From: Coprinellus micaceus | Lineage: Eukaryota; Basidiomycota; Agaricomycetes; Agaricales; Psathyrellaceae | Length of the DNA: 64,000 nt | Direction: 5' to 3' | Assembly (NCBI GenBank): GCA_951394405.1 | Contig: OX596334.1 | Span: forward strand, 620,001-684,000 | Shown: positions 1 to 64,000 of the stretch, piece after piece | Layout: each line of letters begins with the position of its first letter | Numbering within the stretch: position 1 is the stretch's first letter | Notes under the pieces: generated by a model | What the model was told of the DNA's origin: nothing | Seen by the model: only the letters and a program-made list of their open reading frames with translations | Databases searched by the model: none | Made by a program: the position numbers and the translations under genes

Positions 1-266
1 CATGCTAGAAAGAAACGAGGAAGAGCATTAGCCTCAGTCACCGTAGGGATTTCGAGCCGATTTCGACTTGATTTCACGCGAGATTTCGGTTGAGAATTCA
101 GGAACAAATTTGTTGATTTCAGTGGGTTTCAACTCTGACCGTACCTCAATTTCGAGCGAAATCAGCCCAAATCCGCGCCCCAATATGGCGGAGTTTCAAT
201 CGTCAGGGGCATGGTGTTCACACCGCCGCCCCCATCTTTCTTTGTCTCTTTCTCTTTTCTCTCATC
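1..266. other. Left flank of the Harbinger-type pair, no gene seen
   Basis: No coding signal was recognised here. The stretch just before the ATG at 267 is pyrimidine-rich, as expected for a fungal 5' leader. I looked for a terminal inverted repeat matching the sequence beyond the transposase gene (about 3030-3300) and found none, so the left end of the element may lie outside the window or be decayed. Confidence 0.4.
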
Positions 267-1752
267 ATGACTGGCCGCAGCGAGCGAGAAGTTCTCGAGG
301 AACGGCTCCTTGCTGTGACCCAGTCCAAGGATTCAAAGACCACCAAGAAGTCGAAGGGAGGCAAGAAGGAGAAGGTGGCCGAGGGGAAGGAAAACAAGAC
401 CCGCACGCGTTCCGCCACAAAGAAGGAGGCCGAGAAGGAGCCAGAAGGCAAGGGGAAGAAGCCGAAGGTTAAAAAGGAGCGTAAGACGGCCGCTATGCAG
501 TGCGTAACCTTTTTTAATTCTTTATTCACTGCTGATACAGTTCAGATGGGCGAAGAAGGAGAACCACCATCATACCGACAGGCTCCTCACCATCATCGAG
601 GACACCAACCGCTACAAGCAAGCGTTCGGCTTTGCTAACGGTGGTGCGGACTCTGGTGGCAGCAAGACAGTCTCCAGCAGTGGCCAGCGTCCCAATGACA
701 TGTGCATGGAGATAGCACGGAAGCTTTGGGTTGACGTTGAGGAGCCTCTGTATGAGGAGGTCGACGTCCCCAACCTTGGTAGCGTCATCAAGAACAGGGT
801 GACGACGTACGTATTCTTCGTTTCTCAAGTTCCGGCATGGATTGAACACCTCTGCCAGCATCAAGGCCTTGTTCCGTGAGATCCGTGACGCCCTTGGTAC
901 CACTGGGATGGGGCTCATCGAGGCCAACAAGGAGAGCGAGATCGAGAAGGGAACACCGATGGCGAATGTCTGGGGTATGTTACATGTTTTTTTTGGATCA
1001 CGCATTTGCTCATTGTGCCGTAGAAAATGCCCAGGAGAAGTTCCCCTGGTTCAAACGGTTGATTCCTCTCTATGGCAAGAGCCCTATCGTTGACCGCTCC
1101 GGAGTCGCCAACAGCAAGACGTCGGTCAACGTTGACGCTCTCCAGCCTCACGTTCAGGTATCAACTTATTTTTAACTGTTCCAAATCTTTTTGATCTCTC
1201 ATATCCGTTCAACAGAAGGACGCCTCGAGCGCATCAGAGTCGGAGGATAGCGACATCGAAGTTATCTCAAAGTCAGGCAACAAGTCGGACGGCTCTGACG
1301 ACGAGGATGACGACCCTTCAGCATCATCACCTGCCAAGGCCCCTGCTCGCACCACTCAGCCTGCCCCCACCCCTCTTGCCCAGCGTGGAATCAAGCGTAA
1401 AGGTGTTGTGCTTGATGGCGATGCTGTTAGACACGCTGTTGAAGCCACCGCCACTCAGAGGACAGCTGTGACCACCATCAAGGAGAAGGAGAAGACCCAA
1501 CATGAGACCAAGAAGATGAAGTTGAAGCATGACTTGGAGCTTCGCCGCATTCAGGTCAAGCAGGAGGAGGCAGAGCGCGACCGGGCACATCAGATGGCTA
1601 TGCTGGATCGCCAGATCCGGCTTGAAGAGCTACGTGCTCGGAGCTTTGCTCCTCATCATCCTCCCGGGCCTTCAATGGTACACCAGGCAAGTGCACCCTT
1701 CCCTTCAGATCCCCCTGGCTTTGCAGGCCCTTATGACACCTACCGCCCTTAA
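267..1752 (+). CDS. Myb/SANT-like accessory protein of a PIF/Harbinger-type transposon
   Basis: Spliced gene with exons about 267-503, 541-810 and further exons to 1752. The second exon opens with FRWAKKENHHHTDRLL and continues to IEDTNRYKQAFGF, a Trp/Leu-spaced helical pattern typical of Myb/SANT-like DNA-binding proteins that accompany Harbinger transposases. The N-terminus (first 75 residues) is very Lys/Glu-rich. The middle holds GTPMANVW and EKFPWFKRL, seen repeatedly in basidiomycete members of this group. After an acidic Ser/Asp linker, the C-terminal third is a charged coiled coil (KLKHDLELRRIQVKQEEAE). It is convergent with the DDE transposase that ends at 1834, 82 bp away, the two-gene layout of Harbinger elements. 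Likely role: nuclear targeting and end binding for the transposase; this is inferred from the family. ATG 267 is the first start before the basic tail. The reading frame is intact after splicing. Confidence 0.65.
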
Positions 1753-1833
1753 TTTAATTTAATTTCTCTTAACCACAACTAATTTACAGTCCCTCATTCC
1801 GAGTACATATCTTCCGATTGCCCTATGTGACGA

Positions 1834-3023
1834 TCATATCTCTAGATACCCTACTATTTGCTCCTTGAGCTCTTCTCTCTTTATCTTCCCCCGTAATAAC
1901 TCGACGTCACTCTCTCTGTCCAACTCCTCCTCATTCCTTCTTGCCTCTCTCCTCTGCTCATGGCGCCACCTTCGTTCACGTTCTCTCCATGTTCGTTGAT
2001 ACCTCCTACCCTCGCTGTAGAACCTATCTCTTCTAATCTCACCAAGTGTTTCATGCTTCATGGCAAAGGTGTGGAGGTGAATACAGGCAATGATCCAGCA
2101 TGATGCATAGTGCATGTTCTTCTGGTTGTCGATGGCGATACGAAGGCCTTTGAGGGAGCACCAACGCCCTTTCAGGAACCCAACACAGTGCTCAGACCCG
2201 ACTCGAACCTTTGAGACATGATAGTTATGGGTTGGATTATCACCCTCAATCTTCTCAGGACTTCATGTGCAGGCAAGCATCAGGTACAAGTCTGAGAGAT
2301 AGAGACAAGTTCAACGTACTGCTTATATGGGGCTTGGCACCATATCTTCAATGGGTATGCGGAATCAGCCCATATCCATTCACCAATGCGTAGGAGTAGT
2401 AGATGATTCTGGAATGTGTAGGTCTCCTCCCAGGCAGACGCATCATGTTGACTTCCAGGCAGGCCAAGTGAGTAGTCGATGATAATGCAGTTTGGGGTTG
2501 AGACAAGCTGGCATAAACGAAGCGCTGTGAGTATTAATTGGAATCGGTGGAAGGGCTGCTTGGTGCGTACCTGGACGTTGATAGAATAGTTCGATTTTCG
2601 ATCATACCATGTGTTTCCAAAGAATCCTGGACGCTGATAAAGAGGGATGAGGGTCCCATCCACCATAAGCCAACCGTCCCGCCATGCGGGGCATGTCCTT
2701 TCCTCCACCCATTTCTTCGCCTCCTCCTTCTCTTCATCGTTCGGCCACTGCACAGATGCTTGGCGGAAGCGATCAGAACATGCTGCCTTCAGTACTCGGG
2801 ATGTTACAAGATGTACAGTCCCTTTCCCAACACCAAAGAGAAGAGCCACCTTTTCGACGGTCGCACCATTTCCGTAGTGACCAAGCCGGTACAAGGTAAT
2901 TGCAAGTTGATGGGAGACAGGCATCTGCTGGTTGTTGGAGTTGTTGTGGAAGATGGTGTCGTCCTCCAACGCAGCAAGAAGGTCGTCGAAGCACTGTGGT
3001 GCGACACGCAGGTAACTGCGGAA
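1834..3023 (-). CDS. PIF/Harbinger-type DDE transposase (DDE_Tnp_4 like)
   Basis: Read on the minus strand. The N-terminal part has FRSYLRVAPQCFDDLLAAL, then a helix-turn-helix-like segment (GNGATVEKVALLFGVGKGTV). The catalytic core follows with WLMVDGTLIPLY (first Asp), GSQHDASAW (second Asp) and GEWIWADSAYPL (third acidic region), in the order of DDE_Tnp_4 proteins. Two introns are supported: 2508-2570 (63 nt, in frame) and 2261-2319 (59 nt, phase 2), which restores YKHPEKIEGDN followed by NYHVSKVRV and CWIIACIHLHTFAM. The C-terminus is an Arg/Glu-rich coiled coil. The true start is unclear: an in-frame stop lies just upstream of FRSYLRV and I could not find a phase-compatible first exon, so the gene may be 5'-truncated or have a distant first exon. 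No terminal inverted repeats were found. Confidence 0.85.
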
Positions 3024-4065
3024 GATGCATCAGGGTACCCATGAGTGAACGACACTCACTCACCTTCATAGCTAACACTCGCTAATTGCTGACCTTCGCT
3101 AAAACACCCGCCACTCTTGCAGCGGGTCTGACGGGTCTATGTATTGGTGGGTAGCACAGCAGGAACCTGCAAACTATAGAACCATGAGGTGACTTGAGAA
3201 GTGCGGCTATCACTACCTCTTTGGGATGGCCGGTCACATTGTATCGCTTGTGTAGTACGGGGGCCTCTGCTCCACCCCAATAAGTCTGCCTCAAATGATA
3301 ATCCCTTCTCTAGGGGCCAAGCCCGATGACCCTTCAGAATGGCTCTCAACGTTTAAATTGGTTGGTGAGCTTGGTATGGCACATCAGACCCAGATGCATT
3401 GGAGGTGCGGTCGTGTTCACCACCGGCGTGCCCTTGGTCAAGCCCGTCAAAATAAGAGTCTCTCTCAATCCGAAGCATCACCACGCCTCGGCCCCGCATC
3501 AGCCGGTGGTTATTGTCGCCGCCACCGATGGCCTGTCGGCCCGACGACATCATCCTTGGCATGCACCACCAGACATTATCAGCGCACTGTCAATCGTGTC
3601 GGGGGCGAGTGTCTGCCGCACAAATGCAAGGGTGGCAAGTTCAATCATCGCTCACCAGGCCTGGGCTTCGGCGCGACGGAGGGAGGGAAGCTCGAACACG
3701 TCATCCCTCAGTGAGGTAAAGGACATCGTCAGAGCCGTCACTCGACGAATACCGTTGACTGTTGGCCAGGACTTCAAATGAAACATGGTTTGACAAGAGA
3801 GCGCCCGGGCTGTACGGAGTGAGCGGGTGAAGTCAACGTGGCGAGTGTCCGTAATTTTGTGAGGCGGGATGAGGAAACCCCCTTGGTAGGTATCAGGCGG
3901 GGTTTCCTGGTTTGGCACGTCGTAAATGCATTACGGCCGTCTAATGTTCCTCTTTATGGCTGAGTGGGGGCTGTGGTTGTTTACGAAGCAAGGGTTACTA
4001 TATTAGACGACGACTGCGTACAAACATATTACTGTATCTATTCGGAACGCATAGACGAGAAAAAA
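3024..4065. other. Intergenic stretch, no gene supported
   Basis: Several overlapping open frames occur on both strands, none with a recognisable motif or good splice continuity. It separates the Harbinger transposase from the end of the next minus-strand gene at 4066. Confidence 0.35.
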
Positions 4066-5624
4066 TCAAGGCTGAGGGTGCTGGCCGGACTCGCCAGCAG
4101 GAACATCAATTGGTCTGGGGTTCTGGTGACTACCATCGCCCGTTGCTTTCGATGACTTGCGACGCTCCTTGATCTTTGCCAAAACACTGTTCTCCGGGAC
4201 TAATCGGCGCATGTTCGAGAACGATGGAAATACTTTCCTGCCAAAGAGTAGTGTGCGTGTTAGTGTGCATCTCGAATACCGCGTCCGACAAGTCCGACTC
4301 ACTGGTTCCACCAAGCCAATAATTCTTTGACTTCGTCTTGCTCTTCAGGCTCCTCGAGAAGTTCAAGGACCGTCGTATAAAAGGTTTCGGAATCTGTTTC
4401 AGTATCTGTGCGGGAAAACACGGAGGCTGCAGACAGCCCAAAGCGGACCTAACATTGTCCACAGTGAGTAAACATCAGGGTGAGTGGGAGCGGCGTGGCC
4501 AGGCAAAGCCCGCATACCTGCGTGGCAACATACGCCAGCGACGCACGAGTAACATGGGTCATCCCGTGAATCCTGGCGTTTCCGGAACGAGTAGCCTTTG
4601 GCTCGCTATCGACGGAACTCGGAGACGTAAAGATGTGTTTAAAGGCCTGCGGCGACAGCCATCAACGATCGGACACAAAGATGTAGTCGTGCCCCTCACC
4701 AACACCAATAACCGATTGCGAAATAAGCCTTTCCACGGGCGCTCAGGATCATATTGTTCGTTCTGGTACACGAAAAGGGGCCAATCCGAGCCTGAGACAA
4801 GGATTTCTTTCTTCCGGAGCTGTTCCTTGACCCTAGAATCATAGAACTAGGTCAGTCTCGACATGTTGGAGAATAGAGAGGCCTAAAAGCAGGCGTACTG
4901 GTCGTCGCCCCAGTTCAATCCCGCCGGACAGAGCAGGTACCCAGTCCTTTCGTGGTTGAACCCTCTGTTCACTTTGACGTTCCTGGACAAGGGTGGATTT
5001 AAGGGTGGCCCCCCTACAGGAACCAGCCAATCCAGGATCCCACCCTTCAGGCTCTTGGTGTCATCGGCGCGTGAGCTGGCTGCACCCTTCTGAAGCTGTG
5101 AAGGGCTCAGATCAGGGAAAACACAAGCTCATAAGGTCGACATTACGGACCATGTTCGCAATTGACATTAATTCTTCTGCGCTACATGCCACCAGCCTTT
5201 CCTCTAGATCTGGAACAAGGCCTAGTAGCATGCCATACACGCGCCTCTCGCGCCTCTCCCTGAAGTGGTTGGTTGAAAATGAACAGGAAGAAGGGAGTCG
5301 TCGGCACTCACTGCTGTGTCTCCGGCAGCGTGTCCTCGTCTGCATTTATTCCAGCAACCAGGAGGGCGTGCATGTTTGCAAAAGCATAGACGGTGCGACC
5401 GAAGTGTCTTCCATGGTGAATGAGGGGGTCTGTATGAAGGTTCCTAATATCACAGTCCGGGGTGTCAAAAACGGGCTGAAGAGGCGGAGTGGGACGCACG
5501 GGCGCTTTCTGGGACCGAGACTCAGGGCGTTAGGTCTCTTCTGACCGACGGCTTCGTCGTGCTCTTGAGCTTTCCCAGATATACCATATCGAGGAATCGG
5601 GGCAGGTGACGCGTCTTGGGACAT
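4066..5624 (-). CDS. Basidiomycete high-copy hypothetical protein (resembles DUF6698)
   Basis: Multi-exon minus-strand gene recognised by a run of family blocks in the expected order: HFGRTVYAFANMHALLVAG, ADEDTLPETQQ, RRVYGMLLGLVPDLEERL, NRGFNHERTGYLLCPAG, QYDPERPWKGLFRNRLLV, KHIFTSPSSVDSEPKATRSG, ARIHGMTHVTRASLAYVATQ, SVFSRTDTETDSETFY, EDEVKELLAWWN-like, and a C-terminal VFPSFSNMRRLVPENSVLAK ending in a basic tail (stop at 4066). The blocks are split by short GT/AG introns. From memory they match a protein family found in many copies in Agaricomycete genomes, with no known biochemical role; the DUF6698 label is my best recollection, not a database result. No catalytic residues, signal peptide or membrane segment are evident. 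The 5' end is uncertain: ATG at 5624 is in frame with a plausible first exon, but the joining phase to the next block was not resolved. Confidence 0.6.
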
Positions 5625-6309
5625 GGGCGTGGGCCGGTTAGAGGGAATGAGGGAGAGGTGAAAGCGAGGGAGGCGGTGGTGACGCCACAGACCTGAGGCC
5701 TGTTTTGAGGGCCGTCTGTCCGGTAATTAAAGCAACATGGAAGTGAAGGAACGGGTTAGAAAAAGGAGAGAGTTCGTTCTGGTCTTGCGGCGCCGAGCTT
5801 GAGTTTAGTTCCCGGTCCCGTCAACACGGAACACTTTCAACTTTTTTCGTGGAGAATTATCTGTTGATAACCGAGGGAGTTTCGGAACGTACCCTTTGCT
5901 TTCAATCGTTCGCCTCCCAGCTTCCCACTTCTCGTTCTTGCGGGATAAGTCGAGTTGAGCGAGATGTGAAAGGACATGGTGGTTTGGGTTGAAGTGAAAT
6001 ACGTGTGATGGTGACGCACTGGAGCTTAATCGGGCTCTCCGTCCGGGTGTATTGCCCGGGCGGCTCAGTTCAAAAGCAGTGAAACAATAGAATAGAATAG
6101 TATGTAGGAGGTACTGCGAAGTTGAGAGAATGGTCGTACATCATAGTATCACGTAGGAATGCCACTTTCGAAAGCCAAACACGTTGGGGAAATATAATAT
6201 CGAGTCAGCCATGAGGGTCTGTGCAAACGGAAACAGATGAAACATATACAGCTAGAGAACGAACGTCGGCGAAGTAGGAGAGAAGAGTGTCAGTGATGCT
6301 AGTAATAGT

Positions 6310-9300
6310 CTAGGAGGAGGAAGCAGCTTGGGAAGAGGAGGTGTGAGAGGACTCGGAGCACGAGGTGGTGGCAGTCAAGCCGCCAAAGCAACGCACAATA
6401 GGCGCCTGCCCCCGAACCCAAGGTAATCCTGAGGAATAGGAGTTCAGAAGAGTGGCAAATGGACTCGACCCCAGAAATCCTCACCTTCACGAAGGGTCTT
6501 CATGTTGGTGACCGTGCGCTCTTTGATAGCAGCGGGCGTTCCTTGAACTATGATAGATGTCAATGGCAAAGTCAAGCACCGGGAGTCCCTCTGGATACAA
6601 CTCACCATGGGCGGCGGCATCTTCATCATCTCCATCATCGCTCGACGCATGGAGGGCGGTGTATGACTGACCATCTTTCGCGAGGTGGACCGCGTCATCG
6701 GGCCAGTAGAATGATTGGCTTGCATCTGCGATGAGTGAGATGGTGCGCGACGACAAGAGTGCCTCTGCCTTCAATAACTCTTTGGCGAGATTCAGGCATC
6801 GAGCACGAAACAGAATATACTCTCTGGTTTCACCCCTGACCCACTTCTCCCCGTTAAGCGCTGTAGTCTGGAGCTTGAACTGCTGTGTCAACCTCGCGTG
6901 GAAATCGGCACGAACTTCCTGAGCAGTGATTTGAAGGGTGCCCTTCTTGAAAATCAGACGCAGGGTAGCATACAGCTGGGATACGCTTCGGTTAGTGAGC
7001 TCGGGGCGTTTGAAATCTAATGGACGTACGAGAGACTCGACCGTAGACTTGCATCTCCAAACGGTGTCGCGCGGACCCCCAATAGTCACCTCAGGCGAGG
7101 TTTGATCTTCGACAAACTCTTCAAGAACGGTGGGGCCAGAGCTGGGCCTGAAGTCGCGGTGAAGAAGAAAGAATAACTTCCCGAGGGTGCTGAACAGGAT
7201 CGTGCTCATGTTGTTCGCGGCCGTACAGACGAACGCCTTGGCCCGACCAGTGGCGAGTCGCAGGTACCCGTCAGTACCCCGCCTAGCTTCTTCGAACACT
7301 GCCTTCTTAATGGCCTTTGTTGAGGTGAATGTCGAATCGATAGCAGTGCTCGGACCCGACGCTCCCGGCGCTGTGTGCGTATGGTTAAAATCACAGTCCT
7401 ACCCATCCATCGGCGACGAAAACCTACCTTGACTCAGAGTGCCCTTATCGACGGGCGGCGTGGATTGTTGTTGAGGTTGCTTTCCCTTCGCCTTCTCGCT
7501 CTTCGCCTTCTGTTTCTTCTCGCCCTTCGCCTTCTGTTTCTTCTCGATCTTCTCCTTCTCGTCCCCCTCCTTCTCGCTCTTCGTGAGCTTCTCAAACTGG
7601 GAAACCCTCCAGAGGGCAAATTCGCGGGCCGTCTTGAATGATTCGCAGGGCTGAAGAACCTGGATTCCAGGGAAGAGCTAATACAGAACGAAAAGCATGT
7701 CAGAACGGCACGAGACTTGCGGGTTGGAAGCGGGGTGCAAACTCACATCGGATCCGGGTAGGGGGAGATCTTCGACAAGGTCCTGTAAATCGTCAAGGGG
7801 TATCAGCCTCCCCTGGGCAGCCCTCAGGAAGAGGTGGGACAAGAATTGCGTGGTTGCTGCATATCCCGCCCCACGTCGAAACATAGTGGGGTTTTTGCCG
7901 TCATCGTACTGACGGAGATTTAGCACGTCTCTGTCTCGAAAAAGCATGATGATATGTTCGAGAAGTTCGTTCTCGATGGACCCAATGGCCTGAGAGACCT
8001 GGCATGCAGAACAGCGTCAGTATGGTTGACCTGGGCTCGGACTAGTTCGCAAGGATAACTTACATGTTTGACGGCGGCTGGCTCCAACTGGGCGCCATAC
8101 ATTCCCCGTAATAGCACCTTTGTTTCTTCATCTAGACCAGACGACGAGAGCAGATTCAGCCCCCTCGCGAGTAACGAAAATATAATAAGTATTCCGTACC
8201 TTGCTTCGCCCGACCCTCGTGCACTCTGACCTCAGCAGCGCAGGCCCGTAGGTGTGTGAACAGCTGGGTGAGCTCCGAGGCGAGTGAGTCGGACGGGTGG
8301 TCGACCGATACCTGGAGGGCGGCCTTGGTGTCCTCGATGGAACAATTGAGGCCTAGCAGAAGCTGATGACCTGAGACACGCAAAGCGTTGTCCTGTAAAG
8401 TCGTTACCACGGTGGTGGGTATGGGGATCTCCGCCGCAGGGACAATCTTATTATGTTCGCCAAGTGACTCGTGGGCGAACCCCGCTACAGGATCTTGAGC
8501 GGGCGGGGGGGGACCGGTTGCGTTCGACGCCTCGGTTGGTGCATTGCCAGTAGGTCCGGAGTTTGCAGCAGACGCAAGGGAGCCACGTGAGCCCGCGACG
8601 TGGTCGGCATTGAGAGGGGTGGCGACGGCGGTAGATAGTTGGACACCGTGGGCGGTGAAGACCGCGGTAGATGAATCGACGATGTGGGTGGTGGCGACGG
8701 TGGCGGTGGTTGATGAAGTTGGGTCTGCAAGAGTGTCACTCGGTCCAGAATCAAGCCTCCTTCGTTGGGAGGGTGGAGCAACTAGGTCGGAGAGATAGCG
8801 TTCACTCGAGTCCTATCAGGGCGTCAGTATTGCCAGTGCTGTAAATTAGCAAACCTCTTACCGAGTTCGTAACGTTGGGCTGGAGGGTTTGGGACAACGC
8901 AGGGACAATTGATTGGTCGGATCCGCCGGCGTGAGGATAGCTGCTATACCCTTCAACTCCTTGCGTCGCCAGGGGCGGGTTCTGCCCATTCGATAGTCAG
9001 GAAGTCGGCATTGCGAACGCTAGGTCGTGTGTTGCGAAGCTTACCAAGATGGTGTCAGAATACGCTGTGTTGAGACCGTGGACTTGAGCGATCCCAGCCT
9101 CTGATGCCCAATTCATGGCATTGGGGTCCGCCTGGTGATGGAATATGAGCCAGAATTTGAGGCGACGAATCGATAAGCCTTACTACACTCGATAAACCAG
9201 CTCCCCCCTCAAGACCATCGCCGAAGCTCTGGGTACTGAAATCCATCCCATCCTGATGGCGGTGAGTAAGCTGGAAGAGTCCGCGACGACGAATTGATTC

Positions 9301-9744
9301 GCCTTACCATGGCTGTGCTTGAAGGTACCCCACCCGCGATTCCACTCCCATCGACATTATGGGCTTGGGTGAGGCTCGTACCAACCTGGCGGTGATCGGT
9401 GAGCTAGAATCTGAGACAAAGAATCAACATCACTTACTGAATCAGGGAGGCCGGCCATGTTGGAGTATCCCAGAACCATATCGTCGAAATCCTGCTGGAA
9501 TTGGTACCCAGTCGCACCGAAGCAGTAAGAGACAGTCTCTTCATTAGACATGTGTTGGTCTCCCTGAGCGTTAGGCAGACCGGTCGTCGGAACGTCCCAC
9601 TCGCCCTGCGGCCAAGAACCGGTCAGTAGAGGTGTTCGTTGTTCGTTGAGAGGCTCGGTAGGGGAAGGGTGCATCGACACGCACCTGTGGGCCAAACGAG
9701 AAGAAACTGTCGAAGGCACTGCCAGGATTGCCTGTGTAGTCCAT
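6310..9744 (-). CDS. Long multi-exon hypothetical protein with Lys/Glu-rich linker
   Basis: I do not recognise this gene. On the minus strand a series of exons can be joined from ATG 9744 (MDYTGNPGSAFDSFFSFGPQ) to a stop at 6310-6312. The first third is low-complexity, rich in Ser, Thr, Gly, Pro and Ala. The middle has folded-looking helical segments (LLLGLNCSIEDTKAALQVSV; FRDRDVLNLRQYDDGKNPTM; LSHLFLRAAQGRLIPLDDL). Next comes a highly charged Lys/Glu repeat (about 7440-7610, EKKQKAKGEKKQKAKSEKAK), then a globular part (ILFSTLGKLFFLLHRDFRP; LYATLRLIFKKGTLQITAQ; GETREYILFRARCLNLAKEL) and an acidic tail. The order suggests a large nuclear or scaffold protein, but no domain supports a function. 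Introns are short and frames are continuous, so it looks intact. It could be a host lineage-specific gene or an uncharacterised element protein. Confidence 0.5.
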
Positions 9745-11402
9745 GCTAGCGTAAGGAAGGGTTGAGAAAAGGGCTGAGCTGATGAGAGGAAGAAGCTGGG
9801 AGAATGAGAAGAAATCGATCGTTAGAAGACGATTATATAGAAACAGGGTGTAGCGCCCTTACGTGGACGGGAAGGCTAGGTCGGCTCGCATTCCATACGC
9901 CTTGTCAAAGTCAACGGGATGCCTCAAGGGACGACATGAGGTAAAGCTCCTGTGCTAGTGGCGGCAGTGTGCATTCATAGAATTTCCATAAAACAGGGGA
10001 CTAACTCAAACCTTCGTCCGAGTATGGTAAAATGGAAAACATTCACGCTTACCGAGCACTGCATGGAGGTCAGGGGACTGGCAATTTGGACCTCTGCGAC
10101 AGGTAAGATTCACACCGCACGGTCGTATGTACATACCTTTCGATCGAAACGTCGAAGCGACGAATAAGTGTCTGGAAGTAGAGGCAAGGCGATAAGCCCT
10201 TTGCGTGTTTGGAGAGCTGATACCAACGAACACACACCGACTGGGGTGCTCACGGCGAGGCTGTATCCGCTGAAGGGAACCTTCTTGCCTAGAGTTTTGT
10301 ACCTAGGCCGTCATGGGCCAAAACAATTAAGCCTACCTTCAGAACAAAGCCGCTGGAGTAAGCAGTAGCCACGGCAGATCATCTAGTGCCTTGAGGCTAC
10401 TACTACGCGACATTACGAGCTCTAGGAGCAGGGACTTGGCGATATGGTTCTCCCGTCCTCCCTAAATCGAGCTTTGTTAGTTTTCGGAACTCCCACTCAG
10501 ATTTAAAGTGAAACGTAACAGGAGGATCCCAAATGGGGCGAGGTGAAGATCGGGAGCTTCATATGTTATCGCGATCGTTCACCTGACCCCCAGAATCTCA
10601 GGAAAGTGCTCCAGCTCCTGGGCGCTTACTGGGAGCCTCCGCATCAAAAACTACGAATGCACGTTTTGTTTTCGTTCGTTGACCCGGCGTCTGCCCGGCG
10701 TTCTAAAGGCTATGATGATTGTGTTCTAGAACGGTGTTCGATCTTTCTCAAGTGACCATATCGGAGGTGATATGAACTCGAATTGGGGCGGTATCTGCAA
10801 CGTGCCTCAGCAACACAGACATGTCATGAGATTAGAAGGAGTAGTGCAACAGAAACGGCCTCACGCGTTAGCCTCATTGGTTTTGGAACGGGGAAGCTTG
10901 TGTTTGAGATACCACACTGCGTCTGGAAAGCTGGAAGAGAAGGGAAGTGGCCGCAGGGAGAGAAGAGTCACCGGCAAAGCCTCGGCCGCCGTCGTGCGCT
11001 GGCTAAGTCAGCAATTTCCCACCTTGCCCATAGCTATGCACGTGATGCGCCACCACGAGTAGCAAGGAGGGCCAACGTCGCCCGACGGGAGCCCTCGAAA
11101 TCGATCGGAAGTCGTAGACCTCGAGCTCAACGCCTGAAGCGCAAGCTTGTGTTACTCGCTTTTTGGGGGCCATTCACTCGTCGTCCTCAAAAGTTTCCAG
11201 TAAGCCCGCACAGCCCCGCTTCATAATCTCAAAGATCCTAATTCCCCATACGTTTTCTTTATTTTACGAAGAGCAGGTGCCATAAACTTGGAACTTCTTC
11301 GGTGTCATCGGTGTATATCAACCCCCAGGTCCCAAACCGTCAGTGCCCCAACTTGTCTCCCCCCTCCGTGGACCTTCGTCCCCTCAAGACCTTCATCTCG
11401 TC
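9745..11402. other. Intergenic stretch upstream of the 6.3-9.7 kb gene, no gene supported
   Basis: This includes the probable promoter of the minus-strand gene starting at 9744. Open frames up to about 147 codons exist but show no motif, no plausible splice partners and biased basic composition typical of chance reading of GC-rich DNA. Confidence 0.35.
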
Positions 11403-12133
11403 ATGCCCCCGGAGCAAAGACGCCAAAGCCGCAGGCTACACCTCCTAAGAAACAGCCCCCTTCCCATTGATGACTCTCGGGAGCCTCTGCATACTCCACA
11501 CCGCAAGCGAAAGCCAGAGGGATCCCCCCGTCCCCTTCCCGAAGCACAACCAGAGGTTAAGGCAAGCCATGTTCCAGAACGTGGGCGTTATTCCCTATCT
11601 TACCCGCATACCGACAGGGGACAAGTACCACCGAAAGTGGATCTATAAATGCACAAGGGCAGGACCCTTATTCACATTCAGTGTCCAACAACATCGCCTC
11701 GAGTTCCACCGTTGAATGCGAAATTGGTCGCCTCGTTTGCCAAGCCCTTGACATGGTCGGGGAGCTAGCCACCCTCAACGACGACAGGTTTGAAATACGT
11801 ACCGAAAGTCCACCAACTCGACGCAGTCGAAACATATTAAAGTTCCACACGACCCTGCACCAAGCGGTGGACCTCGAACGTGCTCAACAAACGACACCCA
11901 CCCCGAGCAACATAGCCCCCGAGGATATCGTAGATTTGACCGCTGTAGTCCCGGAGGATCTCGGGGATCCGACCACCGTGGCCCTCAGCCCAAATCAGCT
12001 TCAAGAAATTGGCGTTTTATTCAGTCGTAACCCATCCGCTCTACAGCCAGTCATCCTTCGAATGTGGTATACCAGTGATAGGCGCCCAGATGTCTCGGCA
12101 ATCGTTTCCCCACCATCGTTGCTCGTCTCTTAA
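11403..12133 (+). CDS. Hypothetical protein, weakly supported two-exon gene
   Basis: Not recognised. An Arg/Pro-rich first exon (MPPEQRRQSRRLHLLRNSPL from 11403) can be joined in phase, using a very short 38-nt intron (about 11624-11661), to a second exon. The second exon reads DPYSHSVSNNIASS and runs through VECEIGRLVCQALDMVGEL to a stop at 12133. The second exon has a plausible helical, acidic composition and ends only 100 bp before the Tc1-like element. The first exon may extend further upstream. The intron is at the short limit, so the join is tentative. Confidence 0.3.
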
Positions 12134-12230
12134 TCATCGTTTCGAACAGTCATTCCTCAATTTAGTATGTGCCCCTAACCAGCCATTGTTGTTCACCTAT
12201 GTATGTACCGCCCAAGACATGTATAAATAG

Positions 12231-12232
12231 TA
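12231..12232. repeat. Left TA target-site duplication
   Basis: TA dinucleotide immediately outside the CAGTG terminus of the element at 12233-13211, matched by TA at 13212-13213. This is the Tc1/mariner target preference. Confidence 0.6.
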
Positions 12233-13211
12233 CAGTGTACTACGGTCACTTGAGACAGCAGAGTGATATTGTGAATTATCTTGTGCAATTCTCCTGGGGA
12301 CACGGTAAATTTGCGACCAAAAGATGCTACAGTATCTCACCTTGTGGTAAACACTCTTCAAATAGTAGAAAAGAGGAAATGAAATCGTGTTATGCCTCGA
12401 ATACCATCGGGGGGTCGAAAACCTCGAATTCCGGTCATTTGAGACAGTGTGACGCGCGTGTGACAGCGTGACAAGAGGCGAGGATATCTCTCTGCTCCCC
12501 ATCCCTCCTCGAGCCATGGTGGTCTATTTTACCAACTTCGACCTCTGTAACAACCTTAAAAAGACTTTCCCTCCTCCGGGGATTGATACCGTTCCCCCCA
12601 GACCTTACGTCCTAGACATCCTGCCTCAGCACATACCTTTGCACCCCTATCTCTAGGCCAATCTTAAGATAGGTTCCGTATGCACTTACTTGCCTCTTGT
12701 AGATGCGTAGACTGGTCATAGAACAGTCTCAATATGCAATAGATCACAAAAAAGGCCATTTCTAAGAGAACTTGACACTATGTATGGAGATCGGGGAGGG
12801 TGGGGTTGGGAAGGGCGTGAGAATGCGACGCGCTTGGGACGCGACCTGTCACACCTCATCCTTTTCCTGTCGTTCTCGTGCAGTTGTGTACAGATCCGTT
12901 TAGTTCTTTCTCCAAGTCCCACATATGATTGGTTAGATTCACAAAGTCGCCTTTGATTGTATATCAGGGGTGTAGTTCTTGTGAAAATCGTGAAATAAAA
13001 GTTGAAATTGTCGGAATTGACGAATTTTGGGTAGTGACGACCAGAGAAGCCCCCCCTCAACATCATTTGTACTTCCCAATTTTTGGGTTATGCGTAGACA
13101 CCAGCCAAGGGCATGTTCTGGCCAAATTTGAACCCAATCGGGCGCACTCCGTGCGAGATATTGTCGACTGTATCAAGTGACCGTGGTGTATCAAATGACC
13201 ATAGTACACTG
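12233..13211. mobile_element. Non-autonomous Tc1/mariner-like element, 979 bp
   Basis: The left end reads CAGTGTACTACGGTCACTTG and the inverted right end reads CAGTGTACTATGGTCATTTG, 18 of 20 identical, both flanked by TA. The CAGTG start and TA duplication are hallmarks of Tc1/mariner elements. Subterminal copies of the GGTCAYTTGA motif recur inside both ends (for example near 12433 and 13173), possible extra transposase-binding sites. The inside has no transposase: the longest frame (12929-13180) has no DDE motif. It is therefore probably mobilised in trans. Confidence 0.75.
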
Positions 13212-13373
13212 TATCATTCCTAATGTAAATACTAAACGCGCAGAGGAGGCCGTGGGCGGTGGATGATGGAACTTCTGGAGGAACACGAGTCGAAGTGGAG
13301 GGGCGAAATGAAACCGTAGGCAGTACTAATGAGAAGTGTTCAAAGGCAATTTCTAGAAAGATGGAATGCACGC

Positions 13374-14532
13374 CTAGCAGCTAAAGCGAGCGACGGGGCG
13401 CTGAGGATAGCGGATGCATTCATGGAAGTCGCCCGATGTTGCGATGCAAAGGCGGTTGCAGTCGCCACAAGTAACGCTGAGCTTCCTGAAATCCGTAGTG
13501 GTAAGCCCTCGATTCTCCTCCCCACTGAGGAGAATCTGCACGAGATCGAAGTCCTCAGCCTCAATGTCGAGAACGGCCCCGTTGCACTTGTGGTGGGCCC
13601 TCCTATCGCTATACAAAATATTGTGGCAGGCCAAGCACTGCCGAAATATCTTCTTGAATTCAGTCTTCGTGATCCCCTCTGCGAACAGTCCACCGAAGCG
13701 AAAGAGGATGTCGAAATTGGTGGTGGCCGGCCGGTTTGGATCGAACTTTGCCAGCTTGCAACGCGAAAAGAAAGAATCATCTATCGCATGGACTTCAGGC
13801 GGGCTGGGGTCAATGAAATCATCTCAACGTGCCGGATAGTTGTTACTCACAAGAAGGTGTTTGTACATCCTCGGGGACATCCAAGTCCGAGCTGCCACGC
13901 TGGCTGAGCAGCCCAGCCGGGAGCTGCTTCTGCTCCGCCCCCGTAAGGCCGTGGCGTTGAAAAGCTACAACGAGAGAAGCACGTCAGTGCCGGTAAAAGG
14001 AGATCGAAGTTGACAATCATACGACTGCCTAAGGTGTGTAGCACAGAATCATCCGTAGAATAAACGGCCCTTGGAGAGACTAGAAAGGGGTTGATCGTGG
14101 TAAGCTGCTGTTTGCGGCTGTACAGGAGGTGTCCGTAGGCTCACCGTCTTCTCCATGCTCCGGGTTTGCGACACTTTCAAGCTTCAAGGGCCCGACTGGA
14201 ATATTCAACGTGAAGTCCATGGGAGAGGCTCGAGATACTTCAGGATGTAGGGGATCGTTCTGGCCAGCATCAACCGCGCCTTTAACGCGGGGAGGGGTGG
14301 CATACATCCAGAGAGGCATGGGTGGCGGGGAGGCCAAATGCAGGGGACGCGGCTTTCGAATGGATGGGGTTCCCCCCCGGACCAATCTGGCAGATTTCTG
14401 ACGAGGAGTGGTTACCGGGAAACGGGAAGAAGAGTGTAAGCCGTAATCGCCGCCTCCCATCGTCGTTGAGTAGGACGAGGTTCCCTTGACCAGGGTGTTG
14501 CGGGCAGTGGGGACGTCGAGCAAGGTGTCCAT
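13374..14532 (-). CDS. Hypothetical protein with two C2HC-like zinc knuckles
   Basis: Minus-strand gene with N-terminal exon from ATG 14532 (MDTLLDVPTARNTLVKG...), Ser/Pro-rich and probably disordered. Middle exons give LTGAEQKQLPAGLLSQRG and end at a donor near 13858. After an intron, the last exon reads DDSFFSRCKLAKFDPNRPA, FDILFRFGGLFAEGITKTEF, then two cysteine/histidine clusters: CLACHNILYSDRRAHHKC (C-x2-C-x10-H-x2-C if the second His is the ligand) and CGDCNRLCIATSGDFHEC (C-x2-C-x11-H-x2-C). The stop is at 13374. Similar FRxC..C...H.C tails occur in lineage-specific Agaricomycete proteins, from memory. The paired knuckles suggest zinc binding and a nucleic-acid or protein contact, but no function can be assigned. 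Exon borders between 13900 and 14160 were not fully resolved. Confidence 0.5.
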
Positions 14533-17189
14533 TTGTCAGAGGTGATGTAGCGAGACGAGATCGAAGGGGGGTGGGGGAGGATGCGGTAGGGATAGTATGC
14601 CAGATATTTTGGGCGACGGTGGAACGGTCGCCATTTTTATCGAGAAAGCGCTCGCAGAGTCCCCGCGCCACTCTGTGAATATTGGATAAATCGCCGACGT
14701 TTGACACGGTCTGGCCGTCAACGTGACGTCCCCGCTGTTCGACAGTAAGAAAGCCGAGGGTATCTTGAAGAATTGGAGACGAGGGTTTGAATGCCTCACG
14801 CCGGTGAAATATGCGCCGGCATTGCGATTCTATTGAAGATGGGTGCCTCCCCATTGGGCGCTTATCAACCACGCAAAATGTTATCGTACCATCCTATTCC
14901 CCGGGAAGCACGCACAGGGAGAAAATCAACGACACTGAACGCTCCCTTCCGGATAACCTGAGCTCATCCAAGAGTGCCGCGGAGCCAAGTTACGGGAACG
15001 CGAAAGAGTCTTGTGCAAGGAATCATGGAAGTTCCCTGCAAGTTGGCATGTCCCAATTCGGATCGTCAGCGGGTTCGATCATGTCAACCTTCCCACAGCC
15101 TTATTCACCGAGCGGGACGTTCGAAGTTTTGTAGCTCGTCTGTTTCTGCCGGCTACTCAGGCGCTCTTATTGGCACCATCCCTGACCTACCACGTACGAT
15201 GGCGCAGGGTTGTCTCGCGGCCTTTTTTGGAGTTTCACTGCTGCGTTCAAGCCATCGCACGCTCACTCCTTCACGCAACCTGACCCAATCCCCCGTCTTG
15301 TTTGACTCTGTGCTCAGTATTACGCCAATCGTCTCCGTGTTTGACTGAGAGGTAGTATGGTACAGCCGGATGCAAATACGAGGTGCGTTGGACCATCACC
15401 CTCAAGCGAGAGCGGGTGCGATTAGCTGATATGCACTGGAAGTTCTAGCAGTCCAGAAACCGCCACCAGACCACAGCAACACGACGGATTGACTATTTCA
15501 CGGCTCCTCTCACGGCAACCCCAAGCTCATATTGTATTGGTTAATGACGAAGAGGTTCGAACAATCCGGCAGCACGATAATCAACTCCTCGGCGTCCGGC
15601 AAGTCGTTCACTTGGATCAAACCGATTCACTGCTGGTATACACCGATGTCGACAGCGATCGGAATATCGTTGCGATGAGTATCTCGAGATTGCGCCCTCT
15701 CTACGAGGTGATAGCTCTCCCGATGGGCCGCGAGCGTGAGCATAGCGTAACTTGGAGTGGACTCATGGCCGTTGTAACCGCTCTCGTCGGTATCTTTACC
15801 TGGAGAGGAGTGTGGGCGTCCTTTCGTACGTTGAAAAGTTGAGTATTGATGCTCCTAGCTCCTTACTGAAGAGTCGTTAAGGTCGGCCGTCGAGGTTCTA
15901 TCACCTAGGCCTTGGATTTCGCAGTGATGTTTCTTGGGGAGTGTCGTTTTCAGTCATCGGTATGGCCCGCCACCAACCATCTCGCTCTGGCGGTACTAAG
16001 GCTGACAGACACCCATAGATACGCAACAGACTATCTTATTTCCCATTTTTCGGTGCCTCCAGGGCTTGTTAAAGGTGCTGAAGGGGTGAGAAGAGGTCTT
16101 GTGGGTGAGCTAGGATTCCCCGTGGCTGCGCGACGTTCAATCTCTCATCACACCGCCATCCTTACAGACCTGGGCGGTTTCCGGATATCGCAGGAGCGCC
16201 CTACTACCCTCGGCGTCGCCTGGGGACACAAAATACGGCGAATTAGAGAGTGTGCCACCATCGTGCGATCACGCCTTCCCTCAGCGAATGTGTTTCCCCC
16301 TTTCAGTTGCCTTGTTCTGGTTGGGCTCTCAGGATCGTATCTCTGCCACCAGCCTGAGTTGTGTATCAACCTTCAGTTACATAAGACAATATCTCCCCCT
16401 TGCAGACGGAATATAAAGCAAATTGCACTACCCTCTTCCAGTCTAACAGGCTCAAGGACGAATCGTCTGCGCTCAGGGCACATGGGTGCCAAGTGGGTCC
16501 TTGTGTGGTCCGCGCTGAGCGTCGATCATGGGTGTCTGTGTTTGAAATCACTGATGGCGAGCATCGCCTCAATTGCCAAATCCGGGCCTAGGGAAGCTGC
16601 CTTTCACCTCTTCCCAACTCCTCGAGTTCTCGGTGGTGGGCCATTGCTTGGCTCAGGGAAAAATACATCCGCCGTACTTTAGGCCTTCAATTAAAGGGCT
16701 CGGCCTGGCAATTTTCCGTTGCACCACACTCAAGGGGTGCCAATCGGAAGCTCACCAACCTGAATCGCCCACGAGCTTCATGATCGTTAGTACCAGCACC
16801 GAATCGTTTGAAGTTGTCGTCTAACCTGCTTCCTTTAGATCTCAGTTGAACCCAGGATATGGAGGGCGAATGTTGCGGCGGGTCGATGCCTGAGCGCTCA
16901 GGCTCGGACTCGGATTAGGAATGTTCGTACGAGACCTTTGCCTCTGATACGGCGGTGTTGCGAACTGACTACTCCCTGTCGTCTAGGATTAGTTGTGCGC
17001 CTCTTTCCCTCTACATCATATACGAGGCTTGTCATGGGGTCTCAACCCCAACGCGTCGGAAACACTTTGGAGTAAGTACGGCGCAGCTTTCTCCAGGTTT
17101 GTCCGAGTTCTTGCCGACCCTCGTCCAAATAGATCTGGGGTCCGTCACTGGGCCCCCACTCTCAAATCTTCACCCCTCTGACGAAGGCC
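14533..17189. other. Intergenic region between the zinc-knuckle gene and the Plavaka gene
   Basis: Gene-poor except for a possible small open frame at 15489-15842 described separately. The frame at 15912-16682 is long but Cys/Pro/Arg-rich, motif-free and overlapped by other frames, so I treat it as chance. No terminal repeat of the Plavaka element was identified here. Confidence 0.35.
15489..15842 (+). CDS. Possible small hypothetical protein (117 aa)
   Basis: Not recognised. The frame contains a protein-like stretch (IVLVNDEEVRTIRQHDNQLL; HLDQTDSLLVYTDVDSDRNI) with balanced composition, followed by a hydrophobic C-terminal segment (LMAVVTALVGIFTW) that could be a membrane anchor. The start codon is uncertain and there is no homology signal I can name. 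It may be an exon of a decayed gene. Confidence 0.2.
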   Translation: MTISRLLSRQPQAHIVLVNDEEVRTIRQHDNQLLGVRQVVHLDQTDSLLVYTDVDSDRNIVAMSISRLRPLYEVIALPMGREREHSVTWSGLMAVVTALVGIFTWRGVWASFRTLKS

Positions 17190-20100
17190 ATGGATGACGA
17201 GGACTCTTTCAACGAGGGTGCAGCATGGGTCCGTAAATGCTCATGCGGAAGGCGGCTGTATCAGCCGAACAGTTATACTAACCATATCAATGGTTGTACC
17301 GTCTACAAGAGCAACGTGGGTTCGAGCTTAGAGGGCGCGAGGGCCCGTTTCAAGGAGAAGAAAGCCACGAAAGCCAAGAAGGGAAAGGCAGCGTTGGCTA
17401 CTTGGTTTGGGGACGGGAACCTCGACGTGGACGCCGTCATCCCCGCGGGCTCATCTCAAGGCTCAGATTACCAAAATCAGCACGATGATCTCGTAGTAAG
17501 CCGCACCTTCCTCCCCCACCTATCCCGCCACCTGATTGCCATCTCAACAGTACACAGCCCCAGCAAGGATAGACAGCCCTGACTTACTCACGCAGATCCA
17601 AGTTGAACGCCAGGTGGACTATGAACCCGACCTGACTACGCATGGCCGTGGTCTCCGAGCGCACAAACCGGTCCAAAAGTTCAAAGACTTCGCTTTGACG
17701 TCGACGATTCCGTTCAATATACCTTCCCTCCCCCCGGAAGCTTTTGAGGAAGACCAAGAGGGTGCCATCGACGCTGCTGAAGGCTCTGGCCAAATTCCAG
17801 ATAATATGGTTACTCTCGGAGCAGCCACAGAGCCTGAGGCCATGCGTGGCACAGTAGGGGATGACGCTCTGTGGAAGAAGACGCCTAGGAACGTGTTCGG
17901 TTTGTACAAAAAGTATTGGACAACAGAGGAACGCCCCCACGATCCCGACCATTACATCTCCGGGAAGGACCTGCAGGAGGATACAGCGGATGAAAGCCCC
18001 CCTCCGGAATCTGGACCTGCTAAGGACATCCACCCCTTCCCCAACCTCAACTCTTTCTTGCTGGGAGAGTGGTACTGGGGCGATCGCATCGACAAGAGTC
18101 GAGAGTCCTTTCGAGAACTGCTCAGTATCATCGCCAGTCCGGAGTTCGACCCGGGAGACATTCGCGCAACCGACTGGGATCAAGTCAACTCGTCTTTAGC
18201 ATCATCTGAATTCGACGAACGCGGGAAGTCGCACCCGAATTGGATTGGCGACGGCACATCCTGGCAATCCGCAGTGGTTACCCTCGACGTCCCTTTCAAC
18301 AGCACTTCCCTCGATCCCGGCCCTCACCCATTCCAGGTACCCGACTTCCGCTACCGGTCCCTGGTCCCAATCATTACCGAACGTTTAAAGGACGTGGCGA
18401 GGGGCGAACAATTCCACATCGTTCCGGTGGATCTGCGCTGGCTGCCCTGTGAGGGGGGTCCTGACTCTCGGGTCTATGGTGAGCTATATAACTCGCCTGC
18501 ATTCATTGAGGCCTTCAAGGAAGTTCAGGTAAGTGGCCATCTTCTCGGGCCTTCGATCTTCAGCTTATTCAACACGCTCTCTATACGTGCAACAGAACTT
18601 ACCACCAGAGGATTCGGAAGATCACTTACCTCGCTACGTCGTTGGTTTGATGTTCGCATCAGACCAAACCATGCTGGCGTCCTTCGGAAGCGCCAAAATC
18701 TGGCCTTTGTACATGCTCTTTGGCAATGAATCTAAGCATCGGCGTTCGAAAGCATCCCTGAAGCTATTTGAAGAGGTTGCATACTTTCAAGTGGTACGTT
18801 CCCCGACACCAGATTCGAGTCCGAGTCTTTGTCGTCGAGAAGCTGAACAAGGTTCCCTAGATTCCAGACCACTTTCAGGACTGGTATATCAGCCAGGCTG
18901 GCAAGAGAAATGTCGGAGTCCCTCTCGGTACCTTCTTGAATCGGGAATTATTTCAAGCTCAATGGCGAATCCTCCTGGATGACGACTTCGTGAACGCGTA
19001 CAGACATGGTATTGCTGTTACCTGCTTCGACGAAGTTCGAAGGCGCTTCTACCCTCGCATTATGACTTATTCGGCTGATTATCCTGAACGGTGGGAGGAT
19101 TTCGTGCTCATCTATTCAATCAACCAAACTAACCTGGGACAGGGTATCCATCGTTGGGGTCCGGAGCAATGGAGACCGACCATGTCCAAGATGCCTGGTT
19201 GCAGCATGTGATATTCATCAGATGGGTTCTCTCGAGGATCGTCTAGTTCGGAATATGCAGCGTCGCATCGACGACAACGATCGGAAGGGTAAGGTCGAGC
19301 GCGCCCGCCGTTCGATTTACAAGGACCACTACAATGTGAACTCCGGACCTGTAGAGGCCGAATTGAAACCGACCTCGCTGGTTCCCGCTCAGGTAGGTGC
19401 AGCATGTGGCGTGCCGCCTCTTGAAGTCGTCCTTGCTGATCGGGATTCCTTGTAGAACGCGTTCTCCAATCGACTCTCCGAGCTGGGCCTCGATGTATTT
19501 CGCATAGTATCGGTCGACATCTTGCATGAAGTTGAGATTGGAGTCTGGAAGTCGTTGTTTATTCACCTCCTCCGGGTTCTCGAATCGGTTGATAAGGCGC
19601 TCCTCAATACTCTCAACTCCAGGTTTGTCATTTCAAAGATGTAGTAGCCGCCATGGCTCATTTGGCTCTTGCAGGTTCCGGGAGGTCCCCGGTTTTGGGA
19701 AGGACACGATCCGTCGTTTCGGCAACAATGTGTCAGAAATGAAACAATTTGCTGCTCGAGAGTACGAAGATATTTTGCAGGTATGCCTGTTCCGTCGACG
19801 TCTCTCAGCGGGTCGATTGACGTCATCTCAGTGTTCCATTCCTGTTTTCGATGGCCTGATCCCTGGTCACCACGGCGATCGCCTGCTGGATATTCTCTTC
19901 ACATTCGCTTATTGGCATGCTTTGGCAAAGCTTCGCTTCCACACCGACGGCACTTTGTCGATTCTCGACGACTGGACCGTCACCCTTGGGGAGGAGTCTA
20001 GGGCATTCGCTGCACTCACCGCCGATTCCTTTCAGACGAAGGAACTCCGGCGTGAATACGAGGCCCGCAAGCGGAGGCAGGCTCGAGCAAGTACCCGAAA

Positions 20101-21910
20101 GCAAAAAAAAGGCTCAAAACCCCGTCGCTCTGCCGCTCGGGCCCGTTCAACTGCGTCAGCGCCAAGCGACTTCACCACTGAAACCGGCGGGGAGTCGGAC
20201 GCTTCAGGTCGGTCGGCGGTCCATCCGAATCCTGTATCCCTGACTGACTCGATTGCTTCCGATGAATGTGTTTGACTGTTAGATGGTAATTACTATCCCC
20301 TCCAAGTATTCTCTATGTCGAGCACTAACAACGGTATCACGACGATAGGCCGCAAGTCTAAGGTTTGGAACATCAACACGCCGAAGTTTCATTCCCTCGG
20401 CGATGTCACTTCTTACATTCGGGTGTTTGGTACGACTGACTCGTACTCCACGCAACTGGTAAGAGGTTCAAGTTTGGCCTGCTTTTTTTGCCAACTTACT
20501 TTTGAGGCCAGTCCGAACGATTCCATCGCTTCCCTAAGTCACGGTACAGGCGAACGAACAAGAAAAAGGCGGCATATCAAATTTCCCGCATTCAAACTCG
20601 CCAAAGAAGGATCAAAAAGCTTCGCATGACCCTCACTCCCTCCTCTGACGAAGGCGTCCCCGAAGAAGCCTACAGTGCCTCGTATTTCATTGGAAAGTCT
20701 CAGAATCACCCAGTGCAGCTATCACGCCTCGTGTTCGTGAACTCGAGCGATCCTGCAGTGAGGGTATGTTTCTTTTTGTCCCACATTCTGGGTAGTAGAC
20801 CGACCTCCCACCTGAATTAGGACTTCATCCCCAAGCTCAAGCGCCACCTACATCCCCGTGTGATGGAGAAGCTGTTACGGGAAGCTCGACTTGAACCAGA
20901 GGAATATGCCAGTGCCTTGAGGGTCCTAGAAGCCCGAGTACGCGACAAGGACAAGGAAACGCCCACCAACGGGGAACTCAACACCATCTACATACACTCG
21001 GACCGTGTTTATCAACATAGCATTGCGCAGATCAACTACACGACCTACGACTGCCGGAGAGACCAGGACACACTTAACTGCTCCACAACGCGAAGGGATC
21101 TAATGTGTTTGCGGAAGGACAAGCCGGGCGCGAGCACGGTCAATCAATTTATTTTCGGCCGGCTGCTAGGTGTTTTCCATGTCAACGTCGTCTACGGAGG
21201 GCCAGGAATGCTGGACCACAGGGCGCGAAGGTTTGACTTCCTTTGGGTCCGTTGGTACGAGCCCCTTCTCCCCAACGTTCCGCATTCCGCTATCTGGTCC
21301 ACCAAGCGCATGGAAGGTTTGTCTTTCATGCCCCTGTCCAACCCAGCAGCGTGCGATTTTGTCGACCCAGCTGATGTCGTCAGGGCTGCACACATCATTC
21401 CCCGATTTGCGGCTGGAAAACGCTACGGAGAACTCGACATCCAGTCGGGGAGACTGTTCTCAATCTGGGCTAGGGACCAAGACGAGTGGAACGAGTACTA
21501 CGTGAATGTGTGAGTCGATTTATGGGCGACTCTTCTCGACTACAATTACTGACATGGTCGTCTTCAGCTTTGCGGATCGCGACATGCTCATGAGATTTCA
21601 CTGGGGCATGGCTGCCGGGCACACTTATGCTCATCCCAAAGCCCCTTCGAATGACCCTGCCAGCGGCGGCCCACTGTCTACCAGCGACACAGCACCGACC
21701 CGGGACCGCCATCGCACTGGGGAGTCTGACGAACCGATGGACGTCGACGTAAACGATCTTCAAGATTCCGGGGCCACCGATTCAGACGATTCTCAATATG
21801 ACCAAGGAGACCGAAGCGACGAGGGTACGATATCCAGTGGTTCGGACGAGGACGCGTCTGACGGTAGGTCGAGCGGCGGTGAAGGTGATGACGAGGACGC
21901 ATTTCTGTAG
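17190..21910 (+). CDS. Plavaka-type transposase
   Basis: Large multi-exon gene. ATG 17190 is followed by a zinc-finger-like N-terminus, CSCGRRLYQPNSYTNHINGC, and a basic segment. Then come blocks typical of basidiomycete Plavaka transposon proteins: FPNLNSFLLGEWYWG, GLMFASDQTMLASFGSAKIW, PLYMLFGNESKHRR, GIAVTCFDEVRRRFYPRI, MTYSADYPE, RPCPRCLV, VSVDILHEVEIGVWKSLF, IPVFDGLIPGHHGDRLLDIL, WHALAKLRFHT, WNINTPKFHSLGDV, IRVFGTTDSYSTQLS, ERFHRFPKSRYRRTNKK, INYTTYDCRRDQDTLN, LLGVFHVNVVYGGPG, FDFLWVRWYE and FADRDMLMRFHWGMAAGHTY. The C-terminal tail is Asp/Ser-rich and ends at 21910. Introns of 50-70 nt sit at about 17493, 18530, 18793, 19092, 19393, 19622, 19781, 20459, 20765 and 21512. It acts in the nucleus to cut and move its own element. 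One junction near 20237-20282 is unclear, so the gene may carry a small lesion there; otherwise it looks complete. Confidence 0.85.
17190..21910. mobile_element. Plavaka-type DNA transposon, coding part
   Basis: Assigned from its transposase. The outer ends and target duplication were not located in 14.5-17.2 kb or 21.9-22.5 kb, so the coordinates cover only the gene. Confidence 0.6.
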
Positions 21911-22533
21911 TAACTTACTCGACCCCACATACACTTCCAAACAAATTGGATGCTTGGCACATGTGTGGGAGTATGATTCAAGTGAAAACACTTCCGATGA
22001 GTCTATGCTGCACACGCCGCTCCAAGACCGCTTCGAACTACTCAGCGGCGACTCTTCGGCGGATCTGAAGGATGGAAGTCTAGCTGTCTGAGCCGGTTTC
22101 CGTGAATGTTGGTCGATTCTTCCGTCTCGTGTAACCCGTATTGCAGAGTTAGGGTTATAAGGGTGCGTCAAATTCTTAGTGGAACCATTCCGATCCTCAC
22201 TTATGACAGGTTTTGGATCCTACCGCCAAATGCTGAACCTGTTCAACTCGAGGTTCGACCACTTCTCTCGGCACAGATGGATAGCCCTGTCTCAGAGACA
22301 GCTAGGTATGCCACATCCTGAGGCTCAATTTGAAGGCACGACTGAGGCACTTGATTCTAGAAGGCCTGGATCCCCCCCTCATGTTGAGTACGACCCATGG
22401 TCACGGCGGCGAGGAGCATGTACCGGTGTTCATGATCTGTCGGACTTCGTGTTGCTTCATCCTCGTGGTGGAGCTAGGTGAGGTTCCGATTCCCACTTCG
22501 TTTGCTGGTGATCTTACCTCCCAACAGCGCCCA

Positions 22534-22541
22534 GGCGTGAC
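22534..22541. repeat. 8-bp target-site duplication, left (GGCGTGAC)
   Basis: Perfect direct repeat GGCGTGAC at 22534-22541 and 23022-23029, bracketing the MITE. An 8-bp duplication is typical of hAT and related superfamilies. Confidence 0.85.
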
Positions 22542-23021
22542 TAAGGCATAGCATGAGTGCACTCGTGAGTATACTCGGATCTGTGGCACAAGTACTTGTG
22601 CCCAAAAATGCCAAACTCGGATTCACATGAGTATTTTCCCACGAGTGACTCGGATTCACGGATCCGGGTCAGCACGAGTATTCTCACGGATCTACTTGCA
22701 AGTACTTGCGAGTTTTGACCTGATATCAAGCCTTATCTATACTATGTCTACCATATATAGGGTGTAGGGTGGTGTCCAGGGAGTAGAACAAGTGTATACT
22801 ACCACAAGCCACCAATATAAGTGCCCAAAACATGAAAGTAATACAAGTATTCAATCCCTCGGATCTGTGCCACAAGTACTTGTGTGCAGAAATCCAATAC
22901 TCGGATCCACACGAGTATGTTCCCACGGGTGACTCGGACTCACGGATCCGAGTATTGATGGGTATTCCCACGGTTCTACTTGTGAGTACTTGTGAGTAGG
23001 CCTGACTCGTGCTATGCCTTA
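22542..23021. mobile_element. 480-bp MITE with 8-bp target duplication (hAT-like)
   Basis: The left terminus is TAAGGCATAGCATGAGT and the inverted right terminus TAAGGCATAGCACGAGT, 16 of 17 identical, flanked by perfect GGCGTGAC duplications. There is no coding capacity. Inside, two direct blocks of about 140 bp (about 22571-22710 and 22857-22998) share the order CTCGGATCTGTG, CACAAGTACTTGTG (a perfect palindrome), CCCACG-GTGACTCGGA and CACGGATCC. The whole element is thus built of short ACTCG/AGTACT motifs that may be transposase-binding sites. The size and lack of genes make it non-autonomous. Confidence 0.85.
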
Positions 23022-23659
23022 GGCGTGACGATCCCCTTCAGTGTTCTTCAAAGCTCATGTTTGGCATCCTTTTAGAGCTGAGGCTCCCCCCCTCCATCCC
23101 CCGTTCAACTTGGCTGGCAGGTGATCGCCGTGTCGCCCTCGAAGCGACAATTCGGCCCTTCAGTACCTTCAAGGTTCCCAATGAGTCGGTGTGTCCGAGT
23201 TGGCTTATGATCGCGTTGGCTCTTTGTACTTACCGCAAGTTGTCCAGGCCTGGCAACACAGTCTGGAGCAAGGGCTCCCGGAATACACCGCGGCGAAACT
23301 AATCCAACCGGCGGAGTATCATCACATGGGGATCAAGCTTCTCGCGAGATCTGCCCAAAGGTGAGCTTCAAAGGGCACCATCAGTACTAGTGCATGAGTG
23401 ACCCCCGGCTCCCTTTCACTTTACACCAGATACAGGCTCTGTCGCCATGGTCAAGAACTAAGTTGGGAGTCGACGAGTCTCGAGCTCCGAGTACGTTTAA
23501 TGCGTTTTGGGTTCGCGTCTCCAACGTTGGAGACCGCTGCGATTGCTTTTGTGTACCCGATGATACCAGGTGATACCCCAGATCGTGCGCTACCCACATC
23601 TAGCCTGGTACTTCATCGTGACCCCTTAGAAGGCAGTAGAGCCTGCCTTCATTGTTGAA

Positions 23660-26600
23660 CTTTACGTACATATTCGTGTTAATGTTTGCCAGGCCCGGAC
23701 ACGGGTTTCGCTCTCAAAGTTGGCTTTTAGATCTCGCTGTATTAGCCATTGATGGCAATTGGTCGCGATTTGCACAAGCTTGCCGATACCATGACCGGTG
23801 AATCCACGCTCATGTCCGCGCCTGCCTATCTGAAAATGAACGGAGAAGAGGTAAATTTATTAGAGATGAATGGTCGCTGCACTGTCATGTGGCGATAATA
23901 GGGTTAGCGGAATGCGGTCGAAAGATATGTCTTATCAAGGTGTGCCAGCGGGGCGAGGGCATGATCAGGCCATGATCGTTGATGGGCCATCGCAGGCGGA
24001 GCGCGAAACCCGGAGCAGAAGGAGTGTCGATGGTCACTTGACTACAACTCCCTTGTCAGGTGGTGGTATCTTTATGCATGATGATTCGTGGGCCTCAGAA
24101 AGGCGGCATGCAACAGTTTGATCACCCATTGATCAACACATTTTCACTCTAGAGACACACAAGTAATTGCCATCGGGGTGGCAGGTGCGGATCAAATCAA
24201 TCAGGCAAAACAACCCCGTCCCGATTTTCCTGATGTCCTGGATCTTTTGGAAGATGGCGAGAGACTCTGAAGAACGTACGTCCTGTCTACGTATCCATTC
24301 TCCCATATCCCTCATTTGTGCACCGTCCAGAACCATCCAACCAACCCCGAAACCTAGAAGATCGCATGTAACGAAAAGGTCTCATCCCGCTACCATTTCA
24401 AACGATATCCGAGATTGTTGAGAATCGCGCAGTGGTGAGAACGGTAGACAGATAATATATGTAGGTAGGTACGACGATCTTATATACACATAAGATATAC
24501 TACGCGGCCGTTGGCCGCTCGTGGACCGTACAAGATCCACATCGAATGTCGAGTGGATGCTTTGCGTCTATTTGGCTCGGACGCCGAAGCGCCGACCATC
24601 AACGCCAAAGCTCAACAGAGATCGAGGACGTTCTTTCCCGATTCGAACGTCGGAAAGAACCTTGCATTTTGTAATTGAACTTGAGTTCAGGTGCGTCCCT
24701 CGATACTCTACCCCTCTGAGAGCATGGGCTGAAGGTCTTCTTCCAGTGCCAGATCCACGCGCTGCCCCACGCCGAACGACACTCCAAACTATCCGGTCGT
24801 CCGCCGTAACTCAACCGCATCGACACTTCGTTCCGAGCCCCATCCTCCCCAAGTTCTCTTCCAAGGCGTTCATAACATCTCCGAACACCACATGCCCTAT
24901 TCTCCTCGTGGAAGCCGTCCCTACTCTCCAGCTCCACCCTGAATCGCCTGAGGAACCCCTGACCCACAAACCGTGCGTCCTGCGGGAATGGATACCACGT
25001 TCGGTTCAACGGAAAGCAAGGACCACCTTCCAACCAACCTACCCGACAATAGCCTTACCTCCCCAGTCTCACGACACCCATCCGGCCCCTCCGTGTCTAG
25101 CGGAGACTTTATCGCGGCTAGGACCCCGTCATGGCTCTTGGGTCCATGTGTGCACGATATATCGACTGTAATTTCGCCCTCTACGACGGTCGTACGTCAA
25201 CGACCCACGTACACCCTCCGATATCATGGCCTCCTTCGCTACCCTCCAATCGAACCGCCATCTACGTACTCCAGTATTCGAAGTTGTGAAGCCAAAAATG
25301 TCAGCGCCGCATGAAGCAATTCGACGCACCGCACCCTCCCGTCCCTTCCAGCGTTCGTTGACCTGCTTGGGGAAGTTGAGGACGGCGAGGACGGCGGCGC
25401 GGCGCACATACGTGGTCGAGCTTTCTACGTCGTGGGGCGGGGGATGTTCGAAGAGCCAGAGGGGGGAACAGGCGGAAGGGTGATACTTGCGACTTATACG
25501 CTCTGGGGTCTCTCGGCCGTGCTGGCGTCCTTGTACTACCCCCAGTCGAGGAGGTTCAACCGACGCTCTCTACGAGCGGGGTTGAGCATGACATGCCGCT
25601 AGTGACGAGCCCTTCGGAGTCGCATTCTCCGACCACCTTCACCAAATCCATTCCCTCGAAGTAGAGGGGAGACCCAGCTCCCTGTCGTGCTCGCCGTGTG
25701 CCTGGGCTGCCCCTCCATCTATCTTTCCCTCTTACATCACCGTCTTCACCCCGTCCCCTGAAGCCTACGCATTTGAGGCTCGGTGACGCCGCTCATCCGC
25801 GCTGGGCTCACCAGCACCATTTTGGGGAACACGAAACGTCGTTGGCTCCGTAGGAGCCGCGGGAAGAGGGGAGAGAGCGGTCTGAGTGAGGGGTGGCGGA
25901 GTTGTGGGCGATAAGAGGGATCTCGTTGTCGTAGCGGGTATGTCGAACCTTCATTCTTTCGCTATTTCATACCCTTTCATTAACTGCATTCCTTCTTCAT
26001 CCCCGAAATATCTCCTTTCTCGTCACCCCGCTGACGACTTTGCTCCAGATCAGTACCTTCAAGGCGGATCCACTGAGGATCTCCGCCACACGCACAACTC
26101 CATGTTGTAAAGCAGCACCCCTGTAGTACCGCCGACTTCGAGGGTGTAGACGGTCTGTCGGGCGCCTTCGCAGGCCCCGTTCAACTTTCCTCAATTGGCG
26201 ATACAGCATGAACCTCCCTTCTCACTTCGCTGTTAGCATCGCGGAAGACGGCCTTCCTGCAGGAGAAAGCTGAGAAAATCAAACCAGCGCCTTGGTCAAT
26301 CGGAAGACAAGGGCGCGTGGTGCAGTCGGTGAAGCGCTGTTCGACCTCCTGAAGGCTCGCCGAGGCAACCTCGCTCACGCCAGCCAATGAGGGATGCCCG
26401 CCGTGACACCCGGGAGATCCAGCGTAACTACCCTCCTGGACATTGTGCTGGGCCTCGACACTGAAGCCCTGTGGACTGGTACTCTGCACGACCTACGGTT
26501 CTGACGAAAATCACCAGCACGACGCCGTTTCTCGAGTGGACTTGCATCGCCGAGGTCCCCTTCCCCTCAGCTCTTCGAGGCGATGCTCTACGGGGTCGAG

Positions 26601-29600
26601 GACGGTCGTGTGGGCGTTGGTGCAGCGTCATTACGGGGCCTGCTCTCTCATAATGGAAAGCCTTCACATTTCGAGGAGAGTGGGAGGAGGATCAGCGGGT
26701 TAGAATCCAGTTGAACTCGAGTCAGTCAGTAGGCGTGAAGAGCTAGCGAGGCAGTCTTAGGAGGGAGAATAGCTTTGGAGCCAGCGGGAGTGTACGAGGC
26801 GCGGGGAGGGGATGGTGTGGTAGGGAGAATGTGGGGGGATGGCGGGGGTAGGTCGGCAAAAGGGGATTGCACATGAATGACGCCAAGCAGTAGGGATAGG
26901 GCATGGCGCAAGAGTCAACGAGATATTCTGTGGGTGGGGGCCATATGTAGCCGTGAGGAAAGGCGTCGAGTGGGAGGAGAAGCTGTCGAAGCGATGGTGC
27001 CGTAAATGAAGTGGCGTGGACGATGACGTCGTCCTCGAGGCGATTAGGCGCCAAGTGATAGGCGCCCCGCCCAAGACCGTTGAGACGTCGCTGCTCTGGC
27101 GTCGAGGAGATGGTTTGAGAGAGGACGAGGAAGTAGGCGGGGAGAAGAAAAGTTTCGAGTCAGCCCTCTACGCTTGCAAAGGGCAAGAGCACAGCCACAG
27201 GATTTGGCCGACGCCGATGGACGCCGACACTCGATCGACGGCGCTCTGCTTTTGACCACGATCCTCTCCTCCCTTGAGCTCGTCCCTGTATCTACGCCTT
27301 CCATGAAGGCCTTCATTACCGGCCTTCCTTTGATGCAGCCGCCGCAAACGCTTCGCTCCCTTTATGTAACCTCAATCCCTATCCGCCTTCGCGTTCTACA
27401 GCTCGCCCGCCCCTCCTAGTATTGGCATTCGACTACAACATGCAGGACCGCAAGAACAACGCTCCTCGATGACATCGATCCCCGCTCGGCTCAGCCGAGA
27501 AGAGCAGTCACGCCCGCTCTATGCAGCAAGCGCGAACATCTATTCAGCCACAGTCCGGCGAAAGCAAACGACGTCTGGGGTAGCTCCTGGAGGAGGTGAC
27601 AACCGAAGGGGCTATAGCGTCCTTTCACTCCCCACGTTGATACCCTCGCCCATCCACCACCAGACGTGCTAGATCACAGCCGACTACCACGGGGATATGG
27701 CGATCCCAATCCTGGATTTCAGCATTCATCCCCTGTTCTTCCAACCGGATAGCAACACGAAGGAATCGCAAGATGAAAAGGACCGCTTTGGCGAGGGTCC
27801 TTGGACTGTCATAGCGTTGGATGGCTTGGGTAGCGGGAGTTGGGGTTGGAATGATGATGGTACGTTTCTCCCCCGCTTTGGACTCCCTCTTCGCGAGCGC
27901 AGCTTCCTTCACCTCCCTCTTCTCATTCTCTTTATTCACTTCATGCCTCCCCTCCTTCGATAACGCAGCCTCTAATTCCGTACCTCCTTCACCTTTTCAC
28001 GTACTGACGAACCTTAAAGGCGATTATCCTCCGGATTGACACCGATACTCGGAGAGGATTACCACCTAGTATACCACTCCACGATCCAATAAGACAGAAG
28101 CCCGCTATGCCGCCCTTCTGCAGTCCAAACGCGTCAATTCGCAATTAGCAACTACATTCTTCAATTCGATCCGAGACCCTCTGGTCCTCCTCATGGACCT
28201 ACCCTCCTCTCTGCCTAGCACCACCCACTGTATCGTGAACCATCCCCTCCATTGCTTGACCCAAACCTCTCGATCAACGGAAATGCGTCAAATACATGGG
28301 AAGGTAGGGCTACGTTCCGGTGAGACGCCGTTAGCCCCCCCTTTGGAGCCCTCCAACATCAAGTCTGCTTCCAAACTAGTGCCAAGCATGGCGTCCTGGT
28401 CACGTTGACGTCCTCTCCCACCGCCATGTTCTCGACTGGCTTCTATCGCCTCCCGTTTGGCTCTCCAAATCCACCACCGCAGCTCGCATTTCTCGGAGCC
28501 CACGTCAAGACGCCAGATGACCTTTCGTTGACCACCACGGTCATCGGCAGGACACTGACCGGAAGAAGGCGTGGCGTGGCGTGGCGCGTCGGGTTCCCAA
28601 ACGAGCGGTGGAGGATATTGGCGTGGAGAGGAGATCGGCGGGTCGGATGTCGGGAGGAAGGAAGCACGAGTAAGGCGAAGTCTAGTTTGGTGGCCACGGG
28701 GCAGCAGAAGAGGTAACTGGGACTATCGAGATCTCGGCGTCGTACCCAGTGCCTCGATGTTCGGTTTGTTATGTTCCCCCGCTATGCATTGCTGTTGAAC
28801 TCCTAACGCTACGGTTCCCCTTGCTCTTTCCTTCCGCACATGCTTCTATTTCGGTTCTACCGCTCTGCGCTCCTGATTCCCTTTCTCTTGTTCAAGTTAG
28901 GTTTTTCCTTTCCTTTGGTGTTGTCTCTCGCTTTACCATACTCCATCGCCGCTTTGTTTTCCTGCTCGGCATGTTCGCTGTTTCTTCTTTTTATCTCTTA
29001 CGCCCAGCGCCCTCAACACCAGCCCCGCTTTCACCGTTCTCGACAGGTGGTGAGTTCCTATCTCCTTCCCTTCACTGGTGCGGATCAGCACACTGATGAC
29101 TCCCTTGTAGTTGACGAAACTACGGTAATGGATGGGGTTGGGCACCCTTGTAGCCTCATCCAACTCCTTCACTGACATCTACTTCTTAACTGAGCTTCGA
29201 TTCGTCTCGTCCTACCCACACTTTCGCTTATGCGAAATGCGTATCGTTCTCTGAATATGGTGCTTACAAGAACTGCCTCTCGATTCTGTGCAACCAAAAC
29301 GGTGTATTCATATTCGTCGATGTCAATCGTACATGAAGTAGGAAACCACGTTGGGCAGTTGAGCACGTACAGACGAGGTGAAACTTCTGAGGCATCGGAT
29401 GGCAATTGTGGAGGAAGTCGGAGCATCGAGAGCAATCCTGGGCTACACTAGCGGAACTACTCGAGTAACCCTCGTCTGCCAATATCGTACGAAACGACCA
29501 CACGTTCCCCATCCAATTTCCGTTTATTCCTTCCACCGATCGGTCGTCCCTGCCTAGCGTCGACGTGCGCGATCCTGATAGACTCGTACTCGATGTAGGC

Positions 29601-32600
29601 TTGAAGGAAGATGCTGGGCGCGAGTTGTCGTGGAGCCTTCGACGCCTTCACGAATTCACCGTAGCCGGCGCCCAGCCAAGGTCGACCCGCAAGGCGAGGT
29701 CCAGGGAGAACCTAGCAGGGCTCGCCGAGGTTGTCGTCGACGGGAGGAGGTGAAGAGGTTGCCCAAGTGGCCTGCCAGTGTAAAGCGATCGTTGGGCAGA
29801 CTGGAGGCTATCCAAGAGGCGGTTGCTCATCGGATCGCTGCCTATGGATGGTAATTGTGGGCTACGCCGATGTCGGTACCACAGCCTAGTCACCATCCAC
29901 GCCGACATCACCCCTTTCCTAGTTTTGATTACTCACATCCGTAGCGGAGGATCGCCTGGAGGGTTTACACGTATTGGTTTTTGTTGAAGCGAAAGTACAA
30001 CCTCGATCCGCCGATTCAAGGTCCATATTTCGTTTCACGGCGTCATAGCGGTTGAGCGTGCTTGAATGGATACGCGAGGGAAGGGTGGCGTCAACGGGTG
30101 CGTGGAGATGGTCGGAGTACCGCCTCGGTCTTCTCCTCGTCAGTTCGTCATTGAAGGTGAGGATAGTCATCGCCGGGCACTCGGGTGGCGCAGAGAGAGC
30201 CTGTACATACAGCCCAGCGGACTGAGCGGATAGGGTGCGGGGAGGTCGGAGGTCGTACTGCGGTTTCTGAATGGCAATTGGGGAGGATTGATCGCGGGAC
30301 GACGGGCGGATGCCATGGGGTATGGTTAAGGGGTAGGGTAGACGATGGGGTATGCGGATAGTTTGGAATGGCGTTTGGGAGCATTCGTTCGGCATGGCGA
30401 CACTGCGGGTAGACCTTTAGCCAGGACTCTGGGTGGAAAAGAGTGTTGAAGAGCGTACCTGAGCTCTTGTGGAGGTGCGGAATTCTACTGTATTTCCGAA
30501 GGTCGAGGGGAGAAAAGTTCGTCGGCGCCAGACGTCGCGTGAATAACGACGAGGGCGAAGTTGGATCGTGAGGTGCGGGGATCTTGTGGCCAAGAAGTCA
30601 GCTTAGGGGTCCTAGATTTGAGGACGCATCGGCAGATGGAGTACGTACGTGGTTCTGAGTTCCAACCCTTGAAGGGGCTCAGGACGCCCTCGGACTCATA
30701 GTGTCCAGCCTAGCAGGGTGGTAGAGGTGGACGTTGGTGTAAGAACCCCCTAGAACCCTCCCAGGTGGGTCGTTGCAGCTCCTGGAGAGCGAGCGTGAGG
30801 CAACGCGCTGCAGGTTGTGGTTAAAACTCTCCGCGTGAGGGAAGTGCAGCAAGTGCCGTTCGAGGGTTCTGCGAGGAGAGGGTCACGGTTAGTACGGATC
30901 TGCAAAAGCGACGGTGCGTAAAGCAAATGGGGAGAGTGGGGAGAACGTTTGGCAGAATAAATGTCAAGGAGACGATGTACAGTAGACATACTCGACACCC
31001 AAGGATTACAGACTCACCAATGTTCAGTCTCGTCTTCGTTTCCTTAGGTGAAGTCCAAGTCAACTCCCTCCTTCTACTCCGCCAGGAAAATGCCAAGGGG
31101 GCTAAGTTGGTGTCGATTCCGTGTGCGGTAGTGAAGAGTGTTTTGTGCACGAGGTATGACGGCACGCGTGGCGAAGGCTCCGTTAAGATACAATCGCCCT
31201 ATGTATTCCTGGAGGGGAGCCCTGCGAATGACGAAGGCCTGAGTCGTTCACGCATCGTCGTTGAGGCGCCGTTCGGACAGGATCGTCCGCCACGGTGGTA
31301 AGACTCATGGTAGTTGGTGAGCTTCCCGAGTGGAGTAAGAAAGTAAGGGGACCAAAAAACACAGACCGAGTGTGGTGGTTGTGGAAGGGGAGGAATTTGG
31401 CAAAGCGCCCGTGGGCATGGGCGTCTGATCCCTGTTTTGTGGCTATGCCCCACTTTCCCGCTTGTCCTTCTCCATCGCGTTCTGGCTGAGGCGCCTAACC
31501 TTGTCTCTCTCCTCGACTCCTCAGCGTCTACGTTCTCTTCTCCTGCGACTAAGCCCACCCCTGGTTCCTCCCCATATGTGATGGGGAAAGTTGCCTTCAC
31601 CCCAGTTCTGTTGACGCAGGGTAAGCCCTTTCTTCTAATCGACGACCACGTCCGGCTCATTGCTACGACCGTGCCGTAGCTCATTCAGAGAACCGAACCC
31701 CCACCACCTTCCCTTCCAAGTCTACCGCCTGTCTTTGTCCTTGGCACCAACGTGGAGGAATCGTGACCGGGAAAACGCAAGAACGTGAGGAGATGTTCCT
31801 CTCCACGTCGTAAGATGGAGTAGGTTTCTGACGTTCAGCTGTGGGATCCCCATCCATGCGTCAGGTACGCTCCTCTCGTCTTCTTTCTCCGTCCCTTCAA
31901 CTATTTGTGTCGTCCTTACCCCCAACTATTGTCACCATTGAAGAACGGATCGTATCTTCGGTCGTTTTAATTCTCTCCTTGCCTTCCTTGACTCCGCTCG
32001 TCCATGCTCTTACATGAGACTGACGCTTCTATCATAGGTTCGGTCCCCTTCAGTCGTCGTTTCCACGCGAAAGGGTCCCAGCTTGCGGCCCGACGTACTC
32101 TCGGATACCACGCGTCGTGCTGAATGCCTGTGTTGACGGTCACCGTGAACTCTGCTCGAAAGGCCATTGCCATCGTGTACCTGGCCGACTACGGCATCTT
32201 CCACCTCCACCACTGGCCAAGTTCTTACCACGTATCCAAAGCGAGGACTCCCACCGACGGACCTAACTCCCGCTCTGCCATCTTTCTCCTCCATGAATCG
32301 AGTACCCCATGGTCGAGAATGAATACAGCTCAGGCCAGGCAGCACAGTTGAGCTGCAAGAGCGCCCTCAGCGGAGGCCCGGAACGTGTGCTGGGCACGCC
32401 GAGGACCCATTCTCCCTCTTCCGAGCCCAGTGTACACCCTTCCCGCAAACCCTCTTCCACTTCCACAAACGCGAAGGCATGCGAAAGACATCCCCCTTCA
32501 ACCACCCGCCTCCCGCCATCTGCAACCACCTCCCGCACCCCACCTTACCCTCCAATCGCCATCCCTGTTCAATTCCCCTCCATATACTCGATGGAAGGAC

Positions 32601-33984
32601 CTCCCACCGATTCCGGAACCACCACTCGCTCACCAGCAGTTCTCTCCATCCAGCGCCAGGTACCTGAGTCCCCGATCCCGTCGGGTAGCTCTGATGAGCT
32701 ACAAGAGGACCCTCGGCGGAGACCAAGAACGGACCCTAGGCTCGAAAAGCGGCCATGGGCCCTCGTTCGTAACTCGGTGTACGATTATTCCCTCGACTTC
32801 TACCCAACTTCCCGAAGGAAGGCGTTTGGCATATTCCCCATCCCCCAGCCTCCATCTTCTACCTTCCTCCACGTCTTCCTTTCCCACGAGTTTCGTCTTC
32901 CTGTAGCTCGTATGCAGGTACTCAAGCAAGCGCGAAGCACTACAGTCCCCACTACGCCCGCGACACGAACGGTGGGCTCATGTGCATTCCCTGACCTGGG
33001 GAGGGAATAGGTGACGGGACAGGACGACGAAAAACGACCTACTGGGTGGGAAGCTGGTCGGAGAGGCGGAAGGAGAGGCTATTCGGGGAAGTGACGATTG
33101 GCAGCGGAGTAGGAATACGATGTTGTGCGGTTAGTGGCGAGTGGGAGACGGTTTGTATGTGGGCGGGAGGAGATCGACGCTACATCCAGGTACGTCGTAC
33201 GAGAGGTTTTGCTAGCTTCCTTTGGCACCTTATTCACCCTCTACGACTTCTCCATGTCTTCGTATCTTCGTTTGTTTTGCTTCTGCCTCACCTTGGGTTA
33301 CTGTTCTCCACCCGCTTTCGCCCATTCCCCAAATCGGCCAGTTTGGTGGTGCTCGTTTCCCCCTGTTGTATCGGGCGCCCATCGTTTCGCTTCGCGTTAT
33401 TTGCTGTTCCCTAGACCTCATTCTTTTCAATTCGGTCCCTTACTCTTCTAGACGCGCATTATTCTCTCCTCCCCTCTCACCAGATGGTCGAGCGCTGACA
33501 AACATCCCTTTAGACACCGAGGTTCACATACCTACTACCCTAGCGTCATCAACCCAAGCATGATCCCAAATGCAACACTTATGCTCCCGCCGCTCATAGT
33601 CGTCAGTTCTGCAGGTTGACTAGCCACCCTACCCCCGACGGAGTCATGTTTGTGTCTCCTGCCTTTTTCACATCGTTTGTCATGTAGGAGAGGTGCTACG
33701 CATCTGCTGTTCAGTCTTAGGACAATGTATGTCACGACCGCCATATTCAGCACGATATTACCCCGATTTCTCCTTCCTGGGTGTTCGGCTTCCACAGCCT
33801 TCTGCACACCATCAAGGGCGCCTAATTTCCTATTTCGTCGGTGTTGATTCGGGAAGGACATTGCCCCTGCCACGTGTCTCCCTCGTTGTCGAAATGAGGT
33901 GTAAGGCTGTCGCCACTCTTCATTCTCTCCTTCATACCACCATCTTCGAGTCCGTTTTCCACTAGCCTTCCCCCAGAACCGACC
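23660..33984. other. Gene-poor region of diverged repeat blocks
   Basis: Open frames are short or compositionally biased and no protein family is recognisable. Several blocks recur elsewhere in the window in diverged form. The block around 30010-30090 (with ATGGATACGCGAGGG near 30066) resembles 47395-47500 (ATAGATACGCGAGGG near 47484). The block around 31397-31430 (GTGGGCATGGGCGTCTGATC) resembles 48845-48865. The block near 27206 resembles 44532, 51703 and 62446. CT-rich stretches often start with GGTATGT or GGTACGT (25937, 27859, 33187). I read this as old, decayed transposon sequence. Confidence 0.5.
27206..27310 (+). repeat. Dispersed diverged repeat, copy 1
   Basis: Begins GGCCGACGCCGATGG and continues with a CGATCCTCTCCTCCC segment. 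It is related by eye to copies at about 44532, 51703 and 62446, all in plus orientation, each followed by CCTCTCTCCTC-type pyrimidine runs. Confidence 0.4.
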
Positions 33985-36900
33985 ATGGAGGGCACAGGAC
34001 GCGACGCCATTCAAGAGGGAGCGGGTGGCCAGGGAGAGTCGTCGTGGCGTGAAGAAAGGCCCACTAACAAGAGAAAGGCAGATCAAGGTGCGTGTGTACC
34101 GGAGACGATGCGACGAGGACTTTGACTGAAGGGCAACAAGTAGGCAATACCACCACGTCCAAGCGACCGCTTAAAAAACGCCGAATAAGTTCAACCCCAA
34201 GCTCGAGAGGTTCAGATAGAGGGACACGCAATGTCCTTCAGAGAATCGGCTCTTGGCTTGCTAAGGCCATACCCTTCGGTTTTCTGGTGAGACTTTGCTA
34301 CTCATACCCGTTTGATCGTCACCGAGTCCCCGTTCCCACTAGGCTCCACTTGTCAAGGACACAGATGAGGACGCCGACGCCAGCACCGCCCCGGCAGAAG
34401 GAGAAGAAGATTTGGACCCTGAGAGTGACGAGGATGCTGCGAGCGTAACAATAGCTTTAGGTTTGTGAAGTATTGTCCCTTGGCCCGGCCATTCGTTAAT
34501 CGCCCACCTTTCCACCGCAGACCAAGACGCCCCCTATGTGATGGAAGCGGAACAGGAGGTTGATATCCAAACCCGAACTGAGAGAGCGGCGTTAGGTAAT
34601 GCGGACACCTCTTCACAGCCATGTCGTAGTCTAATGGATCCCCGTTTATTGCAGACTACGGAAATGTACCCGCAGAGCCCGATGCACTGGTGAGTGAGGG
34701 TACTCGAGGTACGTCCCAGTCCTATTCTATTATGAGCGATCTTTCGAGTCGAACTCATTTGGTACCATAGAGAACAATACAGTGGATGGTGAGGGGACCC
34801 AGCACCAAGCCCAGTCTTGCAGAGGGAGCAAGCCTCAGCCAAAGACTTCAAGCGATCTTCGCCAACCTCCGAACGCTACCGAGGCCACTGCCGACGAAGC
34901 CACACAAATGAGGCAAGACGGGGAACGGGTGCATCGGGGTATGTTCAGAGATTCTCAATTTTTTCATGGATCTTCCGATCTCATCATTTCGGGCCCTACT
35001 GCTGCGTAGATATCCTCCACAGCACTTACACGGCGAGGGAGATGCACAATGTTATCCATGGAACGAACTACGGTGAGTAATTGCCTATAAAAACGCTACC
35101 GATCCCCCGATGCTAGCAGGCCCTGTCCCTCTCCAGGCACGATCAACCAGAAACATATCACGGTTCACCGTGAGAGGCTCGGTACGTTCTGATTCTAAGA
35201 AAGGATCAAGATCTCTCATTAAAGCCCGCCAGATCTCCCTACCATTCTCAACCCTATTCTTGATGCCTCGCATACTCGAAATCTCAGGGTCTCACCGCCG
35301 CACTCAAAGTGCTTCCCCAAAACCAGAGAGAGAGTCATCGGGATTGTCCTATCCTGGGCAAAGGCCGACTTGGGTGAAACTGACCCTCACATTCTGTGGA
35401 TCTATGGGTATGCAGGATGCGGCAAGTCAGCAATTTCCCAAGCAGTAGCTGAGCAGCTATCGCGTGAGGGTCGTTTAGCAGCGAGCTTCTTCTTCTTCCG
35501 GGGCGCGGGAGATAGGGGCATGGTCACACAGTTCGCCACCACTATTGCCAGTCAGGTCGCAAATTCTGTTCCAGCCACAGCACACATCATTGAGGACACC
35601 ATCTGGAAGAACCCCAGCCTGCTATCAACAACAACATCATCTCTGGGTAACCAATTTGAATGCCTTGTCTATGACCCAATCACGGCAGTCGCATCGTTGC
35701 TCCCCAATGGCCCCATGATAGTTGTGCTTGATGGAGTCGATGAATGCAAAGACCGTGACGAGATCACCACATTTATTGAGCATATGATCACCTTCTTCAA
35801 CGAGAACCCACTCACACCAGTGAGAGTCATCATTGCCAGCCGAGTTGAAGACCACATCCATCGGGAACTCCACTTGTCTAGCCAGGTTCGGCTTCTCAAC
35901 CTCGTCAAGCACACATCCAATGAAGACATATCAACTGCACTTGATGTGGCAATTGCAAAGGAGATGCGTGGCCGGGCTATTCCCAATGATGGCTCTTGGC
36001 CGGGTTGGCGGGACAAGAGGGAGCTTGTGCAGCAAATTGGAGGGTCGTATATCTTCATGACCACCATTCTCAAGCTGCTTTTTGCCCCTAGCACAAAGGA
36101 TGGCCTCACCCCGATGGAGCGCCTCCCACAACTCTTGGAGATGAAGCCCGACTTCAACAGCCTCTACAGGGAGATTCTTGAGCCCTGCTCCCATTTCCCT
36201 TTCTTCCTCAACATCACCAGCACCATTGCTCTTGCATTTCAGCCTCTTTCCATTGCCCAGATTGCGGAACTGCTAAATATCAAGCCTTTCAACGTCACCA
36301 ACATCCTCATCAACCTGCATGCTATTATACAAGTTCCAGGAGATGACCATTCTCCAGTCACCCTCTGGCATACCTCGCTTCGGGACTTCCTCTGCTCAGA
36401 AGACCATGCAGGGTGTTTCTTTGCTGGTCCAATCCATCATAGGTGCATTGCGGATGGCGCCATCCATGTAGCCACATCATCTAGCCCATCAAAATCCCAC
36501 CAGTATGCTCGTAAATACGGGATGGACCACCTGTTCCAATATCTCAAATCAATCAACCAGGAGGAAACTTCCTATGATGTGCTACTTGGCGGGATCATGT
36601 CAAACCTGGTCAAGGCCACATTTCAAGGTGTGTGGACCCTGGACTACTATTAAAGTACATGTGACTCACACACATGCCACCTCTAGATGACAAGACTGCA
36701 CTCGAAGTTGCCTGCCATACGAAAGAATGGAAACTTGTCCAGGCTCTTGTGAATGCAGGGGCCAATGTCAACACTCAATTCCAAGGTAAACCTTCAGTTT
36801 TTCCAATGGCACAAACATATTGATTTCCAATGCCATGTATCCAGGGGAGAGGAATGGCATCAGGGTTGTGCTTCATGCTGCATGTCATTACAAGGCCAAG

Positions 36901-37805
36901 GAAACAGTCTATTTTCTGCTGGAGAAGGGGGCTGATCCAAACATTGTCGGTCAGTACCTTTTGCATTTCTCAGAATTACTACCACCCTGATACATCTGGT
37001 CATGGTGTTATAGCCACCAAATCAATTTGGTGTAAGTGCACCTCCAACCTACACCCATCCCACTCTGCCCAGCTGACTGACCTGTCTCAGCCAGTGACTG
37101 GGGCTACTATGCCTTCCCCCTTGTCTGGGCTGCTGCTCAGGGAGATGTTGACCTGGTCAACCAACTGCTTGCATGTGGTGCAGACCCCAACTTGAAAGGT
37201 AAGTCCAAGAAGGTCTTGCTGAATGGAGTTGTGATTGAAGGTGGATGGGTCATAGGTGGACAGTTTGGGTCAGCTCTTCATGTCTGTGCCCTGTATGGCA
37301 AGGATGAGGTTGCTCAAGTTCTGCTGGAACATGGGGTGGATGTGAATATCAAAAGTGAGTGTTAGCCATTATGTCCTGTCTGGCAGGGCAAGGCTAATTG
37401 ATTTTTGCACTGTAGATGATAGTGATTGGACTCCTCTTCACTATGCATCTCTCAATGGGCACATCAATGTAGCAAAATGCCTTTTGGAGTTCAACACAGA
37501 CCCAAACCTACAAGGTGTGTCCATCCCCATCACTGGTTTGCTTTTATTCAAATTTATGGGATAGATGGTGATGGGGATACACCCCTTCACAATGCATGCC
37601 TCTATGGGAGTGTAGATGTTGCAGAATGCCTCCTGGACCACAATGCTGACCCCAGCATAAGAAGTGGGTCTTTCCTCCTTGTATCTTTGTGTTTACTAAA
37701 GGGTGTCCTGTAGATAAATGGGGTCAAACTGCCCTTCAACATGCCCGAGATAGAGGAAAACAGAAAGTGGTTGATATGCTTCAGAGGAGGGGTATCACAG
37801 AATGA
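33985..37805 (+). CDS. NLR-like receptor 1: unique N-terminus, NACHT, ankyrin repeats
   Basis: Spliced exons: 33985-34087, 34132-34286, 34343-34460, 34521-34595, 34655-34708, 34771-34938, 35010-35072, 35137-35181, 35233-36627, 36687-36785, 36845-36949, 37014-37031, 37091-37354 (a 42-nt in-frame optional intron at 37199-37240), 37416-37514, 37565-37663 and 37714-37805. All phases agree; 969 or 983 aa. The N-terminus (about 240 aa) is acidic/Ser-rich with a basic cluster SKRPLKKRRIS and an amphipathic segment VLQRIGSWLAKAIPFGFL, then a Gly/Asn motif (GTNYGTINQKHI). The NACHT NTPase has Walker A GYAGCGKS (about residue 319) and Walker B MIVVLDGVDEC (about 424). Seven ankyrin repeats follow, one per exon (for example TPLHYASLNGHINVAKCLLE). 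Fungal NACHT-ANK proteins act in non-self recognition and regulated cell death; here that is inference. The protein appears intact. Confidence 0.8.
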
Positions 37806-38425
37806 GGTGTTCTGTAATTGTTGGACCTGCATGGGCACCCCTAGTGCAATGAACCAGTCTATTTGATCTAGTTTTGCAGTCCCCTGTTTGTACATTGCAG
37901 GCCAAGAGTGGAGTGAATTTGTGCTGAATATTTGTGTAAATAATAGGTATTACATATGAGTTCACAGAATTGCAACCCCTTTCCCAGCGCTAATAGAAGC
38001 CTCCCTCCCCAGTGTTCACCAAATTTTCCTGGCTCAGGAACTCAATAAATAGTGGAGCCTGCTGTGTTTCACGGCATTTACAGGATAAGGCAGAATTTAT
38101 GTGTGACAAGTACTTGATTGACAACAACAAGTGGAAAGTAAGATCACAAAGATCAATGAATAGACCCATGTCAAGCTTTGTGTATGGTAAAAGCATGGAC
38201 ATCAGGGGGAGCCAGGTAATTCACCATCGTATGGGACAACTACACCGAAAATATCCATCTGTGACTTGGCTGCTGATCAGGAGTGGAGAAAGCACAACAA
38301 GAGGGTGAATCGTGATGCAATTGGGGATGAGAAACGGGGCGGGAGCCAGCAAAGGCAGTGAGCTCAGAGGATATTGTAGGCGTTGAGGAGCCCAATATTC
38401 CTGGCTGAGCAAAGGACATCCTACC
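35233..38425 (+). repeat. Segmental duplication copy A, left part (NLR1 body and 3' flank)
   Basis: Similarity to 58597-61885 starts at the exon coding for LNPILDASHTRNL and continues through introns, all ankyrin exons and the 3' flank. The shared flank includes GAGGAGCCCAATATTCC at 38388 and 61847. Upstream exons are unrelated between the copies. The copy is interrupted at 38434 by the kinase/DDE element and resumes at 43961. Confidence 0.85.
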
Positions 38426-38433
38426 ACCCCCCG
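37806..38433. other. 3' flank of NLR1, part of the duplication
   Basis: Non-coding; aligns by eye with 61168-61885 downstream of NLR2, including GTAAATAATAGG (37936 and 61343) and AAAGCACAACA near 38290 and 61749. It ends at the target duplication of the inserted element. Confidence 0.5.
38426..38433. repeat. 8-bp target-site duplication, left (ACCCCCCG)
   Basis: Perfect ACCCCCCG at 38426-38433 and again at 43961-43968, immediately outside the inverted repeats of the 5.5-kb element. The paralogous site at about 61885 (empty) has only one, diverged, CTCCCAAG. Confidence 0.9.
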
Positions 38434-38465
38434 TAGCGTTGGCGGGTTCTGCACGGTCAAAAAAT
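38434..38465 (+). repeat. Left terminal inverted repeat of the kinase/DDE element
   Basis: TAGC + GTTGGCGGGTTCTGCACGGT + CAAAAAAT. Matches the reverse complement of 43930-43960 over a 24-bp exact core plus most of the next four bases. Confidence 0.9.
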
Positions 38466-39390
38466 CCATTATCGAATATTGAGGTCGCGACTCTGGGTTC
38501 GATTCCGCGCAGGTACATGTATTTATCGCGCGTAGAATTGTGACTCGGACTGCTCATAGCCACTCTCAAGTGCTACGAAAATGTACACCTTTCTTAGAGC
38601 GAGACGGTCTAGCCTGTACGCTGTACACGGGATGCACAGCAATCGGCCTTCTGCCTCGCGCTGGGCGCCTATCTCCGCGATGGCGTCGTTTCAGAAGGCA
38701 CGAGGTAGAAGTACCTATCTCTTATGTATTTGACCCTTCGGACAATTTTCTAGTCCTCAAGGACTTGCCAATACGTCGCTCGGGGGTTCTAGCTTCAGGA
38801 ACCCCCTATTCTATCTGCTACCACAGGGATTAGTTAGCGGGAAAGCATGTATATAGCGGTTAGAAAGCTGCGTGGTGGTCTTCTGTAGTCACTTCTGAGT
38901 ATCCACCGAGACACAGCACTGTTCTATATGCTATATAAGATTGAAGAACAGAATCACGAACCTCGGAAGTGCCGGAGGGTGGCCCGAGTGCATGGTACCA
39001 TAATTTGAAGTAAATGGGAAGTCTATAGCGACAAGACATCGCGAGGCAAACGTAAAGCATATATGGATTCAGGTTACCCCCTTGAGGGTTCAGTAGTATC
39101 GCGATCATCCACACATCGGTCAGTTAGACTCGGTGTTCAATGGCAAAATAGAGTGTACCTCGCTTGTGGGCGCTTATTTGCGAATACACGACATACGCAA
39201 CGTAGGAGCTTGGTTTGAAAGGCAGAAGCGTCAATGTTTGCATTCTCAAAATCTCAAGGTGAGCCGCAATGCTGCCAATCACACTGGGAAGACCAAAGAG
39301 GACTGCCTCAAGGCTTGAAGTGCGAAATCCGGAAACTTGACGAAGTGCAACCCCACTAATGACCGGCAATGGTGCTTCGCACTTGGAGGG

Positions 39391-39397
39391 TATATAA
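39391..39397 (+). promoter_or_regulatory. TATA-box-like site upstream of the alpha-kinase gene
   Basis: TATATAA about 77 bp before the ATG at 39474, followed by a pyrimidine- and CCACCA-rich leader, a normal layout for a fungal core promoter. It lies inside the mobile element, so the element would bring its own promoter. Confidence 0.45.
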
Positions 39398-39473
39398 CCC
39401 GATGGTGTCTAGCCTTACAGCCAGCACCTCGCTACAACCACCACCAACAACATTAACTTCCCTACTCACTCCA

Positions 39474-41844
39474 ATGAGCGCTGCCACCACCGCCGAGGAC
39501 TCTGTTGGTCTGTGCTCGACTGCTGATGGTGATGGCTGTGGGGGCCTTTTCCCCTCCAAGACGGCAGCTGGTCTGTGTGGGAAGTGTAAGCGACTCTCCG
39601 GTGTTGCCCTAGACTCGGATGATTACAAGACCTACTCGGTGCGACTGCCCGTCCAATGCCCGTCATTGCTTTTCTGACTTATTCTGACTTGTTTGTCATC
39701 GTTTAGGCTTACAAGCAGTGCAGTGGATGCGGCGGGGCGTGGCGCAACATGCCGCATGACCAATGCGGACCCTGCAGAAGCAAGATGCCCCCACCCCCAC
39801 CTCCTGGTGGTAACAATGCAGGGCCACCTCCTCCTCCACCTACACAGGAACAGCAAGGTATGTTGGCTCTATGTTTGGAGCGCGGACAATTTCTGACAGA
39901 ACAAATAGTTATAGATCAGCGCGCAAAAGCGATTGAAGCTTCTCGCGCTGCCCGAGCTCACGCAATGGACTGCCGGACGAACAAACAACCCTCCCAGGCG
40001 CCGCAAACAACGCCTAACGTTACGAATTCGACAAGCGCATCCGAAGGGCTGGTTTACTTGATCTTTGAGGCTCGCATTCGGACGAAGGAATCGCAGAAGC
40101 CTGGGAAGGGTCCGAAAATCGAGGGTGATATGGGCAAATGGGGCAAGACGTATCCAAAGTCAAAGTACATGTCAGGTACGTCCACTGATACGTTCGTAAT
40201 TCCCTATAGTATCGTTACTAACATGTCGGTTCTTCTAGAAATTCTCGAGGACACCGTGAAGACAAATGTCAACGAGCACTGGGAGAAGCGAGAGGGGATG
40301 AGCTTGCTTACGTATGTCCTCCCCGCCGCCTGTATGGATTAGTTCTCACCGACATATACTCCAGAGATGAAGCCACCTTGCGCTGGAAGGGTAACCTCAA
40401 TCTTCCACCAGGCAGTATGAGCAGGACCCTCGGCGAGCTTGTGTTGGAGACTGTAGAGGGGACCAACGAAGCACTCTACCGCCCGACTACGACAACCGAG
40501 AGCAAAAAGCTCGCATCTGGAGGACGACCCCTCCTCCAACTCCCTTTAGAGGTCTATATTGACCGAATTACCGTATGTCATACTCCCACATGGTTTCAAA
40601 ATGCCGAGACTGATGTGAACTTTACCAAGTTTGACGAGCGCCGCCGAGCCTCCGTTGCGGCTATGCGTACAACCGCTTCTCGTAAGCGCAGTGGAACAGA
40701 GTCCCACCACCACGACACTACGAGAGCCAAACGCCAAGCTAGCGGAAACTCAGGTAAGGTGCTATTCCGGATCGTCACTTACCCCAATGTTGAACGCATT
40801 CTCTTTAGGCCATTCATCAACCCTCCCACTCGAAAATGTGCGCTTCGAAGTCGCCCATATCAAGATGTCCGAAGATACTGGTGATGTTGAAATAGCTTGG
40901 CCAGAGGATGCGGACACCGACACAGGCAAGCTTTCCCCTCAGCGTTTGAATCAAGGTGGCACCAAGTACGTCCATAATGTGGGTATCACTGTCTCTGAAT
41001 ATGTGGTGTGGCACTGACCTGGCACCAGCTCGAAGTTGGTGGTGATCTATTGGTTGCAAAACGGTTCTATAACATTGGTGGGGGTGTGAGTCCGACTGGA
41101 GATGAGAATGCCGAGATGTTGGAACTCGACTTACTCCGTTTGGAGAACCTCCGGTGGTACTTGCGACGATTCTTTGCTCGTTTGAACCAGGATGGCATTG
41201 AGCACGATTCCAGTGAGTGTCGCGTAGGCCCATACGCTACCTGATACTCACTCTTTACAGATATTGTGGTCGCTGACGCCTTCCTTATCCGTGAGGTTGG
41301 CCCACCATCGGAGGCATCTGGACTGGAACTCGGGGATGAGGCACACTGGCTCGTTGAGAACCGCCGCTCTCAAACAGTCCGCAAGTTCTGTGGCACACTG
41401 CAGCAGGGCCTTCCACCGAAGGACAAAACGGGGATCACCATAGGGGGTTTGATTCATTTCATGTTTGACGAGATGGAGACAGATTCCGTATTCGCCGACA
41501 TCCAAGGTCAGCTCTTGCCGAGACATGCACTGATGGATGGCACCTAGATTACTAACATATCTCCGTGGTTGCTGCAGGCTCAAAGGCCACAATCGATGGG
41601 GTCGAAACACTCGTTCTTTTTGATCCCATGAGTCACACTATTGACGGGTAAGCCTCTTCTCAATCCCAGGTCTCGATCTAACTTCCTTCACTCCAGGGAG
41701 TCTGGCGTCGGTGATCATGGGCAAGTGGGTATTGATGCCTTTGTGGCCCAGCACAAATGCAACTACGTCTGCCTTGGGCTGGGTCTCAAGCCAGTGAAGT
41801 CCAGCTCCGGCGAATCAGATGGCAGTGAGGAGGAGGATGATTGA
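39474..41844 (+). CDS. Alpha-type protein kinase with N-terminal cysteine cluster
   Basis: Exons: 39474-39638, 39707-39857, 39909-40175, 40239-40311, 40365-40572, 40609-40753, 40809-40969, 41029-41212, 41261-41506, 41578-41647 and 41697-41844, all phase-consistent; 605 aa. Residues about 35-75 carry three Cys pairs (LCGKCKRL, QCSGCGGAW, QCGPCRSK), a likely zinc-binding module, then a proline-rich linker. The catalytic domain fills the C-terminal half: GGDLLVAKRFYNI with the predicted ATP-binding Lys, VADAFLIREVG, WLVENRR, FMFDEMETDSVFADIQGS, LFDPMSHT, GVGDHGQVGIDAF, and the zinc-binding end HKCNYVC. These match the alpha-kinase fold (MHCK/eEF2K/ChaK type), which phosphorylates Ser/Thr. Substrate unknown. 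The tail is acidic. It lies 327 bp upstream of the DDE gene on the same strand, inside the same TIR element. Reading frame intact, which argues for recent function. Confidence 0.85.
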
Positions 41845-42171
41845 CGTGGCTGGCAGGATATGCCAAGTAGGGGGAGGTGATCATCACCGCATGGCAGCGT
41901 TGCCGCCGATCGAATCATTTCTGCTTCATTTCTTGCACAACTTCTTGCTAAGGGCCTGCCTCTAGAGCCGGTGTTAGCCGTTTCTTGAACATTAGACTCT
42001 CCTATTGTTGATACTTTCCATTTTTGATAGAGTTCTCCCAGATTCGATGTACTATTGAGCGTTTGATCCTCGGACCGGCTGTGTAGCCAACGTAGTATTT
42101 ATACCAAGTGTCCTGTATTGAAAAACAAAATCACCTCAATCTAACACTCCCACTGCTGAGTACTCTCCCCA
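41845..42171 (+). promoter_or_regulatory. Spacer between the two element genes with a TATA-like site
   Basis: 327 bp. TATTTATA at 42096-42103 lies about 70 bp before the ATG at 42172 and is followed by CT-rich sequence, so the DDE gene probably has its own promoter rather than being co-transcribed with the kinase. Confidence 0.35.
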
Positions 42172-43801
42172 ATGCCGCTCAACAATCCCAGTGGAAAGAA
42201 CGGATATGGCGTCAAGAATTGTATGTACCTGCATGAGGTCAGTTGGTGACGGCAACGTCGGACTCATTCCCTTGGTCTCGACAGATCCCCCTGACGACAT
42301 CCTGAGTCAAGCCTTGCACCAGTACGCAAAGGAGCAACTTCCTGTTGTTCAGCGGCTGCGCCGCCTCGAAATTGAACACAACTTACATATCAAGTACATT
42401 TTCTCAGCTCTTGCAACCCATCTCTCCTCAGTCAAAATCACTTACTGATATTTTCCCAGGGAGCGCAAGCTACATGAACTTAACCGGCAGTTTGGCGTCC
42501 CGAGTGTAAAAAAGCCCCCTTCCATTCCCATCGCAACTGCTCTGGTCATGGCAAAAGTCGACGGGGACCTCCACCAGAGGAACGGCACGGGGACCATCAA
42601 GGCCCAACTCGCGTGTGAAGGTCATATGATCCCAAGGTTAGCGGGCACTGCGACTCTCTGTCCGAAATATTATAAGCTGCTAACGTTGCGTAAATCTTAA
42701 GGGATCTTATTCGTGATATTCTTTCTCAGTATGCCCCAGAGGGTCTTGCCAGCCGGTTTCCAGGTGCCAATCGCATTGCACGATCACAGCTCCGTTCCTG
42801 TGGACCCAACCATCAGCACCACGCCGATGGGCATGAGAAGTTGAACGCCCAGGCTTTGGCAATGGGTGGGGTTGGACTGAATATCTACGGAATTAAAGAT
42901 CAATGGTCGTCGTTCATCATTCATCTTGTCGTTGTGCCTAATAACAGGCTCGCTGACACAATCGGCCATGTGTACCTCGATGCCATCGAGAAGCGGAAAG
43001 GTGAGCCCTACATACCTATTACTGTCCAGTATCATAAATCTGAGATCCTTTGCGCAGTGATCCCAGTGACAATGACCGTGGACAAGGGCAGTGAGGTTGG
43101 TTATCTTTTCGCCCATCAAACAGGCCTGCGGTACGTCACTGCTCCCTCTCAGGCTCGCGCGCGCTTATTTTGGCGGACCCACTATTTTTGTCCAGGGAGG
43201 TCTATGACATGGAGTACGATCTGGGCCACAGCCCCCCCGTCGTTCAGATCAAAAGCATCCATAATACTCCCATTGAAGGATTGTGGCATTGGTTTTTGGA
43301 GAAGACGGGGCGGAACGTCAAGGATATTATTGTCAGTGGTCATTTGGACGGTACTTACCATGCGCACAACGAATTACACAAGTGAAGTTTCTTTCTGTCA
43401 CTTGCACAATTATAGCACTCACAGAGCCTGTGTTCTTGCACAGGAAATTGTTCAACTGGCTGTGGCCCCAACTCCTTCAGCATACACTCAACGAGTTCGT
43501 CGACTACTGGAACAACCACCGGATCCGGCGTCAACCAAACAAGCCCAACATGTCTGGATCCACCCCACGTAACGGATACATCGCACCTGCTCCACCAGCT
43601 AGGGACGTCGGTATCAGGGTGGATCAGATTGTTATTGACGGTTTACGCAGTGACATCCCCACCTCTCGGGAGGAGAGTATGCAATGGGTTGATGGTGCAT
43701 TCGCAGCCGAGGCTCAATCCGCGTATGAGGGCGCTGGATCCCCGCCGATGAGACTGGCCAACGGATGGGAGATATTTGGTGACATGCTTCAGTACCTATG
43801 A
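42172..43801 (+). CDS. Integrase-like DDE protein (rve-type core)
   Basis: Exons: 42172-42220, 42285-42393, 42460-42636, 42702-43000, 43058-43130, 43196-43381 and 43444-43801, all phases agree; 416 aa. The N-terminal third is helical (PPDDILSQALHQYAKEQLPV; RRLEIEHNLHIKERKLHELN) and may be a helix-turn-helix DNA-binding region. The core has HADGHEKLNAQAL (first Asp, about residue 153), TMTVDKGSEVGYLFA (second Asp, about 220) and HNTPIEGLWHWFLEK (Glu, about 263), the order expected for retroviral-integrase-like DDE enzymes. It continues with LNEFVDYWNNHRIR, typical after such cores. These proteins are common in Agaricomycetes and often labelled 'integrase core domain'; their role is not established as far as I know. 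No reverse transcriptase, Gag or protease lies nearby, so this is not an LTR retrotransposon. Being intact and inside a TIR element, it is the best candidate recombinase for that element. Confidence 0.8.
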
Positions 43802-43929
43802 CATATGTACGTGATTTCAGGAGTTCCTAATGCAATAGAGGCTTGGGCATAGCGACTCGCGAGACGCTCAGAAGACTATCGTTGCGAAGGCGGTGCCTGA
43901 GAGAAGCGCATCACGCATCTGCCAACGCC

Positions 43930-43960
43930 ATTGTTTGACCGTGCAGAACCCGCCAACCTT
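43930..43960 (-). repeat. Right terminal inverted repeat of the kinase/DDE element
   Basis: Reverse complement reads AAG + GTTGGCGGGTTCTGCACGGT + CAAACAAT, the mirror of the left end, followed outward by the second ACCCCCCG. Confidence 0.9.
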
Positions 43961-44705
43961 ACCCCCCGAGATCGAGCCTGAGCCCCAGGATCTTGGAAAC
44001 GGCAGATCAATGCCATGCGAGCCAACGAAGTTTTGACTGCCTCAAGTTGACAAGCAAGATTCGCAGAAAAAAATACTTTTGAAACAGTGGGAAGGGCCTA
44101 GTATACTGTATCACCAGGACTTGGAGGATCGTAAGCATGGACAGAGCCAAGAGGAGAGGTAGGACGAGATGTGGGGGGCACTGAGGCTAGAGCATGCAAG
44201 GGTGATTGCTCAGGAAAGAGTTCTATAGTGGTAGGGATTGGGGGCGAGGAAAGCGTGGTAGGGCATCGGCGTGGGGAGAGAAGGGGGGCAGTCAAGCCAG
44301 ATGGCGAGGTACGAACACGAAGGTACAAGGGAAAGGCATCTGGGAGCCTCGTGAAACACTGGAAACACACAAAGTGATTCGCACTGAGTACGAAGCCTCG
44401 AGAAACGGGGGACGTGTATTCGGAGGCCCTGCCTTCACATAGCGCGATAGTAAGAGGGACCGACCCGTCCCAACAGCGTCACCTCTGAAGAGTGTCGACG
44501 CTCGTCGAAAAGCTGAAAGTGCAGGCGATCAGACCGACACCGACGCGATGGCCGAGGACCGAAGATCAAAGCGCGGCATCACCAACCGTCCTCTTCTCTC
44601 AACCACGACCGCCTCTTCTCTCTTGCACGTCCCTATCTCAACACCTCCCATGTTGACCTCAGTCAGCGCCTCCCCTTCCTTTCTCCTATCAAACCTCGGC
44701 TCACG
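43961..44705 (+). repeat. Segmental duplication copy A, right part
   Basis: Resumes similarity to the NLR2 flank directly after the insertion: GAGATCGAGCC at 43967 matches AAGATCGAGCC near 61892, and CTTTTGAAAC (44075) matches 61995. GGCCGAGG-CGAAGATCAAAGCGCGGC matches at 44550 and 62465. The match fades near 44700 and 62625. Confidence 0.75.
44532..44705 (+). repeat. Dispersed diverged repeat, copy 2
   Basis: Begins ACCGACACCGACGCGATGGC. Closest relative is the copy at 62446; more diverged relatives lie at 27206 and 51703. Confidence 0.5.
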
Positions 44706-47700
44706 GTACTCTTGCACCGACGCTCTGGTGCCCTCTTCATCAAGACGCCGCACACCGTCGACGGTTCTCTCGACCGCGATCCCCTCTTCCCTCAAGATCC
44801 TCCATGCCTCAATGCCTTACGTGAGGACCTCCATCATCACCCCTGCCTCAACCGAGACCGAGTCACCGTGATTTCTCAGTTTCCTGCCCTCCCATTGCCT
44901 GACGGCATCCCAATCCACCACTGGCAGTGGGTTTCAGAGCCCGTCCACACCCCGCCAGTATCGGCCATCGACCACATCCCCCCGGACCCTCAAGGTAACG
45001 CCCATCGACGCTACAAGTCTCCACCCCGCTCAGCTGAGGGAAATTGCGACGCCAAATATATGCATGGATCAGGCCACACGTCGGTTCAGCCACTGTGGGA
45101 CGACAAACAGACAACGTCCGGGGTGGGCTCCTGGCAGGACTGGTTGCGACGACCAACGAGCCCATTCCGTCCTTATCCAGAACCTCGACACCCACTTTCA
45201 CCCTGCATCGGACCAGGAGGACCTCACTCCACAACGGAGATACGTTAATCCCTAATCCTGACCTCGACATTCGACGGGAGGCGGGGACACGGGCCCTGAC
45301 AAGGCAACCCTTGAACGCTGACGGTACGTTTTCCTTACTGCAGTCTCTTTCTTCACGCCTTTGTGCATGCCTCTCCTGGCTCCTATCCCTTGCTACCCTT
45401 CGGTCTCACATATCCTGCTCTGTAGCGCAACCTTCCCCTTGATACCACCTTCCTTTTTTCACTCGAACATTGTACTGATATCCTTTACAGAAAACCACCC
45501 TCTCAATCGAACCTTCCACACCAGAAGATCCCCTTCTGGTGTGACACTCCGGGACCCAGCAAGGTAGAAGCCCGCCACACCCCCTTCTTCCACCGATCCG
45601 CGTCGGTTTATGACTAGCGGCGACTTTCGCGAACACGAACCAACACCCTTAGTCCGTCGGCGTGGATCGCTCCCCTCCCTCTGCGCCTAGCCCACGACCC
45701 ACAGCATCGTTAACCCTCACCTCCCTATCCTCAATTTAAGACCGCCTACGACGTCCAACAAAACACCTCGATCAACGGCATCGCTTTAGGGAGGAGTTGT
45801 GTTTCAGTGAGGCGCGTTTCGCCCTGCCCTCAGCTGCCCATGGTTGAGTTCATCCCTACAGGGGTACCTATGAGGGTGCCGTGGTCACCTCGGCAACATC
45901 TCTCGCTGCCGTGACCCCGACCTACACCCATCACCCACCATCCGGCTCTCCACACCTTCATCCGCGGCACACGTTCCCCAGAGCCAACCTCGATGTACGA
46001 CCGGCCCCTCCGTCGTTCACCATGTTCGCCAGGGTATCAGCGAAGGGGCATATTTGTGTAGTACCCGTCGCCTTCCTCAGTCGAGCAGTCGAGTGGCATT
46101 GATGTCAAGAGGGCGCGGTCGGGGCAGGAGCTGGGGAGAAAGGGAGTGTGAGCCAGTCAAGGTCGGGAGGGAAGATCGGGGAGTAGGAGAGGTTGTGAGT
46201 GCGTATGTGTGGGTGATGATCGAGCTCTGCTCGTTGTACAAAGTGTGTTCATGGTCAGTTTGTTGCTTCTCCCATTTCGCATTCCTCTTGAACACTTATT
46301 CATGGAGCCGCTCTTACTCTTTTCTACCCTCACGCTTCGATTTCGGCCTGTTACCTTTCCCCTCGTCTACTCTCGTTTACTCACATATTTGCTTTTATTT
46401 CATAGTATTCTCCCTCTGGCTATACATTACGCCTGCATCTTCCTCTCCTTGTATCATGTCTTTTCCCTTTCACTACTCCTAACGTATCGGTGACTGCCTC
46501 GCACATTTCCCTGCCTCGACCATTTTTTTACGGTGTGAGTCCCTCTCTTCTGCCTTTTCACCTCAAATGCCGGGGTGTGGGCGACGTTCCCACATGTGTC
46601 GGATCCCCCTCCTTGTGAGCCTTGAAGAGCACCTCAATGATAACTGGCCTGAACGACTGGTCATTTTCGCTCGAGCGCTCGAGCGCTCCCTCACTTTCCT
46701 CTAGCGATGATTCGAACGGTTCCTTTTACCTCATGGCGAGCCCCGTATCCACGCTTCACTTCCCTGCGAGCCAAGTACGCCGCTCTCAGTACGTGCCCCC
46801 GTAGTTTCCCTGTCCTTGTTCACCTACGTATATATTTCACTCCATTTCTCGAGGCTGTAGAATAACAACACGAATGCATTTACATTTTGATTCCAATTCA
46901 AGACAAAGTCTAGCGATGAGTGGTAAGACTATGGACTACTGGGATCGACGACAACATCGCAGCGGAACGACGAGGAGTATCTTCGCAGAATTAAGTGTAT
47001 TTGATAGAAATATAAATACGAGCGCTCGAGTCAACCTCTACAAATTTCGTACGAACGAACCACCCCTTCCCCAGCCTTCTTGACCCCCATCCAAACTTCC
47101 TCCATCCCCCCGGCCACTCGTCCCAGCCCCGCCCCACCCGATCGTCGTCAATACACCTTTCGCGGGAAAGGTAGTTGGGGTATCGCTGACCATGGATGGT
47201 GGGCACGTCGACCGATCCCCCGGTACAACCCAACCACCAACAACGCCCCCCTCCCAGCGTCGAATACCCGTAGTTGCAAACCGAGGATCGACCAGGGGAT
47301 AGGGGTGAGGCGATTCTCTGCGGGGACGGGGCTGGATGCTCGGTAGCTCGACGAATCGCCGTCGAAAGCCATTGTACGTCGAGCTATCCGTCGATCGTGG
47401 ATTCGGAAGGCATATTTCCGTTGAAGGTGTCGTAGCGCCGGATCGAGCCTCCGCCAGCCAGTAACGGGCTGGCGATGCTTTGGATAGATACGCGAGGGGA
47501 GAGCGTCGCCAATGGTCGTCCTCAGGCGCCTGAATCCAGCCGAGCCTCCTTGTGGCTCCCCATCGAACGTAACGATCGTTGCTGCGGGGCGTGAAAAGCG
47601 TGCTTTGCGAAGTTCCTTGGATGAACCAGAGGGAAGATCATCGGGGGTGCGATGGGAGAGGCGGCTAGGGGCGTCGATGGCGCACGGAATGGGGCCGTTG

Positions 47701-50700
47701 GAGTGGACATAGGAGTACTTGAAGAGCAACTGGGGTGGCGGGGTGCATAACAAAGCGCGGGTGCGGTGAGGTATGGCGTGGACGAAGACGGGGGTCCAGG
47801 GCCGGATGGTTTGGGGGTCTCGGGCGTTGGGTGCACGGCGTCCTCAGAGGGGACCCCAACTAGCGAACGACCGCCAGTCCAGCTCAAGGTGGGAGAGGAT
47901 CGCAGCACATACATGGGCTCCGAGCACATCGCGTAATATTCTCTCAATCCCAACGAGCGAAAAGAGCGAGAGGCGGATAGCCACAGTGTACTCCCGAACA
48001 AAGGCAAGGGCGAGAGTGGTTTGCGAGTCGACGAGACTGTAGGAGGGACGTCAGATCGGAACGCTGGATGTATGGAGAGGCGGGGCGGGGCGTGGGGTGA
48101 CGGATAGATAGATAGAGGACGTACATTCGGGCAGCTTCCTCCTTTCTGTTGGGTTCTAGGCGGACGGGCGATGGAGGTAGTTGTCGTCGCCCTTGACTCC
48201 TGCAGTCGTTGGCAGCCAAGCGCGTTGAAACCAGAACCGCGAAGGGTTCGGGGTGACATGCTCCGACGAGTATCTGAAGGAAGGGTTGCGGTAAGAACAA
48301 CGGGATGGTGAAGAAGGAGAGCAAGAGAGGATGGAGAGGGTGTTCAAGATGTTGGGGATAGCGAGAGCTCGAATAGGCGAGTACAAGCAGACGTAGCTGC
48401 GTGAACTGAAGCACTGTAGACTCACCAAGACTAAGCCTTTCGCTCGTGGCTCCAAAACGAATCTAAATCATTCGGATACCCCTCAGTTTGAGCGTTAACG
48501 ACTGAGGCCTGCACGGGCGTTTCGGCGTGTAATAGTCGAGCAGGCACAACAGTCTGGAAGGCAAACGACGACAGACGGGCGAAGGTTCCGATCGGGGAAC
48601 CATGGGGCTAGGCAGTCTCGGATGAGCTTCTTGAGAAAGCCAGCGGCCGGGTTCATTCACGCATTCGTGTTTGAGGCATTGATCGAGATGGACCGGAGTG
48701 GCGGTTGGATATTCGCGGTCCCTGTCGAGCTGGCCGATGGGTGTCCATGCTGTGGCCGTAGACTCAAGAGCCTTGAAAGAAAGGCGAATGAGAGAGGAAG
48801 AGTGGGCGCAATTTGGTGGTGAAGGAGAAAGAAAGAAAAGCGCCGTGGGTATGGGCGTCTGATCCGCCGTTGACGATTCTTTGTCTCTTGCAGTCACCAT
48901 CGACTTTCTCGTAGCTCGTCATTAACCCTCTCAGCCTCGAAAGCCCTTCCGCACTCAGCATCCTTCCGCAGTGGATCCGATTTCGAAACGAATGGGAGCC
49001 CCAGAGGAGCGGGGAGAGTGTCCTTCACTGCGGATCGCCTGCGCCTCACCAAGGCAACTCTTCTTGGCGGTACACACCCCTGGGCCCTCGTTCGAAGATC
49101 TCAAGTCTCTCGGCGCCCTCCCAAATACCGACGTCGCAACCTCTACCGCAATCTCCAGCACGGTCGGCTATACCACGGTCAAACTGGATGCAGGGATGGG
49201 TGTCGAGGGCGGAGGAGAAGGCTGTGGGTGCTAGGTACGGACTTCCAACAGTTCCCTTCGAAGTCCAGCTGACCATTCTCACAGAGAAATCTTCTGAGCC
49301 CAATGCGATATACGTTCATCCTCTTGTCCTCACCGAAAGGCGAGCTCGCCTGGTTCAACCCGTCTGCGCTGGGCTCAAGTCATTCGACCACGGACATCAC
49401 AAGGAGCCTGCGACCTCGTTCACTTCACCTCTACCCTACTCCCTATGGACACGCCACACAATCAGGGCAGCGAAGACGTCCTCAATTTTGAGCGGAATGT
49501 CATCCCATACGACCCTATCTGCAGTCGAAGAACCCCTCGCTGGAGAGCAGACCATGGAAACCTCCTAGGGCTACGTGCTCAAGGACTCCTGGCGATCAGA
49601 GGCCTCGTTCTCGGAGCACGAGTTACTAGAGTCAGTCAAGGGAATTCTGGGCGTCGTCTAGATGGCCCCTCGCAAGGCCGCCCATATTGTCACGACTGAA
49701 TCCGGATGACCCAGCGCTTCTGGAAGGCCGGAAGCCATGTAAATCGCGTCGCCATAGAGGTTACGACGAGGGCACAAGGGTAGCTCGTACGTCCTCTTGC
49801 CTATCCTTTCTCACCGCGCCTTAGCTTACGCGGGAATACGGTGCGCAGAAGCCTCGTCAACGACGGTCCCAAGACCCTCTATTGCTATCGTTCATCCAAC
49901 AATGCCCTTGCCAATGACGGCGAATCCAAGGGCGACCGAGGCGTCGTATTGATCTCGAGTCGACCTTCAAGGCTACGGACGGAAGATTGTTGAGCAAGGT
50001 GCGCCTCTGCATTACATTCAATACATCACATACGCTAACGTTTCCCTATCCTCCAGCCTTTGTCCCTCATGGGCAGCTAAAACTGGGAGCAGGAGTACAA
50101 ATTCCCGCACAACCACCCGGTCGACCTCGAGTCATTCTACCTCAAGATCCTACACGTTCGATAACACCCCCGGTCGTTTCCTAGTACGGTGTACTCCAGA
50201 AAATGCCGTACCTACGACTAAGGTCGAACTGCGAGCCTCGCGTCGACCTCTATCGAGTCTACCGCAGCTCCGATCTGCTCGGTGGCATGACCGCCCCCGT
50301 CGCGCCCAGGTGCAGGGAAGGACGAGCTGTACATGTGGAGTAGAGGCTGAGAAGGGGACGGGATGGCGTGTTTTTGGCGGGGCAGAAATGGCGTTCTGGG
50401 GAGGATCTGTAGCTTGAGGGTATAACTGTGGTACGTCTCTGCTCGGTCCGTATTCTGCATTTCGTTCTTTGTGGACTCCTTGATTGCCTGCCTCATTTTT
50501 TCCGCCCTTTCGCCCAATTTCTTCGACTCCACACAACCATTTTCTCGCTGTGCCGCTCTCAACGATGGGGAGCTAGTCGTTGCACTGCGTACATGTTTTG
50601 CTGTTTTCTATGCCGTCGTTGGCCAGATCCCCGCTTCACCACGCATTGCATTTTCCCCGATACATCCGCTGACGACGGTCCTCTAGATTGAGACTACCCC

Positions 50701-53700
50701 GAAAGACGCTTCCACGATGCCGGGTTATCAGCTCGTTCTAGATATTCCCCATCGATCTCGAGAATTGAACCTCAAGCCGGGAGCCTGCGCAGATCCGATT
50801 CACAACCCTCAAACATATGTTCAAACCAGCCGTCGCATCCGGGTGCACATTCCAGGAGCTGTCCCCGATATCCCGTCGCACCGATCCAACTGGGCGTCCC
50901 GGTCGGTCGGTGATCTATGGCGGGTCATGCAGTCAATGTCCACTCCGACCTAGTGGTCTCAGCACCAAGCTCGCCGTCACCGAACCGAGGAGGGCGATGC
51001 CGATACTAGCACGCCCCGTTGGAGCTTTCCTTAGGCGCTCATCGGCCCAGAGCAGTCGGACAATGGAGCATCGTATGGGGAGGAGGAACGAGGGAGAGCG
51101 CGTGGAAGACGTTTGAGTTGGAAGGTGGATGGGCGGGCAGATGTCTCAAGCAGGCGAGGGATACGGCGGGAAGGAATCAACGAGAGAAGACGCAGGGGGG
51201 AGTGGAGGCTGTCTTGATGACGAATACGCGGATCTAGGGGGCCGGCAGGGTACGTCGAGAACTCCTTTCACACGACGAGGGAGAGGAATCCAGGGAATGA
51301 GGCGGGGATGGCTAGGGAAATAGGGATGAATGGTCGTCGGGGTCAGCACTAGCAGGCTCCTGACGTTGGCGGGAGTCGGGCAACACTTGGAGGCTGCTGA
51401 CGTGATGAAGTGAGGGGGAGACAGGGCGAGGACAAGGGAGGGCGTCTATTCGAAGCAACTCCGGACGGTGCTGTCAATCTATGGGTGGCGTGGGCGTTGT
51501 CCTGACGTCGCCCTCGACGCCGTTAAGCGCCCGCTGGGGGAGAGCCGAAATGGATTCCGCTGGCATATCGCCCTTTAGAGCCGCCGGGAGGTCGTCGGAG
51601 AGAGGCCGTGAAACAGACGAGAGGGAGATCCAGAGTGAAAAGCATTGGGGCCTCCCAAAACTTTTGGCGCTGGGAGAAGGCGGAAGGCACAGCCACCAGG
51701 CCAGGCCGACGCCGACCCGATGGCCGAACGCCGACGTTCGATTCGCGTCGAGGTCGTTCTCTCCACTTGACCCCGATCCTCTCTCAGCACCCCGCCCATC
51801 ACTTGCACCAGCATCTCATTCCCAATGGCATCCTTACTCTGCACACACCGGCACGCTCCTGGGCTCTCAACCCAATCTCAACCAACCCACCCGCGATAAC
51901 CTCAAGCCAACAATACTCAATTCTACGACCCTCTATACTCTACATCCCGCCGATCCTCGAGGAGCCGCGAAGGACCACCGAAGAAACGAACGTGAACCGC
52001 CGTTTGGATTCCACCCCAGCAGACCAAGCAAACTGGGATATGCCTCGACTGGCTCGCCGAGGCGGCCTTATCCCGTTGCCCTCCGTCTTGGGTCTCTTCA
52101 CCCTGCTCGCAGCGACTCTCAAGAAAAGAAGAGCATAAACGCAAACGCCCGCAAGGATCCTCCACGCTCCCGACGCCGACGCACCCACTGCCACCTGCCC
52201 CTTCTCGACGGTGGGAGAGAGAACGACTCTGGCGAGGGCCTTTGGATCTCTAATTCACTGTATAGGACTGGTGTAATCTTCGCCATCTACGCATTCCTCT
52301 TTTTACCTTTCCAAGTGTCGCTTCTTTGGTGCCCGCGTCCTATCACTCGTACCCTTCGAAGCCCCCCGCTGTCTTCTCACATTCATACACGAGCATTCAT
52401 CTTCGTCTCCCTTTCTATCTGTTCCAGTACAACGTTCTGACAACTCCCTCGCAGGCGGCCCTCCCAAACGATGCACCTGCGCCGCAAACCCTTCCTTGGA
52501 ATACCACATCTCGCCCGTGTAAGATGGAAGCCCACCATGAAGCCAACTCGAAGCATCGGTCCAGTTGAAGGTCCTCCCAACGGCTTACAATTCCCTTCCT
52601 ATCGACTGCTCTCCTCTCCGCCGCTCGACCACCCAATCCACCGAAGACCCTCTCCACCCGCCCACCCTATCTAACCCTCGAAGATACCTCACGGAACGGA
52701 ACGGCCGCCACGGAGAGCCTTGGGCCAAGCGAGGGGTACGAGGTACTCGCTATCTTCGCCATCGGCTCTCCAGTACCAAACCTTCTTCGATAAACGCTCC
52801 CCAATGTCCTCGCCGTGCCCTTCCCATCTCCCCCTATTTCCCATATCTCCGTCCGCGATACCCCTCCCCCGGAACCTCGGTCAAGGGTTGACCAAAGCCT
52901 CAGCCGCCCACGAGGGTCATCAATGCGCTAGGACGGCAGGATCGCGGAGGACGCGATGAGACTCGCTTCGTCAATCTCTCCAATTAACCAGCCGAGGGGT
53001 ATCGGCGTAAAGAGGGAAAGACGACGTCGGCTGGCGGGATATTCGCAGAGCCAGGAAGCGGTAAAGGAGGAAGAGTGAGAGGGAGGCGAGTTCGTGCGTG
53101 TTGGGGATGGGGGTGAGCAGGGTCTAGGTGTGGGTTGCGGCGAAGAGGTAGTCGTTGGACCGGGTATGTGTCGCGTTCATTTGTTCGTTCTTCTCAGCCC
53201 TACTCTTCCTTGCGTGCCCGTCCACGAGTTGCACTGCCTTGGTTACGCCTGTACTTTTATTCCGGATCCTACCCCGTGTTCTTTCGTATCCCATGTCAGT
53301 CTATATGCTTCCTTAGACTCCCGCTCTACCTTCCCTTGCGTTCATATCCTTTACTCTTGCCCTCATCCCCTTGCTTCAAGCATCCTCACCATCTTACCAT
53401 CCCCTTCGCCATCTCGTCTATCCCTCTGGAACAGTGCTAACGACCTCATTCTAGGCGGGTACCCCGAAATCCAATCTCCCCAGCTCCATTGGGCGGGGGT
53501 GATATGAAAGACACCGAGGGCTTGACGTTTCACCCACCTGGCCCCAACCCCTATGCTATTGGGCCGCTCGACGGTGCTAGTGCTTTCTTGCCAGTGCATG
53601 TTTTCGACAGGAGGTCGGTGGTCTACCATGTCTGAGTTGCCAGGGAACCCTGGGCCTTTTGGATGCGGGCTCCGCGGTTGAGCCCGACGCTCTCCTGTGC

Positions 53701-56700
53701 CTTGCTGTTGTCGCGCAGGCAGGGGCGGCACGAAGGGGTCTTGGCCTGAAGAGACAACCGGGCGCAGCACTGAGCAGGACAGCAGGGAGAGAGCTGGATG
53801 CCGGAAGGGAGCGGTGGTAGTGGTGCGTCGGTGACGGTGTAGAAGGGGGTCTGAGAGAGTATTTGTGGTAAGTTTCGCCCTTCATTTATTCCTTCATTAC
53901 ACGAAGTTCTTGTTCATTGCTCCTTCGTTTCCTCCACAACCATTTCTCCTTTTCTTCCGTCCAGCTCTCTCGTCTCCCCTCTTTCACCACCGCCATCTAA
54001 ACCATCTTTTCACTTTCTATCGTCTATACGCGTATCCTTCCTCGCCTTAAACTTCGTTCATCAGAAGCTAATGCTCGCTTTTCAGGTGAAGGCGCCTGTG
54101 CTCCTCCGCTGATAGAAACGGGGTTGCACGGCATCGAATTCAAGACGATACGATTCTACCCACACTTATCCGAGCCTCCAGCGTACACACACCCCTAGAG
54201 CAAACCACAACAGTGTCTGGACATTCGGGCGTCGCCTTCGGGATGTAATGCGCGGGAAAGGCTGCCAGTCTTTGTATTCCTTCTGGAAATCACTACTACC
54301 CAGGAGTTTCGAGCATAAACGCGACTCGCCTTTCACCAGATGTTCGGGATTTCGGTTTGTGCCCATATCATTTGTGCTTCCCCCTTCCGCTCCCTCTGTG
54401 GTTATCGACTATATCCCGCACCTTTCCGCTGGCGTGAACTGGTTTCATACCCAACCCCATACATCGTGTATGCTCGGCGTTGCGTCGTGTTACCCCTCAT
54501 GTATTAAAACCCTTCTTCTACGAGTCCCTCTTCGGCGCGAGCCTTCCCAGCTTGCGTCTCCCTCTCGTGGGGTTCATATCCGTTTTCATGCCTCCGCTGT
54601 TGTTTCTCATTCGTTTACATATCCTCAATACTGCAGGTGTTGGTATCCTACTTCCCCAAGTACCTCATTACCCCGACCCCCGCCTAGATCCATCGTTCCA
54701 GCACGGCGAGGTTCAGGCGGAGCGTTGCAGGCTCGGTGGCACCGGTTTGAGGTGGGAATGGTGGAAGAGGCGACTACTCGCTGCCCCATGCTCGAGCGCT
54801 CCTCCTCGGCGATGAGACCGTGGATGTGTGGTTGGCATGGGAGGACAAAGTGGAAGGGCGAGATGGAGTGGTGCGTTCGGGATGGTGATGTCAGCGCGGG
54901 GTGGGCAGGGCGAGATGGTGGGAGGGAGGTCAGGATGTGCGGATGGGGGTAGCAGACGGCTAACGCAAGTGCTGAGCGATTATGAGCATTATGAGGTCGT
55001 GGGGAAGGAGAGGTGCGAGAGGGGATGGCGCGAGTCGCTGGTTAACTGGAGATTCCTTGGGAGCCGACGATAGTTGGGTTGATCGGAATGAGTGAACAGA
55101 AGACGACTCCCGGGGCAGACGCTCAGCTCGCAGGCCGCCGAGGGTCGCCGAGCCAGGCGGGAATTGGAGGCTCACCAGAGAAAGGGGAGGCTGAGGCGAA
55201 GGAGGCGAAGCACAGAAGGATTAGTGGGGTTGAGGTGGAGGTGAATGGGTGTTGTCTTGAATGCGGCGAATACCATGATGGGGGGAAGGAAGGGGAGAAC
55301 TTGGGAAGAAGAGAGAGCGATCCATCGCCATAGCACTTCGCTTTTGCGTCTCCCTTGCGTCCGTTAATGTCTGGAGGAGCGGTGGAGAGACGCAAAAGAG
55401 ACGCCATTGAAAACAGAAGCTGGTCATCGACAGCCCGAGGCCGACACGTCGGAATCAATTGCCTCCCTTGTCGAGGTTGTACCCTCACCATGTCATTGCT
55501 CTTCCATCCGTCGCTCCGTTTGCCCTCAGTGTGATGCCGCCGCACTATGCAACCAGCGCCTCACGCCGCAAGCTCCAACTATGTTACACTCGCCAGCAGC
55601 GTTCGGCACTCGACGTCCCGCATTCTAAGAGAGCTGTGAAACGCGATGAAGAGTGCCTATCGGGGGCATGGGAGGGATTTCAACCACCGTGAGCGGCGGT
55701 GTCGCTATCTGTATGTCTCTCACCTCGCATTTCTCCCTTTACTCCATCCAATGGACTTGTATCTTCCTACGCTTCCATCCAACTGCATCCTCCATTTCGA
55801 TCCGTGTCATCCTCGTGCGAAGTACGATCCTGACGGTCTCCCCAGACATATTCGTTTTGCATCAACACCTCCCACTCGTAAAGGGTATTGTCTGGAGCTG
55901 AAACTCCCACTCAAGGCACAACACCTTGCCGACCCGTACTCGACCCAACCCGTCGTCTAAGAAATGGGATCCGGCTCAGTCGAGCCTCCGCGCTCCCTCC
56001 CAAGGCGACCCACCTCTTGTCCTCAGTAAGAACCAGGAACCTGTTAAAGGCGTTGACGGACACGGTGACGACGCTGATGGTGGTAAATACCGGGTACGCC
56101 GGCCTTCTTCAACTTTGTTACTCGTCCGTCCATTCGTTTCCATATTCCGTCTGAATGCATTCACCCCCGTCCCATCCCAATACCGACGCTAACGTCCTCC
56201 CCTTCTAGGAAACTATAGGCCTCACGCTGGCATCCCCACACGCTGATACATGGTCGCCGGCAGCAGCCATCTCCACCGCAGACACCCGGGTACAGACTGC
56301 CTTGGGTCGATCATGAGTGCATGAGCTTCCAACCGACATCCAATTGCAACAGGATGCAACAGTGTCGGCCCGTCCTTCTCCCCAACCAACCCCAACCAGC
56401 TCGATCCGATGTCCAACTACCATGCACTCCCTATCGTCTGAGGAGCCCAAGGATCCACGTCCCCTGGAAGGGAAAATAGGAGGTGTTTGGCATGCTGCGT
56501 CCCAGGATGCGGCCATTCATACCGAGAGCGAGGTATTGGGCATCAGGGAGGTGAGGGGAAATAAGAGAGTCCCTGAGAGCTGGTCGACGGGAAGCGTAAA
56601 GGGTGGCGTGGGCGATACTGAGTATTCAGTCGTCATACGTGATACGTTTGCTCCTGATTCGCGTTTCTTTTCCACACCTTCCCTCGATGTATCGTTCTTT

Positions 56701-57480
56701 GGGCACGTTCAACGACCTTCCTCTTTCTCCTTCTGATATACGTTGCGTCACAAGCTTGTTTGGGTCTCATTTTCGGTTAGACACTTTGCTCTAGATTCGT
56801 TTTACCTTCTATTACTTTCAGTTCCATTCCCCGTACCCCCGTTCGGTTCCTTTCCCTCGTCGAATTGAATTAACCCTCCTCCGTTATTTCACGATAGCGT
56901 CTTGCTTCCTTTCTCCCGTTTTTCAACCCCCCTTCTTTTCGTCGTCTCAGCCCTTTCCCTCTCAGCTCGTACCTGACGACCTCGTATCAGGCTAGGAGAT
57001 GTGAGCTCCTCTTTCCGAAAGGATAGAAGCAGGGAGAGTCGGTATAACTCGAATGCTGGGGGCTCAGCGCCGGCGCTCTGATGATCGTCTCGATGCGACC
57101 TCGGTCTGCCCAATGGGCGATGTGATCGCCTGTTATTCTTCGCTCTTCTCTCTCGTTACAGTGATGCGTTTATGGCCACCTGTTTATGGCCGGTTAGATT
57201 CGCCAATCATCATGCGTCCTTTCCTCTGCATTCGCTCCAGACTCACTTTCTACCCGACCTCGGAATCGCTTGTGCGCGTGTCTTCTCCACGAGATGCGGA
57301 CATGCCTCCTCCTGCTTTCTATTTGCTTGTGCTTCAAGACCTTCATACACGTTCTTTGCCCTTCTGTTTGAGGAACGCTTGATTTTCAAGCGCGTTGGCC
57401 ACCGTCTTCCAGCTTGCCTCAATATGTCAAATTCATTATTCCTACCTGTGATTTGCGTCGCACATCGGGCGCAATGGGTG
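44706..57480. other. Gene-poor region of diverged repeat blocks
   Basis: Frames up to about 319 codons (for example 51481-52440) are rich in Arg/Ser/Pro and overlap frames on both strands, with no family motif, so I do not call them genes. Recurrent modules include GGTATGT/GGTACGT followed by long CT-rich runs (45327, 50427, 53164) and the blocks shared with 23.7-34 kb. This is probably nested, old transposon DNA between the two NLR copies. Confidence 0.45.
51703..51830 (+). repeat. Dispersed diverged repeat, copy 3
   Basis: Begins GGCCGACGCCGACCCGATGG and continues with CTTGACCCCGATCCTCTCTC. Preceded by GGAAGGCACAGCCACCAGG, similar to the sequence ahead of copies 1 and 4. Confidence 0.45.
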
Positions 57481-58176
57481 GAATAGAATTCCTTTGAAGT
57501 CATGAGGAGGACTCTCGCGTGGAGGGGCCGGCACCCAAGGCGTCCGACGATCCCAACCCAAAAGGACCCAGGCAGAGCTGTTTCCGGCGGAAGAGTGTAA
57601 CTTAGGCAAAGATTAGGGCCTGGTTTGTGAAGGGTCGTCGGAGGTTACCCATGAAGTGGGTTATGGCTATTTATGTGGACCGATCACATACCCCATACCC
57701 ACCTAGACGAGTGGGAGCCATAAAGTCTTTAGCAACCCCAATGCCTGGTAATCTTCACCGGTCACTGGTCTAGCCCCATGACCGGGCTCTCACAAGCGTG
57801 TTGCTGAGGCCTGGAGTTATTGGTGCTTGCCTTCTCGATTCAGTATGCGCTCGGCGCGGAGTAACTCGCTTCTTGAGTGCGTCCGCTAGACCCAGCGTGA
57901 AGTTGGCAGGGGATATGCATAGGCGTGTATAGGCTAGTGGGTGGTACTTTCAAAATGACCATTCGCCGCCTGCGAATGCCGTATCGGATGCCAGTGGACC
58001 CAGCGGTGGGCGCCTATTTGCCGATCCCGAATCGGGAAGGCGGTGTATGGCCACGTGCCAGCCTCCGTGCGGGCACGAAACAACTGCGGCTGCCTTATAC
58101 CTCTCGGCGCTCCTTTCCTCCATCCCACCACCATCCCATAAACACCAAGCCACCCTTCCACTGGAAAATCTCGACC
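57481..58176 (+). promoter_or_regulatory. Upstream region of NLR2
   Basis: No gene seen. The last 60 bp before the ATG at 58177 are CT- and CCA-rich, as in fungal leaders. No similarity to the region upstream of NLR1 was seen, so the two receptors probably have different promoters. Confidence 0.3.
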
Positions 58177-61167
58177 ATGAAGCGCGCCAGGGCAGCGGGG
58201 AGCGATGACGAAGATGGCGCCCACAAGCGAGCACCCCCGGTGTTGGCTGGGCCGCCAACCATTACTTGTACGCTCTTTAGCTGACGGTCCCCATTAGCGA
58301 TGTCCGACCGTGGCTCACTCACTTGCCTTTCAATAGATTATCAACACTACCATGGCCCTGTGAATCATATCGGAGTAGCTCACAACGCGAACCTGGGGAT
58401 CAACAATGGTAAGTCGTCGACGTCCATGCTCTCCGTTGATTTGTTCCTGGGGAAAGCCAACCCGCTATGCTTCCATTCAGGTTCTTTTAGCCAAGCAACT
58501 CATGGCCCACCCTCTGGCACGGCTCCTGCTTGGCGTCCACCGATCGGTAAGTGCAACTGTGACTGACGATGCCCCCTAGCTAATACTGGTGAGTAGATCT
58601 TACCCAGGTGCTCAACCCCATTCTCGATGCCTCGCATACTCGGAATCTCAAGGTCTCGCCACCACATTCAAAGTGCCTCGAAGGAACCAGGCAAGAGGTT
58701 ATTGCGATGGTTCTAGCCCGTGCAAGAGCGCCGTTGGAGGAGGCCGAACCTCACATCCTGTGGATCTACGGGTATGCTGGCTGCGGCAAGTCAGCCATTT
58801 CGCAGGCTGTAGCAGAGCAGCTAGCTCAGGAGGGCCTCCTTGCTGCGAGCTTCTTCTTCTTTCGAGGTACAGGTGACAGGAGCAGCATTATCCGCTTTGT
58901 CAACACAATCGCCCACCAGCTGGCCCGCGCCAAGCCCGACACAGCAACACTCATCGAACACGTGGCCAAGGCAGACCCCGGACTACTGTCGGTGTCCACC
59001 TCTTCACTGGTCGCCCAGTTTCAACATCTTGTTCTCCATCCAATAGTCGCCATTTCACCCTCCCTCTCTGATGGCCCATTAATCATTGTTCTCGATGGTG
59101 TTGATGAGTGCAGGGACAAAGAGGAGGTTGCAACTTTGATCGAGGATTTGATCTCTTACTTCAACAAAAACCCATTCATCCCAGTCAGATTTGTGATTGC
59201 CAGTCGGGTGGAGGATCATATCCATCAAGAGCTTCACTCTTCAAGCCAAGTGCACTTGCTGGACCTTGTCAAGCATACATCCAATCAGGATATAGAAGTG
59301 GCACTCAACGTGTGTATCACAAAGGAGAAGCATGGCCGTGTCCTGGCCCACAACAACTCATGGCCATCGGCTTGGGATAAACAGCAGCTACTTAAATGCA
59401 TTGGAGGGTCATATATCTTCATGACAACCATTATCAAGCTACTGTTCGCCCCAAGCATAAAGGATGGCCTCACCCCAATGGAACGCCTCCCACAACTCTT
59501 GGAGATGAAGCCCAACTTCGACAGCCTCTACAGGGAGATTCTTGAACCCTGCTCCCATTTTCCCTTCTTTCTCAACATCATCAGCACCATTGCTCTTGCG
59601 TTTGAGCCCCTTTCTATTGCCCAGATTGTGGAACTGCTAGATATCAAGACCTTTCATGTCACCAACATCCTCATCAACCTGCATGCTATTATGCGAGTTC
59701 CAGGAGATGACCACTCCCCAGTCACACTCTGGCATACCTCGCTTCGTGACTTTCTCTGCTCAGAAGACCATGCAATGTGTTTCTTTGCCAGTCCAATCCA
59801 TCATAGGTGCATTGCAGATGGTGCCATCCGTGTTGCCACATCATCTAGCCTGTCAAAGTCCCACCAGTATGCACGTAAATATGGGATGGAACACCTGTTC
59901 CAATATCTCAAATCAATTGACCAGGAGAAGACACCCTATGATGTGCTACTTGGAGGGATTATGTTGAACCTGGTCAAGGCCACATTTCAAGGTATGTGTT
60001 TCCTGGACTACTATCAAAGTATATGTGACCCACACACATGCCACCTCCAGATGACAAGACTGCACTCGAAGCTGCCTGCTGTGCGAAAGAATGGAAACTT
60101 GTCCAGGCTCTTGTGAATGCAGGGGCCAATGTCAACACCCAATTCCAAGGTACGCCACCAACTCTTCCAATGGCACAAAAATATATTGACTTTGAATGCC
60201 ATGTTTGCAGGGAAGAAAAATGACATCAGGGTTGCCCTTCATGCTGCATGTCATTACAAGGCCAAGGAAATGGTCTATTTTCTGCTGGAGAAGGGGGCTG
60301 ATCCCAATATTGCTGGTCAGTACTTTGGTTCTTTCTGGGGGGTTCTCACCACTCTGACTCCTTCTATTATAGCTTCTTGGTCATATGATTGTAAGTGCAC
60401 GTCCAACCTACTCCCATCCCACTCTGCCCAACTGACCAACCCACCTCAGTGAGTAGCTGGGGCTTCTATGCCTTCCCCCTTGCCTGGGCTGCTGCTCAGG
60501 GAGATGCTGACCTGGTCAACCGACTGCTTGCATGTGGTGCAGACCCCAACTTGAAAGGTGAGTCCAAGAAGGTCTTGCTGAATGGAGTTGTGATTGAAGG
60601 TGGATGGGTCATAGGTGGACGGCTTGGGTCAGCCCTTCATGTCTGTGCTAGGTATGGCATGGATGAGGTTGCTCGATTTCTGCTGGAACATGGGGCAGAT
60701 GTGAATATCAAAGGTGAGTTTTAGCCATTGTGTCCTGTCTGTCAGAACAAGGGTAATTGATCTTTGAAATGTAGACGATGATGATTGGACTCCCCTTTAC
60801 TGGGCATCCTGGCAAGGGTACATCAAGGTAGCAAAATGCCTTCTGGAGTTCAATGCAGACCCAAACCTACAAGGTGTGTCCATCCCCATCACTGGTTTGC
60901 TTTTATTCAAATTTATGGGACAGATAATGATGGGGATACCCCCCTTCATGATGCATGCAACTGGGGGAGGGTTGAGATTGCAGAATGCCTCCTGGAGCAC
61001 AATGCTGACCCCAGCATAAGAAGTGGGTCTTTCCTCCTTGTATCTTTGTGTTTACTCAAGTGTGTGCTGTAGATAAATGGGGTCAAACTGCCCTTCAAAC
61101 TGCCCAAGAATCACGATGGGGACAGAATGTGGTTGAGATGCTTCATTGGAGGGGTATCATGGAATGA
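58177..61167 (+). CDS. NLR-like receptor 2: short N-terminus, NACHT, ankyrin repeats
   Basis: Exons: 58177-58267, 58337-58408, 58481-58546, 58597-59991, 60051-60149, 60211-60315, 60373-60390, 60450-60713, 60775-60873, 60924-61022 and 61073-61167; phases agree throughout; 800 aa. The N-terminus is only about 76 aa: an acidic/basic start (MKRARAAGSDDEDGAHKR), then a Gly/Asn-rich motif (VNHIGVAHNANLGINNGSF). The NACHT part shares LNPILDASHTRNL with NLR1, Walker A GYAGCGKS (about residue 135), a sensor-like SFFFFRGTGDRS and Walker B LIIVLDGVDEC (about 240). The C-terminus has seven ankyrin repeats, including ALHVCARYGMDEVARFLLEH and TPLHDACNWGRVEIAECLLE. Such proteins bind nucleotide, oligomerise on ligand recognition and signal through the N-terminus. 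A 42-nt optional in-frame intron lies at 60556-60597. The protein is intact. Confidence 0.85.
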
Positions 61168-62445
61168 GGTGTTCTGAAGTCATAAGGCCAGCACAGGCAC
61201 CCCTAGTGCAATGAACTGTGCTATATATCCATGTCTTATGAACTTGTCTATTTGATCTATTTTTGTGGGTCTTTGTTCATACATTGCAGATCAACTTGCA
61301 CTCTAGGGATGATGAAGCATAGAGCAAAATTCTGCTAAATTCTGGTGTAAATAATAGGCATTGCATATGCAGCTCTGATTCAGGTGCTAATCTGGGTCGA
61401 CTGATCCCCCCTTGGCTTTCACCAAAGTTTCACAGCTCAGAAACATGATAGATAGAGGAACACGGTGCTGGGTTGCGCAGCCTTGACAGGATATGCATGC
61501 GAACAAAGGTAGAATAGTTTATGTGTGGTGAGTACTCGATCAACAATGACAATCAGAGAATGAGATCAAGAAGATCAATGCATGGGTCCATGTCCGGCTT
61601 TGTGTACAGCGTGCCTCACACATGAGGTGTATTACAATGCCCAAGGGAGGGTAAGAAAATGAACATTAGCAATGGTAATTTACCCTTGTGTGCGACAATC
61701 ACACTGAGAATATCACTGAGCCATCCATCTGTGAGGCTGCCGAGGGAAAGCACAACAGGGGGACAATGCAATACACCAACAGGGAATGAGAAATGGGGTG
61801 GGAGTTGACAAAAGCAGTGAGCTCAGAGGGTATCAGGAGTGTTGAGGAGCCCAATATTCCCAGCCTAGCAAAGAATATCCATTGCCTCCCAAGATCGAGC
61901 CGGAGCTCAGGATTCTGGAGACGACAGATCAATGTCATGCGAGCCGACAAGTTGCTGCTTCGAGTCGACAAACAATATTTGCAGATGAGAACACTTTTGA
62001 AACCGTGGGAAGAGGCCAGTACTACTAAGTGGATGGTAGACATGGGCGGAGACGAAAGGAGAAGTAAGAGGGGGTGTGGATACGAATTTAGAGCATGCGA
62101 AGGCCCCCAAGTACCGAGGATAGAGTGCTTGGGGGCGGGGGATCAGGGCCGTAGAAATTATGCGAAGGAATTGGCGTGGGGAGAAGGGAGGGAATCGTTT
62201 CAGGTGGCGAAGTATGAACACGAACGTGCAAGGGAAAAGCAATTGAAGGCCCCGTCAAACGCTGGATACAAACAAGGCGATTTGAATTTTGCACACAGTA
62301 CAAAGGGCTCGAGAAAGCGAGGATGTGTATCAGGAAGACACCGGCTTCACATACTTAGCAGGATAGGCAGAGGGACCCGCCCGCCCCAACAGCGTCGCCT
62401 CTGAAGAGCGTCAACGCTCGTCAAGAAGCAGGAAGCACAGGTGAT
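61168..62445. other. 3' flank of NLR2, no gene supported
   Basis: Non-coding flank shared with copy A. The frame 61793-62404 is open but charged, motif-free and not conserved as a frame in copy A, so it is not called. Confidence 0.5.
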
Positions 62446-62625
62446 CGGACCGACACCGACGCAATGGCCGAGGGCCGAAGATCAAAGCGCGGCATCACCA
62501 ACCGTCCTCTTTTCTCAACCACGACCGCCTCTTTCTCTCTTACTCGTCCCTATCTCGACACCTCCCATGTCGACCTCATTCAGCGCCTCCCCTTCCTCTC
62601 TCCCATCAAACCTCGGCTCACCGTG
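62446..62625 (+). repeat. Dispersed diverged repeat, copy 4
   Basis: Begins GACCGACACCGACGCAATGG and is nearly identical to the start of copy 2 at 44532, consistent with both being carried by the segmental duplication. Confidence 0.5.
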
Positions 62626-64000
62626 CTCTCGTCCCCCAACACTGTCTGAATCTTACTTAGATTTGGCGCCTGCTCTGTCGACTCTGGTGCCCCTCGACTA
62701 CGCCCTATAGAGACGCTGAGCCAACACTCCTCCGTACTCAGAGGCCTCGCGTTCCACCCAGACCAGCCCACCCGCCACCTCCGATTAATGCCAGAAATGC
62801 GAAGGCTCCCTCGACTGGAAGAACACCAGCCCTGCAGTACGAGGCCGCCATAGCTCAATGAAACAATCGCCTGCTCCCAACCCTCCACCTCAACGCTTCG
62901 GTCGTTCTCCCCGAGAACGCTGCCAAGAGACCATCATCCACCGAATAGTCGAAGACCGCACGTGCCGTTCTACCCAGGCATCGAGACGAAGGAATGGGAG
63001 TACCATGGTGCGATAACCTGGGTCTCTCAGCCGCTTGCTGAACGTCGAGGACTCGGCTGGATATTGGTAAACTGAGGGTATGTTTCTAATCCACTCTCGA
63101 TCCTTCTCCCACTCTCCTTTGTCATTTGCTTCTACCCCCGTACGTTCTGTACCCGTTCTTCAATATCAACTTATACTCCTACCCTTCGACCGTGTTCGTC
63201 TTCCTCCCATTTTTCGTTTACACCCCAGAGTTGCCGCACCCTGCTCGCTGCTGTCCATCCTCTTGACTATCTTCCTTCCAGGCAATGTCCTTCTGAAGCG
63301 ATGCCTCTACCCAGCAACATATGCAGCTCGAGGCCCCTGAAAACGAAGCACTTCAAGCGACCAATCCTCAAGCAGGCCGTACACCTTGGCAGAAGTATCC
63401 GCCGCCTCGTTGAGCCCCTTCTACTTCCTCCCGACGCCAATGGGAACCAATTTCCCTCCCCTCAACCCGCGGAACGGACCGAACGTTATGAAACGCCTTG
63501 GGTCTAGCCGAGACAGATGCTTGCCATCCCCTCGCTCAGAACCCACCACCGCCAAACCCTCTCTTCTCCGCTGAACGAGGACAAATCCATAGCTCTGGAG
63601 TTCTCACATCCACCATGATATCCATTCAGCTACCGTCCTCCACCTACTCCCTCGCTCCTCATATCCACCTCTACGACAGCCCTTCACCGGAGCAACATTC
63701 GATCACGCACAGTGGTCATCCATACGTTAGTAGAGTGGGCGCGATCGGAAGGGGTGGAGGGAAGGCGGCGTGGCGTGGCTCGCCTCGTAGCCGTCTCCAA
63801 TTCATTATTGGCGGGGGTCGTCCTGTGAGAAGGAGGAGGGATGGTGTCGATGGGTGGGACGTTCGAAGAGGCAGCAAGAGGGAAGGGGGGAAGGGGAGTT
63901 CACACAGGCAGGGGAGTGTTGGGAGGGTGTGGGCGAGGCAGACGGAGTGTGGATCAGGTGGGTGTACTGGGTATGTTTTGTGTTCGCTTCTCCGTTGGTT
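62626..64000. other. Gene-poor right edge
   Basis: No gene recognised. It contains a CT-rich run after GGTATGTTTC (63078), resembling those at 25937, 33187 and 53164, and purine-rich sequence at the right end. The window ends in a GGTATGTTTTGTGTTCGC run of the same kind. Confidence 0.4.

Follow-up and report, generated by a model that had tools for sequence, protein, structure and literature searches.

A candidate IS3EU transposon carrying an alpha-kinase beside its DDE transposase in Coprinellus micaceus

In the stretch of Coprinellus micaceus DNA analysed here (the window; 64,000 nucleotides, C1:620001-684000), an alpha-kinase gene and an integrase-like DDE gene lie side by side between inverted repeats. 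Do these genes make up a single mobile unit, to which family does it belong, and what might the kinase contribute? Protein kinases are known from few DNA transposons. Our data make it very probable that the locus is a structurally complete IS3EU (broad sense) transposon, in which the DDE protein would be the transposase and the alpha-kinase a standing second component.

Boundaries and gene content

The left terminus of the element reads TAGCGTTGGCGGGTTCTGCACGGTCAAA and the right terminus, on the opposite strand, TAAGGTTGGCGGGTTCTGCACGGTCAAA, with CCCCCCG beside each. The following features were mapped in the window:

38434..43961, + strand: whole element, 5,528 bp, TA...TA termini
38427..38433, unstranded: left target-site duplication, CCCCCCG, 7 bp
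43962..43968, unstranded: right target-site duplication, CCCCCCG, 7 bp
38434..38461, + strand: left terminal inverted repeat, kinase-side end, TAGC plus 24-bp core
43934..43961, - strand: right terminal inverted repeat, transposase-side end, TAAG plus 24-bp core
38495..38506, + strand: GGGTTCGATTCC, 12-mer like a tRNA T-arm/B-box
39474..41844, + strand: alpha-kinase gene, 11 exons, 601 aa, PF02816
39474-39638, 39707-39857, 39909-40175, 40239-40311, 40365-40572, 40630-40753, + strand: alpha-kinase exons 1-6
40809-40978, 41029-41212, 41261-41506, 41578-41647, 41697-41844, + strand: alpha-kinase exons 7-11
42172..43801, + strand: DDE integrase-like transposase gene, 7 exons, 416 aa, PF24764, proposed triad D154, D220, E263
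42172-42220, 42285-42393, 42460-42636, 42702-43000, 43058-43130, 43196-43381, 43444-43801, + strand: transposase exons

The identical 24-bp inverted repeat core claimed in the initial annotation is present at both ends, within terminal inverted repeats of 28 bp, and the wider arms (38433-38465 and 43930-43962) are 91% complementary. A chance inverted repeat was ruled out: the 21-bp core is found at two places in the window and in none of 100 shuffles, and the 24-mer gave 25 matches across the genome at <=3 mismatches versus 0 for the reversed control. The same annotation had placed the right boundary at 43960 and described a perfect 8-bp duplication. The direct repeat ACCCCCCG is indeed found on both sides; however, related copies with TA...TA termini place the end of the element at 43961, so the A common to both sides is the element's own last base and the duplication proper is the 7-bp CCCCCCG.

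Both gene models are free of in-frame stops and have GT..AG introns. The genes lie on the + strand with 327 bp between their coding ends, and neither a third gene nor a TET/JBP gene was seen in the list of open reading frames, the Pfam scan having covered the kinase and the transposase. As far as the open reading frames show, the description of two intact multi-exon genes on one strand and nothing else holds.

The kinase protein matches PF02816 (E 1.4e-19, scanned with a 620-aa model) and MHCK-A (E 1.2e-5), and contains the motifs AKRF, ADIQG, LFDPM and GVGDHG, each of which we take to have a catalytic role; domain and conserved motifs together place it in the alpha-kinase family. The 10-exon, 620-aa model was superseded by that of 11 exons and 601 aa, which has an intron homologous to one in the sister copy described below. 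The predicted structure of a kinase relative matches alpha-kinases in a weak model (pLDDT 55.2). Six relatives were found with the kinase domain as query, and none scored with the full-length protein, perhaps swamped by its proline-rich stretch.

The 416-aa protein matches PF24764 (rva_4, 'Integrase core domain'; E 1.3e-11), and NCBIfam gave no useful match. Its D-D-E triad is conserved, and the predicted fold of its closest relative is of the integrase/TnsB type, which agrees with the earlier view of this protein as the recombinase. No HHCC motif was seen by eye ahead of the DDE core in the translation.

Copies of the ends and recurrence of the gene pair

The genome (50.3 Mb, 17 contigs), the sole one examined for such pairs, was searched degenerately with 27 terminal positions, which revealed 28 ends versus 0 for the reversed control. 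These ends form 13 complete copies and two lone ends (C1:963714 and C2:1610648). Two copies are long, the window element and C11:134160-139641 (5,482 bp), and in both the kinase is followed by the transposase. The remaining 11 (747-1,692 bp) carry neither gene, the longest (1,692 bp) being a short copy with another nested inside it. The initial annotation had named, as evidence against the unit, copies of the inverted repeats that lack both genes while a hAT transposase element shares the ends; 11 of the 13 copies do lack both genes, but both long ones, the only two with these ends, carry the kinase and the DDE gene.

All 13 complete copies start with TA at both ends, and an exact 7-bp duplication flanks every one except C9:2818853, which has none. 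Each copy has one TAGC-type and one TAAG-type end, TAGT standing instead in C7:3098516. The cores fall into two subtypes, GGGTTC and GAGAAC, which agree between both ends of every copy, and in each subtype a single long copy is accompanied by short copies of its own. Short and long copies share roughly 29 bp at each end and no more. For the nested copy, at C8, the host sequence is uninterrupted at C7:3098516-3099340, and setting the two sites side by side makes the 7-bp duplication directly visible. At 99.8% identity to the C6 copy, the C8 insertion shows that the family moved recently.

A decayed relative was observed at C1:961931-963740, with a left end and a 5' kinase part at 75% DNA identity and an in-frame stop; the lone end at C1:963714 belongs to this relative and its broken kinase fragment. 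Separately, when the 12 window-lineage duplications are read in one orientation, all start with C or T (10 with C) and seven end with G, which amounts to a weak preference for targets of the type C.....G.

When the window transposase was used as a query, three loci were recovered, namely the window, C11 and C7:2832307-2833788, and an alpha-kinase adjoins each. In the C11 element, gene order and strand agree with those of the window element, the ends are of the same kind and the duplication is 7 bp. The C7 element (C7:2828343-2834187) has kinase and transposase diverging from each other between inverted repeats of 291 bp (286 positions identical); its ends read TACGG..CCGTA, CCCCTG is duplicated on both sides, and no TET gene was seen. 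The pair's recurrence in both arrangements supports the proposed two-gene mobile unit.

Two kinase protein queries and PF02816 together revealed at least four alpha-kinase loci, the three long elements and the decayed C1:961931 copy, so all four found sit inside kinase-transposase elements or a relic of one. It had been suggested that transposition explains why both families are so numerous in mushroom genomes; for the kinases, this fits the one genome searched. The exon-by-exon protein searches give lower bounds, and the family searches are incomplete because PF02816 recovered two of the four known kinase loci and PF24764 none of the three kinase-linked transposases. The C7 transposase as query returned the same three loci and two weaker ones (C1:4289303 and C6:192946), and no kinase was present in the 5.5 kb read at C1:4289303. 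PF24764 matched seven further loci (C7:3578739, C8:2040421, C1:4288966, C2:2043994, C10:960472, C9:2923105 and C9:2806059). The two of these that were read (5.0 and 5.5 kb), one of them the locus of the C1:4289303 match, showed no kinase and no TA..TA ends with a duplication, the best chance end pairing having 13 of 24 end positions alike. For other species, 53 pattern matches among viral contigs contained no relative, and the locus-tag numbers of kinase and transposase relatives within one species (H1R20, D9619) are not adjacent.

The window and C11 proteins are 52% (kinase, 304/584 amino acids) and 67% (transposase, 277/415) identical. Their silent sites are saturated (pS about 0.82), which precludes an exact dN/dS, whereas amino-acid-changing sites differ at only 0.32 (kinase) and 0.24 (transposase); both proteins have thus been under purifying selection while the copies diverged. 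Between the window and C7 lineages, identity falls to 38% for the transposases (156/409) and 28% for the kinases (157/555), the C7 kinase being a rough model of 15 homology-driven pieces.

Placement within IS3EU

Its termini (TA..TA), an integrase-like DDE core and the partnership with an alpha-kinase point to IS3EU, judged against printed descriptions and the canonical-looking C7 element, whose transposase is 38% identical. In the available text of PMC10045372, IS3EU termini are always TA..TA and the duplication is usually 6 bp; IS3EU/GingerRoot elements in general share TA..TA termini and a DDE core with the window element, whose duplication is 7 bp. As far as the accessible part of Kojima 2025 (PMC12730594) describes them, every TET-bearing IS3EU family has a TET/JBP gene between an oppositely oriented transposase and alpha-kinase, and those of Pucciniales have 6-bp duplications and TAYGG..CCRTA ends. 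These elements of Pucciniales and Tuber resemble the window element in their transposase and alpha-kinase, inverted repeats, TA..TA termini and short duplication. In contrast, the window element has no gene opposition and no TET/JBP gene in between: its kinase and transposase stand in tandem, its duplication is 7 bp, and its ends (TAGCG and TAAGG, continuing as TAGC/TAAG-GTTGG..) do not match TAYGG..CCRTA. Based on its tandem genes, its ends and the apparent lack of TET, the element is best filed within IS3EU but outside the TET-bearing group.

The C7 element has the same kinase and transposase families and the TA..TA termini, but differs from the window element in its divergent genes, long inverted repeats, TACGG..CCGTA ends, which do match TAYGG..CCRTA, and CCCCTG duplication; its design is the one printed for IS3EU, and no TET was seen in it. 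A further likeness is offered by Styx of Zymoseptoria (PMC10853768), which has an IS3EU-type transposase, further genes and 36-bp ends; unlike the window element, it has a 6-bp duplication, and the word 'alpha' has 0 occurrences in the main text of that paper.

Duplication length was compared between the two end families. In total, 30 TACGG-type ends were found, of which two belong to the C7 element, 24 form 12 pairs that were read, and four lone ends were left out. Including the C7 element, the TACGG..CCGTA duplications are 7 bp in 8 of 13 and 6 bp in 5 of 13, which suggests that IS3EU-type elements make 6-7 bp staggers in this genome; all 12 measurable window-lineage duplications are 7 bp versus these 8 of 13, a mild difference (Fisher p 0.039). 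Of the 12 short TACGG..CCGTA copies read, eight carry duplications of 7 bp and four of 6 bp.

The initial annotation knew of no described family built from a kinase and a DDE protein. This is not supported, since IS3EU elements with a transposase and an alpha-kinase have been reported from rusts and a truffle, where the available text of Kojima 2025 (PMC12730594) describes the pair as opposed in TET-bearing elements. Among the literature matches listed, and in the text available, that paper is the only one to name the pair. What is new is the tandem layout, the TAGC/TAAG ends, the 7-bp duplication and the attached short copies.

Possible roles of the kinase

DDE transposases pair the transposon ends, cut, and carry out strand transfer with a fixed stagger. 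We propose that the 416-aa transposase would bind the 28-bp ends, cut at TA..TA and join the cut ends to target DNA across a stagger of 7 bp. Judging from the matching end subtypes, it, or a close relative, may also mobilise the short copies of 0.75-1.0 kb, and the element may be active now. The alpha-kinase would most likely be a trans-acting helper that phosphorylates either the transposase itself or a host protein of chromatin or repair. Selection has kept the kinase, whose role in the element is putative; that it acts on the transposase or on repair is, in our judgement, about as likely as not. Its presence in each long copy found, its selection across distant lineages and its independence of TET lead us to suggest, tentatively, that fungal IS3EU transposition requires the kinase, so that the element would be a kinase-licensed transposon.

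Another possibility, somewhat unlikely in our view, is that the kinase is an anti-silencing factor, which phosphorylates histone or heterochromatin proteins to keep the element expressed and is thus a counterpart of the TET/JBP dioxygenase. The accessible part of Kojima 2025 (PMC12730594) argues that TET/JBP between transposase and alpha-kinase counters methylation silencing, and the kinase N-terminus in both tandem copies has CxxC-like cysteine pairs, which could bind zinc and target the kinase. However, the kinase is kept with and without TET, which makes one shared pathway unnecessary, and the substrate is only putative.

It is improbable that the kinase is a passenger that helps the host and is dispensable for transposition. 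Short copies have spread without it, as a passenger would allow if the proteins come from elsewhere, whereas its retention in three long elements from two distant transposase lineages, the reported pairing in rusts and a truffle (PMC12730594, as far as available) and the position of all four kinase loci found all argue against dispensability.

That the kinase-transposase locus has become fixed and domesticated and has lost its mobility is, in our view, very unlikely. The nearest long copy is only 52% (kinase) and 67% (transposase) identical and no recent sister was found, but the still perfect duplication and the 24-bp identity of the two ends suggest that the insertion is fairly young, and related short copies, 99.8% alike, show recent movement in the family.

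The window element also differs in structure from hAT elements, which have a hAT transposase and an 8-bp duplication, and from Kyakuja (KDZ), which has another transposase. That the ends came from one of these superfamilies (hAT on the 8-bp reading, or Kyakuja with its 7-bp duplications) and captured the two genes by chance is extremely unlikely: 11 of the 13 copies lack both genes, and hAT7 and Kyakuja elements with 7-bp duplications occur in fungi, the latter in Agaricomycetes, but the pair recurs in identical order, DDE gene included, in each of the two long copies, the Pfam scan of the kinase and DDE proteins matched no hAT or KDZ model, and Kyakuja has CA..TG ends and no inverted repeats (available text of PMC12730594) against TA..TA and 28-bp repeats here.

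The alpha-kinase family has been called highly expanded in rusts, in a passage that gives no cause (PMC4469406, in the part available). Should such kinases belong to transposons, many fungal 'signalling' genes would have to be annotated anew; and if the kinase is required, this genome's alpha-kinases, perhaps along with the rust and mushroom expansions, would be transposon machinery rather than host signalling proteins. The genome is a compact test set, with three long kinase-transposase elements in two layouts plus 23 short copies, read at their ends, from two end families, and the contribution of the kinase to the element is now testable.

A final observation concerns the kinase-side end. 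A tRNA origin of the left end was ruled out, since ARAGORN predicted no tRNA and Rfam gave no match, and the 11-mer GGTTCGATTCC within the 12-mer was absent, with <=1 mismatch allowed, from the 11 short copies and from the C7 element. The C11 element (at position 82) and the C1:961931 relic also have, at this end, the 12-mer GGGTTCGATTCC, which resembles a tRNA T-arm or pol III B box: in three of three copies of the window lineage it lies 62-82 bp from the kinase-side end, while its surroundings differ.
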